From contig NZ_SRLD01000014.1 of the NCBI RefSeq assembly GCF_004745955.1, positions 1-64,000 of the forward strand: DNA of 64,000 nt. Reading direction: 5' to 3'. Shown here piece after piece: positions 1 to 64,000 of this stretch (position 1 is the stretch's first letter; each line of letters opens with the position of its first letter). This DNA is from Hymenobacter elongatus (GTDB taxonomy: Bacteria > Bacteroidota > Bacteroidia > Cytophagales > Hymenobacteraceae). The notes below the pieces were generated by a model, which was not told where the DNA came from, ran no database searches, and was given only the letters and a program-made list of their open reading frames with translations. The translations under genes and the position numbers were made by a program.

Positions 1-121
1 AGGATTTCTCGTAATCGTAGAACGTCGGCTGGGTGGCAAGGGCCTGCAACTCGGTGTATTTTTGCTCGGCCAACGCTAGGTATTCGGCCTTACTCATGGC
101 GGTGGAGGGGGCTGTAGTCAT
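1..121 (-). CDS. N-terminal fragment of an unrecognised protein (possible transposase)
   Basis: The reading frame starts at ATG 121 on the minus strand and runs out of the window, so only about 40 N-terminal residues are visible. A second ATG eight codons later (MSKAEYLALAE) could be the true start. The visible part is hydrophilic and helical, with a FYDYEKS motif near the cut. This style of N-terminus reminds me of transposases common in Bacteroidota, but that is a weak impression from memory, not a match. The next genes inward are AT-rich, which would fit a mobile-element neighbourhood. Only the part beyond the window would settle the identity. Confidence 0.45.
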   Translation of the reverse strand, partial: MTTAPSTAMSKAEYLALAEQKYTELQALATQPTFYDYEKS

Positions 122-228
122 GACCTAAGTTACGAATACGCAGCGACAATTTGGGTTGCACCCGAGCACTGGCTTGATTTCTATGCTCTTTGCTGACCCA
201 AGCAAAAAAGTAGAGCCTATTCTGGATA

Positions 229-936
229 TTAGATTATTTGTCCTGGTAGATTGTTTTCTGTTTTACTTTGTCGCGCTTGGTACAACGCATAGGTTAAAAA
301 ACAGTTGAAAATAATTAGCAGAATAAACTGTATACTATACATGATCCAGACTTGCTGAAACTGCTTTTGGGCATACATGGAGTCTTCTAACAGATAAACC
401 ATCAGAGTGCCCGCAAAGTAAAGTATTACACCGGCGCTAATTAAAAACATAGGGTCGCGGTTAAGATGTATGTTGCGCAATTCCTGTAAGGTCTGCTCAA
501 AATACACCATAGCACCACCACTAAGCAAGATGCTCTGAGCAATCCTGGTGTATATATTCGATGCGTATGGGCCGCGGAAATACAGAGTTTGTACGAGTGC
601 TACCCCTATAAATACAATGATTGCCCAAATAAACCGACGTTTGGTAGCTGCGGAATGAAAAGAGGTATAAAATGCCCAGCTTAAAAAAAAAGTCTCAGTC
701 CAGGTTATCAAATAGACAAATATCAAATTGTTGTGATATACCACTCTTGATATCTCAGATAGGGCATTGAGCAGGGTTCCTGCAACAACTACAAACCATA
801 CTACTTTTTTTTGCGCTGCACTTAAATAGTGCCAGTGCCAGATGCCAATTGCTGAAGGCAACAAATAAGTAAACAACGAAAGAATATTCAGCTGCTTGCT
901 TAGCGTCACTAACCATTCGGTATCTGGCACTGCCAT
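229..936 (-). CDS. Polytopic membrane protein of unknown function
   Basis: This 235-residue protein is made mostly of hydrophobic segments, about seven predicted transmembrane helices, separated by short loops rich in K, R and aromatic residues. I do not recognise a family or any catalytic motif. Its codon use is clearly more AT-rich than that of the genes from 1.4 kb onward, with many TTT, ATA and AAA codons, which suggests recent acquisition. It lies just downstream of a small unrecognised gene on the same strand (11-base gap), so the two may be co-transcribed. A seven-helix topology could suit a sensor or receptor-like membrane domain, but nothing else supports this. Confidence 0.7.
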   Translation of the reverse strand: MAVPDTEWLVTLSKQLNILSLFTYLLPSAIGIWHWHYLSAAQKKVVWFVVVAGTLLNALSEISRVVYHNNLIFVYLITWTETFFLSWAFYTSFHSAATKRRFIWAIIVFIGVALVQTLYFRGPYASNIYTRIAQSILLSGGAMVYFEQTLQELRNIHLNRDPMFLISAGVILYFAGTLMVYLLEDSMYAQKQFQQVWIMYSIQFILLIIFNCFLTYALYQARQSKTENNLPGQII

Positions 937-947
937 ATTCTCTGGAC

Positions 948-1277
948 CTAATTATTTAACGGACTATTGGGAGCACAGCAAGGCGGACAGGAAGGACCGT
1001 CAGCCAGAATGATATTATCATACAGGTCATTCTGGTCGGCTTTCACGCCTACCAAGACGAAGCCGCCTTCGCCATTGGCATCCATGGCATTGTAGATGCG
1101 GATGCCGATGAATTCCGATCCGCAGTCATCTATCAAATCTTTGAGCTTGTTTTTGCCGAAGAACTGACCTTTGAATACTGGCTTGGAGTCGTCCGGGCAC
1201 TCGTTGTAGTTATGCGTCACAGCAGCTGCCGCTGTTACAGTTACAATGGTGCCTTCGTTGCCGTCAAATACTGACAT
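948..1277 (-). CDS. Small hypothetical protein with a Cys-rich tail
   Basis: This 109-residue soluble protein has no signal peptide. The middle part is predicted beta-rich, with the phrases FKGQFFGKNKLKDLIDDCG and EFIGIRIYNAMDANGEGGF. The C-terminus has a PSCPPCC cluster that could bind metal or form disulfides. I do not recognise the family. It precedes the membrane protein ending at 229 by only 11 bases and probably shares its transcript. Its composition is closer to the chromosome average than that of its neighbour. Confidence 0.65.
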   Translation of the reverse strand: MSVFDGNEGTIVTVTAAAAVTHNYNECPDDSKPVFKGQFFGKNKLKDLIDDCGSEFIGIRIYNAMDANGEGGFVLVGVKADQNDLYDNIILADGPSCPPCCAPNSPLNN

Positions 1278-1407
1278 ACTGCGGTGTGTTTAGGAGGTAT
1301 TTAAGAACGAGTTGAATAAATCTGTTTTGTAACAGAACATTCAAATATAGGGCAAACCCCAGCGGATGCAAGCAGCCCCGTGGCTTTTCCCGAAGCCGTG
1401 GGGTAAG

Positions 1408-1713
1408 TTAAAAGGGTAGCTGGCCGGTGTTGCGGCCTTTGCCGGGCGGGCGCGTAGGGGCTTCAGCAGTGGCTGCGTGTGGTGCATCCGCTCCGCCTTC
1501 ACTCTCCTGTTCGTCTTCGTCTTCCAGGTTCTCAAATACCTGCTCAATGGCCGATTCGGCATTGCGAAGCTTCTGCTTGCAGAGCCGGATCAAGTCGGCC
1601 GAGCGTTGGACCCGAGCCGTGAGGTCGTCCACGTCCACGGTATCGGTTTCGAGGGCGCGCAGAATGGTTTCTAGCTCTTCAATAGCCTGGCGGTAGGTAG
1701 TGTCGTTGGTCAT
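1408..1713 (-). CDS. xseB: Exodeoxyribonuclease VII small subunit
   Basis: XseB is the small subunit of exonuclease VII, which degrades single-stranded DNA in both directions in the cytoplasm. The 101-residue product has the typical helical-hairpin N-terminus (YRQAIEELETILRALE, then DLTARVQRSADLIRLCKQKL). It ends in an acidic and then disordered tail that is longer than in E. coli. Its ATG overlaps the stop codon of xseA in an ATGA arrangement, which indicates translational coupling and supports both gene ends. Confidence 0.93.
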   Translation of the reverse strand: MTNDTTYRQAIEELETILRALETDTVDVDDLTARVQRSADLIRLCKQKLRNAESAIEQVFENLEDEDEQESEGGADAPHAATAEAPTRPPGKGRNTGQLPF

Positions 1714-3248
1714 GAGTAGGGGGCGGAGCTATCGGCGGGAAAGGAAAGCGGGGCCAGATGCGGCACCCGATCCATAATCTGGGCGGTGAGTGTGAGGTGA
1801 GGCAACAGGAATCGTACCGCGTCGCCGGGCTGCAAGGCCGTTTCCGGCTGCTGGTGGTTGGTAACAAGCTGCACGTAGCCGTGGCGGGCCAGCGCCGCCG
1901 CGTCGGGCAGCGGCGGGGTGGGGTGGTGGGCCAGCTGCAGCGTAGCTCGGTGCAGAAGCCGCTCGGCCGCCAGCTGCAGGTGGTAGCGCTGCCGTAGCAG
2001 CTGCTCGCGGCGGCGGCGGTGCAGGCGGCGAAACCGCTGCGCCAACGCACGGCCCACGCTCCGCAAGCTCTGCTGCTGGTGCGCTAGGGCGTGGCGGGCA
2101 GCGCGCTGCAGCCCCTGCCGATGGCGGCTGAGCTGCCGGTGCTGCAGCTGCAGCTGATGGCGCGGCGCGGCTCCAGCCTCCCGGATGCGCTGGTATAACG
2201 TAGTGCGGCTTGCCTGCAGCTGCGTGTGGGCAGCCTGGTGCACATAGCGGCTCGCTTGCGCCAGCAGGTCAGCTGCATCTTCAACTTGCTGGGCTGCCAG
2301 CGCCCGAATTCGTTCGGCATAGCCCAGAAACACCGCGTCGAGGCGAGTCAGGCGCTCGGCCAGAAAAGCGGCTACGGCGGTTGGCGTTTTCAGGGCCAGA
2401 TGCGCGGCTAAATCCAGTACTGCCTCGTCGCGCTCGTGCCCAATGCCGGTTAGCACTGGCAAGGGAAACGCGCCTACGGCCGCTGCCAGCCCGTAGTCGT
2501 CGAAGGCCAGTAGGTCGGTTTTGGCCCCGCCGCCCCTAATTATCACTACCACGTCGAACGTGGCCCGTCGGGGTCGAATGGCATCCAGCGCCGCCAGAAT
2601 GCTGGCCGGCGACTCGGTGCCCTGCATAACAGCCGGAAAAAGGGCCACGGCAAAATCATAGGGTGACTCGCCGAGCTGCTGCACGAAATCCTGAAAGCCT
2701 GCCGCCGTGGGCGACGATATAACTGCCAGTCGCTGCGGACCTAGCGGCAGCGGTAGTTTTTTCTGGCGCTCCAGCAAGCCTTTGGCCTCCAGCTTCCGCA
2801 CCGTCGCGAGGCGCTGCCGGGCAAGGTCGCCCACCGTATAGCTGGGGTCGAGCATGAGCACGTCGAGGCTCAACCCATACTGCTCATGAAACTTGACCTG
2901 CACGCGCAGCATCACCTTCAGGCCCGGCCGCAGCTCCTGGCCGGTTTGCTCCAGAAAGGCCGGGGCCAGCTGTTGGTAGCGCTGACTCCAGATGGTGGCG
3001 CGGGCCTGCGCTTTGAGCTGGGCTCCCCGGCCGGTGAGGTGCTGGTCGGTGAGTACGAGGTAGCAATGGCCGCCATCGTGGCGCGGCGGCGTGAGGTCGG
3101 CAATTTCGGCTACCACCCAGTACGAATCGGCAAAACGGGTCTCCAGCGCCTGGCGCACCCGCACCAGCAGCTCGGCCAGCGGCAGTGGCACGGGCGGCAG
3201 AGCCGGGGCAAGACCAGGGTCGGGGCGACGGTTGAACAGGGGTGGCAT
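1710..3248 (-). CDS. xseA: Exodeoxyribonuclease VII large subunit
   Basis: XseA is the catalytic subunit of exonuclease VII. The 512-residue protein has an N-terminal OB-fold (about residues 20-130, starting LAELLVRVRQAL) that binds single-stranded DNA. The exonuclease core follows, with the family phrases VISSPTAAGFQDF, GGGAKTDLLAFDD and GIGHERDEAVLDLAAH. Then comes a long Gln/Arg/His-rich coiled-coil region and a C-terminal beta segment. The frame is open up to 3416, but I chose ATG 3248: a TACCTTGC -7 element at 3255-3262 lies just upstream of it and the extra residues look non-coding. It is coupled to xseB by an ATGA overlap. Confidence 0.93.
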   Translation of the reverse strand: MPPLFNRRPDPGLAPALPPVPLPLAELLVRVRQALETRFADSYWVVAEIADLTPPRHDGGHCYLVLTDQHLTGRGAQLKAQARATIWSQRYQQLAPAFLEQTGQELRPGLKVMLRVQVKFHEQYGLSLDVLMLDPSYTVGDLARQRLATVRKLEAKGLLERQKKLPLPLGPQRLAVISSPTAAGFQDFVQQLGESPYDFAVALFPAVMQGTESPASILAALDAIRPRRATFDVVVIIRGGGAKTDLLAFDDYGLAAAVGAFPLPVLTGIGHERDEAVLDLAAHLALKTPTAVAAFLAERLTRLDAVFLGYAERIRALAAQQVEDAADLLAQASRYVHQAAHTQLQASRTTLYQRIREAGAAPRHQLQLQHRQLSRHRQGLQRAARHALAHQQQSLRSVGRALAQRFRRLHRRRREQLLRQRYHLQLAAERLLHRATLQLAHHPTPPLPDAAALARHGYVQLVTNHQQPETALQPGDAVRFLLPHLTLTAQIMDRVPHLAPLSFPADSSAPYS

Positions 3249-3254
3249 AGCTGG

Positions 3255-3262
3255 GCAAGGTA
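3255..3262 (-). promoter_or_regulatory. -7 promoter element of xseAB
   Basis: On the minus strand this reads TACCTTGC, close to the Bacteroidota consensus TAnnTTTG. Only six bases separate it from the xseA ATG, so the transcript would have almost no leader. No convincing -33 TTG box was found at the usual distance. Confidence 0.5.
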
Positions 3263-3468
3263 CGAATTCGGGGGGCGGCAAGCAGCGCCGCTTGGGACTA
3301 AAATGTATCTGCGAGGCGGCTGTCGTGGCGTTTTGGCTGCTTATGCAACCCAAGCGGCGCGCCAATGTTGGTGCTGGCCGCTCAAAAGCGGCTTCGCTGT
3401 TTGCAATCCAAAGCACTGTGCCGGTGGGAGTGAGGCGAAGCGTACCCTTCAGCCTTATGCTTTTTCTT

Positions 3469-3476
3469 TACCTTTC
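3469..3476 (+). promoter_or_regulatory. -7 promoter element of the M13 peptidase gene
   Basis: TACCTTTC lies 33 bases before the ATG of the M13 peptidase gene and fits the Bacteroidota -7 consensus in seven of eight positions. It would give a leader of about 30 nucleotides. Confidence 0.45.
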
Positions 3477-3509
3477 TAGCCAAAATCCGCCTCTCTTAAT
3501 CCTTTCAGC

Positions 3510-5621
3510 ATGAAAAACAGAAATCACCTGACGCTGGCTTCCGTAGCCGTGGCAGGTCTCACCCTGGCCGGCTGCGCCACCAGCAACCCACCCGCCGCTA
3601 CCACCACCGCGCCAGCTACTTCTACCGCAACTGCTGCCGCTACGCCCGCCGCAGAGCCGGTAGTAAAAGGCGTGGGGCTGAACGTGGCCAACATCGACCA
3701 GACGGTAGCGCCCTGCGACAATTTCTTTCAGTATGCTTCCGGCAACTGGCTGAAAAACAACCCTATTCCGGCTTCGGAAGTAAGCTGGGGCAGCTTCAAT
3801 GAGCTCTTTGATAAGAACAGCGCCGTGCAGCGCCAGATTCTGGATGAGGCCGCTGCCGACCGCACCGCCGCCAAAGGCACGAACGCCCAGAAAGTAGGCG
3901 ACTTCTACGCGTCGGCTATGGACTCGATGGCCATCGAAAAGGCTGGTATTGCCCCGCTGAAGCCCGAACTAGCCCGCATCGACGCCATCAAGGACGTGAA
4001 GGGGCTACAGACCATTCTGGGTCGGCACCAGCTGATCGGGGCGGGCTCCGTGTTCAACATGGGCGTGGGGCAGGACGAAAAGAATAGCACCCAGTACGCC
4101 GTGCAGATGCAGCAGGGCGGCCTGCGCCTGCCCGACCGGGATTATTACCTCAAGGATGATGCGCGGTCCAAAGCCATTCGCAACGCCTACGTGACGTATA
4201 TCACCAATACGTTTGCGCTGATGGGCGAAACCCCGGCAGTAGCGGCCAAGAACGCGGCGACTATCATGCGGCTGGAAACCCGGTTGGCCAAGGCCTCCAA
4301 AAGCCGGGTCGATTTGCGCGACCCCTACGCCAACTACAATAAAATGACCGTGGTGGAGCTGCAGAAGCAGTATCCGAACCTGGGCGCGCCGACGCTGCTG
4401 GCGCAGCAGAGTCTGTCGTCGGCCAAGTCGGTTATTGTGGGCCAGCCCGCCTTTTTCAAGGAAGCCAACACGATGCTGAAGGCCGAGCCGCTCAGCGACT
4501 GGAAAACCTATCTGCGGTGGCACCTGGTAAGCTCTTTGGCCAGCGCCATGCCCAAGGCGTACGTCGACGAGAGCTTCAAATACAGCCAGACCCTGACGGG
4601 AGCGAAGAAAATGCAGCCCCGCTGGAAGCGCATGCTGCGCTCGACGGACGGCGCGCTGGGCGAAGCCTTCGGGCAGGTGTACGTCGATAAGGCCTTCACG
4701 CCGGAGTCGAAGCAGAAAGCCCTGCAGTTGGTGAATAATCTGAAGGCTGCCTTTGCCGAGCACATTCAGGGGAATGCCTGGATGAGTGCCGCCACCAAGG
4801 CTGAAGCCCTGAAAAAGCTCAACGCCTTCACCGTCAAAATCGGGTATCCCGACAAGTGGAAGGACTATTCGGCGCTGACCATCACCCGCGACTCCTACTT
4901 GCAGAACGTGCTGAACGCGCGGATGTGGGCGGCCAATTTTGACAACAACAAGCTCGGTAAGCCCATCGACCGGACGGAATGGGGCATGACGCCGCCCACG
5001 GTGAATGCCTATTACAACCCGCCGATGAACGAAATCGTGTTTCCGGCCGGTATTCTGCAGCCGCCCTTTTACGACCCCAACGCCGACGACGCGGTGAATT
5101 ACGGCGGCATCGGAGCTGTAATCGGCCACGAAATGACCCACGGCTTTGATGACCAGGGCCGGCAGTACGACTCGGAAGGCAATCTGCGCGACTGGTGGAC
5201 GAAGGAAGATGCCGAAAAGTTTACGCAGCGCGCCGCGCTGGTCGGCACCCAGTTCGATGCCTTCACGCCCCTCGATTCGGTGCATGTGAACGGCAAGCTC
5301 ACCATGGGTGAGAACCTGGCCGACCTCGGCGGGTTGACCATTGCCTACACGGCCCTGCAAAAGTCACTGGCGGGCAAGCCCAAGACCAAAGTCGACGGCT
5401 TCACGCCGGAGCAGCGCTTCTTCCTGGCCTACGCCCAGATCTGGCGCAATAACATGCGTCCGGAAGCGTTGCGTCAGCAGGTGCTCACCGACCCGCACTC
5501 CCCCGCGCAGTTCCGTACCAACGGGCCGCTGCAGAACATGCCCCAGTTCTTCGAAGCCTTTGGCTGCAAGGAGGACGCCAAGATGGTGCGGGCCGAAGCG
5601 CAACGCGCCAAAATCTGGTAG
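3510..5621 (+). CDS. M13 family zinc metallopeptidase (lipoprotein)
   Basis: This is a neprilysin/PepO-type endopeptidase that cleaves peptides in the periplasm or at the outer membrane. The 703 residues start with a lipoprotein signal (LAGC, lipidation at Cys22), then an Ala/Thr-rich linker. The Peptidase_M13_N helical domain follows from about residue 60, starting near NIDQTVAPCDNFFQYASGNW. The catalytic domain carries HEMTH at 540-544 and ENLAD at 601-605, giving the two His ligands, the catalytic Glu, the third zinc ligand Glu601 and Asp605. The length is normal for PepO-like proteins. It is monocistronic, with a strong terminator after the stop. Confidence 0.95.
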   Translation: MKNRNHLTLASVAVAGLTLAGCATSNPPAATTTAPATSTATAAATPAAEPVVKGVGLNVANIDQTVAPCDNFFQYASGNWLKNNPIPASEVSWGSFNELFDKNSAVQRQILDEAAADRTAAKGTNAQKVGDFYASAMDSMAIEKAGIAPLKPELARIDAIKDVKGLQTILGRHQLIGAGSVFNMGVGQDEKNSTQYAVQMQQGGLRLPDRDYYLKDDARSKAIRNAYVTYITNTFALMGETPAVAAKNAATIMRLETRLAKASKSRVDLRDPYANYNKMTVVELQKQYPNLGAPTLLAQQSLSSAKSVIVGQPAFFKEANTMLKAEPLSDWKTYLRWHLVSSLASAMPKAYVDESFKYSQTLTGAKKMQPRWKRMLRSTDGALGEAFGQVYVDKAFTPESKQKALQLVNNLKAAFAEHIQGNAWMSAATKAEALKKLNAFTVKIGYPDKWKDYSALTITRDSYLQNVLNARMWAANFDNNKLGKPIDRTEWGMTPPTVNAYYNPPMNEIVFPAGILQPPFYDPNADDAVNYGGIGAVIGHEMTHGFDDQGRQYDSEGNLRDWWTKEDAEKFTQRAALVGTQFDAFTPLDSVHVNGKLTMGENLADLGGLTIAYTALQKSLAGKPKTKVDGFTPEQRFFLAYAQIWRNNMRPEALRQQVLTDPHSPAQFRTNGPLQNMPQFFEAFGCKEDAKMVRAEAQRAKIW

Positions 5622-5640
5622 TGTAGCGTTTTGATCTTTT

Positions 5641-5677
5641 AAAAAGGCGGTTGGCAGTGGGCCAGCCGCCTTTTTTT
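5641..5677 (+). terminator. Rho-independent terminator after the M13 peptidase gene
   Basis: A ten-pair stem (GGCGGTTGGC against GCCAGCCGCC, one G-U) with loop AGTGG is flanked by A5 on the left and T7 on the right. It sits 20 bases after the stop codon. Confidence 0.8.
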
Positions 5678-5719
5678 GTTTGAATGAGAAGAACTGCGCC
5701 GCTTTTCTGCTGGGTGCTT

Positions 5720-5727
5720 TATCTTGC
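5720..5727 (+). promoter_or_regulatory. -7 promoter element at the start of the 5731 gene
   Basis: TATCTTGC ends three bases before ATG 5731. If used, transcription would start at or next to the start codon. This supports 5731 over the upstream in-frame ATG at 5680, which would fall inside the promoter and terminator region. Confidence 0.45.
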
Positions 5728-5730
5728 GGC

Positions 5731-6165
5731 ATGCCCAAATCCCTGTCCTCTGCTCTTGGCCTGGCGCTGTTGCTGTGCGGAGCCTGCACGTCGCCCGACT
5801 CCAAACAACCAGCGCAGGAGCCCGCCGCTACCACCCCGGCTGCCGCTGCGGCTCCGGTCAGTGAGCTGCAGGCGCAGCTGGCCGACCCGCAAGTGGGCGA
5901 CGTGTACGTGGTGCGGTTTCAGCCCCGGGATGCGCCGCAGGAGCACTATTTCTTCTATCACCTCTACCGCGTCGGGCCCGATAGCGCCTACCTGCACCCG
6001 GCCCGCAAAGAGGCTTCAACGGCGGATGCCGACCTGAGTCAGCCCGATTTTCAGGCTTCGGATAAAACCATCATCTATACCCGCGCTGAGCTGGCCGAAT
6101 TACAGCAGCAACAGCCCGGCGACGTACTCAAAACGCAGCTCGTAGGGGTACGACGCAAGAAATAA
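5731..6165 (+). CDS. Hypothetical lipoprotein-like secreted protein
   Basis: This 144-residue protein begins with a signal sequence ending in LLLCGAC, which may be processed as a lipoprotein although the lipobox is atypical (Cys at -3). A Pro/Ala/Thr-rich linker follows, then a beta-rich domain (VGDVYVVRFQPRD, HYFFYHLYRVGPDSAYLHP). I do not recognise the family. ATG 5731 was preferred over ATG 5680 because it gives a clean signal peptide and has a -7 element directly upstream. It converges with the cyclophilin gene, with 11 bases between the stops. Confidence 0.7.
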   Translation: MPKSLSSALGLALLLCGACTSPDSKQPAQEPAATTPAAAAAPVSELQAQLADPQVGDVYVVRFQPRDAPQEHYFFYHLYRVGPDSAYLHPARKEASTADADLSQPDFQASDKTIIYTRAELAELQQQQPGDVLKTQLVGVRRKK

Positions 6166-6176
6166 CGCACTGCCAG

Positions 6177-6944
6177 CTACCGCACGACTTCTACCTTGAT
6201 GGCTACGTCCTTCACGGGCCATTTGTCGGGCGTCACGGGCTCAGCGGCAATTTTGTCTATCACTTCCAGCCCTTCCACGATTTCACCGAACACGGTGTAT
6301 TTACCGTCCAGCGACGGTACGCCGCCCGTGGTAGCGTATACGCGCTGCTGCTCGGCCGTGAGAGGCCGCCCGGCCATGGCCCGCGACTGATCGGGGGTGA
6401 GCTTTTCGCCCTGCACAAAGTAAAAATCGGAGTTAGACGACAGCTTGCCGGGGTTCTTTTCGTCATCGTAGCGGGCCATGCCCAGCGCTCCACGCTTGTG
6501 GAAATGGGCTCGGCTGATTTCGGGCGGCAGATGATAGGGCGTAATCCGGATGGTGCGGTGGTCGGAGCGGCCGCCCTGAATGGCGAAGCCATTGACGACG
6601 CGGTTGAACACGGTTTCGTCGAAAACTCCTTTGCGGGCCAGCAGCAGAAAATTGGCCGTATGCAGGGGCGTATCGGCGTAGAGCTTCACGCGCATATTGC
6701 CGTGGCGCGTCCGGATGATAACTTCCGAGGCCGGATACTGCCGGCCGTAAGCCGTGAGCAAGGCTACGGCGTTGCTGTCGGCCAGGGTTACCAGGTCGGG
6801 GCCGGGCACGGGTGGCGGAGCTGGCAGGGCGGGCGTTTCTGCTGCGGGCGGGCTTTGGTTGCAACTCGGCAGTCCGTAGCCGGCTAGCAGCAGCGCGCCA
6901 TAGCATAGTTTCGACACAAGAGCGGCACGGCGGGAAGAGAGCAT
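6177..6944 (-). CDS. Cyclophilin-type peptidyl-prolyl isomerase (lipoprotein)
   Basis: It catalyses cis-trans isomerisation of Xaa-Pro bonds, here outside the cytoplasm. From ATG 6944 the 255 residues begin with a signal ending LPSC (Cys28), a predicted lipoprotein site. A Pro-rich linker and a cyclophilin domain from about residue 75 follow. The domain has the core phrases FNRVVNGFAIQGG, DFYFVQGEKLT and YTVFGEIVEGLEVIDKIA. The phrase NSDFYFVQ takes the place of the usual SQFFI, a common variant in Bacteroidota. The ATG at 6980 would add residues before a normal signal peptide, so I preferred the shorter form. Confidence 0.9.
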   Translation of the reverse strand: MLSSRRAALVSKLCYGALLLAGYGLPSCNQSPPAAETPALPAPPPVPGPDLVTLADSNAVALLTAYGRQYPASEVIIRTRHGNMRVKLYADTPLHTANFLLLARKGVFDETVFNRVVNGFAIQGGRSDHRTIRITPYHLPPEISRAHFHKRGALGMARYDDEKNPGKLSSNSDFYFVQGEKLTPDQSRAMAGRPLTAEQQRVYATTGGVPSLDGKYTVFGEIVEGLEVIDKIAAEPVTPDKWPVKDVAIKVEVVR

Positions 6945-7004
6945 GGGAGCTAAAAATCGGGGAGGAAGAAAAGCACGCAAGGGTGGGCGCCTCTAACAGC
7001 AAAA

Positions 7005-7038
7005 GGGTTGCTGCCTTCTTCTACGACGGCAGCAACCC
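7005..7038 (-). terminator. Terminator after the manganese catalase gene
   Basis: An 11-base perfect inverted repeat (GGGTTGCTGCC with GGCAGCAACCC) has a 12-base loop. On the minus strand it is followed by TTTT. It lies 39 bases after the catalase stop and before the cyclophilin gene. Confidence 0.7.
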
Positions 7039-7077
7039 AAATGTAGAGCGTAAGCGGCACAAGCCACCAGCTAGTAG

Positions 7078-7980
7078 TTAATACTTGATGCCCATCTTTT
7101 TAGCCATGTCCATAAACATCTGCATGTCAATGTGGTCGGCCCCGGGTGAGTTCAGCTGGGGCTCTTCTTCCAAATCGGGGACGGGAAAGCCGTCCAAGGC
7201 GCCGAATACAACTTCCAGCGGCTTGCCGTCTTCGGGGTGGGGGCCGTTGAAAATAAGGCCGGCCTTCTGGTAGTCATGTTGGCTAAACGTGTACAGCTTC
7301 CGGTGCAGGCCATTTTCCTCGTATTTGCGGGTTTCGGGGAACGCCTTGTTGCTGAGCTCTGGCACGGGCACCAGCTTGGTTACTTCCACGCCCGTCAGGT
7401 GTTCGAGGGCCCGTGCATAGGCCACCACGTGCATGCCGCCCCGCACGAGCAGGTAGCCTACCATTTCGCGGGCGCAGGGGTCACTCACCATTTCATACGC
7501 CCGCATCTTGTTGGCGCGGGCCCCACACTCCAGAAAAAAGTTGTGCAACAGGTCGAGCTTCAGGTTGCCACTACTGAACACGTTCTGGCCGTTCCAGAAA
7601 TTACCCATCGAGTCAACGGGCAAGGCGGTTTGAGCGCTGGCGGCGAAATGGTAGGAGAGGCGGGCATCTACGGCCGGTGCCAGCGGCGCCGGTACCGGGT
7701 TAGTGCCACGCTTGGTCTGGCCGGTCAGCAGCAGATTGATGGCGTAGGAAACCACCTCAATATGCCCGTATTCTTCCCCTGCAATACTAGCAATAACATC
7801 ATAGAATGGCCGCAGACGCTTGCGGCCCCGGAAGTTGAACGACTGGAACGTGTAGTTCATCAGCGTCGACATTTCCCCAAACTTGCCCCCGAGGAGTTCC
7901 TGAATGGCCGCCGCGTCGTTGGGCGAAGCGTTTTTGGGCGTTGGCAGCTCAATCGGCAGCCGGTCCATGCGTAAAATCAT
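7078..7980 (-). CDS. Manganese catalase family protein
   Basis: It is predicted to dismutate hydrogen peroxide with a di-manganese centre in a four-helix ferritin-like bundle. The 300 residues contain the paired ligand motifs expected of the family: EELL-like QELLGGKFGEMSTLMNYTFQ, then GEEYGHIEVV (ExxH), FFLECGARAN and LLVRGGMHVVAYA. Start 7980 (MILRMDRLP) is chosen because a rho-independent terminator for the upstream gene occupies 8004-8055, inside the longer frame that begins at 8046. There is no signal peptide, so it is cytoplasmic. Confidence 0.9.
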   Translation of the reverse strand: MILRMDRLPIELPTPKNASPNDAAAIQELLGGKFGEMSTLMNYTFQSFNFRGRKRLRPFYDVIASIAGEEYGHIEVVSYAINLLLTGQTKRGTNPVPAPLAPAVDARLSYHFAASAQTALPVDSMGNFWNGQNVFSSGNLKLDLLHNFFLECGARANKMRAYEMVSDPCAREMVGYLLVRGGMHVVAYARALEHLTGVEVTKLVPVPELSNKAFPETRKYEENGLHRKLYTFSQHDYQKAGLIFNGPHPEDGKPLEVVFGALDGFPVPDLEEEPQLNSPGADHIDMQMFMDMAKKMGIKY

Positions 7981-8003
7981 CGGATAAGGGGTTAGAGGTG
8001 AAT

Positions 8004-8055
8004 AAAAAAACGGGGCCGGCAGGTTGGGCAACATGCCCAGACCCACCGGCCCCGC
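8004..8055 (-). terminator. Rho-independent terminator after the S1/P1-nuclease-like gene
   Basis: On the minus strand a GC-rich stem (CGGGGCCGG pairing with CCGGCCCCG, plus an inner GGGC/GCCC helix) is followed directly by seven T residues. It separates the gene ending at 8133 from the catalase gene. Confidence 0.8.
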
Positions 8056-8132
8056 TATAGAGTACGCGCCTCCAACGGCTTCGATTGTACAACATCTGGC
8101 AGCTCAACCATAGTGAGCAGCAGTGTGATAGG

Positions 8133-9338
8133 TTAATTCCAGCCGTCGTTTTCCTTCTTGTCCTCCTTCTTGCGTTTCTCTTTGCGCTTGCTGCTGCCTT
8201 CCTCGTTTTTGGTTTTCACCTTCACTTTTTCCGGCTCTGCCAGTGGGGTTGCCGGGGCTGGTGTGACCGGGGCCGGCACGGCCGGGGCGGGCTCCTCGGC
8301 GGGTGGTGCTACCATATCCTGCGCCGAGTTGATTTGGTCAGCTTTTTCCACGGCCTTTTCCTTGTGCAGGGCCAGTAGCAGATCCTGGGTAATCAACTCG
8401 TTTTTGTCCCAGGCTTTCAACTCGATGGCCAGTTTCTCTTTCTCTTCTTTGCCGGGCTTGTTTCCGAGCAGTGCATCCAGGTCGGGCTTGCCCGCGTCCT
8501 GCCACGCCGACAGCCACATGGAGGCCACCATCGTCGGGGCCTGCTTGAGCCGGTAGGCCACCTGCCCGCCTACTTCCTTGTGGTAAGCATCGGCAAAGGC
8601 GTCGGAATAGGCCCGGCGGGTTTTGCCAAACTTGTGGGAAAACGTGTACTTGGTTTCAGTCGTGAAGGTGCGCGTCACTTTTTCCTCTTTGTCGAAGGTG
8701 TCACCCAGGAAGCCATACGACTCCTGCACCGACGTCCAGATGGCGCGGAGGGGGTCTTTCAGGTACTCCGCTTTCTCGCAGTCCAGCTTATACTCAGCTA
8801 AGTGGCGCTCGGGTAGCTTCGATTCCCAGAGGCTGTGCATGCCCTGCTGGTTGGTCAGTTGCCCGTCGTAGTTCATGGTGGTGTGCAGGGGCACGTAGGC
8901 ATCGGCTATGTAGTGGCCCAACTCGGCCGACAGGCGCACGATGGCCACGGAGTCGCGCTGGCGGAAGGCTTCGGTCAGGGCTTCCTTGGTTTCGAGCACC
9001 GTCCAGGGCACCGTACCGTATTTGCGCAGCGTATCGGCCGAATATTTGGCCGTGGCTTTTTCCCAGAGCTTTGGCATGGCTCCAAACGGGTCTTCGCCGT
9101 AATGGTCCATATCGATGTAGTGCTTGGGGGCTTCCTTGGGGTCGTCGTCGCGCCGCTCGTCGGGCGCGGTGGCCATCCGCACTATTTCGGGCAGGTGGCG
9201 GTAATAAAAGCTCTGCATAGATTTAGGCAGAGCATACACGGCCAGCTGGTTGATGGTGCGGTGGGCCAGAAAGCCCCAGCCCGACGATAAGAAGGGACAC
9301 AGCAGCACCAGCAGCAGCGTAAGAATATGCTTTTTCAT
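8133..9338 (-). CDS. S1/P1 nuclease / zinc phospholipase C-like secreted protein
   Basis: The fold family binds three zinc ions and hydrolyses phosphodiesters (nucleic acids or phospholipids). The 401 residues start with a signal peptide. The mature chain would begin near Trp21-Gly22, and an N-terminal Trp is itself a zinc ligand in this family. His26 (GFLAHRTIN) follows, then KHYIDMDHYG, HYIADAYVPLHTTMNYDGQ and HSLWESKLPER, which supply the usual His/Asp/Glu ligands. The last ~70 residues form a Pro/Ala/Lys/Glu-rich tail that is probably disordered. It is periplasmic or exported; the substrate cannot be told from sequence. Confidence 0.88.
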   Translation of the reverse strand: MKKHILTLLLVLLCPFLSSGWGFLAHRTINQLAVYALPKSMQSFYYRHLPEIVRMATAPDERRDDDPKEAPKHYIDMDHYGEDPFGAMPKLWEKATAKYSADTLRKYGTVPWTVLETKEALTEAFRQRDSVAIVRLSAELGHYIADAYVPLHTTMNYDGQLTNQQGMHSLWESKLPERHLAEYKLDCEKAEYLKDPLRAIWTSVQESYGFLGDTFDKEEKVTRTFTTETKYTFSHKFGKTRRAYSDAFADAYHKEVGGQVAYRLKQAPTMVASMWLSAWQDAGKPDLDALLGNKPGKEEKEKLAIELKAWDKNELITQDLLLALHKEKAVEKADQINSAQDMVAPPAEEPAPAVPAPVTPAPATPLAEPEKVKVKTKNEEGSSKRKEKRKKEDKKENDGWN

Positions 9339-9463
9339 ACAAGTAAATCAGGCCCGGAAGAAGGGGTTCGCGAAGTTCGGAATTTTGGATTAATAAAGTA
9401 TTAGCCTTTTCTGTACCGATGGCCAAGCAAGGCATTTCGTACCACCGGAAACCCGCCGGTTCC

Positions 9464-9471
9464 TACCTTTA
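9464..9471 (+). promoter_or_regulatory. -7 promoter element upstream of the kinase-like gene
   Basis: TACCTTTA lies 58 bases before ATG 9530 and matches the Bacteroidota -7 consensus in all but the last base. Confidence 0.4.
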
Positions 9472-9529
9472 GAGGCCCGCGCAAGCCCCCAAGCTGCCCA
9501 ATCTTTTTTCTGCCTGCTCAGACTTTTTT

Positions 9530-10573
9530 ATGACGCTGATATCCAAAAAGAAAATCAACTATACCATTGGGACCGAGCTGCGGGGCTATTTGCAGGACTA
9601 CGACCGGGAAAGCCCGTTGCCCGTTACTTACCGCGACCTGCTGCGCTTCAGCGGCTCGTTTCCACTCATGGACCGCAATGGCCGTGACACGCTCTGGCAA
9701 ACCGTTTATTATGAGCCCAGTACGCTGGTCGAGCTGTCGGCGGGCCTGGCCGAGGTGTATGCCCTGCTGCGCACCGACGGCGACTTGTCTTTCACTGACC
9801 ACCTGCTGGCCGACCGCATCGACTACTGCCAGTTCGGCAACAGCAACCCGTTTCGGGTCCGCATCGTCAATCAGCTCAACGACAACTACGACTATTTCTA
9901 TGTGAAGCGGGCCGATGCTTCCCGCGTGTACGGCCTGGAACTGGAACATTTGTTGTCGCCTAACCGCATCAACTATCTGGTGTGCGGCGACTCCCTCATT
10001 GAGGAGCACATTGCCGGCATTCCCGGCGACGACTTCATCCGCGACCATCTCAAGCGGCCCCACCTCAATCAGGTGCGCATCGCCAAAGAGTTTGTAAAAT
10101 TCAATGAGCGGTGCTTTGCCCGCCTGCTCGGCGACATGCGCGCCTACAACTATGTCATCATTGCCACACCCGACTTCGAGGACGAGCAGTACCGCGTGCG
10201 AGCCATCGACTTCGACCAGCAGAGCTACGAGGGCAAAAAAACCATGTATCTGCCCCAGTTTTTTAAAGATAACCGCAAGGTGGTCCAGATGTGTAGCCAG
10301 CTGCTGACCACCGAAACCATCCGGCAGTACCAAGCCGAGGAACGCACCCTCATTGCCCGGCGCGTGCGGCTGGAGCGCTACCGCCTCAAAGGGTTGATGG
10401 ATATCATGCGGCACGACGAGGTATCGACGCCCGAAAAAACCGCCCAGCTTAAAGCCCAGCTCAACCAGCACTATGCCACCACCGCCTTCGACCGCTGCCG
10501 CAGCATGGGCGATGTGGTACACCAGAATCTGAAAATGATGCTCCTGGCCCGTCCGCGCCCCGACCAGGCCTAA
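9530..10573 (+). CDS. Uncharacterised protein with kinase-like motifs
   Basis: I do not recognise a named family for this 347-residue cytoplasmic protein. Several motifs appear in the order seen in the protein-kinase/APH fold. YFYVK places a candidate ATP-binding Lys at 126. SLIEEHIAGIPGDDFI at about 155-170 resembles a hinge or linker. GDMRAYNYVI puts Asp202 and Asn207 at the catalytic-loop spacing D-x4-N, and AIDFDQ puts Asp227 at the magnesium-binding position. A glycine-rich loop is not obvious. The first ~100 residues and the Arg-rich C-terminus are unassigned. The stop overlaps that of the converging cinA remnant. A kinase role is inference. Confidence 0.75.
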   Translation: MTLISKKKINYTIGTELRGYLQDYDRESPLPVTYRDLLRFSGSFPLMDRNGRDTLWQTVYYEPSTLVELSAGLAEVYALLRTDGDLSFTDHLLADRIDYCQFGNSNPFRVRIVNQLNDNYDYFYVKRADASRVYGLELEHLLSPNRINYLVCGDSLIEEHIAGIPGDDFIRDHLKRPHLNQVRIAKEFVKFNERCFARLLGDMRAYNYVIIATPDFEDEQYRVRAIDFDQQSYEGKKTMYLPQFFKDNRKVVQMCSQLLTTETIRQYQAEERTLIARRVRLERYRLKGLMDIMRHDEVSTPEKTAQLKAQLNQHYATTAFDRCRSMGDVVHQNLKMMLLARPRPDQA

Positions 10574-10844
10574 GCCGTCATCTTCTCCTGATCGGGCGGG
10601 AAGCGGTCCAGCAATTCGCCCAGCTTGCGGTACACGAAATCGACGGCTTGGTGTCGCACGCTCTGGCAGTCGCCCTGAAATTCCTGCCGGTGCCCTGCGG
10701 CGCGGTTCTGGTACAGAAAGGCATAGAACAGTGTGCCGGCCGGTTTTCCTCAGTTTCGGAACCGCCAGCCGCGCACAGACCCGTGACGGCCACGCACACG
10801 TCGGCCCCGAGCTTTTTGGTAGTTGCGGGGCACGTAGCCAGGCG
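10570..10844 (-). pseudogene. Frameshifted 3' remnant of cinA/pncC (nicotinamide-nucleotide amidase)
   Basis: Translated on the minus strand directly after the amidohydrolase stop, one frame reads KLGADVCVAVTGLCAAGG and then ENRPA. The expected continuation GTLFYAFLYQNRAAG, FQGDCQSVRHQAVDFVYRKL and a stop at 10570 lies in another frame. The shift falls near 10733-10743 in a CCGGCCGG run. This matches the C-terminal half of CinA/PncC, including the AVTGxxxxGG and NRP-G-T motifs. The N-terminal half with the catalytic ESCTGG motif is absent. So this is a truncated and frameshifted remnant, likely left when the amidohydrolase gene came to lie next to it. A sequencing error could explain the shift but not the truncation. 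Confidence 0.65.
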
Positions 10845-12140
10845 CTATTCCTGCCGATGTACTACCCCTTGTTTCATCACGAAGCGCACGCGCTGCATCG
10901 CCTTGATATCCTGAATCGGGTCGCCTTCCACGGCTACTATGTCGGCCAGCTTACCGGCTTCCAGGGTGCCGAGGCTTTCGGTTTGGCCCAGCAGCTCAGC
11001 CGCCGACACGGTAGCGGCCCGCAAGGCTTCGTAAGCGGGCATTCCGGCCTCTACCATGTACTGAAACTCCAGGGCATTGACGCCGTGCCGAAACACGGAA
11101 GCATCGGTGCCGAACGCAATTTTCACTCCCGCTTTGTAGGCTTTGCCAAAGGTAGTTTGCAGCTTCGGCCCGATGCTCAGGGCCTTGGGCGTTACCAGCG
11201 GCGGGTAGTAGTTGGGGATTTTGGCCGAGTCGGCTACCGACTTGCCCGCCGTAATGGTGGGCACGTACCAGGTGCCGAATTTCTTCATCAGCTTCATCGT
11301 TTCCTCGTCCATCAGCGTGCCGTGCTCAATGCTGGTAACGCCCGCCCGGATGGCGCGCTTCATGCCTTCGGCGCCGTGGGCGTGGCAGGCCACTGTCAGG
11401 CCCAGGTCGCGGGCGGTTTCCACGATGGCCTTTATCTCTTCTTCCGTCATTTGGGCGCTGCTGCCGTCTTTGGCCACGCTGAGCACGCCGCCGGTAGAGG
11501 CAATCTTGATCAGGTCGGAACCACGCTTGTACTGCTCGCGCACGGCTTGGCGGCACTGCTCGGGGCCGTTGGCCACGCCATCGGCGGGGCCGGGCACGCC
11601 CATCAGGTCCTGGCGGTAGCCGTTGGTGGGGTCCATGTGGCCGCCGGTGCCCGATATGGCCCGGCCCGCCGTGAAAATGCGCGGCCCCACTACCTGGCCC
11701 CGGTTGATGGCATTGCGCAGGGCCACGTTCACCCCCGAGCCGCCCAGGTCGCGCACCGTTGTGAAGCCGGCGAGTAGGGTTTTGCGGGCGTGGTCGAGCG
11801 AGCCAAAGGCTACGTCGGCGGGGTTTTCGGTGAGTTCCTTCAGGAAGTTGTCTTTGCTGGTTTCGCCTTCCATATGCACGTGGCAGTCGATGAGGCCGGG
11901 TAGCACCGTCTTGTTTTTCAGGTCGATAACCTTGTCGGTGCCGCTGCCCATGGCGTAGCCCGCCTGCACGGCCACCACGCGGCCCTGCTCGACGACGATG
12001 GTCATTTCGGTCTGGGCCTTGGTAGAGCGCATGTCCAGCAGCCGCCCGCAGTGCAGGTAGGTTTTCTGGGCCCAGGCGGGCGCGTGCGTCAGGGTGCAGA
12101 GTACGAAGGCCGCCAGAGTAGCGCGTCGGATGTGAAGCAT
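10845..12140 (-). CDS. Secreted amidohydrolase (imidazolonepropionase/prolidase-like)
   Basis: This is a metal-dependent hydrolase of the amidohydrolase superfamily, likely acting on peptides or cyclic amides in the periplasm. From ATG 12140 the 431 residues start with a signal peptide (ending APAWAQ). The TIM-barrel metal site follows: LIDCHVHMEGE (HxH), LIKIASTGG (the bridging Lys), ACHAHGAEG and SIEHGT (two His), and FGTDASVFRHG (Asp). The family resembles Xaa-Pro dipeptidases and imidazolonepropionase-like enzymes, and the substrate is unknown. The open frame extends to 12260, but the signal peptide fixes the start at 12140. Its stop directly abuts the cinA remnant. Confidence 0.9.
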   Translation of the reverse strand: MLHIRRATLAAFVLCTLTHAPAWAQKTYLHCGRLLDMRSTKAQTEMTIVVEQGRVVAVQAGYAMGSGTDKVIDLKNKTVLPGLIDCHVHMEGETSKDNFLKELTENPADVAFGSLDHARKTLLAGFTTVRDLGGSGVNVALRNAINRGQVVGPRIFTAGRAISGTGGHMDPTNGYRQDLMGVPGPADGVANGPEQCRQAVREQYKRGSDLIKIASTGGVLSVAKDGSSAQMTEEEIKAIVETARDLGLTVACHAHGAEGMKRAIRAGVTSIEHGTLMDEETMKLMKKFGTWYVPTITAGKSVADSAKIPNYYPPLVTPKALSIGPKLQTTFGKAYKAGVKIAFGTDASVFRHGVNALEFQYMVEAGMPAYEALRAATVSAAELLGQTESLGTLEAGKLADIVAVEGDPIQDIKAMQRVRFVMKQGVVHRQE

Positions 12141-12287
12141 AGAAAACACGGGTGGAAAGTGGAGCGAGGCCGGAAGATACAACATAGATAAACGCTGCAT
12201 GCCGCCTACATCCGCCGGATTATGTACCTTGACGCCGCGCCTGATTTTCGGGCGTATCATCTCTATTCGTCACACTTTTCCGATTGT

Positions 12288-12548
12288 ATGGCCACCCACG
12301 AAGAATTCGAAGCCGCCGCCCAACGCTCCCAGCAGCTGCCCTCCAAGCCCAACAACATGGTGCTGCTCCAGCTGTATTCCCTCTACAAGCAAGCCTCCGA
12401 AGGCGACGTAACCGGCGACCGGCCCGGCGGCTTCGACTTCAAAGGCATTGCCAAGTATGATGCCTGGGCCGGCCTGAACGGCAAAAGTAAAGATGCCGCC
12501 CGGCAGGAGTACGTTGATCTGGTAAATTCCCTGTTCCAGGGCGCGTAA
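12288..12548 (+). CDS. Acyl-CoA-binding protein
   Basis: Small cytosolic ACBPs bind medium- and long-chain acyl-CoA esters. The 86-residue product has the four-helix ACBP pattern: FEAAAQRSQQLPSKPNN, then LLQLYSLYKQASEGDV, then FKGIAKYDAWAGLNGKS and EYVDLVNSL. The residues that contact the CoA and acyl chain in known ACBPs (YxLYKQA, the Lys and Tyr of AKYDAW) are present. Start 12288 is the standard ACBP N-terminus; the frame opens earlier at 12222 without homology. ACBPs are mainly eukaryotic but are found in some Bacteroidota. Confidence 0.93.
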   Translation: MATHEEFEAAAQRSQQLPSKPNNMVLLQLYSLYKQASEGDVTGDRPGGFDFKGIAKYDAWAGLNGKSKDAARQEYVDLVNSLFQGA

Positions 12549-12629
12549 GTAGCCCAGGCTGGCAAGCATACCAAAGCAGGCGAAGAACAGCGCCGCTATT
12601 TCGCTGCCTGGGTTGTGCCAGATGTAATG

Positions 12630-12673
12630 CACCAAAAAGCCCCGCCGTTCGTCAACGGCGGGGCTTTTTGGTG
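12630..12673. terminator. Bidirectional terminator between ACBP and CDGSH genes
   Basis: A perfect 20-base inverted repeat with loop CGTC has A5 and T5 tracts inside the arms. It lies between two convergent genes and can serve both. Confidence 0.85.
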
Positions 12674-12720
12674 CAATTTCCCCAGTCGGCCATTCGCCAC
12701 GGCCGGCTGGGAGAAGGCAC

Positions 12721-12945
12721 TTATACTTTCGGTGCGGGCAGGTCGAAGGCTTCGGCGTTGTGCTCGAAGTGGCCTTTGTGCGACCCGTCGCAGAAAGGCT
12801 TATTCTTGGATAGGCCGCAGCGGCAGATGCTGATCCGCTCCCGGCCGGCGAGGCCGTAGGGCTGACCCTGGGCATCCACGAGTTCGAAGTCGCCCTCTAC
12901 GCGGAGGGAGCCGTTGCTAAGCACGGTAAGTTTGGTAGTGGCCAT
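12721..12945 (-). CDS. CDGSH iron-sulfur domain protein
   Basis: This 74-residue protein belongs to the mitoNEET-like CDGSH family, which holds a redox-active [2Fe-2S] cluster with three Cys and one His. The motif is complete: Cys41, Cys43, Cys52 and His56 in ICRCGLSKNKPFCDGSH. The first 35 residues form the beta strands typical of single-domain bacterial members. There is no membrane anchor, so it is cytosolic. It converges with the ACBP gene. Confidence 0.93.
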   Translation of the reverse strand: MATTKLTVLSNGSLRVEGDFELVDAQGQPYGLAGRERISICRCGLSKNKPFCDGSHKGHFEHNAEAFDLPAPKV

Positions 12946-13006
12946 GAGAAGGAAATAAAACGAGAAATGAAATAGGATGCGGACCGCTCGTGAGGAGTCG
13001 GCTTGG

Positions 13007-13510
13007 TTAGTCCAGGCAATTCTTGCCGGCGCAGGAAAGCGGTGTGTAAATGGCCGACAGGATAACCCAGGTGTTGTTTTCGAATTTCCACATCAGCCAG
13101 TACTTGCCAATGACGCGGCTTTTGGTTTTGTCCTGCGGGTCGGTCCAGGCTTCGGCCCACTCGCCGGTTTCGTAGGCCAGCTGCCCCAGGTCGCTCAGCT
13201 CCATGCCCATGCTGCGGTTCATCCAGGTGATGTCGGGCCGCTGCCGAAACAAGGTCCGGAAGCTTTGGCGGACCGTGGGGGCCGTGGTGCGGCTGCCGCT
13301 GGCCGAGCAAATCGTGGTGTTGGGATGAAACAGGCCGTAAAAGGCGGTGGTGTCGCGGCTGTTAAAAGCGCGGTTCCAGGTTTCGCTCCGGGCCTTGATC
13401 AGCTCCAGATGCTTCTGCTTCAGGATTTGGCCAAAGCTCAAGTGGCTGAGCAGAACGAGAATGACTACGCCCAACAAGCGGCGCAGCGGCAACAAAGTAG
13501 AAAAGCCCAT
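13007..13510 (-). CDS. SnoaL/NTF2-like protein (DUF4440 type), signal-anchored
   Basis: This 167-residue protein has a hydrophobic N-terminal segment (LLGVVILVLLSHLSFGQ), probably a cleaved signal, then an NTF2-like cone-shaped alpha+beta domain. The domain begins with a helix ETWNRAFNSRDTTAFYGLF and continues with strands ending KYWLMWKFENNTWVILSAI. Such domains act as small-molecule binding or calcium/calmodulin-kinase association-type modules, and the function here is unknown. Start 13510 (MGFSTLL) is preferred over 13588, which would overlap the acetyltransferase gene. Confidence 0.78.
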   Translation of the reverse strand: MGFSTLLPLRRLLGVVILVLLSHLSFGQILKQKHLELIKARSETWNRAFNSRDTTAFYGLFHPNTTICSASGSRTTAPTVRQSFRTLFRQRPDITWMNRSMGMELSDLGQLAYETGEWAEAWTDPQDKTKSRVIGKYWLMWKFENNTWVILSAIYTPLSCAGKNCLD

Positions 13511-13548
13511 CAGGGGAAGGATAAGAAGTACGTCTAAAGACCGCGCAA

Positions 13549-14067
13549 TTACGCCAGTTCTTTGCGCATTACGTAGTCGTTCATCCAATAAGGGCCAATG
13601 GCAATATCTTCTTCGCGGTGACGCTGGAAGCCCAGACGCTCATAGAACGAAATGGCGGGGTTATGCCGGTTTACGTTCAGCTCCAGGGTTTTACCGCCTA
13701 TCTGGCGCGTCGTTTCTTCCACGGCCTCAATCAGATTCTGCCCAAAACCCTGGCCCTGGTGCGAAGGCAGAATATAAATTTTGTGCAGCTTAAAGATTCC
13801 GTTGCCGGCGGGCAAACGGGAGAAGGACGCGTAGCCCGCCGGGTGGCCGTCGGCGTGGAGCAGCAGAAACGTGTGGCCATCGTCGCTCATTTGGCGCTGC
13901 AACGACGTGGGCGTGTAAATCACGCGGTACATATACTCTATCTGCTCCTTCGAAACGATGAAGCGGTAAGTGGGCTCCCAGGTGGCTTCGGCCAGTTGAA
14001 TAATGGTCGGAATATCGGCCAGCGTGGCGGGCTGAATGGTAAGAACTGGAAGGCTGGAAGAGGACAT
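13549..14067 (-). CDS. GNAT family N-acetyltransferase
   Basis: It transfers an acetyl group from acetyl-CoA to an unidentified amine in the cytoplasm. The 172-residue domain starts at ATG 14067 (MSSSSLPVLTIQPAT). It shows the GNAT order: strand one with PTIIQLAEATWEPTY, the acceptor-side strands FLLLHADGHPAGYASF, the pyrophosphate-binding loop in LPSHQGQGFGQNLIEAV (Q-x-x-G-x-G) and the C-terminal NPAISFYERLGFQ. The YMNDYVMRKEL-like end is typical of Bacteroidota members. An in-frame ATG at 14085 is also possible. Confidence 0.9.
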   Translation of the reverse strand: MSSSSLPVLTIQPATLADIPTIIQLAEATWEPTYRFIVSKEQIEYMYRVIYTPTSLQRQMSDDGHTFLLLHADGHPAGYASFSRLPAGNGIFKLHKIYILPSHQGQGFGQNLIEAVEETTRQIGGKTLELNVNRHNPAISFYERLGFQRHREEDIAIGPYWMNDYVMRKELA

Positions 14068-14207
14068 AAGGTGCAAAAACGGCATTTTTTGGCGAAAAAA
14101 CGAACCCTAGCGGCACCGAACCACGTTTTGGGCCAGAAATTGCCTACCGGCATACGACGGCCCGCTGGTCAGTCGTTCGTATTATTTCGCTCTGCACCCC
14201 CTGTCCT

Positions 14208-14870
14208 ATGAAACGATTCCTGCTTCCGATAAGCTTTGTGGCTGCCGGGCTTGCCTGCGCCCCGCTGGCTGCTACCGCCCAGCAAAAATCTACCCCGGCC
14301 AAGCAGCCTACCGCATCCACGCCTTCGGCCATCGAGCGTGACCTGGATGTCTTCAGCAACTGGGTGAACGATAAGCTGGACCGGGCCGAAACCGGGGTGC
14401 GCCGCGAGCTGCCCCGCGTGAAAGAGGATTTTGAGCGCCAGAGCAAGCGCCTGGACTCGGCCATCGACAGCCTCTCCAGCCAGTCGAAGCGCGAATACAG
14501 CACCCAAAAAGTGCGCTACCAGCGCTGGGCTACCAAGCAGGATAGCCTGGATGCTATGGCCCGCCAGCCCGAAACGGCTAGCGCGGCGCAGCGCCGCCTG
14601 CTGCACGAAACCGTGACTATTAGCCGGGCGCGGGCCAACGAGCTGCCCGAGCTGTACCTGCATCTGCTGGAAAGTACCCGCGAGCAGCGCCGCAGCTGGT
14701 CGCCGGCCGACTGGAGCGCCGCCAGTGCCGTATTGGAGCGCCTGAATGCCCGTTACGAACAAGTGCGGGAGCAGCTGCCCCTGGAAGAGCGAGTACGGGT
14801 CCGGTCGTTGCAGACCGAGTTTCGCACCCTGGAAAAGGCCCGTGATGTGAAGGATCTGATGCAGGAGTAG
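14208..14870 (+). CDS. Secreted helical protein of unknown function
   Basis: This 220-residue protein has a signal peptide ending AATAQQ. The rest is almost entirely charged helix with many Arg, Glu and Gln residues and heptad-like spacing (VRRELPRVKEDFERQSKRL, YEQVREQLPLEERVRVRSL), suggesting a periplasmic coiled coil. No catalytic motif is visible and I do not recognise the family. It is a single gene with a bidirectional terminator shared with the convergent SpoIIAA-like gene. Confidence 0.8.
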   Translation: MKRFLLPISFVAAGLACAPLAATAQQKSTPAKQPTASTPSAIERDLDVFSNWVNDKLDRAETGVRRELPRVKEDFERQSKRLDSAIDSLSSQSKREYSTQKVRYQRWATKQDSLDAMARQPETASAAQRRLLHETVTISRARANELPELYLHLLESTREQRRSWSPADWSAASAVLERLNARYEQVREQLPLEERVRVRSLQTEFRTLEKARDVKDLMQE

Positions 14871-14882
14871 CCGATTTTACTT

Positions 14883-14926
14883 AACAAGCAGAACGGGCAC
14901 CCGCTGGGGTGCCCGTTCTGCTTGTT
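14883..14926. terminator. Bidirectional terminator, 20-base perfect stem
   Basis: Arms 14883-14902 and 14907-14926 pair perfectly around loop GCTG. It lies between convergent genes and overlaps the stop codon of the minus-strand one. Confidence 0.85.
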
Positions 14927-15368
14927 AGGCGGCCACATACTGGCGTCGGAGCCATTCCAGGGCAGTTTCCACATCGTAGAAAAGCTGAATGGGCAGATGT
15001 TTGCCCACCCGCTCAGCGAATTCCACGCTGATAATCTGGTTCTGCATATCGGGCGAAAAGACGTAGGCAAATGCCCGCAGTCCTTCTTCCAATGCCAGCG
15101 GCAGCCATTCGTATTCCAGCCAGGGCAGGGCATCGGCCCATTCGCCGGTAGAGTCGGTCTTGTCGTTGAGCAGCAGGGCGCAGTGGTACTGCTGCTGAAT
15201 GGGGCCGGCTGCCGTGGCTACCTTGATTACTTCTGCCTCCGTGATATTGCCCGTCCAGCGAATATACAGCAGTTGCTGCTCCGGGTAGAAGCGGAACGAG
15301 GCTATCGGGCGGTGGTGGGCATCGAGCACCGTGCCTAAATCAGTGTAAGGAGTTGATAAAATCGTCAT
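14925..15368 (-). CDS. SpoIIAA-like (STAS-type fold) hypothetical protein
   Basis: This 147-residue cytosolic protein has the alternating strand-helix pattern of SpoIIAA-like domains: FRFYPEQQLLYIRWTGNIT, then CALLLNDKTDSTGEWADA, and a closing FYDVETALEWLRRQ helix. It resembles the protein at 29313-29711 in this window, which has matching TGEWADA/AGVWADA and LEWLRRQ/ARTWLQQ segments, so the two are distant paralogues. Role unknown; such proteins are frequent in Hymenobacter-type genomes. Start 15368 was chosen over 15572 because the upstream residues look non-coding. Confidence 0.75.
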   Translation of the reverse strand: MTILSTPYTDLGTVLDAHHRPIASFRFYPEQQLLYIRWTGNITEAEVIKVATAAGPIQQQYHCALLLNDKTDSTGEWADALPWLEYEWLPLALEEGLRAFAYVFSPDMQNQIISVEFAERVGKHLPIQLFYDVETALEWLRRQYVAA

Positions 15369-15625
15369 GAGGAACGCAGGCGGAGCGGCAACCGGAAACG
15401 GGTAGGAGGAAACAGACTGTGGGCAAAGAAAAGAGAAAATGCCGGATCTGAGCACAAGAAGAAAAAAGTAGCCGCCGGATGAGAAACTAGCATATAGCTG
15501 CCCTGGGCGTTGAACGAATCCAGGTATTAATATACGTTTTTTAGCCCGGCTAAGCCAGCATTGGCCTGACAAATGCCGGATGTTTTTGCCCGTTGAGTAG
15601 TTGCGGTCGGTTGGTTGGTTTCCGC

Positions 15626-15633
15626 TACTTTTG
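15626..15633 (+). promoter_or_regulatory. -7 promoter element of the deoxynucleoside kinase gene
   Basis: TACTTTTG is a perfect match to TAnnTTTG and lies 37 bases before the ATG. TTGG motifs at about 15611-15618 are too close for the usual 19-21 base spacing, so the -33 box is unclear. Confidence 0.6.
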
Positions 15634-15670
15634 TGGGCTCTTTTTTCGTTCTGTTTCCCGCACCTCGCTC

Positions 15671-16294
15671 ATGCATATTGCAATCGTCGGCAACATTGGC
15701 GCCGGCAAAACCACGCTGGCCAATAAACTCGCGCATCACTTCAACTGGGAAGTGTTCCTGGAGGATGTCGACCACAACCCGTATCTGAAGGATTTTTACG
15801 ACGACATGCCGCGCTGGGCATTTCATCTGCAGGTCTATTTTCTCAATAGCCGCTTTCGCCAAACCCAGCACATCAAAAAGCTGCAAAGCGCCAGCAAGGG
15901 CGTCATTCAGGACCGCACCATTTATGAGGATGCCCACATCTTCGCGGCCAACCTGCACGAGTCGGGCCTGATGAGCGACCGGGACCACCAAAACTATCTG
16001 GCGTTGTTCGAGTCGATGATCAGCATGGTCGACGCGCCCGACCTGCTGCTTTACCTCAGGGCCGACCTGCCCAAGCTCATCCAACAGATTGAGAAGCGCA
16101 ACCGCGACTACGAGAACAACATCAAGATTGAGTACCTCAAAAACCTCAATGAGCACTACGAGCGTTGGATCAGCAACTACAAGTATGGCAAGCTGCTGAT
16201 TGTAGACGTTAACAATTTGGACTACGTCAATAATCCCGAAGATATGGGCGTGATTATCGATAAGATCAACAGCACCTTGTTCGGGCTATTCTAG
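15671..16294 (+). CDS. Deoxynucleoside kinase
   Basis: It phosphorylates deoxynucleosides to monophosphates in nucleotide salvage. The 207 residues begin with a P-loop, GNIGAGKTT at about residues 7-15. The dNK-family signature EDVDHNPYLKDFYDD comes next and takes part in substrate binding. The ERS/DRT-type motif QDRTIYEDAHIF and the Arg-rich LID region (QQIEKRNRDYE) follow. Start 15671 sits directly before the P-loop strand, as in homologues. The substrate base is not clear from motifs; Bacteroidota members are often deoxyadenosine or deoxyguanosine kinases. Confidence 0.92.
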   Translation: MHIAIVGNIGAGKTTLANKLAHHFNWEVFLEDVDHNPYLKDFYDDMPRWAFHLQVYFLNSRFRQTQHIKKLQSASKGVIQDRTIYEDAHIFAANLHESGLMSDRDHQNYLALFESMISMVDAPDLLLYLRADLPKLIQQIEKRNRDYENNIKIEYLKNLNEHYERWISNYKYGKLLIVDVNNLDYVNNPEDMGVIIDKINSTLFGLF

Positions 16295-16332
16295 CATTCC
16301 GGTACTTTTGCTTGTACCGAGTACCGAAATGC
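16294..16332. terminator. Hairpin between deoxynucleoside kinase and DUF2461 genes
   Basis: Twelve-base arms (GCATTCCGGTAC with GTACCGAAATGC, one mismatch) flank a 15-base loop between two convergent genes. Confidence 0.5.
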
Positions 16333-16338
16333 CGGTTG

Positions 16339-17010
16339 TTAGTTTTCCGTCATGGCTTCATTTAGGAAGTGTACCCACGGCTGAGCGGCCTGCCAGGCTG
16401 TGACTATCCGGTCGGGGAAGTCGGTGCGTACTACTTCCTGGTCGGAGAAAGCGCGCCACACGAAAAAGCTTTTCAGGCGCAGCCACTCGATATCAGGGTC
16501 GCTGCGGTCGTAGCCTTTGGGGGCTGTGCGCAGGCTCTGGCTGGTATCGAGGCCCGCCGGAAACTCGTGTAGCAGCCCGGCATCCTGGCGCAGGGCATGA
16601 AACGTATCGGGAGAATAGTGAATTTCTTGGCGGATACGCACCAGCTGGGCCGGCTCGGGCATCCAGCGGCCGGCGCCTACGTAGGTTTCGCCGCCGGGCT
16701 CCACGGCCACGAAGTAGCCTGCCCACGCGCTATGCCGTCCGCCCACTTTCAGCCCCGCGCCCATATGGCGCTTGTACGGCTCGCTGCTCTGCTGAAACCG
16801 GTCGTTCTTGTTGATCCGAAACATCACATCGGAAGGCGTGAGGCCCGTCAGCTCGGGCTCGAAGCGCTGCGTGCGGTGCAGCAGACCCTGCACAAAATCG
16901 GTATAGATGCTGCGGGCCTGGTGATAGTCGCTGCGGTGGGCGTCCATCCAGGTTTTATGGTTGTTGGCGGCTAAGTCCCGCAGAAATGTCAGTAAGAAAG
17001 CTCGATCCAT
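16339..17010 (-). CDS. DUF2461 family protein
   Basis: This 223-residue cytosolic protein fits the DUF2461 family (TIGR02453) over its full length: LTFLRDLAANNHKTWMDAH at the start, DVMFRINKNDRFQQ, PYKRHMGAGLKVGGR, and the conserved GYFVAVEPGGETYVGAG beta region. No biochemical function is established for this family to my knowledge. ATG 17010 and an upstream in-frame ATG at 17025 are both possible; 17010 gives the standard N-terminus. The upstream side is occupied by a long palindromic repeat. Confidence 0.88.
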   Translation of the reverse strand: MDRAFLLTFLRDLAANNHKTWMDAHRSDYHQARSIYTDFVQGLLHRTQRFEPELTGLTPSDVMFRINKNDRFQQSSEPYKRHMGAGLKVGGRHSAWAGYFVAVEPGGETYVGAGRWMPEPAQLVRIRQEIHYSPDTFHALRQDAGLLHEFPAGLDTSQSLRTAPKGYDRSDPDIEWLRLKSFFVWRAFSDQEVVRTDFPDRIVTAWQAAQPWVHFLNEAMTEN

Positions 17011-17027
17011 AGGTGGGAATAACACCG

Positions 17028-17161
17028 CTGTTTAGGAAGTCGCTAAAATCCAATAGACCGGTCATGTCGACCAACGGGAGACATATCGCGTGCACTGGTA
17101 ATTTGAGTACTACTGCACGCGAGATGTCTCCCGTCGGTCGACAGACTTCCTAAACAGCTTC
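17028..17161. repeat. Long palindromic intergenic repeat (copy A)
   Basis: The outer arms are CTGTTTAGGAAGTC (17028-17041) and its exact complement ending at 17157. Inner arms 17066-17094 and 17114-17142 form a second near-perfect 29-base helix. The terminal CTGTTTAG...AAACAGCTTC signature recurs at 37421, 38037 and, with variation, 38614. The inner segment from 17061 shares 24 identical bases with the copy at 37457. The element has no coding capacity. Confidence 0.8.
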
Positions 17162-17225
17162 AACACCAGAAACCGAAAAAAAGCTGCCTTGGGTGAATAT
17201 AAAGTGCACGTTAGGCTGCATATAA

Positions 17226-17257
17226 AAGCTCCGAAACCACTGACGGCTTCGGAGCTT
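17226..17257 (-). terminator. Terminator after the DUF547 gene
   Basis: Ten-base arms AAGCTCCGAA and TTCGGAGCTT surround a 12-base loop, with a TTTTATA run on the minus-strand exit side. It lies 31 bases after the DUF547 stop. Confidence 0.65.
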
Positions 17258-17287
17258 AGAATGGCTGCTGGCAACGGGCGGCGTGGC

Positions 17288-18100
17288 CTAGCGCTGCCGT
17301 AGCGCCTGGGTGTCGGCGGTGGGCTTTTGGTTGTTCAGGGCCCAGTCGAAGGGGAGAAACTCGATGGTTGCCGTAGCGTCTATCTTGGTGGAAGAATAGC
17401 GGTTCAGAAAAGCAACTAGCTTCTCGCCTTCGCCAAACTCGGCCGCGTACCAATCGAAGATGCTGGAGAGGCGCAGGTAGCCGGGAGCCAGCTGGTTGAG
17501 GGAGACGCGAGACAGAAACAGGCGGGCCTGCTCGTCGAGCTGCTGGTTCAGGCGGGCTCCGTCGTAGGCTTCGTTCAACAGGGGCGGGGAGGAAACAGCG
17601 GCGGCTACCAAGGCCAGATGCACCCGTGCATCCTTGAACTGCGGCCGTAGAATTTCCTTCTCGATGGCGTTCAGCGAATAGAGTTTGCCGCCCACATTCA
17701 CTGAGCCAGCCTCCCAGACGGGCTTGTAGCCGCCAATGGTCTTAATGCGGATTTCGTTGATGCTGGCTACCGGATAATATTGCAGCACGTTATAAATGGT
17801 GGCCGCGTTGTATACATTCAGCCAATACGCCTCGATATCGGCTTTCGACCAGGTTGCTTCGTTTGGCGGGGTTTTGCGGATAGCCTGCAAATAAGCGTCG
17901 AGCTGATCCTCATCTTCCAGAAAGCCTTCGTAATCTACTTGCCCGTCGTGGGTGACGTACTTGCGGAGCAGGTCGGTCCAGGGGGCGTGTAGGATTTGAG
18001 CGGCATTCTTATCCTCTGCATGGAGGGTCGTGACGGGCAAACAGCAAGCAAACCACGTCAGAAGCACCAGGAGCCTAGTAAAAGCAGAGGAGTTCTTCAT
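17288..18100 (-). CDS. DUF547 domain-containing secreted protein
   Basis: This 270-residue protein has a signal peptide (LLTWFACCLPVTTLHAE) and a DUF547 domain with the landmarks VDYEGFLEDEDQLDAYL, EAYWLNVYNAATIYNVLQYY and GGKLYSLNAIEKEILRPQF. DUF547 is distantly related to transglutaminase-like Cys proteases. In many members the segment after ALV reads with Cys (SCPPL); here it is VAAAVSSPPLL, so that Cys is missing. The protein may therefore be non-catalytic or structural. ATG 18100 is supported by the signal peptide; the longer frame to 18274 crosses a perfect hairpin. Confidence 0.85.
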   Translation of the reverse strand: MKNSSAFTRLLVLLTWFACCLPVTTLHAEDKNAAQILHAPWTDLLRKYVTHDGQVDYEGFLEDEDQLDAYLQAIRKTPPNEATWSKADIEAYWLNVYNAATIYNVLQYYPVASINEIRIKTIGGYKPVWEAGSVNVGGKLYSLNAIEKEILRPQFKDARVHLALVAAAVSSPPLLNEAYDGARLNQQLDEQARLFLSRVSLNQLAPGYLRLSSIFDWYAAEFGEGEKLVAFLNRYSSTKIDATATIEFLPFDWALNNQKPTADTQALRQR

Positions 18101-18170
18101 GCGCAAAATCAGGTGTGAGAGTGAGGGAGGGCGGGAACGGGCACGTGCAAAGCCACCCGAGGGTCGGAGC

Positions 18171-18216
18171 AACTCCCTGATTCTATGGTTCTTTGGGGCC
18201 ATAGAATCAGGGAGTT
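18171..18216. repeat. Perfect 18-base inverted repeat upstream of the DUF547 gene
   Basis: Arms 18171-18188 and 18199-18216 are exactly complementary around a 10-base loop. On the plus strand the stem is followed by GAATTATTTTT. No plus-strand gene ends here, so it is either a leader hairpin for the DUF547 gene or a relic terminator. Confidence 0.7.
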
Positions 18217-18361
18217 GAATTATTTTTGGTTTTCTTTGATCTTCAAAGCTAATATGAATTTGCTCAATCGGCAATATAGGGAGCTAACTTTTTGATAACA
18301 TAGTTCTTAGCGTATGCTTGCGCTCCAGTTTGAGTGGGGCTTAGGCTATGAGGAGGCTCTG

Positions 18362-19177
18362 CTACGGCAAATAGCTTCGCACGGCCAGCGTGTCGCCTAC
18401 CCGCACCGTTCCCGCACCGGGCCCGGTTACGTTTTGCCCGAACATCACCTTGCCGTCTTGCGTGCGGTAAGGAGCCATCGTCCGGAGAGGCTCTACGCCT
18501 TTTTGGGCGGTCGTCTGGTCAATAGTCGTTACGACGCACCGGCCGCAGGGGCGCGTACCTTGGAAAGGCAGCGAACCGATCAGAAAATCGCGCCAGGTTT
18601 CTTCCTCGTAGGGCTGGCCGCCGGTGAAAACGAAGTTGGGCCGAAACCGGTCCATAGGTACGGGCTGGGCCAGGCGGGAGTTCAGCTCCTGCAGCGACGA
18701 CTGCCCGATAACCAGAAAAGGGTAGGCATCGGCAAAGCTCACATTGCCCGCCACATCACCTCCGTCGGTGGCGCGCATCACCATATCCGACATGTAGACC
18801 AGCTTGCAGATGCGGCCCAGGGCAGCCGTCAGCCAGGCATCGGCGGCGGGCGTGCCGCGCCAGGCAAATACCATATCGTCCCAGATGGTCACGAAAAGCG
18901 TCTGCTCCGGAGTGGCTTCGAAGGGCACGTAGAGGGGCAGCAGATCGGGGCGGCCAGTGTGGGTGAGCAGGAAGCCATTGTAGGCCGGCAGCACTTTGAG
19001 CAGGGCCATTTCGGCCGTCTGGCGCTGGGTCATGAACTGGTTGCGCTCATCCACGAGCAGCCAGCGCCGGTCGTGGCGCAAGCCCCGGGCCTCCACTACG
19101 GCTTCCGTCACGCGGATGCCGCCCAACGATTTGACGGGATAAATGTAAAGGTCGGAGAGAAGGAGAGGAGCGGCCAT
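18362..19177 (-). CDS. MOSC domain protein
   Basis: MOSC proteins handle molybdenum cofactor or sulfur chemistry, as in the mARC and YcbX N-hydroxylated-base reductases. This 271-residue protein has the N-terminal MOSC beta-barrel domain (LSDLYIYPVKSLGGIRV, LRHDRRWLLVDE) and the C-terminal MOSC domain. The latter has the key motif RFRPNFVF and the conserved Cys in TRPCGRCVVTTIDQ, the expected Moco ligand. Unlike YcbX there is no C-terminal ferredoxin domain. It is cytoplasmic. The -7 element TACCTTTG ends four bases before the ATG, suggesting a leaderless mRNA. Confidence 0.92.
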   Translation of the reverse strand: MAAPLLLSDLYIYPVKSLGGIRVTEAVVEARGLRHDRRWLLVDERNQFMTQRQTAEMALLKVLPAYNGFLLTHTGRPDLLPLYVPFEATPEQTLFVTIWDDMVFAWRGTPAADAWLTAALGRICKLVYMSDMVMRATDGGDVAGNVSFADAYPFLVIGQSSLQELNSRLAQPVPMDRFRPNFVFTGGQPYEEETWRDFLIGSLPFQGTRPCGRCVVTTIDQTTAQKGVEPLRTMAPYRTQDGKVMFGQNVTGPGAGTVRVGDTLAVRSYLP

Positions 19178-19181
19178 GGGC

Positions 19182-19189
19182 CAAAGGTA
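19182..19189 (-). promoter_or_regulatory. -7 promoter element abutting the MOSC start codon
   Basis: On the minus strand this reads TACCTTTG, a perfect consensus, followed by four bases and the ATG. This is the same geometry as at clpS. Confidence 0.6.
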
Positions 19190-19267
19190 AGAGCGCAGCC
19201 GATGAAATGATGCCCCACCAACTGCATCGGCGCTGAATCGTAGCGGCGGGTAAACTCGGCGTGTTGC

Positions 19268-20218
19268 TCAGTGCAGCGGCCGCCGCTTGACAACCCCGCC
19301 TTTGGTCTCTTTGACACTGTGCATAACCAGAAAGGCGGAGCGGTCAATTTTCTCGACTTCGTCGGTGAGGCGGCCCAGCTCCAGGCGGGTAATAACGGTG
19401 AAAACGATATCGACCTCTTGGGGGGATTCGCCGCGCACGCCGTAGCCCCGCTTGCCGCTGTATACGGTAGCGCCCCGGCCCAGCTTCTCCGTAATCATGC
19501 GGCGGATGGCGTCGCTGCGGCCCGATACGATGGTGACGCCCGTGTATTCCTCGATGCCGTCGATGATGAAGTCGATGGTTTTGGAAGCCGATAAATAGGT
19601 GAGGATGGAATACAGCGCCGTTTCGACGGAAAGCACGGCCGCTGCCACCACGAAAATCAGGATGTTGAGCAGCAGGATAATGTCGCCAATCGTCAGGCTG
19701 GTTTTCTTGCTCAGGTAAACGGCCAGAATTTCGGTGCCATCGAGCACGCCACCGCCACGCATGGCCAATCCGATACCTGCCCCAAGGAAGAAGCCACCGA
19801 AAACGGAAATCAGAAGCTTGTCCTGGGTGAGCATGGGGAAGGTGATGACGACCAGCACCAGCGCCAGCCCCAGAATAGCCAATAACGATTTGAGCGCAAA
19901 TAGCCGGTCGATCTGAAAGTAGCCCAGAATTACGAACGGAATGTTGATGACGACAATCAGCAGCGGCAGCGGCACGCCAAATACCCGCGCCACCAGCAGG
20001 GAAATGCCCGTAACGCCACCATCAATGAAGCCATTGGGCAATAAAAAGCCTTTGAGGCCCAGCGCCGCCGAAAATATACCCGCCACCAGGAAAGCAACGC
20101 TACCAAGTTGCCGCCGCCACCAACGGCGGTTGCGCAACGTAGCGAAGCCCTGCGGCGGCCGTACGCGGTGGCGCATCGGCTCCGACGGCGGCCGTTGCTT
20201 GCGCAACTTGTCGAGCAT
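19268..20218 (-). CDS. YitT family membrane protein
   Basis: This 316-residue protein has a basic N-terminus, five to six hydrophobic helices with the YitT signature (GFLLPNGFIDGGVTGIS and MRGGGVLDGTEILA), and a C-terminal soluble DUF2179 domain (YTGVTIVSGRSDAIRRMI, GVRGESPQEVDIVFTVIT). YitT proteins are inner-membrane proteins of unclear function; the DUF2179 domain resembles small regulatory domains. ATG 20218 and an upstream ATG at 20254 are in frame; I chose the nearer one. Confidence 0.88.
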   Translation of the reverse strand: MLDKLRKQRPPSEPMRHRVRPPQGFATLRNRRWWRRQLGSVAFLVAGIFSAALGLKGFLLPNGFIDGGVTGISLLVARVFGVPLPLLIVVINIPFVILGYFQIDRLFALKSLLAILGLALVLVVITFPMLTQDKLLISVFGGFFLGAGIGLAMRGGGVLDGTEILAVYLSKKTSLTIGDIILLLNILIFVVAAAVLSVETALYSILTYLSASKTIDFIIDGIEEYTGVTIVSGRSDAIRRMITEKLGRGATVYSGKRGYGVRGESPQEVDIVFTVITRLELGRLTDEVEKIDRSAFLVMHSVKETKGGVVKRRPLH

Positions 20219-20458
20219 AATGAGTTGGGGAATAAGCATACACCGGGGTTTCACTTAAGCTGTGTGGGCAGTAGCTCATTGGTGAGATTCTCCTTTCTCA
20301 GAACATCATGGCGAGTATTCTGCACATCAAGCAGAGAACGAGACAGGACGTTTTAGAATGACGAAACCCGCTCAACAAATGTCACTGTCCAAACACTCCC
20401 TTACGCATACGGCCCACCGTCCCAGACGTTAGTCGCTTGACAAGCCGCGTCGGTTTGT

Positions 20459-20530
20459 ACGCCAACCAGCCGGAACGCAAAAGGGCAACGACGCGCGTCG
20501 TTGCCCTTTTGCGTTCCGGCTGGTTGGCGT
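20459..20530. terminator. Perfect 36-base-arm palindrome (terminator of the S8 peptidase gene)
   Basis: The arms pair perfectly over 36 bases around the centre at 20494/20495, with no loop in the DNA. The sequence includes AAAAGGGCAACGAC and its complement. It ends four bases before the peptidase stop, so termination is the likely role. The rest of the 316-base gap 20219-20534 shows nothing recognisable. Confidence 0.75.
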
Positions 20531-20534
20531 ATTA

Positions 20535-22196
20535 CTATTGTCCTGACGCGTTGCTCGGCTGGGCTTTCTGGGCGGCTAGCTGCACTGCTTTATACAGATT
20601 GACAACGCCGCCGGTGCTCGAAAGCTGGGCGAAATCCACGGTTTTCTTGTCGCCGGGCTGCGCTACTTTGGTGTGCACCGGCGCGGCGGACTGCATAATG
20701 ATGCGCTTCAGCTCGGTGGCTGTGAGTTGGGGGAAGTAGGCCTTGAGCACCGCCGCTACGCCCGCTACGGTAGGAGCCGCCATGCTGGTGCCGCTTTCGT
20801 TGCCGTATTTGCTGCCGGGCATGGTGGAATAGATACCCACGCCGGGCGCGAATACATCTACGCGCTTGCCATAATTCGAGAAGTTGGCCGTCAGCTGGGC
20901 ATCGTTGGTGCTACCCGACGCGCCCACCGTAATGAAGTTGGCATACGCCGTGCCGGTCAGGGGCACCGGGGCCGGGTAATGTACGTTCAGGTCCACGTTC
21001 TTCGACTCGTTGCCGGCCGCGTGCACCAGCAGCACACCCTTGGAGCCGGCATAGCGAATAGCCTCGTCGACGGCGGCGCGGTGGGGCGAGTAGTACTTGC
21101 CGAAGCTCATATTGATGATCTGGGCCCCATTGTCTACCGCGTAACGAATGGCATTGGCCACGTCCTTGTCGTGCTCGTCGCCGTTGGGCACGGCCCGCAC
21201 GCCCATGATGCGCACCGAGGAGCCCGCCACGCCCTGAATACCCAGGCTATTGTCGCGGTCGGCGGCAATGATGCCCGCTACGTGGGTGCCGTGCAAGGCA
21301 TTGGGGCCGGTGATGTCAGCGTTGCCGTAGGTGCGGTCCTGGGTGTTGTCTTCGTCGTCGCCGACTACGGTGCGGGGCTTGAAGTCGAGGTTGAGGGAGT
21401 AGTCGAGGTGCTTTTGGGCTTCCACGGTGCCTTCGCGCACCTGCTTCACTACGGCATCCATGTCGGGCAGGCCCGAGGCTTTCAGGCTTTCGTAGAGCTG
21501 CGACGTGAGGCCCAGCAGCCGCGCGTCAGGGTTCTGTACCGGCGGCCGACGGAGCACGGCCGTGTCGATGCGCTCCACGCCCAGCACGGTTTTCAGCTGC
21601 TCGTTGATGTTGGAAAGGTTTTCGGCCAGCGGCTTGTATTCGGCCAACTGCTCCTTTTCCTCCTTCACTTTGGTGGCGTAGTCCTTCTTCACCTTTTGGT
21701 AGAGGTCGTACTCGGCGCGCTTGGCGGCGGGCACTGCCGTGCGGGCTTTGCCCTCATACAGCGGCTTGAGCTTGGCCACCATCCGGGTTTCCTCATACAG
21801 GTCCACGTCCACGTTGCGGCCGTCTTTGCCGCCCAGGAAGTTCCAGCCGTGGATGTCGTCGATGTAGCCGTTCTTGTCGTCGTCGATGCCATTGCCGACA
21901 ATTTCCCGGGGATTTTTCCACAGCACACGCTTCAAGTCCTCGTGCGTGGTGTCGATGCCGGCATCGATAACGGCCACGAGGACGGGCGTGGCGGTGCGGG
22001 TTTTCAGCAGCTCATCGTAAGTGCGTTGGGTGCTGATGCCCATAATTTTGTCCTTCTGCGGATCGAGGTGGGTCCACTGCGGAGTGGGGGCGGGGAGAGG
22101 CGGAATAACGGCCGAAACACTTTGGGCGAAAGTCACGGCCGGCAGCAGCAGCACCAAGCCGAGGGAAGTCAGAAAGGGACGGGGAAATACGCTCAT
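20535..22196 (-). CDS. Subtilisin-like S8 serine peptidase
   Basis: This is a secreted protease of 553 residues with a signal peptide ending VTFAQ. The triad is Asp78 (VAVIDAGIDTTHED), His302 (HGTHVAGIIAA) and Ser471 (NESGTSMAAPTVAG), with the oxyanion Asn in VHAAGNES near 396. About 220 residues separate Asp and His, compared with some 30-40 in subtilisin. The insert is charged and helical (LYQKVKKDYATKVKEEKEQL), a form seen in other Bacteroidota S8 peptidases. No T9SS sorting domain is visible, so it is probably periplasmic. ATG 22196 is fixed by the signal peptide. Confidence 0.93.
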   Translation of the reverse strand: MSVFPRPFLTSLGLVLLLPAVTFAQSVSAVIPPLPAPTPQWTHLDPQKDKIMGISTQRTYDELLKTRTATPVLVAVIDAGIDTTHEDLKRVLWKNPREIVGNGIDDDKNGYIDDIHGWNFLGGKDGRNVDVDLYEETRMVAKLKPLYEGKARTAVPAAKRAEYDLYQKVKKDYATKVKEEKEQLAEYKPLAENLSNINEQLKTVLGVERIDTAVLRRPPVQNPDARLLGLTSQLYESLKASGLPDMDAVVKQVREGTVEAQKHLDYSLNLDFKPRTVVGDDEDNTQDRTYGNADITGPNALHGTHVAGIIAADRDNSLGIQGVAGSSVRIMGVRAVPNGDEHDKDVANAIRYAVDNGAQIINMSFGKYYSPHRAAVDEAIRYAGSKGVLLVHAAGNESKNVDLNVHYPAPVPLTGTAYANFITVGASGSTNDAQLTANFSNYGKRVDVFAPGVGIYSTMPGSKYGNESGTSMAAPTVAGVAAVLKAYFPQLTATELKRIIMQSAAPVHTKVAQPGDKKTVDFAQLSSTGGVVNLYKAVQLAAQKAQPSNASGQ

Positions 22197-22412
22197 GCAG
22201 GAATAGATCGGGGAGAGGATACGAGAAGCAAGATAGGACACTGACGGCAACGAGCGAAAACCGTTGCCGCGCCAGCAGGTTTCAGTGCCAAACCAATATC
22301 GTACCGCTAGTTGTTCCCGGCCCAGAAGTTTGCCTGCTCCAGAACGTCATGCGGAGGCGCAGCCGAAGCCTCTCACGCGGTGTCGTTGTTTTCCCGTCTT
22401 CCATTTTCTCGT

Positions 22413-22583
22413 CTGTCATCCTGAGTGCAGCGAAGGACCTTCCTCACCTGAGTGACAAGCATAATTCAACGTGACAACGCCCTCTGCAGCAGCAATGGAT
22501 AAAGCTTGGGCACATTGGCAAAAGCGGCGGTGGGGTAGGCGAGGAAGGTCCTTCGTTCCGCTGCGCTGCACGCAGGATGACAG
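22413..22583. repeat. Long palindromic intergenic repeat (second family, copy 1)
   Basis: The ends are CTGTCATCCTG and CAGGATGACAG. The arms continue imperfectly (GCAGCGAAGGACCTTCCTC against GAGGAAGGTCCTTCG), with about 90 bases of unrelated sequence between. A half-copy-like segment (GTCATGCGGAGGCGCAGCC) lies just left at about 22347. Together they fill most of the 467-base gap 22197-22663. The same ends occur at 60022-60107. Confidence 0.7.
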
Positions 22584-22663
22584 AATAAACAACGCTTCGC
22601 CAAAATTCCCCAACATCAAAACCCGCTTACCTTTACCGTCCCTTCTTTCACCTGCTCCTCTCC

Positions 22664-25252
22664 ATGCGTCTGACCCGTTTCCGCGCCGCGCTGCTAGCAT
22701 TCTTAATTACCAATTACTCATTACTAATTGGTGACGCCCACGCCCAGGCCCCGAAAACCTACTCTGCCTCGGAAATCCTGCTGGGGCTGAAAAAGCTCAA
22801 CGTGCTGGGCTCGGTGCTGTATGTGGCCGCCCACCCCGACGACGAAAACACCCGCCTGATTGCCTACCTGGCCAACGGCCGCCTGCTCGAAACCGGCTAC
22901 CTGAGCTGCACCCGCGGCGACGGCGGCCAGAACCTCATCGGCCCCGAATTGCGCGAGCAGCTCGGCGTCATCCGCACCCAGGAGCTACTGGCGGCCCGCC
23001 GCATCGATGGCGGCCGGCAGTTTTTTACCCGCGCCAACGACTTCGGCTTCTCCAAAACCGCCGAGGAAACCTTCACCATCTGGGACAAGGAGCAGGTGCT
23101 GGCCGACATGGTCTGGGTTATCCGGCAGCGGCGGCCCGACGTGCTCATCACCCGCTTCCCGCCCGATGCCCGCGCCGGCCACGGCCACCACACCGCCTCC
23201 GCCATGCTGGCCGCCGAAGCCTTCGACGCCGCCGGCGACCCGAAACGGTTTCCCGAGCAGCTCAAATACGTGCAGCCCTGGCAGCCCAAGCGCCTGTTCT
23301 GGAATACCGGCTCCTTCTTCGTGAAGGCCGGCGAAAACATGGACGGCTACCTCAATCTCGATGCCGGCGGCTACAACCCGCTGCTGGGCCAGAGCTACGG
23401 CGAAATTGCGGCCCGCAGCCGCTCCCAGCACAAAAGCCAGGGCTTCGGCTCCTCGGCCACCCGCGGCGAGGCGCTGGAGTATTTCCAGCTGGTGAAAGGG
23501 GAGAAGGCCACCACCGACTTGTTTGACGGCGTGGACATGAGCTGGAACCGCGTGCCTGGCGGCGTGGCCGTGGGTAAGCTGGTGGATGAGGTCATTCGCA
23601 AATATGATGCGGGCAACCCAAGTGCGAGTGTAGCGGGGCTGCTGAAGGTGCGGGAGATGCTAGAAAAACTGCCGAAGGAGGCTGCTTTTTGGGATAGTGA
23701 GAAGCAGGAAGGAATCAATGAATTAATCTATGCTTGCCTGGGCTTGAACTTGGCGGCGGTTGCTCAAGAACCTACTGCAACTCCTGACGGAAAACTCGAT
23801 ATAGCTATCGAAGCCTTAAATCGTTCATCCGTACCTGTGAAGCTGAAGTGGCTGGAAGTCCCAGCTATTGATTATAACTTCCAGACGGTGGGTAATATGG
23901 CTAAACAAAATATTGATGTGCAACTGGAAAGTAGTAAGCCGTTTCTAAAGAAAGCCTCAATTACAATACCGGCTAAGCAGTCTGTATCACAACCCTATTG
24001 GTTGCGGCAAACTGGGACAATAGGTATGTATAAAGTACCGGAAGTTGTGGAGAATTTTAGCTGGCCTGAACATCCTCATAAAGGTGAGCGAATAGAGCGG
24101 TGGACGGTGCTTGGAAGTCCTGAAAACCTCCCGATCAATCAGGTGCTCTTTACAATAGAAGCTGCTGGGGCAACTCTTTACTATACCAAGCCGCTGCAAT
24201 ACAAAAGCACCGACCCGGTAGAAGGGGAGAAGTACCGCCCGCTGACTGTGGTGCCACCCGTGGCCGTGAACATCGGCGGCCACGCCTACGTCTTCGCCGA
24301 CAACCTGCCCAAAACCATTCCCGTGACCCTGCGCGCTGGTAAGGCCGGGGTGAAAGGCAGCGTGGCCCTCACGCTGCCCGCCGGCTGGAAAGCCGAGCTC
24401 GCCAGCATCCCCTTCGACCTGGCCAATAAAGACGCCGAGCAAACCGTGCAGTTCCGGGTGCAGCCCGGCCCCGGCGCGGCCGAAGGCAAAACCGAGTTGC
24501 GCGCCGTAGCCACTGTGGACGGCCAAGCATATTCGCGCGGCTACCAGGTCATTGCGTACAACCACATTCCGACCCAAATCCTGTTTCCCGAAGCCGTGGC
24601 CCCGCTGGTGAAGCTCGACCTCAAGCGCAAGGGCCAGGAAATCGGCTACCTCATGGGCGCCGGCGACGACGTGCCCGACGCCCTGCGCCAGATCGGCTAC
24701 AACGTGACCCTGCTCAAGCCCGAGGATATCAGCCCCGACTACCTGCGCCGCTTCGATGCCGTGGTGCTCGGCATCCGGGCCTACAACACCATCGGGCAGC
24801 TAAAGGGCCTGCAGCCCAACCTGCTCAAGTACGTCGAAAACGGCGGCAACGTGGTGGTGCAGTACGTGGTGAGCCGGGGCACGGTGCTGCCCGAAATTGG
24901 CCCGTACCCGATGAAGCTGAGCAACGACCGGGTAACGGTCGAAAACGCCGCCATTACTTTCCTCAACCCCAAACAGCCCCTGCTCAACACGCCCAACAAA
25001 ATCACCAGCCAGGATTTCGAAGGCTGGCAGCAGGAGCAGGGCCTGTATTATCCCAGCTCCTGGGACCCCAAGTACCAAACCGTCATCAGCAGCCACGACC
25101 CCGGCGAACCCGCCAAGGAAAGTGCCATTCTGGTGGCCGACTATGGCAAGGGCCACTACATCTACACCGGCCTTTCGCTGTTCCGGGAGCTGCCCGCCGG
25201 CGTCCCCGGTGCCTACCGCCTACTGACCAACATGGTGTCGCTCGGCAAGTAG
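22664..25252 (+). CDS. Large secreted PIG-L (LmbE-like) deacetylase
   Basis: PIG-L enzymes are zinc-dependent N-deacetylases of N-acetylglucosamine-type substrates. The 862 residues start with a signal peptide (FLITNYSLLIGDAHAQ). The PIG-L domain at about 48-240 carries AHPDDEN (His57, Asp59, Asp60, Glu61) and GHGHH near 172-176. A beta-rich middle region, and a C-terminal part resembling a glutamine-amidotransferase/ThuA-like fold (FDAVVLGIRAYN, ENGGNVVVQY) follow. The coding sequence from about 23600 to 24190 is clearly more AT-rich than the rest of the gene, suggesting mosaic ancestry. It is probably periplasmic; the substrate is unknown. Confidence 0.88.
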   Translation: MRLTRFRAALLAFLITNYSLLIGDAHAQAPKTYSASEILLGLKKLNVLGSVLYVAAHPDDENTRLIAYLANGRLLETGYLSCTRGDGGQNLIGPELREQLGVIRTQELLAARRIDGGRQFFTRANDFGFSKTAEETFTIWDKEQVLADMVWVIRQRRPDVLITRFPPDARAGHGHHTASAMLAAEAFDAAGDPKRFPEQLKYVQPWQPKRLFWNTGSFFVKAGENMDGYLNLDAGGYNPLLGQSYGEIAARSRSQHKSQGFGSSATRGEALEYFQLVKGEKATTDLFDGVDMSWNRVPGGVAVGKLVDEVIRKYDAGNPSASVAGLLKVREMLEKLPKEAAFWDSEKQEGINELIYACLGLNLAAVAQEPTATPDGKLDIAIEALNRSSVPVKLKWLEVPAIDYNFQTVGNMAKQNIDVQLESSKPFLKKASITIPAKQSVSQPYWLRQTGTIGMYKVPEVVENFSWPEHPHKGERIERWTVLGSPENLPINQVLFTIEAAGATLYYTKPLQYKSTDPVEGEKYRPLTVVPPVAVNIGGHAYVFADNLPKTIPVTLRAGKAGVKGSVALTLPAGWKAELASIPFDLANKDAEQTVQFRVQPGPGAAEGKTELRAVATVDGQAYSRGYQVIAYNHIPTQILFPEAVAPLVKLDLKRKGQEIGYLMGAGDDVPDALRQIGYNVTLLKPEDISPDYLRRFDAVVLGIRAYNTIGQLKGLQPNLLKYVENGGNVVVQYVVSRGTVLPEIGPYPMKLSNDRVTVENAAITFLNPKQPLLNTPNKITSQDFEGWQQEQGLYYPSSWDPKYQTVISSHDPGEPAKESAILVADYGKGHYIYTGLSLFRELPAGVPGAYRLLTNMVSLGK

Positions 25253-25306
25253 ACCCCAGGCCGCGTGGAGGTTTCTGCGCTGCTGCTGCTGCCGTAAGCA
25301 TCCTTT

Positions 25307-25993
25307 ATGCTGTATCCTGTGCTGCTTACTACCCGTCGTTTTCTGTGGCTCACTGCCTTGCTGGTACCCCTCTGCGGCCTGCTCATCGTATTTATCGACC
25401 AGCCGCTGGCTCGTTTCTGCCACGCGCATTCCGCTGGGCTCAAGCCTTTTTTCGGGGGCTTCACCGGCGCGGCCGAAGTCGTGCATGAGGCCACTATGAA
25501 GACCCGTCTTTTCGGGATTCCGGCGCTGTTCGTTGCTTTGGTGCTGCTGTATGCCGTGGGCCGCTGGCTGCTGAAGCTGCCGCAGGCCAGCGTGTTTCTG
25601 GTGGTGGTGGTGGCACATCTAGCCAGCGTTGGTACTTCCAACGTGCTCAAAGGCGTGGTAAGCCGCCTGCGTCCCGAAGTTTTGTTCAGCACTGGCTACC
25701 CCGATTGGGGCTTCAACTATCCGCACCACGCGCATGCCGGCTCATTTCCCAGCACGCACACCGCCACGTTTTTCAGCTTGTTCGTACCGCTGGCGTTGGC
25801 TTTTCCGCGCCTGAGCGCGCCCTTGCTAGTGGTGCCGGTACTCATCGGCGTAGGGCGGCTGGTGCTGGAGATGCACTACCTCAGCGACGTGCTGTTTTCG
25901 GTGTGGCTGGTGGTGCTGTTTACCTTTCTGGCCGGCCAGCTGGCCCATTTGCCTTTGGTGAGTGGACGCCACGCAGCACTCGCCGAAAAATAG
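25307..25993 (+). CDS. PAP2 family membrane phosphatase
   Basis: This is an integral membrane phosphatase that removes phosphate from lipid or polyprenyl phosphates. The 228 residues form about six helices with all three PAP2 motifs: KGVVSRLRP, then PSTHT, then GVGRLVLEMHYLSDV. The second motif has T in place of the usual G (PSGH), as in some family members. It follows the PIG-L gene after 54 bases and may be co-transcribed with it. It is distinct from the two closely related PAP2 proteins at 42853 and 43872. Confidence 0.9.
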   Translation: MLYPVLLTTRRFLWLTALLVPLCGLLIVFIDQPLARFCHAHSAGLKPFFGGFTGAAEVVHEATMKTRLFGIPALFVALVLLYAVGRWLLKLPQASVFLVVVVAHLASVGTSNVLKGVVSRLRPEVLFSTGYPDWGFNYPHHAHAGSFPSTHTATFFSLFVPLALAFPRLSAPLLVVPVLIGVGRLVLEMHYLSDVLFSVWLVVLFTFLAGQLAHLPLVSGRHAALAEK

Positions 25994-26075
25994 CGTCTGT
26001 TTTCATCCGGCCCGTTCAGTCTGCTTCCGCCTGCTCGACTTTTCGCCATCATCCCCTCACTAACCCCGCTGCCCC

Positions 26076-26207
26076 TTGCCCACCGCTGCTCCCGACTCCG
26101 ATAAACCGCCGCTGCTGCCGTCGTGGCGCGCTTGGTACGCCCTGGTACTGGCAGCCCTGGCCGCCGAGCTGGTTCTGTTTCTGCTCCTGACCCGCGCCTT
26201 CGCATGA
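26076..26207 (+). CDS. Small single-helix membrane protein coupled to a symporter gene
   Basis: This 43-residue frame starts at TTG 26076, the only usable start after an in-frame stop at 26061. It has an N-terminal Pro/Asp/Lys stretch, SWRAWYALVLAALAAELVL, and a hydrophobic run to the end. Its TGA overlaps the ATG of the symporter gene (ATGA), which strongly suggests translational coupling. Small one-helix proteins encoded just before sodium:solute symporters occur in other bacteria and may be accessory subunits. That role is inference. Confidence 0.6.
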   Translation: MPTAAPDSDKPPLLPSWRAWYALVLAALAAELVLFLLLTRAFA

Positions 26208-27913
26208 GCCTGCTCGATTGGCTCGTTCTGGGCAGCACCTTGTTCTTTATCGTCGGCTACGGCACTTGGCGCACGCGCGGCAGCCGCACCCTCGACGCCT
26301 ATCTGCTGGGCGGGCGGCAGGCCAGCTGGTGGGGCATCGGCCTGAGTATTATTGCTACGCAGGCCTCGGCCATCACCTTTCTGAGTACGCCCGGGCAGGC
26401 CTATGACGACGGCATGCGCTTCATTCAGTTCTATTTCGGCCTGCCGCTGGCCATGATTCTCATTGCTGCCGTGGCCGTGCCCATCTACCAGCGGCTGCGC
26501 GTTTTTACGGCCTACGAATACCTCGAAACCCGCTTCGACCGCCGCACCCGCACCCTGGCCGCCGTGCTGTTTCTGGTGCAGCGCGGCCTCAGCAACGGCC
26601 TGTCGCTCTACGCGCCCGCGCTGGTGCTGTCGGCCATTCTGGGCTGGAACGTTAGCCTGACCGTGTGGCTTATCGGCGGGCTGATGATAAGCTACACCGT
26701 GGCGGGTGGCACCCGCGCCGTGGCCGTTACGCAACAGTGGCAGGTGGCCGTTATTTTCACCGGCATGGTAGTGGCCGGCTACCTTCTGGTACATTATCTG
26801 CCCGCTGGTGTTGGGTTCACGGAAGCCGTACAGGTAGCTGGCTTCCACGGCAAGATGAACCTGATTGACTTTCACTTCGACCCCAAGGACCGCTACAACT
26901 TCTGGACCGGCATGACCGGCGGCCTGTTTCTGGCCTTATCCTACTTCGGTACCGACCAAAGCCAGGTGCAGCGCTACCTCAGCGGGCAGAGCATCACGGA
27001 AAGCCGCCTGGGGCTGCTCTTCAACGGCCTCGTGAAAGTGCCCATGCAGTTCGGCATCCTGCTCATCGGGGTGCTGCTGTTCGTGTTCTACCAGTTCAAC
27101 CAGCCCCCGCTCACCTTCAATATTCCCGTGCGGGAGCAGATTGCTCAAAACCCCGCCTACCGCTCCACGCTCGTTGAGCTGGAGCAGCGCCACGCTACGC
27201 TTTTCACGGCCAAGCGCGCGGCTACCGGCCAGCTCATAGCGGCGCTGCATACCAAGGATAACGGCCAGGTAGCGGCAGCCAGGAGCCATCTGCAAGCCAC
27301 CGAGGCCGCCACGCGTGGCCTGCGGGCCGAAGCTCAGGTGTTTTTCAAGCAAGCCGTGCCCACGGCCGAGGCCAAAGACACCGACTACATCTTCCTCAGC
27401 TTTGTGCTGCGCTATATGCCCCATGGCCTCGTCGGCCTGCTGATTGCCGTGGTGCTCAGCGCGGCTATGAGCTCGGCCGCCGCCGGCCTCAATGCCCTGG
27501 CCAGCACCACCATCATCGACCTCTACCGCCCGTCGCGGCCCCAGCTCGATGAGATGCACTGCGTGCAGGCTTCCCGCTGGGCCACCATTGGCTGGGGCGT
27601 GCTAGGCATCGGCTTCGCCTTGTTTGCCGCCCGCCTCGAAAACCTGATTCAGGCCGTCAATATTCTGGGTTCTATTTTCTACGGCACTATTCTGGGTATT
27701 TTCGTCGTGGCTTTTTTTCTGAAAAATATTGGCTCCAAAGCTGTTTTTCGGGCCGCCATTGTCACGCAGCTGCTGATCTTCCTGTTGTTTTTCGCCACCG
27801 ACATTGCCTATCTCTGGTACAACATCATCGGCTGTGCCCTGGTAATGCTGCTGGCCGCCATCAGCCAGCAACTCAGCCCGGAACCCGTCAAAACCGTAGC
27901 GCAGCCCGCCTGA
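26204..27913 (+). CDS. Sodium:solute symporter (SSS family)
   Basis: This secondary transporter takes up a solute with sodium across the inner membrane. The 569 residues have about 13 helices with SSS landmarks: LDAYLLGGRQASWWGIGLS, FLSTPGQAYDDGMRF, YFGTDQSQVQRYLSG (the family signature region) and VVLSAAMSSAAAGLNALAST. A soluble insert of about 90 residues (EQRHATLFTAKRAATGQ onward) lies between helices 8 and 9. The start at 26204 is fixed by the ATGA overlap with the small upstream gene; the longer frame to 26123 is out of register with it. The substrate cannot be assigned. Confidence 0.92.
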   Translation: MSLLDWLVLGSTLFFIVGYGTWRTRGSRTLDAYLLGGRQASWWGIGLSIIATQASAITFLSTPGQAYDDGMRFIQFYFGLPLAMILIAAVAVPIYQRLRVFTAYEYLETRFDRRTRTLAAVLFLVQRGLSNGLSLYAPALVLSAILGWNVSLTVWLIGGLMISYTVAGGTRAVAVTQQWQVAVIFTGMVVAGYLLVHYLPAGVGFTEAVQVAGFHGKMNLIDFHFDPKDRYNFWTGMTGGLFLALSYFGTDQSQVQRYLSGQSITESRLGLLFNGLVKVPMQFGILLIGVLLFVFYQFNQPPLTFNIPVREQIAQNPAYRSTLVELEQRHATLFTAKRAATGQLIAALHTKDNGQVAAARSHLQATEAATRGLRAEAQVFFKQAVPTAEAKDTDYIFLSFVLRYMPHGLVGLLIAVVLSAAMSSAAAGLNALASTTIIDLYRPSRPQLDEMHCVQASRWATIGWGVLGIGFALFAARLENLIQAVNILGSIFYGTILGIFVVAFFLKNIGSKAVFRAAIVTQLLIFLLFFATDIAYLWYNIIGCALVMLLAAISQQLSPEPVKTVAQPA

Positions 27914-27960
27914 TTACTGCCTGAAATGGCGGGGCGTAAGTCGAAGGAGTGACAGGAGCT

Positions 27961-28013
27961 GTACAAAGCAAAAGTCCCGCGCAACAGCGTTGCGCGGGAC
28001 TTTTGCTTTGTAC
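27961..28013. terminator. Bidirectional terminator, 25-base perfect stem
   Basis: Arms 27961-27985 and 27989-28013 are fully complementary, with loop AGC, between the convergent symporter and DUF2911 genes. Confidence 0.9.
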
Positions 28014-28023
28014 CGACTCTGGA

Positions 28024-28896
28024 CTATTTGCCTTTTTTGGCTGTCATAATCAGATCCTCGTTCATTTTCACGTAGTCGGCGTTCTTGGCATCCAGCGCCA
28101 GTTTGCGCGACTGTTCGGCCGAGGCGGTGGCACCCTTGTAGTCTTTCATTTTCATCTTGATTTTCGCCTCGGTGTGGACGTTCCAGAACTTGGGGTCCTT
28201 CTCGTTGGCCTTCTGAATCCAGGTCAGCGCCTGCTTCATATCCTTGTCGTTGTCATAGTAATACACGGCAGCGGCGGCCATGTCGTTGGCCGAAGCACTG
28301 GCATTCTTGATGACCTTCTCATCAATCTGGGCCATTACTTTGGGGTCTACGTCGGTGCCGAGCTTGAACTTGGCACCGGTCAGTTCCCACATCATATCCA
28401 CGTTGGCCGTAGCGGGCGTGAGGTCGGAGAAACCGATGGTGAAGGTTTCCACTTTGCTGCCCAGCTTGTAGGTTTTGGCCGAGAAGCGCACCACGTCCTG
28501 GTCGTCCTTGAAGCCATCTACATCGGCACCCTGCTTCGTGCTTTTGTTCAGCACGATCAGCCACTCTGCCTTATTGGGAATGGTGTAGAGGCCATATTCG
28601 CCGGCTGGTACTTTTTTGCCTTCCAGCGTTACGTCATCCGAGAATTTGATGGTCGTTGTCTGGTTGGCACCCGTGCGCCAGCGTTTGCCGAACGGCACGA
28701 TAGAGCCGAAAATAGCCCGGTCTTTGGCGCTGGGGCGCGAATAAGTAATGGTTACGTCGGTCAGGCCCACGCGCTGCATTACGGTGCTTTTGGGGCTGGC
28801 CGCCGGCGTCGCAATTTGTGCCTCAGCGGTGGGAGCGGCAAAGAAAAGGGCGCTGGCCAGGGCAGTGCCGGCGAGCAGCGTAGTACGGTTCAACAT
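28024..28896 (-). CDS. DUF2911 domain protein with C-terminal helical repeats
   Basis: This 290-residue protein has a signal peptide ending PTAEAQ. The DUF2911 beta domain covers about residues 30-175 (VTITYSRPSAKDRAIFGSI, WRTGANQTTTIKFSDDV, KVPAGEYGLYTIPNKAEW). A TPR-like helical region follows (ALTWIQKANEKDPKFWNVH, AEQSRKLALDAKNADYVK). DUF2911 is common in Bacteroidota and is of unknown function; it is expected to be periplasmic. A TACTTTTA -7-like element lies on the minus strand at about 28932-28939. Confidence 0.92.
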   Translation of the reverse strand: MLNRTTLLAGTALASALFFAAPTAEAQIATPAASPKSTVMQRVGLTDVTITYSRPSAKDRAIFGSIVPFGKRWRTGANQTTTIKFSDDVTLEGKKVPAGEYGLYTIPNKAEWLIVLNKSTKQGADVDGFKDDQDVVRFSAKTYKLGSKVETFTIGFSDLTPATANVDMMWELTGAKFKLGTDVDPKVMAQIDEKVIKNASASANDMAAAAVYYYDNDKDMKQALTWIQKANEKDPKFWNVHTEAKIKMKMKDYKGATASAEQSRKLALDAKNADYVKMNEDLIMTAKKGK

Positions 28897-29312
28897 GGGT
28901 AAAAGAGATGAATTAGGGTGATTGACGGAATAAAAGTACGAGTTTCAGGCCAGCCGCTGGCGTAAGCCGCCAAAGGTTAGTTGAACCGAAATTTCTTGGC
29001 ACCGTAGCACCGCCGGCACAACGGTAGGCACAGACATCGCTACCAGACAGGGTAGGTTAAGGCAGTAGCTGCTTCTGGGGACTTACAGCAGTTGGAGCCT
29101 TTGCCACCGCTGCGTGGCTGAAGCGCCGGCTGGTCAGCCAAAGCAGGTCCGCTGGGTCTTTCCAACTCCCGAGCCGAGCCACAGGCCGAAAAGCCGCTCA
29201 AGCAAAAAGGGCTCTACACAGGTTTATCGTCAGGCTTTCGTAGCGTTATGCGTTGTAAAAACTATATATTTTATTTAACTATTCTTATCGCCCAAACGAT
29301 CTTTGTTGGCCT
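28897..29312. other. Intergenic region without a recognisable gene
   Basis: These 416 bases lie between divergent genes and carry the promoter regions of both. I see a TACTTTTA element for the minus-strand gene and an ATCTTTG element about ten bases before ATG 29313. The AT-rich stretch just before the latter (29255-29290) fits a promoter. No RNA gene or repeat was recognised in the remainder. Confidence 0.4.
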
Positions 29313-29711
29313 ATGGTACAGCGCATCTTAAATTCGGACATCTACCTCAGCATCTCATACGATGCCGTGCACGGCTGGCTCTACGCCGACTGGCACGGGC
29401 AGGTAGATAGCGAGGATGTGATGACCGGGGCGCTCAAAGTGCTAAACGAATTGCGTAGGGAGCGGTGTACGAAGGTGCTTAATAACAATAGTAAGCTCGC
29501 GGGTGTCTGGGCCGATGCGGCTATTTGGGGGGGCGAAGAGTTGTTGCCGAAGCTATACACTGCCGGCTGTCGGCATCTTGCCTGGGTCTATTCGCCCGAA
29601 GCCTACAGTCGGCTTTCGGCTGCGCTCATTGTGGAGCGCAGCCCCGCCGGCATTGTCCTGAAAACCTTCGACGACCTGACCGCCGCCCGCACTTGGCTGC
29701 AGCAGGTGTAG
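29313..29711 (+). CDS. SpoIIAA-like (STAS-type fold) hypothetical protein
   Basis: This 132-residue cytosolic protein has the pattern YDAVHGWLYADWHGQVDSED, KVLNNNSKLAGVWADAA, then HLAWVYSPEAYSR and a final TFDDLTAARTWLQQV helix. It is a distant paralogue of the protein at 14925-15368. It stands alone between two genes on the other strand. Function unknown; the fold occurs in anti-anti-sigma-like and small-molecule-binding proteins. Confidence 0.75.
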   Translation: MVQRILNSDIYLSISYDAVHGWLYADWHGQVDSEDVMTGALKVLNELRRERCTKVLNNNSKLAGVWADAAIWGGEELLPKLYTAGCRHLAWVYSPEAYSRLSAALIVERSPAGIVLKTFDDLTAARTWLQQV

Positions 29712-29741
29712 CTCGGCTGCCTAGCTGCCGGGTGGGCTTCC

Positions 29742-31577
<1,836 letters not shown>

Positions 31578-31700
31578 ATATTCTTACTACTCCATCAATT
31601 AGAACGCCGCTTGAAAAACGACCGAACAGCGGCGGCCTGACGCGTCAGGGAACACCAGGGTTCGGTTGCGGCTTCTCACCGCTGCTTTCTTATCACTTCT

Positions 31701-32192
31701 TTACTCGAATTTTGTTTTGCCCTGCTCTATTTTCAACCCGCTGGAGTTGCCGAACGGCACCGGCAGCTGCACCTGAATGGCTACCGGCTGACCTTTGCGC
31801 GTGGCAGGCTTCCAGACGGGCAGCAGGGCCAACACCCGGAGCGCTTCGGCGTCGCACTCGGGGCTGAGGCCGGTTTTGACGCTGGGGTTGCGCACGCGGC
31901 CGTCGGTTTCAATGGTAAAAGTGGTCAGCACGTTGCCCATAGTCTTACTGACGCGCGCGGCCTCCGGATACTGTATATTCTGCTGAAGAAAATCACTCAG
32001 GGCTTTGGCGCCGCCCGGAAACTGCGGCGGCACATCGGGGCGGTTGGGGGCCGGGTTGCGCTGGGCCTGCATGCGGCCCGGCTTCAGCACTACCGGCGGC
32101 TTGGCTGGCGACTGGGCCTGGCTGTTGAAGTGTACCCCTATAACCAGCAGAAGGAAAAAAAGATATTTCACGGGCAGAATCACGTAATGCAA
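31701..32192 (-). CDS. Secreted TonB C-terminal domain protein
   Basis: This 163-residue protein has a TonB-C domain at about 55-150 (PPQFPGGAKALSDFLQQNI, YPEAARVSKTMGNVLTTF, CDAEALRVLALLPVWKPATR). TonB normally spans the inner membrane and energises outer-membrane receptors with ExbBD. Here the N-terminus (FFLLLVIGVHFNSQAQ) looks like a cleavable signal and the Pro-rich spacer is short. It may therefore be a free periplasmic protein rather than a true energy transducer. Such short TonB-C proteins are abundant in Bacteroidota. Confidence 0.88.
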   Translation of the reverse strand: MHYVILPVKYLFFLLLVIGVHFNSQAQSPAKPPVVLKPGRMQAQRNPAPNRPDVPPQFPGGAKALSDFLQQNIQYPEAARVSKTMGNVLTTFTIETDGRVRNPSVKTGLSPECDAEALRVLALLPVWKPATRKGQPVAIQVQLPVPFGNSSGLKIEQGKTKFE

Positions 32193-32328
32193 TGCAGCAC
32201 AGAGTTTTTACTGCACTAAAGGTGGTAATGGGAGCGGCTTGGCGGTAAACGCCCGCGCATGCCCCGCACCTCGGCAAAGGTACGCCGGAAACACCAAGCA
32301 GCCACCAGCTTGTTCCCGCTGCCGCTGG

Positions 32329-33807
32329 CTACGCGGTCTGGAGCTTGGGCGTAGTCGGCCGCGAAACGGCCAGCAGCGCCAGGAACGTGAGCAGGCCATT
32401 GACCAGCAGAATCTCGAAGCCGAATTCATAGCCACCGAGCCAGGCCTTGGAGTTGGCGTTGAGCACGTAGCAAAACACCGGCGGCCAGGCGCACATCCAG
32501 GGCACGTACCGGTCGTGGAGCTGGCGGCTGGTGAAAATGCCGAAGCTGAACAGCCCCAGCAGCGGCCCGTAGGTGTAGCCCGCCGCCTTGAACACGGCCG
32601 AAATCAGGCTCTGGTCATTTAGTAGTCGGAAGATCAGGATGATGATGACCAGCACCACCGTGAACAGCAGGTGGCTCCGCTGGCGCAGCACACGCTGTTG
32701 CTGCTCCGGGTACTTGCTGATGGTCAGAAAGTCGACGCAGAACGAGGTGGTCAGCGCCGTCAGGGCGGAGTCGGCGGAGGAATAGGTGACGGCAATGATG
32801 CCCAGAATGAACACGATGCCCGCGAACAGGGAAAAATGCTCGGTGGCCAGCAGCGGAAACACGTCGTCGCCAATGATTTTGCCGGCAGCGTTCAGCGGCA
32901 ACTGAATGCCTTTGGCCGCCGCATATTGGTAGAGCAACACGCCCAGGGACAGGAACAGGATGTTGACCGGCACCAGAATCAGGGCAAACCAGAACATGTT
33001 TTTCTGGGCGTCCTTCAGCGAGCGGCAGCTCAGGTTCTTCTGCATCAGGTCCTGGTCGAGGCCGGTCATGACGATGGTGATGAACATGCCCGACAGGAAC
33101 TGCGTCCAGAACTTGCGGCTGTCGGTCCACTCCCAGAAAAATACGCGCGACATATCCGATTCGCTCACCGTTTGCACTACCTGCCCGAAGCCCAGATTCA
33201 GCTCCTGTGAAATCAGATACACCGAGATGCCCACCGACGTCAGCATGGCCAGCGTCTGGAAGGTGTCGGTCCAGAGGATGGTTTTGAGGCCGCCGCGAAA
33301 GGTATATAGGTAAATCAGCAGCACGCTCACGGCCACCGTGACGGCAAAGGGTACGCCCAGATCATCGAAAACGGCCACCTGCAGCACGCCCGCCACCACG
33401 TAGAGGCGCAAGGCAGCCCCGATGGCCCGCGAAATCAGAAACAGCGCCGCGCCGGTCTTGTAGCTCCAGAAGCCAAAGCGCTGCTCCAGATAGGTATAAA
33501 TCGACACCAGATTGAGCCGGTAATACAGCGGCAGCAGCACCGTGCCAATCACCAGATAGCCTACCAGATAGCCCATTACCACGGCCATATAGCTCCAAGC
33601 CTTGTCGTGCACCATGCCCGGCACCGAAATAAAGGACACGCCCGACAGCGAAGTGCCAATCATGGCGAAGGCCACCATGTACCAGGGCACATTGCGGTTG
33701 GCCACGAAGAAGCTGGCGCTGGTAGCCTTGCGGGAAGTGAGCAGGGCAATGATGATCAGGATGACGAAGTAGCCGGCAATCAGGCTTAAGATCAGAGTGG
33801 GGGACAT
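32329..33807 (-). CDS. Sodium:solute symporter (SSS family)
   Basis: The 492-residue transporter has about 13 helices with SSS landmarks: SASFFVANRNVPWYMVAF, GTSLSGVSFISVPGMV, TGLDQDLMQKNLSCRSL and IAVTYSSADSALTALTT. It lacks the soluble insert of the symporter at 26204 and is only distantly related to it. Similar proteins in Bacteroidota are annotated as sialic acid or proline-type symporters, but the solute is not evident here. A TATCTTTA -7-like element lies about 25 bases upstream on the minus strand. Confidence 0.92.
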   Translation of the reverse strand: MSPTLILSLIAGYFVILIIIALLTSRKATSASFFVANRNVPWYMVAFAMIGTSLSGVSFISVPGMVHDKAWSYMAVVMGYLVGYLVIGTVLLPLYYRLNLVSIYTYLEQRFGFWSYKTGAALFLISRAIGAALRLYVVAGVLQVAVFDDLGVPFAVTVAVSVLLIYLYTFRGGLKTILWTDTFQTLAMLTSVGISVYLISQELNLGFGQVVQTVSESDMSRVFFWEWTDSRKFWTQFLSGMFITIVMTGLDQDLMQKNLSCRSLKDAQKNMFWFALILVPVNILFLSLGVLLYQYAAAKGIQLPLNAAGKIIGDDVFPLLATEHFSLFAGIVFILGIIAVTYSSADSALTALTTSFCVDFLTISKYPEQQQRVLRQRSHLLFTVVLVIIILIFRLLNDQSLISAVFKAAGYTYGPLLGLFSFGIFTSRQLHDRYVPWMCAWPPVFCYVLNANSKAWLGGYEFGFEILLVNGLLTFLALLAVSRPTTPKLQTA

Positions 33808-33981
33808 AGGCGCGGGAATGGGCCGGTAAAGATACGGGTGGCAACGGGACTGGCTAATCGGGCGGTTGATGGAAGGTAGTCGGGTAATCGGGCAAAAAAC
33901 ACGCTGGCTGAAGCACCGCCCAACTCCTGGCGAGACGCATTTTTTACGACTCCGAATCGCGCTAAATGGCTGCTGCTGTAG

Positions 33982-33989
33982 TAGCTTTG
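33982..33989 (+). promoter_or_regulatory. -7 promoter element of the T9SS repeat protein gene
   Basis: TAGCTTTG is a perfect TAnnTTTG match 33 bases before ATG 34023. No clear TTG was found at -33. Confidence 0.5.
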
Positions 33990-34022
33990 GGGGTTAACTG
34001 CCTGCCCAACTAATTCTTACGC

Positions 34023-35474
34023 ATGAAAAAATATCTACTTCTTCTCTTGTCAGCGTCAGGCATGAGCCTTGGTACGCTACACGCCCAGTCGATTTCGGAA
34101 ATGCCGGTGCGCCAGCCGTTCGAGCTGCCACAAGCACTGCGGCTGGAGAAATCGGGGCTGACCGCAGCCACAGCCCAGCGCAACAGTAACAGCACGGGGC
34201 GCAAGCCCGGTAAGGCTACCACATACGGCTGGAACTTTGCCGCCAACCAATGGCAGACGACAGCTTCGGTAGAAGCCTATACCTATGACAGCCAGGGCCG
34301 GCTCGCGCAGATAGTGGAGCGAGATTCGGCCACCCAACGGCTCACCGAGCGAATCAGCTGGACGTATAACGCCGCCGGGTTGCAAACCAGTGACTTGCAA
34401 GAAAAATGGGACGGCACGGTCTGGCAAAATCAGTCGCGCAGTCAGGATACCTACAACAGCTTCGGCTCCCTGACCGAGCACCTCGAGCAGAGTTGGGTGA
34501 ATGGGGCGTGGCAGAATCTGTTTCGCTTCACGCTCGACTACGATGCCCGCCACCACATCGTGGCCTCTACCAACGCGGCTTGGCGCAACAATGCCTGGGT
34601 TATCACCTACGGTACCCGGGCCACGGTCACATACAACGCTGCCGGGGCGGTGCTGGAAGAAACGCAAGACTATCTGGACCCGACTTCGGGCTTGTATAGC
34701 CCCGGTCCGCGCCGCCGCTATGCCTACCCCAGCCCCACGGCGCTGGAGTATTCCGAGCGCATAGACCAGCAGTGGCGGCCTGCCTCCAATACCTACGAAA
34801 ACCAGCAGCGCATTGCCAATATAGGGCGCGACGCCCAAGGCCGCGAAACGTCGTCGGAAAGTGAGTACTGGATTAATGGGGCCTGGGTGCTCAGCAGTCG
34901 GTTTACGACTGCCTACCAGGCCAACGGCAGCACGCAGGGCCTGTATGAGCAGCGCCAAAACAACGCCTGGGTGGGGCTGGGCCGCTACACGCACAGCTTC
35001 GACGAGCACGGCAATGAGTTGGGCAACGTCTCCGAAATCTTTGCCAATAACGCCTGGTCGGTGCAGGAAGCCTACCGCTATATTCTGCGCTACAATGCGG
35101 CGCAGGACCTGGTGGCCCGGATTCGGCAGAACTACGATACGACGGCTAAAAGCTACTACAGCTCTCTCAAACACATCTACAGCGGCTTTCAGAGCATCAC
35201 GCTGGGTGTGAACCCCGCCGCCGCTCTTGCCGCCCAAACCCAGCTCTACCCCAACCCAACGGAAGGCGCAGCCACGCTGGTGCTGAGCGGCCTTTCCAAC
35301 CAGGCAATTCCGGCCGAAATAGTGAATAGCCTGGGCCAGGTAGTGCAACGCCTGACGCTACAGCCCCACCAAGGCCACATGGAACTGGACCTGAGCTCAC
35401 AGCCCGCCGGTATGTATATCGTGCACTTGCAGACGGCCGCTGGGCTGGTCGTGAAGAAAGTAGTGCGAAAGTAG
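34023..35474 (+). CDS. T9SS-exported protein with about 30-residue W/Y repeats
   Basis: This 483-residue protein has a signal peptide (LLLSASGMSLGTLHAQ) and a C-terminal type A T9SS sorting domain (LYPNPTEGAATLVLSGL through GMYIVHLQTAAGLVVKKVVRK), so it is exported to the cell surface or medium. Between them are at least seven tandem units of about 30 residues with the pattern W-x-N-x-x-W ... Y-x-Y-D-x-x-G, for example WVNGAWQNLFRFTLDYD, WINGAWVLSSRFTTAY and FANNAWSVQEAYRYILRY. The units resemble YD/RHS-type beta repeats. The binding partner is unknown. Confidence 0.88.
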   Translation: MKKYLLLLLSASGMSLGTLHAQSISEMPVRQPFELPQALRLEKSGLTAATAQRNSNSTGRKPGKATTYGWNFAANQWQTTASVEAYTYDSQGRLAQIVERDSATQRLTERISWTYNAAGLQTSDLQEKWDGTVWQNQSRSQDTYNSFGSLTEHLEQSWVNGAWQNLFRFTLDYDARHHIVASTNAAWRNNAWVITYGTRATVTYNAAGAVLEETQDYLDPTSGLYSPGPRRRYAYPSPTALEYSERIDQQWRPASNTYENQQRIANIGRDAQGRETSSESEYWINGAWVLSSRFTTAYQANGSTQGLYEQRQNNAWVGLGRYTHSFDEHGNELGNVSEIFANNAWSVQEAYRYILRYNAAQDLVARIRQNYDTTAKSYYSSLKHIYSGFQSITLGVNPAAALAAQTQLYPNPTEGAATLVLSGLSNQAIPAEIVNSLGQVVQRLTLQPHQGHMELDLSSQPAGMYIVHLQTAAGLVVKKVVRK

Positions 35475-35506
35475 GTCGCAACTCACATGTATAACTGCAA
35501 CCAGGA

Positions 35507-35556
35507 AGGCCCGATTAAGTGCACTTGAGCGGGCCTTCCTGGTTGCGGCCCGTGCG
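35507..35556. terminator. Bidirectional terminator, 17-base perfect stem
   Basis: Arms 35507-35523 and 35540-35556 are complementary around a 16-base loop, between the convergent T9SS protein and hydrolase genes. Confidence 0.8.
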
Positions 35557-35559
35557 CCG

Positions 35560-36576
35560 TTAGTCCCACTCCGGCCAGCGCATCACCTCGCCCACGGCTG
35601 GCGTGTGCAGCTCGCCGCGCAGCATGTTGCCCGTCGCCACGTCCCGCAGGGTGCGCAGCGGCTCCGAGGCCGGCTCGTCCGACAAGTCGAAGGTGCCGTG
35701 GTGCATGGGCACCACGTGGCCGGCGCGCAGCACGTTGGCCGCCTTGGCTGCTTCGTGCGGGTTGGTATGGCTGAGCTGCATCATAAAGGTCGGCTTGTAG
35801 GCCCCGATGCCCACCAGGCAGATATCAATGGGCCCAAATTGTCGCTCGATTTCCTCGAAATGGCCGGCGTAGGCGCTATCGGCGGCGAAATAAATGAGCT
35901 TGCCCTGGGCCCGAAGCAGGAAGCTGCCCCAAAGCACGCGGTTCACGTCGGCAAGGCCGCGGCGGTGCCAGTGGGCGGCGGGCAGGTAGTACATTTCCAG
36001 CGGCGCAGCTGGGCCCAGGTCATACTGCTGCCACCAGCCGGCTTCCTGCACCGGCAGGCCCGGGGCCATGCCGCGCAGCAGCGGCCCCATCCGCAGCGAC
36101 GACAACACCCGCAGCTGCGGATTCTGGCGGGCCAGCAGCCTGATGGAAGCCTCGTCGAGATGGTCGCGGTGGCCGTGGCTGAGCAGCAGCAAGTCGATGT
36201 TAACCAGCTCCTCGGGGCGGCAGGGCAGCGGGTGGCGGCGCTTCAGAAACGCGGAATCGAAGAGCAGCGGGTCGAAAAGGAGCGTGGTGCCGCCCGTGCG
36301 CAGCACGAAGCTGGCGTGGCCCAGCCAGACCAGCCCGTCATCCTGGCCGCGCAGAAACTCCGAGCAGCTCACTACTTCCGGCGTCCAGGTGTCGGCCTTT
36401 TTCTCCTCCTTCTGCGGGTTTTCGGTCAGAAATTTCCAGCGAAACACATTGCTGAAATCGGGCGTGTAGAGGGTTTCGCCGTTAGCAAACTGCGCCCCGA
36501 AGAGCTTGTTGCCAGGGTAGCCGGGCTTAATGGTGCGCAGCTGTTCGTTGCGGGCGTAGGTAATGCGGGCGGCCAT
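35560..36576 (-). CDS. Metallo-beta-lactamase fold hydrolase (UlaG/NAPE-PLD-like)
   Basis: This 338-residue cytosolic enzyme has a metallo-beta-lactamase domain: VWLGHASFVLRTGGTTLLFD, the zinc motif LLLSHGHRDHLDEAS (HxHxDH), AHWHRRGLADVN, YFAADSAYAGHFEEI and VVPMHHGTFDLSDE. This layout is that of the N-acylphosphatidylethanolamine phospholipase D and UlaG-like branch; related Bacteroidota proteins are often annotated that way. There is no signal peptide from ATG 36576. The longer frame to 36621 overlaps the terminator of the upstream gene, so I rejected it. Confidence 0.9.
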   Translation of the reverse strand: MAARITYARNEQLRTIKPGYPGNKLFGAQFANGETLYTPDFSNVFRWKFLTENPQKEEKKADTWTPEVVSCSEFLRGQDDGLVWLGHASFVLRTGGTTLLFDPLLFDSAFLKRRHPLPCRPEELVNIDLLLLSHGHRDHLDEASIRLLARQNPQLRVLSSLRMGPLLRGMAPGLPVQEAGWWQQYDLGPAAPLEMYYLPAAHWHRRGLADVNRVLWGSFLLRAQGKLIYFAADSAYAGHFEEIERQFGPIDICLVGIGAYKPTFMMQLSHTNPHEAAKAANVLRAGHVVPMHHGTFDLSDEPASEPLRTLRDVATGNMLRGELHTPAVGEVMRWPEWD

Positions 36577-36612
36577 GCGGGCGGAAGTCGAAGGAGAAGC
36601 GGAAAGCCAAAG

Positions 36613-36653
36613 AAACGGCAAAGCCCCGGAAATTTCCCGGGGCTTTGCCGTTT
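36613..36653 (-). terminator. Terminator after the 36673 gene
   Basis: Arms 36613-36629 and 36637-36653 (17 bases) pair exactly around a 7-base loop. It lies between two minus-strand genes and 19 bases after the stop of the first. Confidence 0.8.
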
Positions 36654-36672
36654 CAGCTAGGGAATAGGAAGG

Positions 36673-37263
36673 TTAATACCCAAACGGCCCCACCGAAAAG
36701 GGTGAGTAGCCGGGCGCGACTCCGTTGGAAACCCGCACCCCGCCCGAAATTGTCATGTGCTCAGTTAGCTTGAAGTCGGCGCGCATGTTGACGCCCGAGC
36801 CCAGGTTGCTGAAGCCAGAATACGGGCTCAGGCCCGCGCCAACAGCAGGTGCCGTCAGATCTTTCCAGGCCGAGCCTACCAGCGTAACGCGCGGCGACAG
36901 GGCATAGGCGCCACCGCCCTGCACGATGTAGCGGTTCTGGCCCGCCAGCCCGATAGTACGCGTTCCTTCGGGCGTAGTAGCCCCAATGCCCGGCACGAGA
37001 TGCATGTACGTCAGGCCCGCGAATACCGAAAACCGCTTTGTCAGCTGGTAAGAGGCCAGGGGCGTGAGATACGACGCCGAGCCAAACCGACCCGCCGTGA
37101 CAAAGCCCGCACTCATACTATACGACGCCCGTGGACCGCCGAATCCCAGCTTCGGGGCAGCATCGGCTGGGGTGGGCGTGGTAGGCAGGGCCGTGGTTTG
37201 GGCCACCGCGGTTCCGGCCAAACAACCTAGCAGTGCACTCAGGGCAAGGGTAGAACGGAGCAT
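36673..37263 (-). CDS. Small predicted outer-membrane protein
   Basis: This 196-residue protein has a signal peptide (LSALLGCLAGTAVAQ) and alternating strands rich in Gly, Tyr and Ser (YSMSAGFVTAGRFG, FSVFAGLTYMHLVPG, MTISGGVRVSNG). It ends in GPFGY with an aromatic residue, as small beta-barrels often do. I infer an outer-membrane beta-barrel but do not recognise the family. A TATCTTG element on the minus strand near 37305 may be its promoter. ATG 37263 is chosen for the signal peptide. Confidence 0.7.
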   Translation of the reverse strand: MLRSTLALSALLGCLAGTAVAQTTALPTTPTPADAAPKLGFGGPRASYSMSAGFVTAGRFGSASYLTPLASYQLTKRFSVFAGLTYMHLVPGIGATTPEGTRTIGLAGQNRYIVQGGGAYALSPRVTLVGSAWKDLTAPAVGAGLSPYSGFSNLGSGVNMRADFKLTEHMTISGGVRVSNGVAPGYSPFSVGPFGY

Positions 37264-37420
37264 AGCCAAAGGGAAGGAGAAGGAGCGAATAATTTGGTTC
37301 AACAAGATACGAAACGTGGCCGCAGGAAAAAGAATGCCATATCAGACTCGTCGTTAAGAATCCGTTATCTAGCGGCGTATTTTTAGGCAGAGCAATGGCT
37401 GATTTCGTTTCCTGTCAACG

Positions 37421-37510
37421 AAGCTGTTTAGAACGTCGCTCGAAACACCCTAAAACGTCATGTCGACCAACGGGAGACATGATCTTCTATTTTACTTTCT
37501 AAACAGCCTC
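37421..37510. repeat. Palindromic intergenic repeat (copy B, shortened)
   Basis: It begins GAAGCTGTTTAG-like and ends TAAACAGCCTC. The segment 37457-37480 is identical to 24 bases inside copy A at 17061, but the second half of the inner palindrome is missing. So it looks like a deleted or decayed copy. Confidence 0.65.
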
Positions 37511-37647
37511 ATAAATATGTATTCCTTGTGCGCTACTGGAATTAACCCCGAATTTTTTTCAGACCAACTATTCCCTATCCCTCCTATTTGTCGCTCACAA
37601 CCTGCAGTGCTGCCTACCTTCCGCACCCCTATTATTTCCGCTATTCA

Positions 37648-37768
37648 CATGCCCGAATTAGTGCCGTTGTTTCCGGCCAAAAAGCTGCCTGCCCCCTTCA
37701 CCACGTTTCAGCCCGCCACAGCCCTACCCGATGTCGCCGAGCGGGTGCGCCACCTGCGCCACTGGTAG
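37648..37768 (+). pseudogene. Possible N-terminal remnant of a type IIG restriction-methylase
   Basis: A short frame starting MPELVPLFPAKK and ending VAERVRHLRHW reaches a TAG, after which QAGKDRY continues in the same frame to a second stop. N-termini of Eco57I-like type IIG restriction-modification enzymes in Bacteroidota have a similar Pro-rich start followed by an L-x-x-W-Q-Q helix. I therefore suspect a remnant left by decay. The evidence is thin and the rest of the gene is not present. It lies inside the 889-base gene-poor gap 37264-38152, together with repeats and an AT-rich hairpin. Confidence 0.25.
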
Positions 37769-37792
37769 CAGGCCGGTAAAGACCGCTACGTA

Positions 37793-37837
37793 TTTTTGGA
37801 GCATATTTTTTAGTTTTTGAAAAATATGCTCCAAAAA
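37793..37837. terminator. AT-rich perfect hairpin
   Basis: Arms 37793-37810 and 37820-37837 (18 bases, TTTTTGGAGC and so on) pair exactly around a 9-base loop. It has A/T tracts at both ends, so it could act as a terminator in either direction, although no intact gene ends here. Confidence 0.55.
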
Positions 37838-38036
37838 TCCAGCCGATCAAAACGCCCCGCGTACCGAAAGGGGCGCGGAGCGTTGGGCTCTTATTCATCC
37901 GGTTTTTCACCGGGCAAGGGAGGACGCACCCGTTTAGTGAATCATCGTTCCGTTGCACCGAACTCTTGCTGGTTGCGCCGGCTTTGAAGCAAGTGAGTTA
38001 AGTTCGGGCCGCCATCATCCGTGGCATTTTCAAGCT

Positions 38037-38111
38037 GAAGCTGTTTAGCAGGTCGCCGAAATCCATCAGCATGACAGTCTGATGGATTTCAGCGACCTGC
38101 TAAACAGCTTC
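38037..38111. repeat. Palindromic intergenic repeat (copy C)
   Basis: The arms start GAAGCTGTTTAGCAGGTCGC and close with the exact complement ending at 38111. An inner helix GAAATCCATCAG/CTGATGGATTTC follows and the central loop is about nine bases. The outer signature matches copies A and B. It directly precedes the open frame of the 38153 gene. Confidence 0.8.
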
Positions 38112-38152
38112 AATAGTTTCCTGCTTCCGAAGTTGCAGCGCCGCTGCTCGCA

Positions 38153-38614
38153 TTGCTGCCTCGGCACGACGTAGCCTTCGAAACCAACTCCGGCCGGCCG
38201 GCCTTCGACGTCACGTGTGCCAACCACGAAACGAGCACGCACTTCGTGGTAAAGTTGCATCCCCAGGATTTCGAAATAGTCCGCGGGTTGGAGGAAGCCC
38301 AAAATCAGCAGCTGATAGGCCAGGTGTCGCCCGACCATTACCTGTTCACGTTTACCGATGAGGAGCTGATAGATGTGCTGCTCAAACCCAACGAGTGGAA
38401 CGGCTTCGCCGTGACCCTGGCCCGCCAGATTCTACAGGATCGGGGCAAGCTAATCAGTTCCGAGGCAGTGCTTCTACTCCGCAAGCAGCGCACCGCCGAC
38501 CGGCAGGTTCTCGCCTACAGCGCCTCTGACCGGGTGCACGGCCTGCGCATCATGGTGCTGGGCGTGGTAATGGTTGTAGTACTGGTGTGCTTCCGCATCT
38601 ACTCTGCTACCTAA
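38153..38614 (+). CDS. Hypothetical protein with C-terminal membrane anchor, possibly 5'-truncated
   Basis: This 153-residue frame uses TTG 38153; no ATG or GTG is available. In the same frame the sequence is open and protein-like upstream (ASEVAAPLLA) until a TAG at 38114 that abuts repeat copy C. The repeat may therefore have cut off the true N-terminus. The body is soluble (VVKLHPQDFEIVRGLEEAQ, FTFTDEELIDVLLKPNEW) and ends with one membrane helix (IMVLGVVMVVVLVCF), leaving a short tail. I do not recognise the family. Its stop codon touches repeat copy D. Confidence 0.55.
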   Translation: MLPRHDVAFETNSGRPAFDVTCANHETSTHFVVKLHPQDFEIVRGLEEAQNQQLIGQVSPDHYLFTFTDEELIDVLLKPNEWNGFAVTLARQILQDRGKLISSEAVLLLRKQRTADRQVLAYSASDRVHGLRIMVLGVVMVVVLVCFRIYSAT

Positions 38615-38775
38615 GAAGCTGTTTGAGTTAGCAAAAAAAATCTGAAACGGTCATGCTCTATCTGGCGTCCGCTTGTCGAAGCATCTCTACCGCTTCGTTT
38701 GAGCAGCCCGACGAAGCGGTAGAGATGCTTCGACTTCGCTCAGCATGACCGTTCTGAATGACTCAGACAGCTTCT
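38614..38775. repeat. Palindromic intergenic repeat (copy D) filling the gap between two stop codons
   Basis: The ends are AGAAGCTGTTTGAGT and ACTCAGACAGCTTCT, with an inner helix TCGAAGCATCTCTACCGCTT against its complement around 38676-38733, and a GGTCATGC/GCATGACC pair further out. It spans exactly from the stop of the plus-strand gene to the stop of the minus-strand MFS gene, so it probably acts as their shared terminator. Confidence 0.8.
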
Positions 38776-40015
38776 AAGGGTGCGGCTGTGGCGTGAGCAC
38801 CTGCTCCGACTGGCGCAGCCCGCGCCACGCCTGCCAGGCCACGGCCGCTATGCAGGCTCCAAACCAAGCGAAGGGCAGCTCCAGCCGTACCACCGACAAA
38901 CCGCCACACACCACTATGGTAGCAAAGCTGGCCAGACCCTGCACGGCCTGGTTCAGCCCGAAAATCTCGCCTCGGTCCTCATCGGTCGTGCGCTGCGCCA
39001 GTAGTCCCTCCAGTAGCCCCTGAATCAGGGAGAGCGTGAAGCAGTCGAGCGTAATGATGACGTACAGCGCCCAGCGCGACTGGCCCACCAGGCCGTAGCT
39101 GGCCAGTACGGGCACGCTCACCAATGCCAGCCAGAAAATGGCCTTGCGCTGATTGATGCGGTCGGCGAAGTAGGTGTAGAAAACGTAGTTGATGGCAATG
39201 CTGAGCGCCCCGAAATACATGAAAAAGTAAGACAGCGCGCGGGCATCCATGCGCAGTGGCCCGAGGCTGGCAAAAGGCACGAAGTAGAAATAGTAGCCCG
39301 TGCTCATCGTCAGGGCCACTTGCATGAGCACGATGGCCCGCAGGCCACGAGCGGGTGTGTCTCGGGCCTGCAGGCGGGTCCAGATGGTGAAAACGTTCAG
39401 GGAGCGGCTCAGCTCGGCCCGCAGCTCGGCCCCGCGCACCCCGTTGCGTTGTGGGTGCGTTTCGCGGAGCCAGAAACTCAACCCTACGTTCACGGCCGCC
39501 AGCGCCACGGCCAGGCCTACTACATAGGTGGCCTGCTGGCCCACCGGCACGGCCAGCACCGTGAGCAGCACACCTGCCGCCATAGGCCCCAGCACAAAGC
39601 CCAGGGAGATAATAGCGCCCTCAATACCCAGATTCTTGAACAGGTCCTCCTTGGCCGAAATATCGGTAATGGCCGACCGCACCGTGGCATACATGCCGTT
39701 TGTCAGCCCGTCGCTGACGCGGTTGGTGAAGTACAGGCCCGCCCGCACCGGCAGCAGCAGGCAGTTGGCCAGCAAGGTGCCCACGGCCGATACAATCAGG
39801 ATGGGGCGGCGGCCGTAGCCATCGGAAAGCTTGCCTAGCACCGGGGCCGAAAACAGCTGCACCCCCAGAAACAGCGCTGTGCCCAACGACAGCCACAGCT
39901 GCGGCTGCCGCAGCCCACGCACGAACTCCGGCATAATCGGCCCAATGGCCGCTCCCACGATGACGTCCAGCAGAATAATGGCGTAAATCAGCACGAGGCG
40001 GAAGTCTTTGGGCAT
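38774..40015 (-). CDS. MFS transporter of the TetA-like drug:proton antiporter type
   Basis: This 413-residue inner-membrane protein has 12 predicted helices. It begins with the MFS pattern VLIYAIILLDVIVGAAIGPI and has the loop 2-3 signature GKLSDGYGRRPILI (G-x-x-x-D-x-x-G-R-R), typical of drug antiporters. A TetA-like arrangement follows (VRSAITDISAKEDLFKNLG, ALGFVLGPMAAG-like segment). It resembles TCR/Tet-type exporters, but a chromosomal housekeeping or other drug role is equally possible. Its stop lies at the edge of repeat copy D. Confidence 0.9.
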   Translation of the reverse strand: MPKDFRLVLIYAIILLDVIVGAAIGPIMPEFVRGLRQPQLWLSLGTALFLGVQLFSAPVLGKLSDGYGRRPILIVSAVGTLLANCLLLPVRAGLYFTNRVSDGLTNGMYATVRSAITDISAKEDLFKNLGIEGAIISLGFVLGPMAAGVLLTVLAVPVGQQATYVVGLAVALAAVNVGLSFWLRETHPQRNGVRGAELRAELSRSLNVFTIWTRLQARDTPARGLRAIVLMQVALTMSTGYYFYFVPFASLGPLRMDARALSYFFMYFGALSIAINYVFYTYFADRINQRKAIFWLALVSVPVLASYGLVGQSRWALYVIITLDCFTLSLIQGLLEGLLAQRTTDEDRGEIFGLNQAVQGLASFATIVVCGGLSVVRLELPFAWFGACIAAVAWQAWRGLRQSEQVLTPQPHP

Positions 40016-40102
40016 ACAGGATTGTTGGGTGCGGAATACAGGGAAACGGCTGTACGTAGGCGGTTGTTTGTGAAGGCCGAAGCGAAAAACGGGAAAAAGT
40101 AC

Positions 40103-40150
40103 CCCAAAAAAGGAAGGAACGCCGGTGCTGGCGTTCCTTCCTTTTTTGGG
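40103..40150 (-). terminator. Terminator after the M61 peptidase gene
   Basis: Arms 40103-40123 and 40130-40150 (21 bases, including A6 and T6 tracts) pair exactly around a 6-base loop. It lies 16 bases after the peptidase stop. Confidence 0.85.
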
Positions 40151-40166
40151 CGCTACCGGGCTACAG

Positions 40167-42002
40167 CTACTTGGCTTTCCCGTTCAGCCACTCCGCCCGA
40201 AATTTCTTCATAGCCTTTGTCACGGGGCGTTTTGCGGTTTCGTAGGTTACCACTTCCAGCGTCGGGTCTTCGGCCAGCGTAACCTGCGTGGTGCGCACGC
40301 CGCCGCGGGTGCGGTATTCCACGGCTACCGCGTCGCCGGGCTTGTGGGTGGCCAACAAGTCCTGCACTGCTTTGGCGCTGGTCAGGCGCTGACCGTCAAT
40401 CTTGCGCACCACGTCTTCCCGGTCGAGGCCGGCCTGGTAGAGCGGGCTGCCGATGAGGGTGCTGCCCACGGTGGCGGTGCTGTCGGCGGCGTTGTAGCTG
40501 AGGCGGCCCACAAAGCTCGCCTGTCCGGCTTTGGCGCGGCGCACCAGCAAGCCGGCCGGAGCCAGCAGCTCATCGAACTTTGGGAGCTGATGCCCCAGCA
40601 GATGCTGGCGGAAAAACTGGCCTGCAAATGCCGTGTCGCGGCTTACTTCGCCCAACACACGCTGCAAGTCAGCCAAGGTGTACGGGTTGGCGGGGGCGTA
40701 GTCGCGCTGCTCCTTGCCGTGCTGCCGCCACACGGCGCGCATGTAGGTGTCGAGGTCGGTTTTGTGATTTTGGCGCAGCAGCAAGTCCAGGGCCAAGGCG
40801 TTGGCGCCGCCGATGTAGTAGTAGGAGAGGTAGGTGTTGCCGCGGTTGTTGGGGTCGATGGCGGCGGCGGCATCCACGAAAGGAGCCTGCTGGCTCATGT
40901 GCACCGGCGAAAAGCGGGCCGCGCCAGGTGAGGTCAGCATAGCGCCCACCAGGCCGCTAAGGGTATACTTACAATACTGGTCGTCGGTAAAGATGCCGGC
41001 CCGGCGCATGAGCAAGTCGCCGTAGTATTGGGTGAAGCCCTCCGCAAACCAGAGCGAGTTGCTCATATTGGCCCGCTCGAAATCGAAGGGCTCCAGGTCG
41101 CGGGGACGGATGCGTTCCACGTTCCAGCTGTGGAAGAACTCGTGCGACACCGTGCCCAGATTGTTCATCACGTCGTCGCCGCGCAGGGGCCGGTTGCTGG
41201 TCACCGACGTGGAGTTGCGGTGCTCCATGCCATCGGAGCTGGTCTGAGGCAGGTAATTGACTACGAAGGTATAGCGCCCAAAATCGTATTGCGGCAGCCC
41301 CCCAAAGACGGCTGCGGCTTCTCGTACAATCTTCTTGGTTTTCGCCGTGTAGTCATCCAGCTCCGCGTCGGTGCCCTCGTGCAGTACGCTGAGCTCGATG
41401 GTGCGGCCCTGTTCCTGCCAGGAGCGGGTTTTCTGGGCCCCGAGCGAGGTGGGGCTATCCATCAGGTACTGCAAGTTTGGCGCGTAGTACGAGCCTTTAT
41501 CAGCATCGGGGCGCAGCTGCGTGGCCACCTGCCAGCCGGCGGGCAACTCAAACTTCACCTCGGCCGGTCGCTGCTCCTGCCCACGGGCGTAGGCCAGCGT
41601 GGCCGGAATGTTCAAATGGGCATGCTGCTGGTCGATGCCGGCGTAGGTGCCGTCGGTTCGGTCGCCAAACAGGGTGTAGGTAAAGCGCACCGTGCCGTCG
41701 TGGCCACTCACGTCCCAGCCGTAAGGATCGGGCCGGCTAACGGCCAACGATTTTCCCTTCGAGTCGGTAGCTTGCACATCGTAGACGTTTTTGGCGAATT
41801 CGTGCAGGGCGTAGCGGCCCGGCGAGCTGCGGGCCATCCGAACCTGCAGCGGGCCGGCTTTCAGCTCCGAAAACACCACCGACACCTGAGCTTCGTGGTG
41901 AACCGCATTAGGAAACGCAAGGGTATACTGCACCGGAGTCTGGGCCAGGGCCGCGACGGGTAGGGCCAGCGCCAGCAGGAGGGTAACGGCGGATTTCCGC
42001 AT
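40167..42002 (-). CDS. M61 family metallopeptidase (glycyl aminopeptidase-like)
   Basis: This secreted aminopeptidase has 611 residues and a signal peptide ending VAALAQ. The N-terminal beta domain is typical of M61 (HHEAQVSVVFSELKAGPLQV). The zinc site HEFFHSWN lies at about 287-294, with the third ligand Glu in WFAEGFTQYYGDLL. A C-terminal PDZ domain follows (LGSTLIGSPLYQAGLDRED-like region from about 500). The length is normal for the family. ATG 42002 was preferred over a TTG at 42008. Confidence 0.93.
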   Translation of the reverse strand: MRKSAVTLLLALALPVAALAQTPVQYTLAFPNAVHHEAQVSVVFSELKAGPLQVRMARSSPGRYALHEFAKNVYDVQATDSKGKSLAVSRPDPYGWDVSGHDGTVRFTYTLFGDRTDGTYAGIDQQHAHLNIPATLAYARGQEQRPAEVKFELPAGWQVATQLRPDADKGSYYAPNLQYLMDSPTSLGAQKTRSWQEQGRTIELSVLHEGTDAELDDYTAKTKKIVREAAAVFGGLPQYDFGRYTFVVNYLPQTSSDGMEHRNSTSVTSNRPLRGDDVMNNLGTVSHEFFHSWNVERIRPRDLEPFDFERANMSNSLWFAEGFTQYYGDLLMRRAGIFTDDQYCKYTLSGLVGAMLTSPGAARFSPVHMSQQAPFVDAAAAIDPNNRGNTYLSYYYIGGANALALDLLLRQNHKTDLDTYMRAVWRQHGKEQRDYAPANPYTLADLQRVLGEVSRDTAFAGQFFRQHLLGHQLPKFDELLAPAGLLVRRAKAGQASFVGRLSYNAADSTATVGSTLIGSPLYQAGLDREDVVRKIDGQRLTSAKAVQDLLATHKPGDAVAVEYRTRGGVRTTQVTLAEDPTLEVVTYETAKRPVTKAMKKFRAEWLNGKAK

Positions 42003-42099
42003 AAGCAAAGAAAGGGACGAGGATGAAGGCCTAAAAATAGGGCGCTTCGGTGCTACTTAAGCGTTGGCTCGATAGTTTTTCCCGCTGCCGCCTGGGTTC

Positions 42100-42738
42100 T
42101 CAGCCAAATACCGTCGCCTCGGCCATGCCCCGGAAAAAGAGCGTCTGCTGCTGGGCCCGAAGCTGGAAGTGCGCCAATTCCTGGTGCAAATCGGGCATAC
42201 GGCGGCCACTGATACCGGTAGTGAGGCGGAAAAAGCGGTACATCGTGCTCTGCAAGGCTCGCTGCCATAGGGTGCGGGGCGGCCTAAAATCGGCTACCAG
42301 CCACGGGGCTCCGGTCCGCCGGGCCTGGTTGAGGCGGGCCACAATGCTCCGCAGGCGCAGGGGCTCAAACAAGTCGAGGAAGAAGAAGGTGACGATGGCG
42401 TCGAACGATTCCGTGGGCTGCAGCGCGTCTTCCGTGCCGAGTCGGAACTCCACCTGGCCCGCCCGGCTGGGTGCTTCCCGGAGCAATGTTTCCCGCGACT
42501 TGGCCAGCATCACCGCTGAGGCCTCTAAGTAGAGCACCCGAGCGTCGGGCTGCTGCCGCAACACTTCCGCCAGCACCCAGCCCGTGCCTCCCCCGATGAT
42601 AAGCACCCTGGGCCGCCCACCCGGCAGCCCGGCCAACGCCGCCTGCTGGGTGCGCCGCAGCGCATCGCCAAACACCAGTTGGGCCAGTTGGTCGTAGAAA
42701 GCAGCTACCCGGTCGAAGCCGGCATCGGCAAGTGACAT
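42100..42738 (-). CDS. Class I SAM-dependent methyltransferase
   Basis: This 212-residue cytosolic protein has the Rossmann methyltransferase motifs. Motif I is VLIIGGGTGWVLAEVLR (GGGTG), the acidic residue that binds the SAM ribose is in RVLYLEAS, and there are a later DAIVTFFFLDLFEPL and a C-terminal lid segment. The early FDRVAAFYDQLAQLVFG pattern resembles the UbiE/small-molecule methyltransferase group. The substrate is unknown. Start 42738 gives the usual short N-terminal helix; the upstream extension looks non-coding. Confidence 0.88.
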   Translation of the reverse strand: MSLADAGFDRVAAFYDQLAQLVFGDALRRTQQAALAGLPGGRPRVLIIGGGTGWVLAEVLRQQPDARVLYLEASAVMLAKSRETLLREAPSRAGQVEFRLGTEDALQPTESFDAIVTFFFLDLFEPLRLRSIVARLNQARRTGAPWLVADFRPPRTLWQRALQSTMYRFFRLTTGISGRRMPDLHQELAHFQLRAQQQTLFFRGMAEATVFG

Positions 42739-42852
42739 CTTCGGGAATAAAATGAGCGGGAGAATACAGGTAGGCGGTAAGCTGCCCAAGGTATTTCTGG
42801 CCAGTGAAGGGCGGGATTCGTATGCAGCAACATTACCATTTTCAGCGCAGCA

Positions 42853-43572
42853 ATGACTGATTATTTACGCCGCATCCTGGCCGGCTGCATGCTATTCATC
42901 GCCGAATTTGCCCTCACCCTGGGTATTGGTGTGCTAGGGGTAGTTGGGTTTCTGGCGCTGGGCCGCGAGGTGCTCGACCAGGACGCAGCCGTGTTCGATG
43001 CGCGGGCTTTTCACTGGGCGCGGCACATGCTGGGCGAGAATAAGAGTGGTTGGGTGGAGCAGACTACCTTCCTGGCCTCGCGCAATTTCATTACCACCGT
43101 AGCGCTGTTGCTCATTAGCTACTTTCTGTTTCTGCGCCGCCACCGCTGGTACACGCTGCTGGTCCCGGTGGTGGCTTTGGGGAGTATCACCTTGAACCTG
43201 GTGCTGAAAAATACCTACCAACGGCCCCGGCCCCTACTGCCGCTGGTATCGGCGTCGGGGCTGAGCTTTCCCAGCGGCCACGCCATGATCAGCGCTTCGT
43301 TTTACGGCCTCCTGATCTACTTGCTACTGACACACCTGCGCCGGCAAAAAGTTCTGCGCTGGCTGCTCATTGTGGCTCTGCTCGCTCTGATTTTCCTCAT
43401 CGGCCTCACGCGCGTTTACCTGCGGGTGCACTACGCTTCCGATGTGCTGGCAGGCTTCACGGCCGGCTTGGTTTGGCTGCTAATCGCCATTCCGCTGCTC
43501 CAGCAGATCGAAAAAACGGTAAAAGCCAGATTTAAATCCACCACGCAATTGACTGAAAAACAGCCTGGATAG
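42853..43572 (+). CDS. PAP2 family membrane phosphatase
   Basis: This 239-residue protein has about six helices and the three PAP2 motifs: KNTYQRPRP, PSGHAMIS and GLTRVYLRVHYASDVLAG. This order and spacing match undecaprenyl-pyrophosphate phosphatase and PgpB-like enzymes. It is closely related to the protein at 43872-44561: both share FPSGHAMI and HYA-DVLAGF. The two genes flank tRNA-Leu on the same strand. An Arg/Lys/Gln-rich tail follows the last helix. Confidence 0.92.
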   Translation: MTDYLRRILAGCMLFIAEFALTLGIGVLGVVGFLALGREVLDQDAAVFDARAFHWARHMLGENKSGWVEQTTFLASRNFITTVALLLISYFLFLRRHRWYTLLVPVVALGSITLNLVLKNTYQRPRPLLPLVSASGLSFPSGHAMISASFYGLLIYLLLTHLRRQKVLRWLLIVALLALIFLIGLTRVYLRVHYASDVLAGFTAGLVWLLIAIPLLQQIEKTVKARFKSTTQLTEKQPG

Positions 43573-43637
43573 CGGTTTTGAAAAGGTTTCAGCCGACTTT
43601 TTTTACCGCATAGTTGATAAAATACGCCCAAGGCCCG

Positions 43638-43645
43638 TATCTTTG
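43638..43645 (+). promoter_or_regulatory. Promoter of tRNA-Leu
   Basis: TATCTTTG is a perfect -7 element. TTG at 43614-43616 lies 21 bases upstream, fitting the Bacteroidota TTG-N19-21-TAnnTTTG layout. This is the best complete promoter in the window. Confidence 0.75.
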
Positions 43646-43693
43646 CATCGTTGAAAAGCACCTCCGATAGGGAAGTACACTTTTCAACGATGC
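43645..43693 (+). promoter_or_regulatory. Leader hairpin of the tRNA-Leu transcript
   Basis: The perfect 14-base inverted repeat GCATCGTTGAAAAG / CTTTTCAACGATGC has a 21-base loop. It begins at the end of the -7 box and ends four bases before the tRNA. The predicted pre-tRNA leader would fold on itself just upstream of the RNase P cut. Confidence 0.65.
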
Positions 43694-43696
43694 GTT

Positions 43697-43781
43697 GCGC
43701 TTGTGGCGAAATTGGTAGACGCGCTGTCTTCAGGCGGCAGTTCCGCAAGGTGTGAGAGTTCGAGTCTCTCCGAGCGCACCA
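43697..43781 (+). tRNA. tRNA-Leu (anticodon CAG)
   Basis: The acceptor stem GCGCTTG pairs with CGAGCGC. The D-arm holds AAATTGGTAGACGC. The anticodon stem CTGTC/GGCAG encloses loop TTCAGGC, giving anticodon CAG. A class II variable arm of 13 bases follows, then T-arm GAGAG-TTCGAGT-CTCTC and an encoded CCA end. It is followed by its own terminator. Confidence 0.93.
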
Positions 43782-43783
43782 CG

Positions 43784-43812
43784 AAAGCCGATCCGAAAGG
43801 ATCGGCTTTTTT
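43784..43812 (+). terminator. Terminator of tRNA-Leu
   Basis: An 11-base stem AAAGCCGATCC/GGATCGGCTTT closes on a GAAA tetraloop and runs into a T6 tract, starting three bases after the CCA end. Confidence 0.85.
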
Positions 43813-43871
43813 GTTTTCCGGCCCGCCCGCTTCCGCCTACCTTGCCCATTATTTCCCAGCCCCTGCTTGGT

Positions 43872-44561
43872 ATGAAACCGCTCGTCACGCGCCTCTTTAC
43901 GCTGCTTACTTTCCTGGCTGTGGAGGTGGGCGTGTTGCTGCTGGTGTTTCTGAGCAACATGGTTGCCTTCTTCTACCTCACGCGGGTCGTGTTCGTGGAG
44001 CGGTCCATGGTGCTGGACCAAGCTGCTTTTGCCCAGCTCGATGCGCTCCGGGCCGCGCTGCCGGGCCTTACCCAGTGGGTTATCGTGGTCACGTTTTTCG
44101 CGTCGGCTCCCTTTCTGGTGCTGGCGGCCGTGGGTATTCCGGCCGTGCTGGTCTGGGCCAAGCGGCGGCGCGAAGCGGTTGAGGTGTTCTGGGCCGTAGC
44201 CGGCTCAGCCATCCTCAACCAGCTCTTCAAAACCCACTTTCACCGTCTGCGCCCCGATACGGCCCTGTTTCCGCAGCTGGGCCTGAGCTTTCCCAGCGGC
44301 CACGCCATGATTGGAATGGCCCTCTACGGCTGTCTGGCCTGGCAGCTGTGGCGGCACCGGCGCCATCCGCAGCTGGCCGTAGCGCTGCTGCTGTGGGCGG
44401 TGCTCATCGGCCTCACCCGGATTTACCTGCATGTGCACTATGCCACCGACGTGCTGGCCGGCTTCGTTGCCGGACTGAGCTGGCTGGTGCTGCTGCGCTC
44501 GGGCCTGCATCTGTGGTGGCGCGAGCAGGCGAAAGTGGAGGACAGTGAAGTGGTGGGCTAA
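43872..44561 (+). CDS. PAP2 family membrane phosphatase (paralogue)
   Basis: The 229-residue integral membrane protein has KTHFHRLRP, FPSGHAMIGMALYG and GLTRIYLHVHYATDVLAGF. It is a tandem paralogue of the gene at 42853. The N-terminal half is more divergent and has a longer hydrophobic start. ATG 43872 follows a TACCTTGC element (43838-43845). The C-terminal tail is acidic (VEDSEVV). The pair probably arose by duplication around the tRNA. Confidence 0.9.
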   Translation: MKPLVTRLFTLLTFLAVEVGVLLLVFLSNMVAFFYLTRVVFVERSMVLDQAAFAQLDALRAALPGLTQWVIVVTFFASAPFLVLAAVGIPAVLVWAKRRREAVEVFWAVAGSAILNQLFKTHFHRLRPDTALFPQLGLSFPSGHAMIGMALYGCLAWQLWRHRRHPQLAVALLLWAVLIGLTRIYLHVHYATDVLAGFVAGLSWLVLLRSGLHLWWREQAKVEDSEVVG

Positions 44562-44635
44562 TGTTGCATCGTCTGTGTCATTCTGAGCATGGCAAAGCAT
44601 CTTCCTTAGTTGTGTGCTACCCATTATTCAACCAG

Positions 44636-44671
44636 CAAAGCCCTTTGCCACCACAGCGGCAAAGGGCTTTG
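44636..44671. terminator. Bidirectional terminator, 14-base stem
   Basis: CAAAGCCCTTTGCC and its complement pair around an 8-base loop, between the convergent PAP2 and GAF-protein genes. A half-palindromic repeat-like segment (GTCATTCTGAGCATGGC) lies at about 44578. Confidence 0.75.
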
Positions 44672-44763
44672 TTCGCTTATTGACCTGGCTGGGTAGATGG
44701 AAAAAGGCCCTTCGCCGTATTCAGAACGATAGACGAATCTGAGTTAGAATCAACCTTGCCATC

Positions 44764-47097
44764 CTACAGCTTCACTTTCACCCGCAATGCCAACAGGCCT
44801 TTGACGCCCTGTAGCTCTTCCAGTTCCAGCTCTTCCACTTCCGGCTCCAGCATGCTACGGTCCTGCAGGTAGTCGATGTACTCCATGTACTCGGCCGCTT
44901 CGCGGGGCTGGGCATAGACCAGGGCAATCTTGCCCGGCTGCGTGAGCCGCTCTCCGGTGCCCGCTACGGTGGCTTTATCAATGCGTTTCTTGATGATTTC
45001 GTAGCGGATATTGTAGGCCCCATCGACGTCGAACTGCCGCTCATCCTGCCGGAAGCGGATACTCAGGGACTGGCCGTGGATCAGAATAAGCTGGGTGGTT
45101 TCGAGCGGTACGGCCAGGCGCGGCTGTAGCGCGGCCGTGCGGCGTGTTATTTCGACCGTCACCAGCAGTTGCCACAGGCGCAGGTTTTTCAGAAATACCA
45201 GATCAAAGGGCTTGTTTTCGACCAGGGACGCCCCCACGTAGATGTTGTGCTCCACGCCATCGGTTTTGAAGCGCTGGAAATAGTGCGGGAACATCAGCTG
45301 GGCCTTGGCCTCTTCTTCGTCGAGATAGTCGCTTACTGTGTCGTTGAGCAAGGTCACGCTCTGCTCAAAGTCCTTACGGCGCTTGTAGAGGATGCCCAAC
45401 TCGGGGTCGATGTTGCTCCAGTAGTGCGCTATAACCGGCCGCAGCTCCGGCGTGTTGGTGCCCAGGTACTCAAACAAGGGCTCTACTTCCGCCTTCAGTG
45501 ACTCAAAAATACTGACTTCGTCGCCCGTCAGGATGCCCTGGCGCAGGCGGCGCAGGTTCTTATTGACGTAGAACTTCAACTCATCCAGAATGGGCAGCTG
45601 CTGAAATGCGGAGGCCTTCTTGAGTACTTTGTTGGCCAGCGTGAGGTGCTCAATCAGGTCGCCTTGAATGGCCTCGTTCCGGGCCGTGCTGCTGCCGCGA
45701 ATGTCGCTGGCGCCGTGCAGCGGATACACGTCCTGGAAGATAATATCCTCCATTTCGGCGCTCTTATTGCCCTCTTCGATCTTGTTGAGCAGGTTCAGGG
45801 CCGCATCGGTGAAGCGCCATTCCATGGTGGGATGAATGGCCGTAAACTTTTCCTTGATAATGGCCTGCACCCGCGTCTGGATTTCCTCCGAGTTGCGTTT
45901 CACGGCCACCGCAAATAGTGGCACGAACTGGGTAACTTCCTCGATGCAGAACTCATCCAGGTCGCCTACGTTGGGCGAGCCTAGCTCCAGCAGGCCTACC
46001 GTGTCGTCGCCGTAAGGCAGCAGGGCCAGAATGGCGCTTTTGATACCAATGCTCAGAATCTGCTCGCGCAGGTCTTCGGGAATGTCGGCCTGGGCTACGT
46101 TTTGCAGCACCAGCGGCTGCCGGTCCAGCAGCAGCTGGTTGTAGATGCGCCGAAAGCCCGACCCGGCATCCTGGTTGTTGAGCTGCTTGGTCAGGAAGCT
46201 ATGGTTGATTTTGCGGCCAAAATCCACAAAAGCCCGCTTTTTATCGTCGTAGGCGGCAATACCCAACTGTAGAAACGGCCGGCCAAACAGCACGCGCAGC
46301 TTCTCCTGAATTTGCTCCAGGCGGTCGGAAGCCTGCAGCACGTCGCGCTCCAGCAGGTCGTATTTCAGCTCCGATAATATTTCCTGCTCCGTTACATCCA
46401 CCAAGTGCAGAATGTTGAAGCCCTCGAGCACGAAGCGCTCGGGCGGGAGCAGCTCGTGCCACAAGTCGGCGCGGTGCAGGTTGTGGCCCAGGTGCTCAAT
46501 CTGGGCGGGCGTCAGGTCGGGCTTTTCGCCCATCAGCCGCACATCCACAAACGACGAGTTGTAGCCCACACCGTAATGGCGGTAGGAGCCGATGTTGTAG
46601 TCGGGTACGGTGAAGATGATGGTGCCTTGCAGCGGCAGATGCACGCCGTATATCTTGTCCAGAATCAATTGGTATACCATGCGCGCCATGTAGATATCCA
46701 TGGTGCGCGTGTCGAAGTTGAGGGGCTGCTTAACGGTTTTATTGTTGTTAAGCAGCACTTCCGCAAACTTGGGCGTGTGGTAAAAGCTCAGGCGCTGAAA
46801 GGGCGGCACCGCGCCGCTGATATCGGTCTGAAACGAGGCGGGCGGAAACACGGCCATCAGCAGCGTCTCGACCAAGTCGCAGCTGCAATCCAGCACACTC
46901 AGGTCGGTGATGGGCCCCCGGCACCAGGGCGCAGCCGCCACCTGCTCGGCGATGGAGCGGGCCAGCAGCGCTACGCCGGGGTTGGGGTCATTCTCGCGGG
47001 CCTGCCAGTAGGCAATGATAGGCTCCAGGCTGAGGTGCGTTTCGAACGGAAAAGCCAGGGTAGTTGCAGCCGGGTGGGCGGTAGGTTCTCGTAGCAT
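44764..47097 (-). CDS. Large GAF-domain protein of unknown function
   Basis: This 777-residue cytosolic protein has no signal peptide. A long N-terminal region of unknown fold (about 1-240) is followed by a GAF domain at about 290-430 (FDYDKKRAFVDFGRKINHS-like start, VLQNVAQADIPEDLREQIL, ILALLPYGDDTVGLLELGSP). A helical region and a C-terminal part (ENKPFDLVFLKNLRLWQLL) complete it. GAF domains bind small ligands or signal. No kinase, cyclase or DNA-binding output domain is visible, so it may be a signalling scaffold. Similar full-length proteins occur across Cytophagales. Confidence 0.85.
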   Translation of the reverse strand: MLREPTAHPAATTLAFPFETHLSLEPIIAYWQARENDPNPGVALLARSIAEQVAAAPWCRGPITDLSVLDCSCDLVETLLMAVFPPASFQTDISGAVPPFQRLSFYHTPKFAEVLLNNNKTVKQPLNFDTRTMDIYMARMVYQLILDKIYGVHLPLQGTIIFTVPDYNIGSYRHYGVGYNSSFVDVRLMGEKPDLTPAQIEHLGHNLHRADLWHELLPPERFVLEGFNILHLVDVTEQEILSELKYDLLERDVLQASDRLEQIQEKLRVLFGRPFLQLGIAAYDDKKRAFVDFGRKINHSFLTKQLNNQDAGSGFRRIYNQLLLDRQPLVLQNVAQADIPEDLREQILSIGIKSAILALLPYGDDTVGLLELGSPNVGDLDEFCIEEVTQFVPLFAVAVKRNSEEIQTRVQAIIKEKFTAIHPTMEWRFTDAALNLLNKIEEGNKSAEMEDIIFQDVYPLHGASDIRGSSTARNEAIQGDLIEHLTLANKVLKKASAFQQLPILDELKFYVNKNLRRLRQGILTGDEVSIFESLKAEVEPLFEYLGTNTPELRPVIAHYWSNIDPELGILYKRRKDFEQSVTLLNDTVSDYLDEEEAKAQLMFPHYFQRFKTDGVEHNIYVGASLVENKPFDLVFLKNLRLWQLLVTVEITRRTAALQPRLAVPLETTQLILIHGQSLSIRFRQDERQFDVDGAYNIRYEIIKKRIDKATVAGTGERLTQPGKIALVYAQPREAAEYMEYIDYLQDRSMLEPEVEELELEELQGVKGLLALRVKVKL

Positions 47098-47234
47098 AAG
47101 TGCGGATATAACAGCTCGTCTTGGCGGATTGATTCACAGTGCGCGCGGCAGTCGGTGGAGCTGTATACGCACCGCGCCCAGACCCGGACGACGGCACTGG
47201 AAATGGCCGTTTCCGCGCCGCCGCCCCTGGTAGC

Positions 47235-47753
47235 TCAGGGTTTGCTCAGCGGAATATACACCGGTTTATCCTCGCCAGTCGGGTCGTAAGCGTCATAGCG
47301 CACGCCGTTCACGCGCAAGGACTTGCGCAGGTTGCGGTAGCAGGTGCAGCAGCCACTCTCGCTCTCAAAGCGGCCTTCGACACGCAGGGAGTCAATCACG
47401 AATCTGCGGACCGGGTGCGTCAGCCGAATGGTGTATTGGTAGTTCGTAAAGCGCACCCCCAGGGCCGTGAAAGGGCCGGTGGGGCCAAGCACCAGCGAGT
47501 CACCCGCGTTGGCCGGCGTCCGGATGATACGGATGGAGTCGCCCTTAAAAGCACTTTTCGGGTCCAGGGCTTTGCGCTGGATATAAACAGTATCCACTTC
47601 AGCCGCCGAAAATTGGCCCGGGCCCAGAGTGAAGCGGAAGAAAACGACATCGTCGTTATTGTCCCGGCAAAAGCAGGTGTTGTTGACGCAGCAGGCCGAA
47701 ACAGCCAAAGTCGCGCCGAGCAGAAGAAACCAGGTAAGAAGTTTGCGTAGCAT
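47235..47753 (-). CDS. Hypothetical lipoprotein
   Basis: The 172-residue product starts at ATG 47753 with a lipoprotein signal ending LAVSAC. The mature part begins with four more Cys residues in a short stretch (CVNNTCFCRDNND) and continues as a beta-rich domain (VVFFRFTLGPGQFSAAEV, DSLVLGPTGPFTALGVRF). A second Cys cluster (SGCCTCYR) follows near the end. The paired clusters suggest disulfides or metal binding. I do not recognise the family. A perfect TACCTTTG element lies seven bases before the ATG. Confidence 0.72.
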   Translation of the reverse strand: MLRKLLTWFLLLGATLAVSACCVNNTCFCRDNNDDVVFFRFTLGPGQFSAAEVDTVYIQRKALDPKSAFKGDSIRIIRTPANAGDSLVLGPTGPFTALGVRFTNYQYTIRLTHPVRRFVIDSLRVEGRFESESGCCTCYRNLRKSLRVNGVRYDAYDPTGEDKPVYIPLSKP

Positions 47754-47760
47754 AGCCAGC

Positions 47761-47768
47761 CAAAGGTA
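47761..47768 (-). promoter_or_regulatory. -7 promoter element of the 47753 lipoprotein gene
   Basis: On the minus strand this is TACCTTTG, followed by seven bases and the ATG. It implies a leader of only a few nucleotides and supports 47753 over the upstream in-frame ATG at 47786. Confidence 0.55.
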
Positions 47769-47829
47769 AGGCCCTAAACGCAGCATCCCGATAACGGCGG
47801 GCGGTGCGGTCAGAAATCAACGAAAAACA

Positions 47830-47859
47830 AGAAGCCAGCCCCGGACGGGGCTGGCTTCT
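47830..47859 (-). terminator. Terminator after the 47881 gene
   Basis: AGAAGCCAGCCCC and its complement form a 13-base stem with loop GGAC, 21 bases downstream of the stop; TTGTTTTTCG follows on the minus strand. Confidence 0.75.
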
Positions 47860-47880
47860 ACTACGAACAAAGCGGCGGTC

Positions 47881-48738
47881 TTATTGCTTGACGAAGCGCT
47901 TGGTTTCGGTGCCCGAGCGGGTCGTTATTTTATAGAAATATGTCCCGTTAGGTAGGTCGCTCAGGTTGGTGGTCAGCGTGTGGCTGCCTTTTTCCTGCTG
48001 CTCGTTTTGCACCACGGGGCGCAGCGTGTTGCCGCGGCCATCCAGGATTTCGATGGTAACGGGGCCGGCTTTCCTCACTGAGTACTCCAGCTGGTTGGTT
48101 GCAGCAGCCGGGTTCGGGTACACGGCCGTAGCCGTAGCCGTAGCATTGTCTGCGGCTGCCGAAGCTGGGGCGTTCGGGTCGAGCAGCAGGAACTTCGCGG
48201 GCCGGAGAAACTGCCCTAAGTGGCCCTGGTGGTGCCGCAGCTCGCGGTGCTTGGCCAGCTGCTCGGGTGTAGCATACCTGGCCGCAATAGCCTTAAGGTC
48301 AGTAGCCCACTGGTCTTTCTGGGGCTGGATTTCCTGCGCCAATTGCGTTAGCGGAGCCTCGTATTTTTTGGCCAGTAAGCCCACTTTTACCATAATTTCC
48401 CGGCTGGCGGAGCGCAGTTCCTGCTGCTGAGCATCGGTGAGGGCGAGGCGCGTTTCGGTAGTGCCGCTCGGCCGCATACTTTCCTGCAGGGCTTTGCCTC
48501 GCAGGCGTAGCTCCCGAAGCTGGGTGCGGTAGGTAGCCAGCTGGGCTTTGTCATCGGCCGAGAGCTGGGTTTCCAGCTTCTGACGCTGCTGCCGCACTAC
48601 AGGCAGCACATTGGCCTGGTAATAGGCTTTTACTTCCTGGCGGCCAGGCTTGTCGTCGCGGCCTTTGGCGAAGGTGCCGGGGCCGGCCAGCAGCACGGCC
48701 AGCAGCAGTAGGGTGGCTGTAAACAGAGGAAGTTTCAT
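47881..48738 (-). CDS. T9SS-sorted protein with a helical Spy-like region
   Basis: This 285-residue protein has a signal peptide ending GTFA. A long charged helical part (about 30-180) contains VVRQQRQKLETQLSADDKAQ and LALTDAQQQELRSASREIM, reminiscent of Spy/CpxP-type periplasmic chaperones (LTxxQ-like LTDAQQ). A type A T9SS sorting domain ends it (AVYPNPAAATNQLEYSV through GTYFYKITTRSGTETKRFVKQ). Export by T9SS is strongly indicated; the Spy likeness is weak. It is monocistronic with terminators on both sides. Confidence 0.82.
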   Translation of the reverse strand: MKLPLFTATLLLLAVLLAGPGTFAKGRDDKPGRQEVKAYYQANVLPVVRQQRQKLETQLSADDKAQLATYRTQLRELRLRGKALQESMRPSGTTETRLALTDAQQQELRSASREIMVKVGLLAKKYEAPLTQLAQEIQPQKDQWATDLKAIAARYATPEQLAKHRELRHHQGHLGQFLRPAKFLLLDPNAPASAAADNATATATAVYPNPAAATNQLEYSVRKAGPVTIEILDGRGNTLRPVVQNEQQEKGSHTLTTNLSDLPNGTYFYKITTRSGTETKRFVKQ

Positions 48739-48819
48739 ACGTCTGATAGATAAATTCGTGGGTGCCAATCTTCAGCTCATAGATGCGTGAGGCACGGCAA
48801 CGTTTAATCAGAAACGAAA

Positions 48820-48853
48820 AAAAACCACTCCGGCGTATGCCGGAGCGGTTTTT
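48820..48853 (-). terminator. Rho-independent terminator after the M16 pair
   Basis: A 15-base stem (AAAAACCACTCCGGC against GCCGGAGCGGTTTTT; the one mismatch becomes G-U in the minus-strand RNA) is followed by a long T tract on the minus strand. Confidence 0.85.
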
Positions 48854-48937
48854 ATGTACAGAGGCCGTTTAGGAAGCCTGTCGTTCTGAATTGATTATAT
48901 CTACTTCCTGCACAGTTTCATAACAGCTGAATACGAC

Positions 48938-50494
48938 TTACTTAAATGTGTCTTTGGTATCCACGATTTTCACCTCGGTCACGTTCAGCTTGTAGGCCGC
49001 TATCTGCGCGTCTTCGGCTACTACGGCCTTGGGCAGCCCTTCGCTTACTACCTTGGCATAGCTCATGGGCGAAGGTGTGTTTTGCTTCAGCACCTCGGCC
49101 AGCGCCTGAACCTCGCTGTCGTCCGTCACGATGGTGACGTACATGTTCTGGGTTTGCCAGTGCTTTTTGATGGCCTTATTCACATCGTCGAGCGTGAGCT
49201 TGGCCAACTGGCCGTCCAGCTCCCGCAGGTAGTCTTTGCGGCCATAGAACTTGGAATCGAGCAAAAATCCCAGCTGCTTGGCGGGTGTGGTGCCGTAGAG
49301 CTTCACGTAGGAGCGCAGGAAAGTGCGCGTTATTTCGAAGTCTTCCTTGGTCAGGCCACTCTGTACCAGGTTGTCCATTTCGCGCACGGCCAGGCGCAGG
49401 GCGAAGGGCGCATGGCCTACTTTCAGCGTGCCCAGCTCGGCGGGGTATTGCTTGCGCAGGCCTTCGGCAATCTGCACGGGGCGCAGCCACAGGCTGGTAT
49501 AGTTGGCGTGGCGGGGCACGCCGGGCACGGGCAGCATGTTAGAGCCGCCATTTTCATACCACTCGATGTAGCTGTAGTCGCCGTAGTTCATCGAGCGGGT
49601 CGAGCGGATCTTGTCGTAGAGCTTGCCGTAGCTTTTGCGGTGCTCCCCGAGAAAGGAGTTGGCCACCATCAGGGCTGCGAAGTCGTCGCTGGCGCGGGTG
49701 GTCTGGATGGGGAAGCCCGCGTATACGGCCGAGCCCAGGGCGTCGGTTTTGCTGATGATTTCGACCCGAATGCCTTTGGGAGCCGCCACCGTAGGCACTA
49801 CAGCCTTGGCCGTGCTTTTGGGCAGCTTCTCCAAATCATCCTTCAGCTTTTTAGCAAACGACGCGGGGTAGTTGCCGGCAATGCCGATAGTGAGGTTGTC
49901 TTTGCCGAAAGCAGCGGCGTAATAGGCTTTCACATCGGCCAGCGTGAGGCTTTTCACGCCGGCGGCGGTGCCGCGCGTCATGTGCTGAAAGCGCGTGCCC
50001 CGAAACAGCTGGTCTTCAAGAGCAAACTTGCTGTAGTCCTCATCCGACGAAGCCCGGATGACCTGCTCCACGTAGTTGAGCTGGTTGGACTTGAGCCGGT
50101 CAAAATCCTCCTGGGTGAAGCTGGGCGTGAGCATCAGCCCCTGGAGTACCGGGTAAAACTTGTCGATAAAGTCGCGGTGAAACTCGAAGGTAAAGGTGGT
50201 CACTTCCTTGTCGATGGTGGCATAGTACTGCGTGGCCATCGGGTAGAGAAAGTCCTTGAGCTGGGCCGGGGTCATGGCTTTGGTGCCGCCTTCGGTCAGT
50301 AGCTGGCCGGTGAGGTAGGTAAGGCCTTCCTTGCCCACGGGGTCGGCAGAGGAGCCGTTACGGAATTGCAGCTTCACCACCACTTTCGAGGCGTTGGGCT
50401 GGCGCAGCTCCACTACGTCGGCGGCCCGTGTTGGGGCGGCAGCGGCCACGCTCAGCGCGCCGGCGAACAGGAGGCGGGAAAAAATATGTTTCAT
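48938..50494 (-). CDS. M16 family peptidase-like protein, probably inactive subunit
   Basis: This 518-residue periplasmic protein has a signal peptide ending PTRAAD and the two-domain M16 fold. The place where HxxEH should lie reads GLTYLTGQLLTEGG, so the zinc motif is lost. In pitrilysin-type pairs one chain is catalytic and the other completes the chamber. The catalytic partner is encoded directly upstream (50570-51961, gap 75 bases), so the two likely form a heterodimer. Landmarks such as TIGIAGNYPASFAKKLKDDL and AVYAGFPIQTTRASDDFAAL confirm the family. Confidence 0.9.
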   Translation of the reverse strand: MKHIFSRLLFAGALSVAAAAPTRAADVVELRQPNASKVVVKLQFRNGSSADPVGKEGLTYLTGQLLTEGGTKAMTPAQLKDFLYPMATQYYATIDKEVTTFTFEFHRDFIDKFYPVLQGLMLTPSFTQEDFDRLKSNQLNYVEQVIRASSDEDYSKFALEDQLFRGTRFQHMTRGTAAGVKSLTLADVKAYYAAAFGKDNLTIGIAGNYPASFAKKLKDDLEKLPKSTAKAVVPTVAAPKGIRVEIISKTDALGSAVYAGFPIQTTRASDDFAALMVANSFLGEHRKSYGKLYDKIRSTRSMNYGDYSYIEWYENGGSNMLPVPGVPRHANYTSLWLRPVQIAEGLRKQYPAELGTLKVGHAPFALRLAVREMDNLVQSGLTKEDFEITRTFLRSYVKLYGTTPAKQLGFLLDSKFYGRKDYLRELDGQLAKLTLDDVNKAIKKHWQTQNMYVTIVTDDSEVQALAEVLKQNTPSPMSYAKVVSEGLPKAVVAEDAQIAAYKLNVTEVKIVDTKDTFK

Positions 50495-50569
50495 TGGAGA
50501 AGATATGCTACCCGGCCGAGGCCCGGTGAATCAGAGAATGAAGTCGTCGTCGCGAAAGAAAGGCCGGAG

Positions 50570-51961
50570 CTACTGAATGCCGCCGGTAGAGTTGGGCCCG
50601 ATAGTGCCCACGGTAACATGCTCGGGCACGAAATACTTCTTGGCCACGGCCTGAATATCGGCCGGCGTTACCTGGTCGTAGAGCGAGTAGAAGCGGTTCA
50701 ACGACTGCGCGTCGCCGGTCAGCCAGATAAATTCCGCTAAGCTGTTGGCAATCTGGTCGGGCGAGTCGAGGCCCATCAGGAAGCCGTATTTCAGCGCCGA
50801 TTTGGTGTCGGCCAGTCGCTTGGCGTCCAGCGGCTTGGTTTTCAGCTCTTCCAGGGCCTTAATGATTTCTTCCTTCACGTAGGGCATATCATCCGCCTTC
50901 ACCACCGAGGCCCGCACCGACATCAGGTAGGGGTCGCGGGTGTAGTTGGGCGAGCCACCCACGAAGCGCACTTTCTGCTCCTTCACCACCAGCTTCTCAT
51001 AGAGTGGGGAGTTGTCGGAGAACAGCATCGTAAAGAGAATATCCAGCGCCGGCAAATCCTTGTTCTGGTCGGTGAATGCCGGGCCCCGGTAGCTCAGGCT
51101 CATCAGGGGCGGAAAGTTGGCATTCTGGATATGCACGTAGCGGGGCGTAGTTTGCTCGGGCTCCGCCGTAATGGCGGGCTGGTAGCTGCCGCGCTTCCAC
51201 ATGCTGAAATACTTGTCGGCCAACTGATTGACCTGCTCCGCCTTCACGTCGCCCACCACTAATAAGGTGGTATACTCGGGCCGATAAAACCGGTCGAAGA
51301 ACGAGAGAGAGTATTGGTACTGATTGGGCATGTCCACCACATCCTTGAAAAAGCCCATGGTGGTGTGCTCGTAGGTGTGCTTGTCGAAAGCCGCGTCGGC
51401 TACTTTCTCGTTGAGCTGGGTGTAGAGCGAGGCCGAATTCTTGGTGTATTCGCCTTTCACGGCTCCGGCTTCGGCCTTGAAGTCGTGCTCGGCATACTTG
51501 AGGTGCTGAAACCGGTCGGCTTCCACCTCAAACATTTTCTCCAGCATCGTCGCGTTGCCCGTCATGTGGTACACCGTCCGGTCGAGGGAGGTATTGGCGT
51601 TGGCCGACGCACCCAGCGTTTTGAGTACGTCGTTGTACTGGGCCGTCGAATACTTGTCGGTGCCCCGGAACATGACGTGCTCGAAGAAGTGGGCAAATCC
51701 GGTGTGTCCCGGCTCCACCTCGTCGCGCGAGCCGGCCCGCACCACCAGAAAGAACGAGGCCAGGCCGGGCGAGTCGAAGGGCACGGTCACCACGTTTAGG
51801 CCATTGGCCAGCAGCTTCTGCTGCACCGGGTACGGAAACGCCGGACCCGGCGTAGCCACTGAAGCGGGCGTAGAGGCAGGTGCCGACTTTTTTTGCGCCT
51901 GCGCCAAGGGCGCAGCCAGAAGACCAGCGGCCAAAAGCCAGGTCTGCACAGAGTGTTTCAT
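50570..51961 (-). CDS. M16 family zinc peptidase, catalytic subunit
   Basis: This 463-residue secreted peptidase has a signal peptide ending APLAQAQ and the inverted zinc motif HFFEH at residues 91-95. The downstream Glu ligand follows (KAEAGAVKGEY at about 165-175). The SRDEVEPGHTGFAHFFEH context is typical of processing-peptidase-like M16 proteins. The C-terminal M16_C domain is present (EYTTLLVVGDVKAEQVNQL). It is encoded upstream of the inactive partner and is probably co-transcribed. ATG 51961 is set by the signal peptide. Confidence 0.93.
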   Translation of the reverse strand: MKHSVQTWLLAAGLLAAPLAQAQKKSAPASTPASVATPGPAFPYPVQQKLLANGLNVVTVPFDSPGLASFFLVVRAGSRDEVEPGHTGFAHFFEHVMFRGTDKYSTAQYNDVLKTLGASANANTSLDRTVYHMTGNATMLEKMFEVEADRFQHLKYAEHDFKAEAGAVKGEYTKNSASLYTQLNEKVADAAFDKHTYEHTTMGFFKDVVDMPNQYQYSLSFFDRFYRPEYTTLLVVGDVKAEQVNQLADKYFSMWKRGSYQPAITAEPEQTTPRYVHIQNANFPPLMSLSYRGPAFTDQNKDLPALDILFTMLFSDNSPLYEKLVVKEQKVRFVGGSPNYTRDPYLMSVRASVVKADDMPYVKEEIIKALEELKTKPLDAKRLADTKSALKYGFLMGLDSPDQIANSLAEFIWLTGDAQSLNRFYSLYDQVTPADIQAVAKKYFVPEHVTVGTIGPNSTGGIQ

Positions 51962-52163
51962 GACGAAAAAGAGAAGTAAGTAAATACCGCGTCCCACCGA
52001 CGCGTTGCGCGCTCAGAGACTGTCTGCGTGGCTAAAGATTGCACATCCCGCCCTAAATTCCAGCGGCGGGCGTATAGTGCAGCGCCACCGACGGCCACGG
52101 AGGCCCACAAACAGCAGCGGCGACACAAGGTGCCGCCGCTTGATATACGAGGGGAAAGAAGAC

Positions 52164-52871
52164 CTACTTGTTGCTCACCCTCGTCTCCGTCGAATCGGTA
52201 GGAGCCGGGGAGTCAGGCGTATCGCCTAGCGTTATCATATCCGGCGTTGCGGTGATGACGACGGGGTCCGGAGCGGCGGCGGCGAGCAGCTGCTCGCGCA
52301 GGGCGCTGGCGTCGTTGGCCAGTTGGGGCCGGATTTCGTTCAGGGCCTGGCGCAGGGCTTCGATGTCGGCCAGGCGAGGGGCACCTTTTTGGGAGTAGCC
52401 GTGGTACATGGCCACCCGAATCTTGGAAGCGCCTTTGCCGGTGTAGGTTGCCAGCGTGTTTCCGTGCACGTCGATGATGTGCAGCTCCGCCTGCAGGGTG
52501 GTGCGGAAATACTCCAGCGGTACGCCCAGAAAGCTCGGCGTCATCAGCGTCACCATCTGAAACACCTGAAAGCCGCGGCCGGTGCGCTTCATGCTGGCAT
52601 TGATAATCTGCAATTTGATGTAGCCAAACTTGGCGCTATCCTCCGGTTCCATCAGGTTGCGCTTCAGCTCCAACTGAAACAAGCGCTCGGCATCAGAGGG
52701 CGTAGCCCCATCCGAGGCCAGCAATGCGCTGGCGTCCAAGGTAGTATCCAGGGCGGGCAGGCGGGCGGGCAGCGCCGCCGTAGGCATCGTAAACAGTGCC
52801 CGGTTCATCGAGCGGCACCCTATTGTCAACAAAAACAAACTAAGCAAAGAAATTCGTACTAAACGCTTCAT
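52164..52871 (-). CDS. Hypothetical lipoprotein
   Basis: From ATG 52871 the 235-residue protein has a lipoprotein signal (LFLLTIGC). It shows a mixed alpha/beta domain with ERLFQLELKRNLMEPEDS, FGYIKLQIINASMKRTGRGF and ELHIIDVHGNTLATYTGKG, and an acidic Pro/Thr-rich tail. The pattern (a conserved strand pair followed by a transported-signal-like GKGASKIR) is unfamiliar to me. An open frame reaches 53048, but the signal peptide fixes the start. The 5' flank is AT-rich. Confidence 0.72.
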   Translation of the reverse strand: MKRLVRISLLSLFLLTIGCRSMNRALFTMPTAALPARLPALDTTLDASALLASDGATPSDAERLFQLELKRNLMEPEDSAKFGYIKLQIINASMKRTGRGFQVFQMVTLMTPSFLGVPLEYFRTTLQAELHIIDVHGNTLATYTGKGASKIRVAMYHGYSQKGAPRLADIEALRQALNEIRPQLANDASALREQLLAAAAPDPVVITATPDMITLGDTPDSPAPTDSTETRVSNK

Positions 52872-52997
52872 GCAGATGTGGTTAGAAGTATAGGTGCCGC
52901 TCAGGCTGCTGCTGCTAACGCTAATTACGTGAAGTCGTTTGCTTTTTAATGCAAATATTGAATAGTTACTACTTTCTGTTTTATAGATGCTAAAACA

Positions 52998-53028
52998 CAC
53001 GAGGCAGGGCTTGCGGCCCTGCCTCGTG
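52998..53028 (-). terminator. Terminator after the dicarboxylate symporter gene
   Basis: CACGAGGCAGGGC and GCCCTGCCTCGTG form a perfect 13-base stem with loop TTGCG, 28 bases after the stop. Confidence 0.8.
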
Positions 53029-53056
53029 CTCAGAAAACAATGAATCAAGCCGCTTT

Positions 53057-54475
53057 TTAGTGCGCGTGCTGGGCAATGCTGCTATCGGCCTCGGCCAAGT
53101 CATCAATAGGAGGAGCCACGTAATTATCCACAAACTCCCCTTCCCAGCGGGCTACTACGGCCGTAGCCAGACAGTTACCAATTACGTTCACGGCGGTGCG
53201 GGCCATATCCATCAGCGCGTCGATACCCAGAATGATGAACACCGGCCATGAAGGCAGATTGAACGATGCCACCGTGGCTAGCAGAATAACCAGCGAGGCA
53301 CGGGGTACGCCCGCTACGCCTTTGCTGGTGAGCATCAGGGTAAATACCATCACCAGCTGCTGGCCCAGCGAAAGCTCGATGCCAGCGGCCTGCGCCACAA
53401 ACACGGCGGCCAGCGACAGGTAGAGCGTAGTGCCATCCAGGTTGAACGAGTAGCCGGTAGGCATCACGAAGGCCACCACGCGGCGCGGTACCCCGATGCT
53501 TTCCATGGCTTCCATGGCGCGGGGCAGGGCGGCCTCGGAGCTGGTAGTAGCGAAGGCAATACTAACGGGCTCCGCAATGGCCTGGATGAAGCGCTTGAGC
53601 GGAATGCGGGCAATGAGGGCCACGGGCACCAGCACCAGCAACAGGAAAGCCGCCAGTGCGCCATACAGCGTCAGGAGTAGCTTAAAGGCATTTACCAACG
53701 GCGAGAAGCCCATTTTGCCGACCGTGTAGGCCAGCGCCCCACCCACACCGATAGGAGCGAAGAACATGACCACGTTGGTGAATTTGAACATCACTTCCGA
53801 CAAGCTCTCGGCAAACTCCAGCATCGGGCGGCGGTGCTTGCCGTGCACCATGGCCAGGCCAATGGCGAAGATGATGGCAAATACCACCACCTGTAGCACC
53901 TGGCCCTCGGACACCGATTTGGCAATGTTTTCGGGGAAAATATGCAGGATAATATCGGAGGTGGTCTGCTCTACGGCTTGCAGCTTTTCCGGCTCGCCCT
54001 CCGCGCCGGCCTGGCTGATGCCCACTCCGGCTTTGGTCAGGTTGATGGCTGCCAGCCCGATGAACAGGGCAAACGTGGTGACTACCTCAAAGTAAATCAG
54101 CGCCTTCAGGCCCATTTTGCCCACCTGCTTCAGATCGGCGTGGCCGGCAATACCGACGACCAGCGTCGCGAATACCAGCGGGGCGATAATCGTTTTGACC
54201 AAGCGCAGGAAGACGTCGCTGAGCACCTTCATGTTCTGGGCCGCCGTGGGGTAGTCGTGCCCAAACTCGGCCCCGATGAACATGCTCACTACAATCCAGA
54301 AAGTGAGGGAGCGGCGCTGGGCGGCATATACTGCCAGGGCCGCCAGGGCCAGCCAGCGGGCTATCTTGGGCAGGGCCTCCGGCAGGCCGCCGATGTTGTT
54401 GGCCTGCAGCACGGTCAGGGTCAGGGCAATGACAAAGAGCAGCAGAATCAGAGAAACGAGGCGGGAAAGCTTCAT
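53057..54475 (-). CDS. Dicarboxylate/amino acid:cation symporter (DAACS, GltP/DctA-like)
   Basis: This 472-residue inner-membrane transporter of the glutamate/dicarboxylate family has eight helices and two re-entrant loops. Landmarks are PLVFATLVVGIAGHAD, the serine-rich hairpin ATTSSEAALPRAMEAMES, GYSFNLDGTTLYLSLAA (the conserved N-x-D-G-T region near the sodium site) and MLTSKGVAGVPRASL. The substrate may be dicarboxylates, aspartate or glutamate. A consensus TATCTTTG -7 element lies at 54517-54524. It is divergent from the dipeptide epimerase gene. Confidence 0.94.
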   Translation of the reverse strand: MKLSRLVSLILLLFVIALTLTVLQANNIGGLPEALPKIARWLALAALAVYAAQRRSLTFWIVVSMFIGAEFGHDYPTAAQNMKVLSDVFLRLVKTIIAPLVFATLVVGIAGHADLKQVGKMGLKALIYFEVVTTFALFIGLAAINLTKAGVGISQAGAEGEPEKLQAVEQTTSDIILHIFPENIAKSVSEGQVLQVVVFAIIFAIGLAMVHGKHRRPMLEFAESLSEVMFKFTNVVMFFAPIGVGGALAYTVGKMGFSPLVNAFKLLLTLYGALAAFLLLVLVPVALIARIPLKRFIQAIAEPVSIAFATTSSEAALPRAMEAMESIGVPRRVVAFVMPTGYSFNLDGTTLYLSLAAVFVAQAAGIELSLGQQLVMVFTLMLTSKGVAGVPRASLVILLATVASFNLPSWPVFIILGIDALMDMARTAVNVIGNCLATAVVARWEGEFVDNYVAPPIDDLAEADSSIAQHAH

Positions 54476-54516
54476 GCAGGAGAAAATCGAAAGGGGAAAC
54501 AAGGCGGGAAAGTCAG

Positions 54517-54524
54517 CAAAGATA
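54517..54524 (-). promoter_or_regulatory. -7 promoter element of the dicarboxylate symporter gene
   Basis: The minus strand reads TATCTTTG, a perfect consensus, 41 bases before the ATG. It shares the divergent intergenic space with the epimerase gene. Confidence 0.55.
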
Positions 54525-54610
54525 GGTTTTTGACTTTCGTCGTGGATTCCCCGTTCACAATCTTGTTTTTCGTACCTCTGCGGACTTGTTTTGCCTTACC
54601 CGATTTTGCC

Positions 54611-55660
54611 GTGCCTCTCACCTGGACCCTGACCGCCCACGAGCTTCCGCTGCGCTACACCTGGAAGATTGCCCGCAACGCTTCCACCACCAAAACTAAC
54701 CTGCTCGTAAGCGTCGGGGAAGGTGCCGCCGGCCCCACGGGCTGGGGAGAGGCTGCACCCAATGTGCGCTACGGCGAAACCCCGGAAAAGCTAACGGCCG
54801 AGTTTGACGCTTTGCTAAAAGCCGGGTTGGCAACGTTCAGCACGCTGCCCGCCTTGGAAGAGTTTCTGGATGCGCAGGCCCCGGCCCATGCGTTGCGCTT
54901 TGCCCTGGAATCTGCTTTGGTACACTATGAAGCCAGCCGCACCGGGCAGTCGGTGGCGGCGTGGCTGGGCGTGCCGGCCCCGGCCCGCAGAGTGCCCACC
55001 GCGTTTTCGCTGCCCATTATGGAGCCCGGAGCGGTAGCCGGCTTCGTGGCCTCGCAGCAGATGAGCCGCTTCCCGCTACTGAAAATCAAGGTGAACCAGG
55101 AGAGCGGCTACGATCTGCTGCGGGCTATTACGCAAGTGCTGCCCGGCCGGGAGCTGCTCGTTGATGGCAACGAAGCCTGGGCCGACGCTGACTCCTTATT
55201 GCAGTTTTTGGAGAGAATACAGACGCTGCCTGCGCTGCGGGTACGGCTGCTGGAGCAGCCGCTGCCCGCCGCCTGCCCCGCTGACTACCGCTACCTGCGT
55301 GGCCGCTCCCCGTACCCGGTTTTCGCCGACGAATCGGTAACCGATACCGCCGACTTCACGGCCATTGCGCAGCAGTTTCATGGTGTAAATATGAAGCTGA
55401 TGAAAGCCGGCGGCTACCGGAATGGCATTCGGCTGCTGGCCCAAACCCGCGCCCACGGCCTGCAAACAATGCTGGGCTGCATGGTCGAAACGTCGCTGGG
55501 TATCTGGTCGGCGCTGCAACTCAGTAGTCTGGCTGATGTGTGTGACCTCGACGGCTTCCTGATCGTGCGCGACGAACCATTCGGGCTGGTGCAGGAGGAA
55601 AATGGACTGCTGACGGCGCTGCCAGTGGCCTGGACTGTCACGCGGCCGGTAGCTGGCTGA
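54611..55660 (+). CDS. Dipeptide epimerase (enolase superfamily)
   Basis: It is predicted to epimerise L-Ala-D/L-Glu or related dipeptides, useful in murein peptide recycling. The 349 residues start at GTG 54611. The enolase-superfamily residues are LLKIKV (catalytic KxK), LLVDGNEAW, LEQPL and ADESV (three metal ligands), and NMKLMKAGG (second catalytic Lys). The capping domain precedes them (RYTWKIARNASTTKTNLLV). This motif set is that of L-Ala-D/L-Glu epimerases; an o-succinylbenzoate synthase role is less likely. The open frame extends far upstream but is noncoding-like there. Confidence 0.88.
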   Translation: MPLTWTLTAHELPLRYTWKIARNASTTKTNLLVSVGEGAAGPTGWGEAAPNVRYGETPEKLTAEFDALLKAGLATFSTLPALEEFLDAQAPAHALRFALESALVHYEASRTGQSVAAWLGVPAPARRVPTAFSLPIMEPGAVAGFVASQQMSRFPLLKIKVNQESGYDLLRAITQVLPGRELLVDGNEAWADADSLLQFLERIQTLPALRVRLLEQPLPAACPADYRYLRGRSPYPVFADESVTDTADFTAIAQQFHGVNMKLMKAGGYRNGIRLLAQTRAHGLQTMLGCMVETSLGIWSALQLSSLADVCDLDGFLIVRDEPFGLVQEENGLLTALPVAWTVTRPVAG

Positions 55661-55678
55661 CCTGCCGTACCGAAAAGC

Positions 55679-55717
55679 AAAAGCTCCGGTATCTGAATCC
55701 CAGATACCGGAGCTTTT
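55679..55717 (+). terminator. Terminator after the dipeptide epimerase gene
   Basis: AAAAGCTCCGGTATCTG and its complement form a 17-base perfect stem with loop AATCC and a following T run, between convergent genes. Confidence 0.85.
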
Positions 55718-55795
55718 TGAAATGTTGTTTCGGTTTGCACCCCTAGTGGCGCAGGAAAGACCGCTGAGTATCGTGGTTCTTGGTTAGCACTTTCG

Positions 55796-56374
55796 CTACT
55801 TCACCTGCCGCAGCTGGTCGTCCAGGGCTTTTATCTGCTGGTCGAGCTGGCTGGTATCGGCGGGGCGCTGGGTGCTGCCGCTCAGTAGGTTGATCTTGTC
55901 GTTGAGCAGCTGAATTTTCTGTGCCATGAGCGTGATGCGACTGTTCAGGCTGCCCAGGCGGGTTTCCATGTCGGCGGTAGTCGGTGGCGAGTTGCGGTCC
56001 ACGTACTGCTCATACTGCGCCGCGGCGGGTGCGGCGGCGTCGCCCCGGGAGGCAGCAGCACTACCAGGCGTGGCAAACACTATTTCGCCCTTCATGGTTA
56101 CATAATCGCCGTCCCGGAGGGTGGTTTTCTTGCCGCCGGGCAGCTCCACGATGCCGCTTTTATAGTTTACTTTCGTGCCATCGGCCAACACCACATTTTT
56201 GGTCAGGGGCTTCGTCGTCGCGCCTTGCCGCAGCAGTACTTCGCCGTCGCGCATCAGAAACTGGTCGCCGCTGTTGGCTCCGATTGGCCGGGCAGCCGGT
56301 TTGGTTTGGGCTGCGCTAAGCAGCGGGGTAGATAAGGCAGCTAACAGCAGGGCGGAAAGCAAGTGGCGATTCAT
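55796..56374 (-). CDS. Secreted DUF6799 domain protein
   Basis: This 192-residue protein has a signal peptide ending LLSAAQ. Two DUF6799-type repeats follow (GDQFLMRDGEVLLRQG, LTKNVVLADGTKVNYKSG, then LRDGDYVTMKGEI), then a Pro/Ala-rich linker and a C-terminal coiled coil (LGSLNSRITLMAQKIQLLND). DUF6799 is found in Bacteroidota and its function is not known. It converges with the epimerase gene. Confidence 0.88.
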   Translation of the reverse strand: MNRHLLSALLLAALSTPLLSAAQTKPAARPIGANSGDQFLMRDGEVLLRQGATTKPLTKNVVLADGTKVNYKSGIVELPGGKKTTLRDGDYVTMKGEIVFATPGSAAASRGDAAAPAAAQYEQYVDRNSPPTTADMETRLGSLNSRITLMAQKIQLLNDKINLLSGSTQRPADTSQLDQQIKALDDQLRQVK

Positions 56375-56486
56375 GGCGCGGAGTTTGGGTACACTCCGCA
56401 GCTTACGGGTTTGGCTAAAATCAGTTTTTGGCCCGATGGCTGAAACCCGAAAAAGAATTTGCTAAACTGTGTTGCCACATTAAATG

Positions 56487-56502
56487 TATGTACATATATT
56501 TG
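56487..56502 (+). promoter_or_regulatory. Promoter and likely operator of the MarR-YceI operon
   Basis: TATATTTG at 56495-56502 is a perfect -7 element, with TTG at 56472-56474 about 20 bases upstream. The perfect palindrome TATGTACATA (56487-56496) overlaps the -7 box. That is a natural site for autorepression by the MarR protein encoded 32 bases downstream; the role is inferred. Confidence 0.6.
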
Positions 56503-56533
56503 CAGCGTAATTCAGCCCGGCTGCGTGCACCTT

Positions 56534-56983
56534 ATGAGAATAGAAGACGAAATCAAGCAGCCCGTATTTAAGGATGAATACCAGAAAGGGTACATCAACC
56601 TGATCTACACGGCTGGGTGGTTGCAGCAGCGGCAAGCTGCGGCCTTTCGCGAGTTTGATATTACGTTGCCGCAGTTCAATGTGCTGCGCATTCTGCGGGG
56701 CCAGCACCCCAAGCCCGCCACCGTGAACCTGCTTATTGAGCGCATGCTCGACAAAACCAGCAATGCTTCCCGCATCGTGGATAAGCTGGAGGCCAAGGCA
56801 CTGGTAACCCGCACTGTGTGCCCCAGCAACCGCCGGGCCGTGGATATTCGCATCACCGAAGCCGGCCTGGGGCTGCTGCAGACTATGGATGCCACCGTGC
56901 TCAGCCGCCAGCAGAGCATACACGCGCTGACGCCGGACGAAGTAACGCAGCTGAATGCCCTACTTGACAAAATCCGCGACTGA
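56534..56983 (+). CDS. MarR family transcriptional regulator
   Basis: This 149-residue winged-helix regulator acts as a dimer on palindromic operators. It has helix 1 with KGYINLIYTAGWLQQRQAAAF, the DNA-recognition region LIERMLDKTSNASRIVDKLEAK, and the wing KALVTRTVCPSNRRAVDIRITEAG. The next gene, a YceI family protein, starts 45 bases later on the same strand, and this pairing is recurrent in Bacteroidota. The palindrome TATGTACATA overlapping its promoter suggests autoregulation. The ligand is unknown. Confidence 0.92.
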   Translation: MRIEDEIKQPVFKDEYQKGYINLIYTAGWLQQRQAAAFREFDITLPQFNVLRILRGQHPKPATVNLLIERMLDKTSNASRIVDKLEAKALVTRTVCPSNRRAVDIRITEAGLGLLQTMDATVLSRQQSIHALTPDEVTQLNALLDKIRD

Positions 56984-57028
56984 CGTTTTTCAGTCATTCC
57001 CTTGTTTCTTCCTTACCACACTTTCGTC

Positions 57029-57673
57029 ATGAAAAAATTCGCTCTCTCCGCCTTATTCGTTGCTTCCGTATTGGCCGCTCCCGCAGTAGCCAAAGATCCA
57101 ACGGCCCCCAAAGCCGCCACCAGCGTCAAAGCCGGATCTACCTATAAAGTACAGCCGCAGCTCAGCACCTTGGGTTGGGTGGGCAAAAAAGTAACGGGCC
57201 AGCACAGCGGCACCATTCAGTTCAAGAGTGGCGACGTGGAAGTGAAGGGCAACCAAATTACGGGCGGCACTTTCCTGGTGGATATGAACTCGCTGAAAGT
57301 AGTTGACATCACCGATGCCGACACGAACGGCAAACTCATGGGCCACCTGCGCTCCGACGACTTCTTCAGCATTGAGAAGAACCCGACCGCAACGTTCAAA
57401 ATCACGAAGGTTACGTCCATCAAAGGCGCGGCGGCTGATGCTAACAACGCCACGATAACCGGCAACCTGACCATCAAAGGCATCACGAAGCCCGTTACCT
57501 TTCCCGCCAAGATGGGCGTGAAAAACGGTGCGGCTGCCGCTTCCGGCACCGCCGTTATCGACCGCACGCAGTTTGATATTAAATATGGCTCGAAGTCGTT
57601 CTTCGAAAGCATTGGCGACAAAGCCATTGACAACGAATTCACGATGAGCTTCAACGTTATTGCCAAGCAATAA
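57029..57673 (+). CDS. YceI family periplasmic lipocalin-like protein
   Basis: YceI proteins bind amphiphilic or polyisoprenoid lipids in a beta-barrel. The 214 residues have a signal peptide (SALFVASVLAAPAVA) and the YceI barrel from about residue 35: STLGWVGKKVTGQHSGTIQF, the conserved MNSLKVVDITDAD, HLRSDDFFSIEKNPTATFKI and NLTIKGITKPVTFPAKMG. It probably shares an operon with the upstream MarR regulator, which likely controls it in response to a lipid-like or stress signal. Confidence 0.93.
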   Translation: MKKFALSALFVASVLAAPAVAKDPTAPKAATSVKAGSTYKVQPQLSTLGWVGKKVTGQHSGTIQFKSGDVEVKGNQITGGTFLVDMNSLKVVDITDADTNGKLMGHLRSDDFFSIEKNPTATFKITKVTSIKGAAADANNATITGNLTIKGITKPVTFPAKMGVKNGAAAASGTAVIDRTQFDIKYGSKSFFESIGDKAIDNEFTMSFNVIAKQ

Positions 57674-57688
57674 GCACGAAAGTATCCC

Positions 57689-57731
57689 ACGCAAAAGCCC
57701 CCGTTGTATGAAACGACGGGGGCTTTTGCGT
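57689..57731. terminator. Terminator between yceI and the 57746 gene
   Basis: ACGCAAAAGCCCCCGT and its complement form a 16-base stem with an 11-base loop, between convergent genes. Confidence 0.85.
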
Positions 57732-57745
57732 GTCAGATAGAAGGA

Positions 57746-58462
57746 TTATTTCTGGCCGCCGCTGGCGGGCAAGGCTTGTGCCGGCGACGTTGTTTGGGCC
57801 GGCATCGTATTGGTGGGGCGCGTCACGGCCGTGCTGTTGCGCAATACGAGGTGCAGCGGGGCCACGTTCATTTCGCGCAGGCTAATGATGCCGTGCACGG
57901 TTTCGCCCGGCCTAATGGTTTTATTCGTCAAATCGTTGGTAACGAACTCCATGCGCATATTCTTGTTGGCAGCGCTGGCTCCTAGCATATTACCAGCTGC
58001 TACTCCCAAGCCCCACGGAAAAATAGTGCCGCCGGTCGTCACGCCGGTGCTCGGATTGGTGGTGCCACCCAGCGTTGCGGCCAATGGCGTGTAGAGCAGA
58101 TAGATCCAGACGCCCTGCTTCATATCCGTGGCGGCCTGCAAGGCGGGCACCGATACGGTAGGCCGGTCGCCGAAGAACAGCTCCAGGTCGCGGGAGAAGT
58201 TCAGCTCGTTGCCGGTGTTGTTTTTGATGCGCACTGCTACGGTTTGGTAGCCGCGCTTGCGCTCCTTCTTGATGTACTTCTTGTTGTGGCCATGGATGGA
58301 CAAGGCGCTGTATTGGTAGCTGAACTCCACGGGGCTGTCGGGCGACGAAACAGAAGAGTAGCTCGTGAGCGTGCTGGGGCGAATGGGCGTGTAGCTACCC
58401 GCGCAGCCGGTCGTAAACAGAATAGCAAAACCGGCCAGAATACGCGTAAATGTGTTGGGCAT
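57746..58462 (-). CDS. Hypothetical lipoprotein
   Basis: This 238-residue protein has a lipoprotein signal (ILFTTGC). The mature part starts with a Ser/Thr-rich linker, then a beta domain (YQTVAVRIKNNTGNELNFS) that looks like an immunoglobulin-type fold. A hydrophobic Gly-rich stretch (GTIFPWGLGVAAGNMLG) lies in the middle, and a second strand group contains GETVHGIISLREMNVAPL. I do not recognise the family. A TATCTTTT element lies about 25 bases upstream on the minus strand. Confidence 0.75.
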   Translation of the reverse strand: MPNTFTRILAGFAILFTTGCAGSYTPIRPSTLTSYSSVSSPDSPVEFSYQYSALSIHGHNKKYIKKERKRGYQTVAVRIKNNTGNELNFSRDLELFFGDRPTVSVPALQAATDMKQGVWIYLLYTPLAATLGGTTNPSTGVTTGGTIFPWGLGVAAGNMLGASAANKNMRMEFVTNDLTNKTIRPGETVHGIISLREMNVAPLHLVLRNSTAVTRPTNTMPAQTTSPAQALPASGGQK

Positions 58463-58629
58463 AAAGAGGAAGAAGAGGGGGAAAAAGATAGAGCTAGCGG
58501 CTCAGACAGTTCGAGCCATCCATCAAAATTATCTGTTTGTTCTTCACCCTGTATGCCTGTCGAAGCACAAAAAACGATTTATCCAGCACGTACTTGCTAT
58601 TATCTAATTCGCCGCCACTTTGTCTTTAT

Positions 58630-59187
58630 TTAGACTGGCAGCACCAGCTCGCGGGGTAGCTCAAACCGAAGGTTACGGCTCTTGCTGCGGTTGTGGAGTT
58701 GGGTCAGAAAATCATCCAGCTCGGGCTTGTATTCCAGCCACAGGTCTTCGTGCAGGTTGGTCAGAATCAGCTGGGCGGTGCGGGCCGTGAGGCGGGCAGT
58801 GCTTACATAAAAGCCGTTGTAGGGCGAGTCGAACTGCCCGGTGTAGTTGTCGAAAATCAGCCGCAGCGCGTACAGGTTCAGGTCGATTTCCAGGCGCTTG
58901 TCTTTGGTGATGCGGCGGGCCCGGGCGCTTTCCTTCACGGCTTTACCCAAGGCTTTATTCAGGCTCCGATTCAGCAAGCGGCCCGTTACGGCCACATTAA
59001 ACAGCTCGTGCACGCGGTCCGAGGTGGCCTCGTACACCTGCTCCAGCGTCACGTCGGGCAGCAGTTCGAAGGTCAGCGTTTCGTACAGCTCCGCGTCGCG
59101 GCGCACGGCCCGGAGTAGCAGCTTTTCCTTGTCGGCGTCGGGCAGGCGCTTGAGGGCTTTCTTAAATTCGGAAGATGGAACGGGCAT
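58630..59187 (-). CDS. Hypothetical soluble helical protein
   Basis: This 185-residue cytosolic protein is mainly helical: EFKKALKRLPDADKEKLLLR at the start, LPDVTLEQVYEATSDRVHEL, SARARRITKDKRLEIDLNLY and the closing LHNRSKSRNLRFELPREL. I do not recognise a family or catalytic residues. It stands alone. Upstream lies a large inverted repeat (59205-59290). Confidence 0.7.
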   Translation of the reverse strand: MPVPSSEFKKALKRLPDADKEKLLLRAVRRDAELYETLTFELLPDVTLEQVYEATSDRVHELFNVAVTGRLLNRSLNKALGKAVKESARARRITKDKRLEIDLNLYALRLIFDNYTGQFDSPYNGFYVSTARLTARTAQLILTNLHEDLWLEYKPELDDFLTQLHNRSKSRNLRFELPRELVLPV

Positions 59188-59204
59188 GGAAGTCTATACC
59201 AGTA

Positions 59205-59290
59205 ACGGGTGGCAAGCGTCATTGCGGCGGGCAACAGCGAGCATCATCAGCCCGCCGCAATACCTGTAACATGACGCCCGTCACCCGTTA
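59205..59290. repeat. Long interrupted inverted repeat
   Basis: Three matched blocks face each other in reverse order: TAACGGGTG with CACCCGTTA, GCGTCAT with ATGACGC, and GCGGCGGG with CCCGCCGC. Short unpaired spacers separate them and the centre is about 16 bases. It resembles the other palindromic repeats in structure but not in end sequence. The remaining 430 bases to clpS (59291-59722) hold nothing recognisable except the clpS promoter. Confidence 0.6.
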
Positions 59291-59710
59291 GCTGAATCAA
59301 AGGGTGTGGTTGAAGTAGCAGGTGATTTTCGGGAGCGTTTCCCCCGGCTTTTGCCTCCTACGTTGTGCGGCTGGCCGTGGTACACGCAGGAATGGAGCTG
59401 GAGTCCGGATTCACGGTTTTTTGCGGGAACCGAGGCGGTGCTGCTACCCCACTACGTCGTGTGAGAAGTCATACATGAGTGAGGGGAGCATAAACAGGGG
59501 AAAGGTGGGAGGTTCAGGGCCGGAAATTACGGTGGATTTGCGAAGAACTCCGCACGGCCGGCTTCCGTGCTTTTCGCCGCCAGCGGGCCCGCCAACCGGT
59601 CATCAGCCGGCCGGCCGGCGAATGCCGAAAAGTCCGGAAACGATTCTGGCTACGAATGGGTTATACCAGGCCGGGTGCCCGGTAAAGACGCTTTTTTACC
59701 CGATTTTCCG

Positions 59711-59718
59711 TACTTTTG
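59711..59718 (+). promoter_or_regulatory. -7 promoter element abutting the clpS start codon
   Basis: TACTTTTG, a perfect consensus, is followed by TGCC and the ATG at 59723. Transcription would begin at or within a base or two of the start codon. Confidence 0.6.
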
Positions 59719-59722
59719 TGCC

Positions 59723-60004
59723 ATGACCACCAAACCGCAAATCGACTACGACGAGGATGTACTGCTGCTGGAAGAAACCATTGAGGTGCGCGACCTGATT
59801 GTGTACAACGATGACGTAAACACCTTTGAGCACGTTATCCGGACCCTAATCGACGTGTGCGGCCACGAGCCGGAACAGGCCGAGCAATGCACCCTGCTGA
59901 TTCATCATAAGGGCCGGTGCACCGTGAAGCATGGCGCCTACGAGGAGCTGGCCGATATGTGTACTGCCATTCACGACCGGGGCATCTCTGCCGACGTCTT
60001 GTAG
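59723..60004 (+). CDS. clpS: ATP-dependent Clp protease adaptor ClpS
   Basis: ClpS brings proteins with destabilising N-terminal residues (N-end rule) to ClpAP. The 93 residues have the unstructured acidic N-terminus and the core DLIVYNDDVNTFEHVIRTLI, which includes the conserved NDD-x-x-T-F motif that forms the pocket for the N-terminal residue. HHKGRCTVKHGAYEEL follows; its H-x-K-G pattern matches the usual H-x-x-G. The start is ATG 59723; the long open frame upstream is not coding. The adjacent -7 box supports this start. Confidence 0.95.
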   Translation: MTTKPQIDYDEDVLLLEETIEVRDLIVYNDDVNTFEHVIRTLIDVCGHEPEQAEQCTLLIHHKGRCTVKHGAYEELADMCTAIHDRGISADVL

Positions 60005-60021
60005 CCTCCGCTAAAAAACGT

Positions 60022-60107
60022 CTGTCATCCTGCGCGGGCGAAGGACCTTGGTTACGCAGAAATTGGTATTTGCGTAGATAAGGTTCTCGTCCCGTGCAGG
60101 ATGACAG
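60022..60107. repeat. Palindromic intergenic repeat (second family, copy 2)
   Basis: The ends CTGTCATCCTGC and GCAGGATGACAG match those of the element at 22413. The inner arms (GGGCGAAGGACCTT and so on) pair imperfectly with AAGGTTCTCGTCCC. It lies between clpS and recR on the same strand and could serve as the clpS terminator. Confidence 0.7.
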
Positions 60108-60132
60108 TTCTATTGTTACTTCTCAACGCTGA

Positions 60133-60744
60133 ATGGAATTTCCTTCCAAACTCATAGAAAACGCAGTTGGTGAGCTGGCGAAGCTGCCTGGCATCGGGCG
60201 CAAAACCGCGCTTCGTCTCACGCTGCACCTGCTCAAGGCGGAAACCGAAGCTACCAGCGCGCTGGCGGAGGCGTTGGCGAAGATGCGGTTTGAAATAACG
60301 TACTGCCAGATCTGCCACAATATTTCGGACACCGAGGAGTGCGGTATCTGCGCCAATACACTGCGCGACCATTCTACGGTGTGCGTGGTATCGGATATTC
60401 GGGATGTTATTGCCATCGAAAATACCGGTCAATACCAAGGCGTGTACCACGTGCTGGGCGGCGTTATTTCGCCCATTGAGGGCATTGGCCCCAGCGACCT
60501 GCACATCGATACCTTGCTGACCCGTATTCCCGATTCGGAAGTCAAGGAAATTATCCTGGCCATAAGCCCGACGATGGAAGGCGACACTACCGCGTTTTTC
60601 CTGTCGCGCAAGCTGCGCGAGTTTCCGGACGTAAATATCAGCACTATTGCCCGGGGCATTCCGATGGGCGGCGAGCTGGAATATGCCGATGAAATCACGC
60701 TGGGCCGCTCCATCGTGGAGCGCACCCGGCAAGTGAAGCAGTAA
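60133..60744 (+). CDS. recR: Recombination mediator RecR
   Basis: RecR acts with RecO and RecF to load RecA on gapped DNA. The 203 residues have the helix-hairpin-helix start (LAKLPGIGRKTALRLTLHLL), the C4 zinc finger CQICHN...CGICAN, and the Toprim domain (TVCVVSDIRDVIAIENTGQY through AISPTMEGDTTAFFLSRKL). The length is standard. It converges with sdpB, the stops being only three bases apart. Confidence 0.96.
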   Translation: MEFPSKLIENAVGELAKLPGIGRKTALRLTLHLLKAETEATSALAEALAKMRFEITYCQICHNISDTEECGICANTLRDHSTVCVVSDIRDVIAIENTGQYQGVYHVLGGVISPIEGIGPSDLHIDTLLTRIPDSEVKEIILAISPTMEGDTTAFFLSRKLREFPDVNISTIARGIPMGGELEYADEITLGRSIVERTRQVKQ

Positions 60745-60746
60745 GC

Positions 60747-61691
60747 TCAGGCCACGGCCATGGTAGGCTGCGGCAGATAAGCAGAGGAAGGCTCCGGGTG
60801 GGCTTTCCTCTTTTTTATGCGCGGAAAGGGCGTTTGTACCGGCAGCATATACAGGATCAGGCTGCCCGCCATGGCCAAGAAGAAGCTGACCAGCCCAAAT
60901 ACCAGCGCAATACCGAAATGGAAGCCGATGGCCAGCCCCAGCAGCTTGCGCCGCTGGGCAGCAGCCATAAAGAAGGCGCCAAACAGCAGGATCTCAAAAA
61001 TCACGGTGCCCCAGGTCAGGGCGGTTACTACGTGGGCATTGGTCAGAGCGGGGGCCAGAAAGCTTTGCATCCAGTCGGGGTAGCCAAACAGCGGGTCGTT
61101 GAAGAAGTAATACACCGCCGTGCCGTTTTTCCACTCGTCCAGCTTATACATCTTCTCGATGCCGGCGTGGAAATAAAGCACCGCCATTTGGAGGGCAATG
61201 AGCGTAAGAGCCCCGCGGGCAATGAAGTTGCGGTAATAGCTCGGCCGGAGCTGCGGCTCGTTTACCCAGTGGTTTTTGCGCCCGTCCAGCAGCGTCACCG
61301 GCACTAGCAGCATCGTCACGATGGAGCCGATTTGGTCGCCGCCCTCTACCAGGCTGGCCGCCTGCAGAAGGCTGTAGGTGACCAGCCAGTGCAGCACACC
61401 CGTGTAGCGCGGCAATACGCCGGATACCACCAGCGCCAGCACTACCAGGCACACCGCGTAGGCGGCCCCAAGGTGCTCGAAGCCAAAGAGGAAGAAAATG
61501 TTGAAGTGCTCGAGCGAAGGGTCTAGGCTCAGCTTGCCAAACAGCTGCCGATCAAACAACACCTCAGGCCCGCTGAATACCAGTGTGAGGAGGGTGCCCA
61601 AGGCAATGATGGTGCGCCCCAGGCCATAGACCCACGTAAAAGGGTTGATGGCCGCGTAGCTGTCCAGGGTGTGTAGCAGATTCTTGTACAT
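60747..61691 (-). CDS. SdpB-like membrane protein (antimicrobial peptide maturation)
   Basis: In B. subtilis SdpB, with SdpA, converts SdpC into the secreted SDP toxin. This 314-residue protein has about seven helices and belongs to the HTTM-like superfamily as SdpB does. Landmarks are YAAINPFTWVYGLGRTIIAL, ALQMAVLYFHAGIEKMYKLDEW, NGTAVYYFFNDPLFGYPDW and LLGLAIGFHFGIALVFGL, the latter with a conserved His. The C-terminal tail is basic and Pro-rich. It is the last gene of the minus-strand sdp cluster, starting 15 bases after the sdpA stop. The family call rests on motif memory plus the context of sdpA and sdpC. Confidence 0.8.
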   Translation of the reverse strand: MYKNLLHTLDSYAAINPFTWVYGLGRTIIALGTLLTLVFSGPEVLFDRQLFGKLSLDPSLEHFNIFFLFGFEHLGAAYAVCLVVLALVVSGVLPRYTGVLHWLVTYSLLQAASLVEGGDQIGSIVTMLLVPVTLLDGRKNHWVNEPQLRPSYYRNFIARGALTLIALQMAVLYFHAGIEKMYKLDEWKNGTAVYYFFNDPLFGYPDWMQSFLAPALTNAHVVTALTWGTVIFEILLFGAFFMAAAQRRKLLGLAIGFHFGIALVFGLVSFFLAMAGSLILYMLPVQTPFPRIKKRKAHPEPSSAYLPQPTMAVA

Positions 61692-61706
61692 AGCTATAGG
61701 TATTTT

Positions 61707-62252
61707 TTAGTCGATTGTTACTTTCAGGTATTCCTCCGGGTTGGTGAAGTGGCCGGGGTATTGCGCCCAGGCCCAGGGCACAAGGTTGAAGCGCTTCACG
61801 AGGTAGGCCCCTTTGGTGAGCTGCGTAAATTTCAGGGGCGAATACGCCACTTGCACGGGCGCAATGGCGTCGGAGCCGACCAGCTCGGCCAGAGAGTAGG
61901 TTTGGTAGCGCGACCAGTCTTTTTCCTGCACTTCGGCCATCATCCGGCTGAATTCCATGTTGATGCGGCGGCTGCGGCGCGACAGGCCGTGCAGGTTGCG
62001 GGCATCGGAATTGCGGTACGAGGCCAGCGTCAGGGTTTTGTCGGGCCGGATGCGGTAGAGCACGATTTTCTCTTCCCGGGGATTTCGGGTGAAAAAGCCC
62101 CAGCCCTCGGGCAGCAGCGCGCTAAACATATAGCGCTCCTGAAAAGAGGTTTCGGTGGCATTGGTGCCCACCGACGCCAGCCCGGCCTTAGCGACCAATA
62201 CAAAGCCCGCTATCAGAAGCGACAGGTAAAAAACAAAGCGTTTAGCTTCCAT
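61707..62252 (-). CDS. SdpA-like protein (antimicrobial peptide maturation)
   Basis: SdpA is a small protein required with SdpB to process SDP. This 181-residue protein has an N-terminal membrane anchor (FVFYLSLLIAGFVLVAKAG). Its single soluble domain has the phrase LLPEGWGFFTRNPREEKI, a hallmark I associate with SdpA, and then ARNLHGLSRRSRRINMEF, a region with conserved Arg. The domain most likely faces the periplasm here. Start 62252 is preferred because the upstream frame overlaps the hairpin region. Together with sdpC and sdpB it forms the gene order C-A-B. Confidence 0.82.
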   Translation of the reverse strand: MEAKRFVFYLSLLIAGFVLVAKAGLASVGTNATETSFQERYMFSALLPEGWGFFTRNPREEKIVLYRIRPDKTLTLASYRNSDARNLHGLSRRSRRINMEFSRMMAEVQEKDWSRYQTYSLAELVGSDAIAPVQVAYSPLKFTQLTKGAYLVKRFNLVPWAWAQYPGHFTNPEEYLKVTID

Positions 62253-62375
62253 AAAGAATGAGGGTTTTGGGGGATGATAGAATAACAACAGCGGGCACAC
62301 TGCCCGCCCGGCCGCGTGTAGCGCAGCGACAATTGAAAGGTAGGAGGTGGAGCACCGCCGGAAAATTCTATTACA

Positions 62376-62411
62376 CAAACGCCCTGTTTATCGAGATAAA
62401 CAGGGCGTTTG
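62376..62411. terminator. Perfect hairpin between sdpC and sdpA
   Basis: Arms 62376-62391 and 62396-62411 (16 bases) pair exactly around loop CGAG. It sits 83 bases after the sdpC stop and 124 before the sdpA ATG. The minus strand has T6 before the stem rather than after it, so full termination is doubtful; partial termination or RNA stabilisation of sdpC mRNA fits better. Confidence 0.65.
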
Positions 62412-62493
62412 AAAAAAACAGGTAGCGAGGCCTGACCAACGAGTTGCGAGGCACTACCCCCGGCCGGCAGTCGGGGGCAGGAACTACCAGCGC

Positions 62494-63264
62494 TTAGCCT
62501 TTGCGGCTGCCTACAAAGGCAATGTCGCGCACCAGCTTGTCGGTTTCCAGGCTGGCCCGCTTTTGCATGGCTTCGGTCAGCTCGGTGCTGCCTTTCAGGC
62601 CGTTGGGCACGAAGCACTGAAATTGCATCATTGGTCCTGGGTACAAGCCCCAATCCAACTGCATCACATAGCCTTCGATTACCAGCGGCTGCTCCAACTC
62701 CTCCTGCTGGGCCACCCCAGTGTTGGCCAGCTGACTATCTTTGATGTAGCGCTCCAGGTCGGCTTGCTTCGAGAAGTCATACGCGGCCAGGTCCAGCGGC
62801 TGGCCGGCGGCCTTGGTGGCTAGCTGGCGGGGCACAATCTTTTGCACGGCGCTGTAGTGCAGGGCCGCACCCTTGCGCAGCGCCGTTTCGATGCGGCTGA
62901 AATCCTGTGAGGCCACGGCGTCGGCCAGATCGGCGAAATAGCCGGGGTCCAGCTCTTTAACAAAGGTGGTTATCTGGCGCATAGCGGCTTGTCGCTCCTG
63001 CGTGTGCTGGCGGCTTTCCTTGGCCATAGCCGAGCGTTGTAGGGCCAGGTAAGGAATACGATCTGCGACCGGGCCCTGCACCATAAAGATGCCCTGGAAC
63101 AGCTCTTCGCCGCTGTACTTAGTGTCGGCGACAGATGTCGGCGTCGGCGTCGGCGCGGCAGACGACATAACTTGGTCTTTGCTGCAGCTTACCATCAGCG
63201 ACATGCCCGCCGCCAGCAAACCTAATGCTTTGAGTGATGTAACCGGAGAAAAATAGGAGTTCAT
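62494..63264 (-). CDS. SdpC-like antimicrobial peptide precursor family protein (lipoprotein)
   Basis: SdpC is the precursor of the SDP toxin. The 256 residues begin with a lipoprotein signal (LLAAGMSLMVSC, Cys27). After a Pro/Thr-rich linker comes the SdpC-type motif YSGEELFQGIFMVQGPVADRI at about residue 50, then a helical domain (LDPGYFADLADAVASQDFSR). B. subtilis SdpC releases a hydrophobic peptide from its C-terminal half. Here the C-terminal region (LVIEGYVMQLDWGLYPG, MMQFQCFVPNGLKG) has one Cys and no long hydrophobic stretch, so a pore-forming toxin is not obvious. A close paralogue lies directly upstream. Confidence 0.78.
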   Translation of the reverse strand: MNSYFSPVTSLKALGLLAAGMSLMVSCSKDQVMSSAAPTPTPTSVADTKYSGEELFQGIFMVQGPVADRIPYLALQRSAMAKESRQHTQERQAAMRQITTFVKELDPGYFADLADAVASQDFSRIETALRKGAALHYSAVQKIVPRQLATKAAGQPLDLAAYDFSKQADLERYIKDSQLANTGVAQQEELEQPLVIEGYVMQLDWGLYPGPMMQFQCFVPNGLKGSTELTEAMQKRASLETDKLVRDIAFVGSRKG

Positions 63265-63354
63265 AACGTGAAAGGATAAAGTGGAATATGTGGAATATAG
63301 AGTACTAGTGGGGCGGAAATCAGCGCCCCGGTATGCCGTCGACCAGTCGTTTTC

Positions 63355-64000
63355 TTACAGGTTCAGCGCAATCTGTTTGATGACCAAGTCAACTTTGAGC
63401 TGACTGTCCGACGATTCATCGTTGAGCTTTTCAAAGAAGGCGTGCGCATGCTCCGCAATAAATACTGATACGCTCTGGTAGGCTACATAATCGCCGCTCT
63501 GGTACACCATGATCATAGATACTTCCGACTGTATCGCCGTCGGCGATACTTCCTGGCCAGCGGCTGCCAGCGCAGCACGGGCATCCTGTACGTAGCGCGT
63601 AATGTCCTGCTCGTTCCGGAAATCATAGCGGGTCATGTCCAGCGTCCGCAGAATCTTTTTGCGCTCCAGATAGGCATCCTTCTCCGTCTGCGACGTCAGC
63701 GCATGCAGTGTCACTGCCTCGTTAAGAGTTGTGCCCTGCTTAATAGCATCTTTCACGCGCTGGAAATCCTGGGAAGCAATTGCCTGCTTCAACCGGTCGA
63801 AATAGGTGGGGTCCAGGCGCCGCGCCGCGCTGACCATCGCATCGATATTGCGGCGGCGCACAGTAGCCAGGGTGGGGTTTTGCGCCAGACCTTTGCCAAT
63901 GGTAAGCCGGTACGAATCGAACGCCGGGATTTTGGTGGCTACTTCCCCGTCGAAGAAGAAAATACCCCGGTAGAGGGCTTCGCCGGTGTAGTTTTCGGCT
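63355..64000 (-). CDS. Second SdpC-like protein, 5' end beyond the window
   Basis: The frame is open to the window edge, so the N-terminus and signal are not visible. The visible 215 residues start with ENYTGEALYRGIFFFDGEVA, the same motif as in the downstream SdpC-like gene. The shared core LDPTYFDRLKQAIASQDFQRV aligns closely with that protein. The C-terminus (VSMIMVYQSGDYVAYQSVSV) is mildly hydrophobic but lacks a clear toxin-like hydrophobic segment or Cys. The gap to the next gene is 90 bases. A local duplication followed by divergence is the simplest explanation. Confidence 0.75.
   Translation of the reverse strand, partial: AENYTGEALYRGIFFFDGEVATKIPAFDSYRLTIGKGLAQNPTLATVRRRNIDAMVSAARRLDPTYFDRLKQAIASQDFQRVKDAIKQGTTLNEAVTLHALTSQTEKDAYLERKKILRTLDMTRYDFRNEQDITRYVQDARAALAAAGQEVSPTAIQSEVSMIMVYQSGDYVAYQSVSVFIAEHAHAFFEKLNDESSDSQLKVDLVIKQIALNL

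Follow-up and report, generated by a model that had tools for sequence, protein, structure and literature searches.

The window analysed here is a stretch of 64,000 nucleotides from Hymenobacter elongatus. On its forward strand, at positions 9530-10573, lies an open reading frame that starts with an ATG at 9530, ends with a stop codon at 10571-10573 and codes for a product of 347 residues. On reading its sequence, this protein appears to be soluble, with no obvious signal peptide or membrane helix. An earlier note on this DNA had recognized four protein-kinase-like motifs in it (VK, EEHIAG, GDMRAYN and AIDFD), and all of them lie at the residues and in the order that it gave, namely V125-K126, E158-E-H-I-A-G163, G201-D-M-R-A-Y-N207 and A225-I-D-F-D229. 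The kinase-like order of these motifs exceeds chance, and conservation spans the entire length of the family. The gene and its putative active-site elements are as follows.

9530..10573, forward strand: coding sequence, stop included, of a 347-residue kinase-like protein with a predicted PI3K/PIKK-type fold (open reading frame and translation, whole-length relatives, AlphaFold2 model with a mean pLDDT of 90.4)
9836..9853, forward strand: residues 103-108, G-N-S-N-P-F, a loop flanked by two strands that may bind the nucleotide in place of a glycine loop (model and conservation)
9905..9925, forward strand: residues 126-132, K-R-A-D-A-S-R, in which the lysine presumably binds ATP and is followed by D at +3 and R at +6 (K126, D129 and R132 in 149 of 149 family rows)
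9995..10018, forward strand: residues 156-163, L-I-E-E-H-I-A-G, presumed hinge (E158, H160 and G163 in 149 of 149 rows)
10130..10150, forward strand: residues 201-207, G-D-M-R-A-Y-N, presumed catalytic loop with D202 and N207 (conservation)
10202..10219, forward strand: residues 225-230, A-I-D-F-D-Q, equivalent of the DFG motif, with the presumed metal-binding D227 (D-F-D-Q in 149 of 149 rows)

In the family alignment of 149 rows, K126, D129, R132, E137, E139, E158, H160, G163 and P165 are identical throughout, as are G201, D202, M203, N207, D227, F228, D229 and Q230, together with N104 and P107 of the candidate nucleotide-binding loop. In a smaller alignment (A1, 56 rows, 65% mean column identity), K126, E158, G201, D202, M203, N207, D227, F228, D229 and Q230 are invariant. 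The motif residues on which the kinase proposal was based are therefore conserved among homologues, and D129 and R132 add a K-x2-D-x2-R arrangement after the lysine that the earlier note had overlooked. Position 204 is an arginine in 131 of the 149 rows and a histidine in the other 18. The histidine rows come from Cyclobacteriaceae, Spirosomataceae and neighbouring groups and coincide with the full set of 18 rows under a single tree fork with a support of 98; hence, the residue seems to have switched once.

Of the PI3K-branch signatures K-x2-D-D-L-R, G-D-R-H-x2-N and D-F-G, the family shows the reduced forms K-x2-D-x2-R, G-D-x-[RH]-x2-N and D-F in order; missing are the second D of the first, the R directly after the catalytic D and the final G. 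Set against PDB sequences, the order and spacing of K-x2-D-x2-R, [LIM]-I-E, G-D-x-[RH]-x2-N and [IV]-D-F resemble those of VPS34, PI4KIIIb and ATR, except that the hinge E is missing in human VPS34 and that a K precedes the catalytic D in PI4KIIIb. The likeness extends to the individual elements. Loop 103-108 is comparable to F-K-S-A-L-M-P of VPS34, the spacing of K-x-x-D-x-x-R equals that of the K-x-x-D-D-L-R motif of PI3K/PIKK kinases, and the hinge L-I-E-E-H-I-A-G is comparable to G-M-I-E-P-V of PI4KIIIb and G-I-I-E-W-V of ATR. Similarly, G-D-M-R-A-Y-N can be compared with G-D-R-H-x-x-N of VPS34, and A-I-D-F-D with the H-I-D-F-G and H-V-D-F-N found in PI3K/PIKK-type sequences. A loosely spaced pattern (K..D..R, then D.[RH]..N, then [IVL]DF) was met by 141 of the 149 family rows, by none of the 2124 remaining stop-to-stop frames that were 150 residues or longer (185 records) and by one of 29,800 shuffled family rows; as this pattern was devised after seeing the match and with both sides known, the counts indicate rarity and do not amount to a planned test.

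Structure prediction gave a confident two-lobed model of the window protein (pTM 0.87, with the 56 rows of A1 as input), the kind of bilobal kinase fold that the earlier note had anticipated. The N-terminal lobe is made of strands, with K126 on strand 119-127, followed by helix 130-142 and by strands 149-159 leading into the hinge. The C-terminal lobe is helical; in it, the catalytic loop follows helix 181-198 and the DFG-like motif follows strand 220-225. A second prediction, for the Verrucomicrobiales member L104, which is 61% identical, reached a pLDDT of 92.4 and a pTM of 0.89 from an alignment (A2) that has most rows in common with A1, so that the two models are partly dependent. Foldseek ranked VPS34 at the top for both models (E 8.3e-5 for the window protein and 3.6e-5 for L104), with a modest TM-score by query of 0.41; the other rows listed were mostly protein kinases with poor TM-scores or superpositions. 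We then compared both models by a second structural aligner with Foldseek's top 1000 chains, and all of the best 50 entries shown for each model were PI3K, PI4K or PIKK kinases. For the window protein, these included VPS34 (Z 13.5, rmsd 4.1, 265 aligned residues), Tel1 (13.4) and PI4KIIIb (12.9); for L104, Tel1 (Z 13.0, rmsd 4.2, 262 aligned residues), VPS34 (12.6) and PI4KIIIb (12.5). Differences in Z of less than 1 were counted as ties, and hence the lipid and the protein kinases of the PI3K branch are indistinguishable by structure score. The identity to the best matches is about 10%, and a Z near 13 at 4 Å with such an identity speaks for a shared fold and not for a shared function. For the window protein, these alignments begin at residues 13-30, so the first 100 residues, which the earlier note had cited as atypical, are not an extra part. 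The missing glycine loop, also cited as atypical, is usual in the PI3K/PI4K/PIKK branch. Taken as a model-based assignment, the two-lobed protein-kinase-like (PKL) fold is almost certain. Placement in the PI3K/PIKK branch, which rests on structure and motif order, is quite likely.

Sequence searches are silent about this kinship. The window protein matches no model of Pfam, NCBIfam or PADLOC. When 56 members were compared with Pfam at E values up to 10, a range in which the HMMER filters drop most matches above 0.1, they met 20 scattered families, none of them a kinase by name and none of them PF00454, HipA_C, APH, CotH or SelO. PHROGs returned two weak families of unknown function for the window protein (E 0.026 and 0.34). 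A phmmer search of the PDB with the same protein gave two insignificant matches (E 0.71 and 0.86), one of which places residues 226-285 on a receptor kinase. The family profile, searched against the PDB up to E 10, returned two non-kinases and no kinase or PI3K chain. PF00454, at its cut-off of 27.1 bits, does not detect the family and had no hit in the 61 genomes searched from the window's phylum, among them that of the window itself; in 145 genomes of the Verrucomicrobiota-side phylum it gave only two sub-threshold matches, both in long frames to which the family profile has no match. Judged by its sequence, then, the window protein is not filed as a PF00454 member. An hhalign comparison of the family with a three-sequence PI3K/PI4K/ATR profile matched catalytic loop to catalytic loop and DFG loop to DFG loop, with a non-significant score of 11.73 that 186 of 200 column shuffles equalled or exceeded and that the reversed profile surpassed (15.76); such a thin profile makes this failure weak evidence. 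No PI3K-like protein with which to enlarge the profile turned up in viral contigs. Accordingly, we do not claim sequence homology to PI3K, PI4K or PIKK kinases: since the profile-profile test was null and PF00454 is blind to the family, the kinship has to be read from structure and motif order. The family is unnamed in Pfam (56 members searched) and in NCBIfam (window protein alone searched), and we recognized no description of it within open-licence papers. These data support a real, conserved and unnamed kinase-fold family, a result that both upholds and sharpens the original kinase call.

The nearest named relatives belong to Hymenobacter species (72-80% identity), and relatives align across the whole protein. 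The gene is carried by 45 of 59 genomes picked as relatives and by 99 of 395 genomes of the window's phylum (51 of 170 genera), 97 of them with one match; full-length matches in this phylum are at least 44% identical to the window protein. One genome (G148) has two matches, the second of which (contig C3, 105236-106204) is 44% identical to the window protein, and another (G305) retains no more of the gene than two fragments, interrupted by stops, on contig C1 at 3158139-3158410. A scan of genome contigs confirmed at least 576 stretches, of which 80 were kept; these are mostly from Bacteroidota, with four from Verrucomicrobiota (L104, L106, L116 and L127) and one from a metagenome-assembled genome titled Fibrobacteres (L097). 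The family is thus wider than the Cytophagales, to which the earlier note had tentatively assigned it. In the phylum of the Verrucomicrobiales genome L104, 36 of 194 genomes carry the gene, with one match each. In the phylum of L097, the gene occurs in that genome only, out of 60, and for this reason its presence there is likely due to transfer or misbinning. A quick tree of 125 rows placed the 23 Verrucomicrobiota-side rows in two groups (8 and 15) among Bacteroidota, with three label changes, a topology that would suit more than one transfer in a tree with weak deep forks and a midpoint root. The family sits on chromosomal contigs, nearly always with one match per genome. It had no match in 72,556 plasmid records or 50,697 phage records, scanning viral contigs by pattern gave none either, and we rejected the idea of a mobile-element gene. 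Two open frames, L166 3222-5120 (632 aa) and L147 910-2553 (547 aa), have long N-terminal parts ahead of the kinase (about 260 and 200 residues, respectively), in which no Pfam domain was found.

The genomic context offers no constant companion. We clustered the neighbouring frames of the 80 loci, listed the next-door frames of 74 of them and of 20 further regions, and scanned 28 neighbours against Pfam. Antisense shadow frames excepted, the largest neighbour clusters outside Hymenobacter reach 10 of 61 loci. Neighbours vary by family: malic enzyme and MlaE (L138), FtsW/RodA (L129), a SpoU methylase (L089), an acyltransferase (L090), an amidohydrolase (L096), DUF3793 (L116) and others, with no recurrent lipid gene in the 28 scanned. 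Synteny is limited to clades, as in Chitinophagaceae, where an aldolase and a periplasmic-binding-like protein were read from the sequences. An operon or partner gene was rejected, as no neighbour recurs broadly among the loci examined; because neighbours differ from family to family, the gene looks stand-alone. An ABC ATPase and ABC-2 permease pair adjoins the gene in L171 (2178-6160) and L180 (5010-6758), L171 additionally has an NA37 nucleoid-associated gene, and frames of similar sizes flank the gene in L173, L177 and L178.

Among characterized kinases, VPS34 (the class III PI3-kinase, PIK3C3) has the catalytic domain that is the best or near-best structural match, and it shares K-x2-D-x2-R, G-D-x-[RH]-x2-N and I-D-F with the family in the same order. 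The differences are equally clear: about 10% identity, DFD instead of DFG, an M after the catalytic D, a D202-D227 spacing of 25 residues in the window protein compared with 18 in human VPS34, and no link to inositol synthesis. VPS34 also has C2 and helical domains, both of which the family lacks. The PIKKs (Tel1/ATM, ATR, mTOR and SMG1) tie with it in structural score, as judged from Tel1, and ATR shares the I-E of the hinge and has D-F-N. PIKKs carry FAT and FATC regions and a HEAT solenoid, for which there is no room in a whole protein of about 345 residues. PI4KIIIb superposes at 4.0 and 3.9 Å on the window and L104 models, respectively, and its hinge M-I-E-P-V resembles L-I-E-E-H; on the other hand, there is no significant sequence match between them, and its lipid substrate is unsupported for the family. 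HipA kinases are bacterial and belong to the same superfamily, but the HipA_C sequence signal is absent in the 56 members.

Our preferred reading, which we hold to be more likely than not, is an active, cytosolic phosphotransferase of the PI3K/PIKK fold that consists of the catalytic unit only and acts on a housekeeping substrate, probably other than an inositol lipid. Such an enzyme would be a small, soluble, single-chain member of the PI3K/PI4K/PIKK branch, pared down to its catalytic unit. ATP would be held between the two lobes by K126 and loop 103-108, and D202, with N207 and D227, would bind the metal and drive transfer of the gamma-phosphate. The substrate is probably a conserved cytosolic housekeeping component, with a protein, as for PIKKs, or a small metabolite likelier than an inositol lipid. 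Catalytic activity itself is predicted with considerable confidence. Pseudokinases usually lose one catalytic residue, and here every catalytic position is fixed, which makes an active phosphotransferase likelier than a scaffold or nucleotide sensor of kinase fold without catalysis. The latter possibility, raised in the earlier note, could draw on the missing glycine loop, on the noncanonical DFD and on the many residues conserved beyond the catalytic motifs; nevertheless, the identity of K126, D202, N207 and D227 in all 149 rows argues against it, and DFN in the PDB sequence of ATR sets a precedent for a noncanonical third position. We regard a pseudokinase as very unlikely.

The nature of the substrate and of the transferred group deserves closer attention. 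A bacterial kinase of phosphoinositides or other lipid head groups, acting on the membrane like VPS34 or PI4K, would agree with the presence of VPS34 and PI4KIIIb among the best structural matches, with the PI3K-like histidine at D+2 in 18 of 149 rows and with lipid-related neighbours at single loci, the acyltransferase of L090 and the MlaE of L138. Bacterial PI3K/PI4K enzymes also exist, among the injected effectors treated in PMC7298712. Against this, PIKK protein kinases match equally well, within the Z tie of 1, and no lipid gene was recurrent next to the family. Moreover, inositol-making carriers would be expected if an inositol lipid were the substrate, and the inositol-phosphate synthase Inos-1-P_synth (PF01658) is no commoner in carriers (16 of 99) than in non-carriers (46 of 296), an intersection counted by hand from listings on the assumption of the same 395-genome draw. 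It was not found in the window's own genome, which is among the 83 of 99 carriers that show none. An inositol-lipid substrate was thus rejected as far as co-occurrence is concerned, although the lack of the synthase is compatible with imported inositol. This missing inositol link, together with the tie between PIKKs and lipid kinases, ranks a protein or small molecule first. A substrate other than inositol lipids is therefore likely, and lipid-kinase activity in general improbable.

Two further alternatives concern chemistry and ancestry. Some families of the kinase fold perform other chemistry, and D-F-D-Q in place of DFG in 149 of 149 rows could hint at transfer of a non-phosphate group, by AMPylation as in SelO or by another ATP-driven ligation. 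Yet the best-listed folds and the motif order are those of phosphotransferases, and SelO is missing from the Pfam families that the 56 members met; we deem this alternative unlikely. HipA, APH and CotH kinases share the same superfamily fold, and the second structure comparison covered Foldseek's top 1000 chains only, so a divergent HipA-like or APH/CotH-like kinase might be considered instead of a member of the PI3K branch. Within those chains, no HipA, APH or CotH entry was among the 50 structures listed for either model. Against this ancestry speak the absence of HipA_C, APH and CotH from the Pfam matches at E up to 10 and the fact that no recurring small partner of toxin-antitoxin type was noticed among the neighbours listed; we consider it quite unlikely.

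Membrane identity, nutrient sensing and DNA-damage signalling in eukaryotes are controlled by PI3K, PI4K and PIKK kinases. A single-copy relative in shape, of about 345 residues, would offer a simple prokaryotic model of the PI3K-type catalytic unit, and the family would suggest that environmental bacteria have a step under strong constraint that is still undescribed. Risk1, introduced in PMC7298712 as a PI3K effector, and LepB, LegA5 and OpiA, named there as earlier bacterial phosphoinositide kinase effectors, are, in contrast, injected effectors of intracellular pathogens, all of them assigned to the PI3/PI4-kinase group. By their description, these secreted proteins stand apart from the present family, which is chromosomal, nearly always represented by a single match and devoid of a visible signal peptide. 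Kinase-like families of Legionella have been surveyed (PMC9758233), and the accessible portions of that paper and of PMC7298712 do not describe the present family. As a more speculative scenario, these proteins may form a conserved, endogenous, single-copy housekeeping kinase family of the PI3K/PIKK branch that is spread across Bacteroidota and was transferred to Verrucomicrobiota. It would be a free-standing catalytic unit that either gave rise to the eukaryotic lipid kinases and the DNA-damage and nutrient kinases or stood beside their origin, and it would serve an undescribed signalling or modification step in the physiology of these bacteria.

Several features surround the gene in the window. 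An antisense frame of 334 residues (9518-10522, reverse strand) overlaps it; its cluster spans 60 of the 80 loci, and it is presumably a shadow frame of the conserved gene. Before the kinase-like gene lie a manganese catalase (PF05067; 7081-8046, reverse strand) and an S1/P1-nuclease-like protein (PF02265, E 3.3e-8; 8136-9338, reverse strand). After it, at 10570-10850 on the reverse strand, there is a remnant, split between frames, that resembles the C-terminal part of what we read as a CinA-like gene; a whole gene of 176-177 residues occupies the same place in the Hymenobacter loci L060 (7199-7729) and L064 (7144-7677). Further downstream, at 12222-12545 on the forward strand, an acyl-CoA-binding protein (PF00887, E 1.5e-26), of a small family best known from eukaryotes, adjoins an amidohydrolase on the opposite strand.
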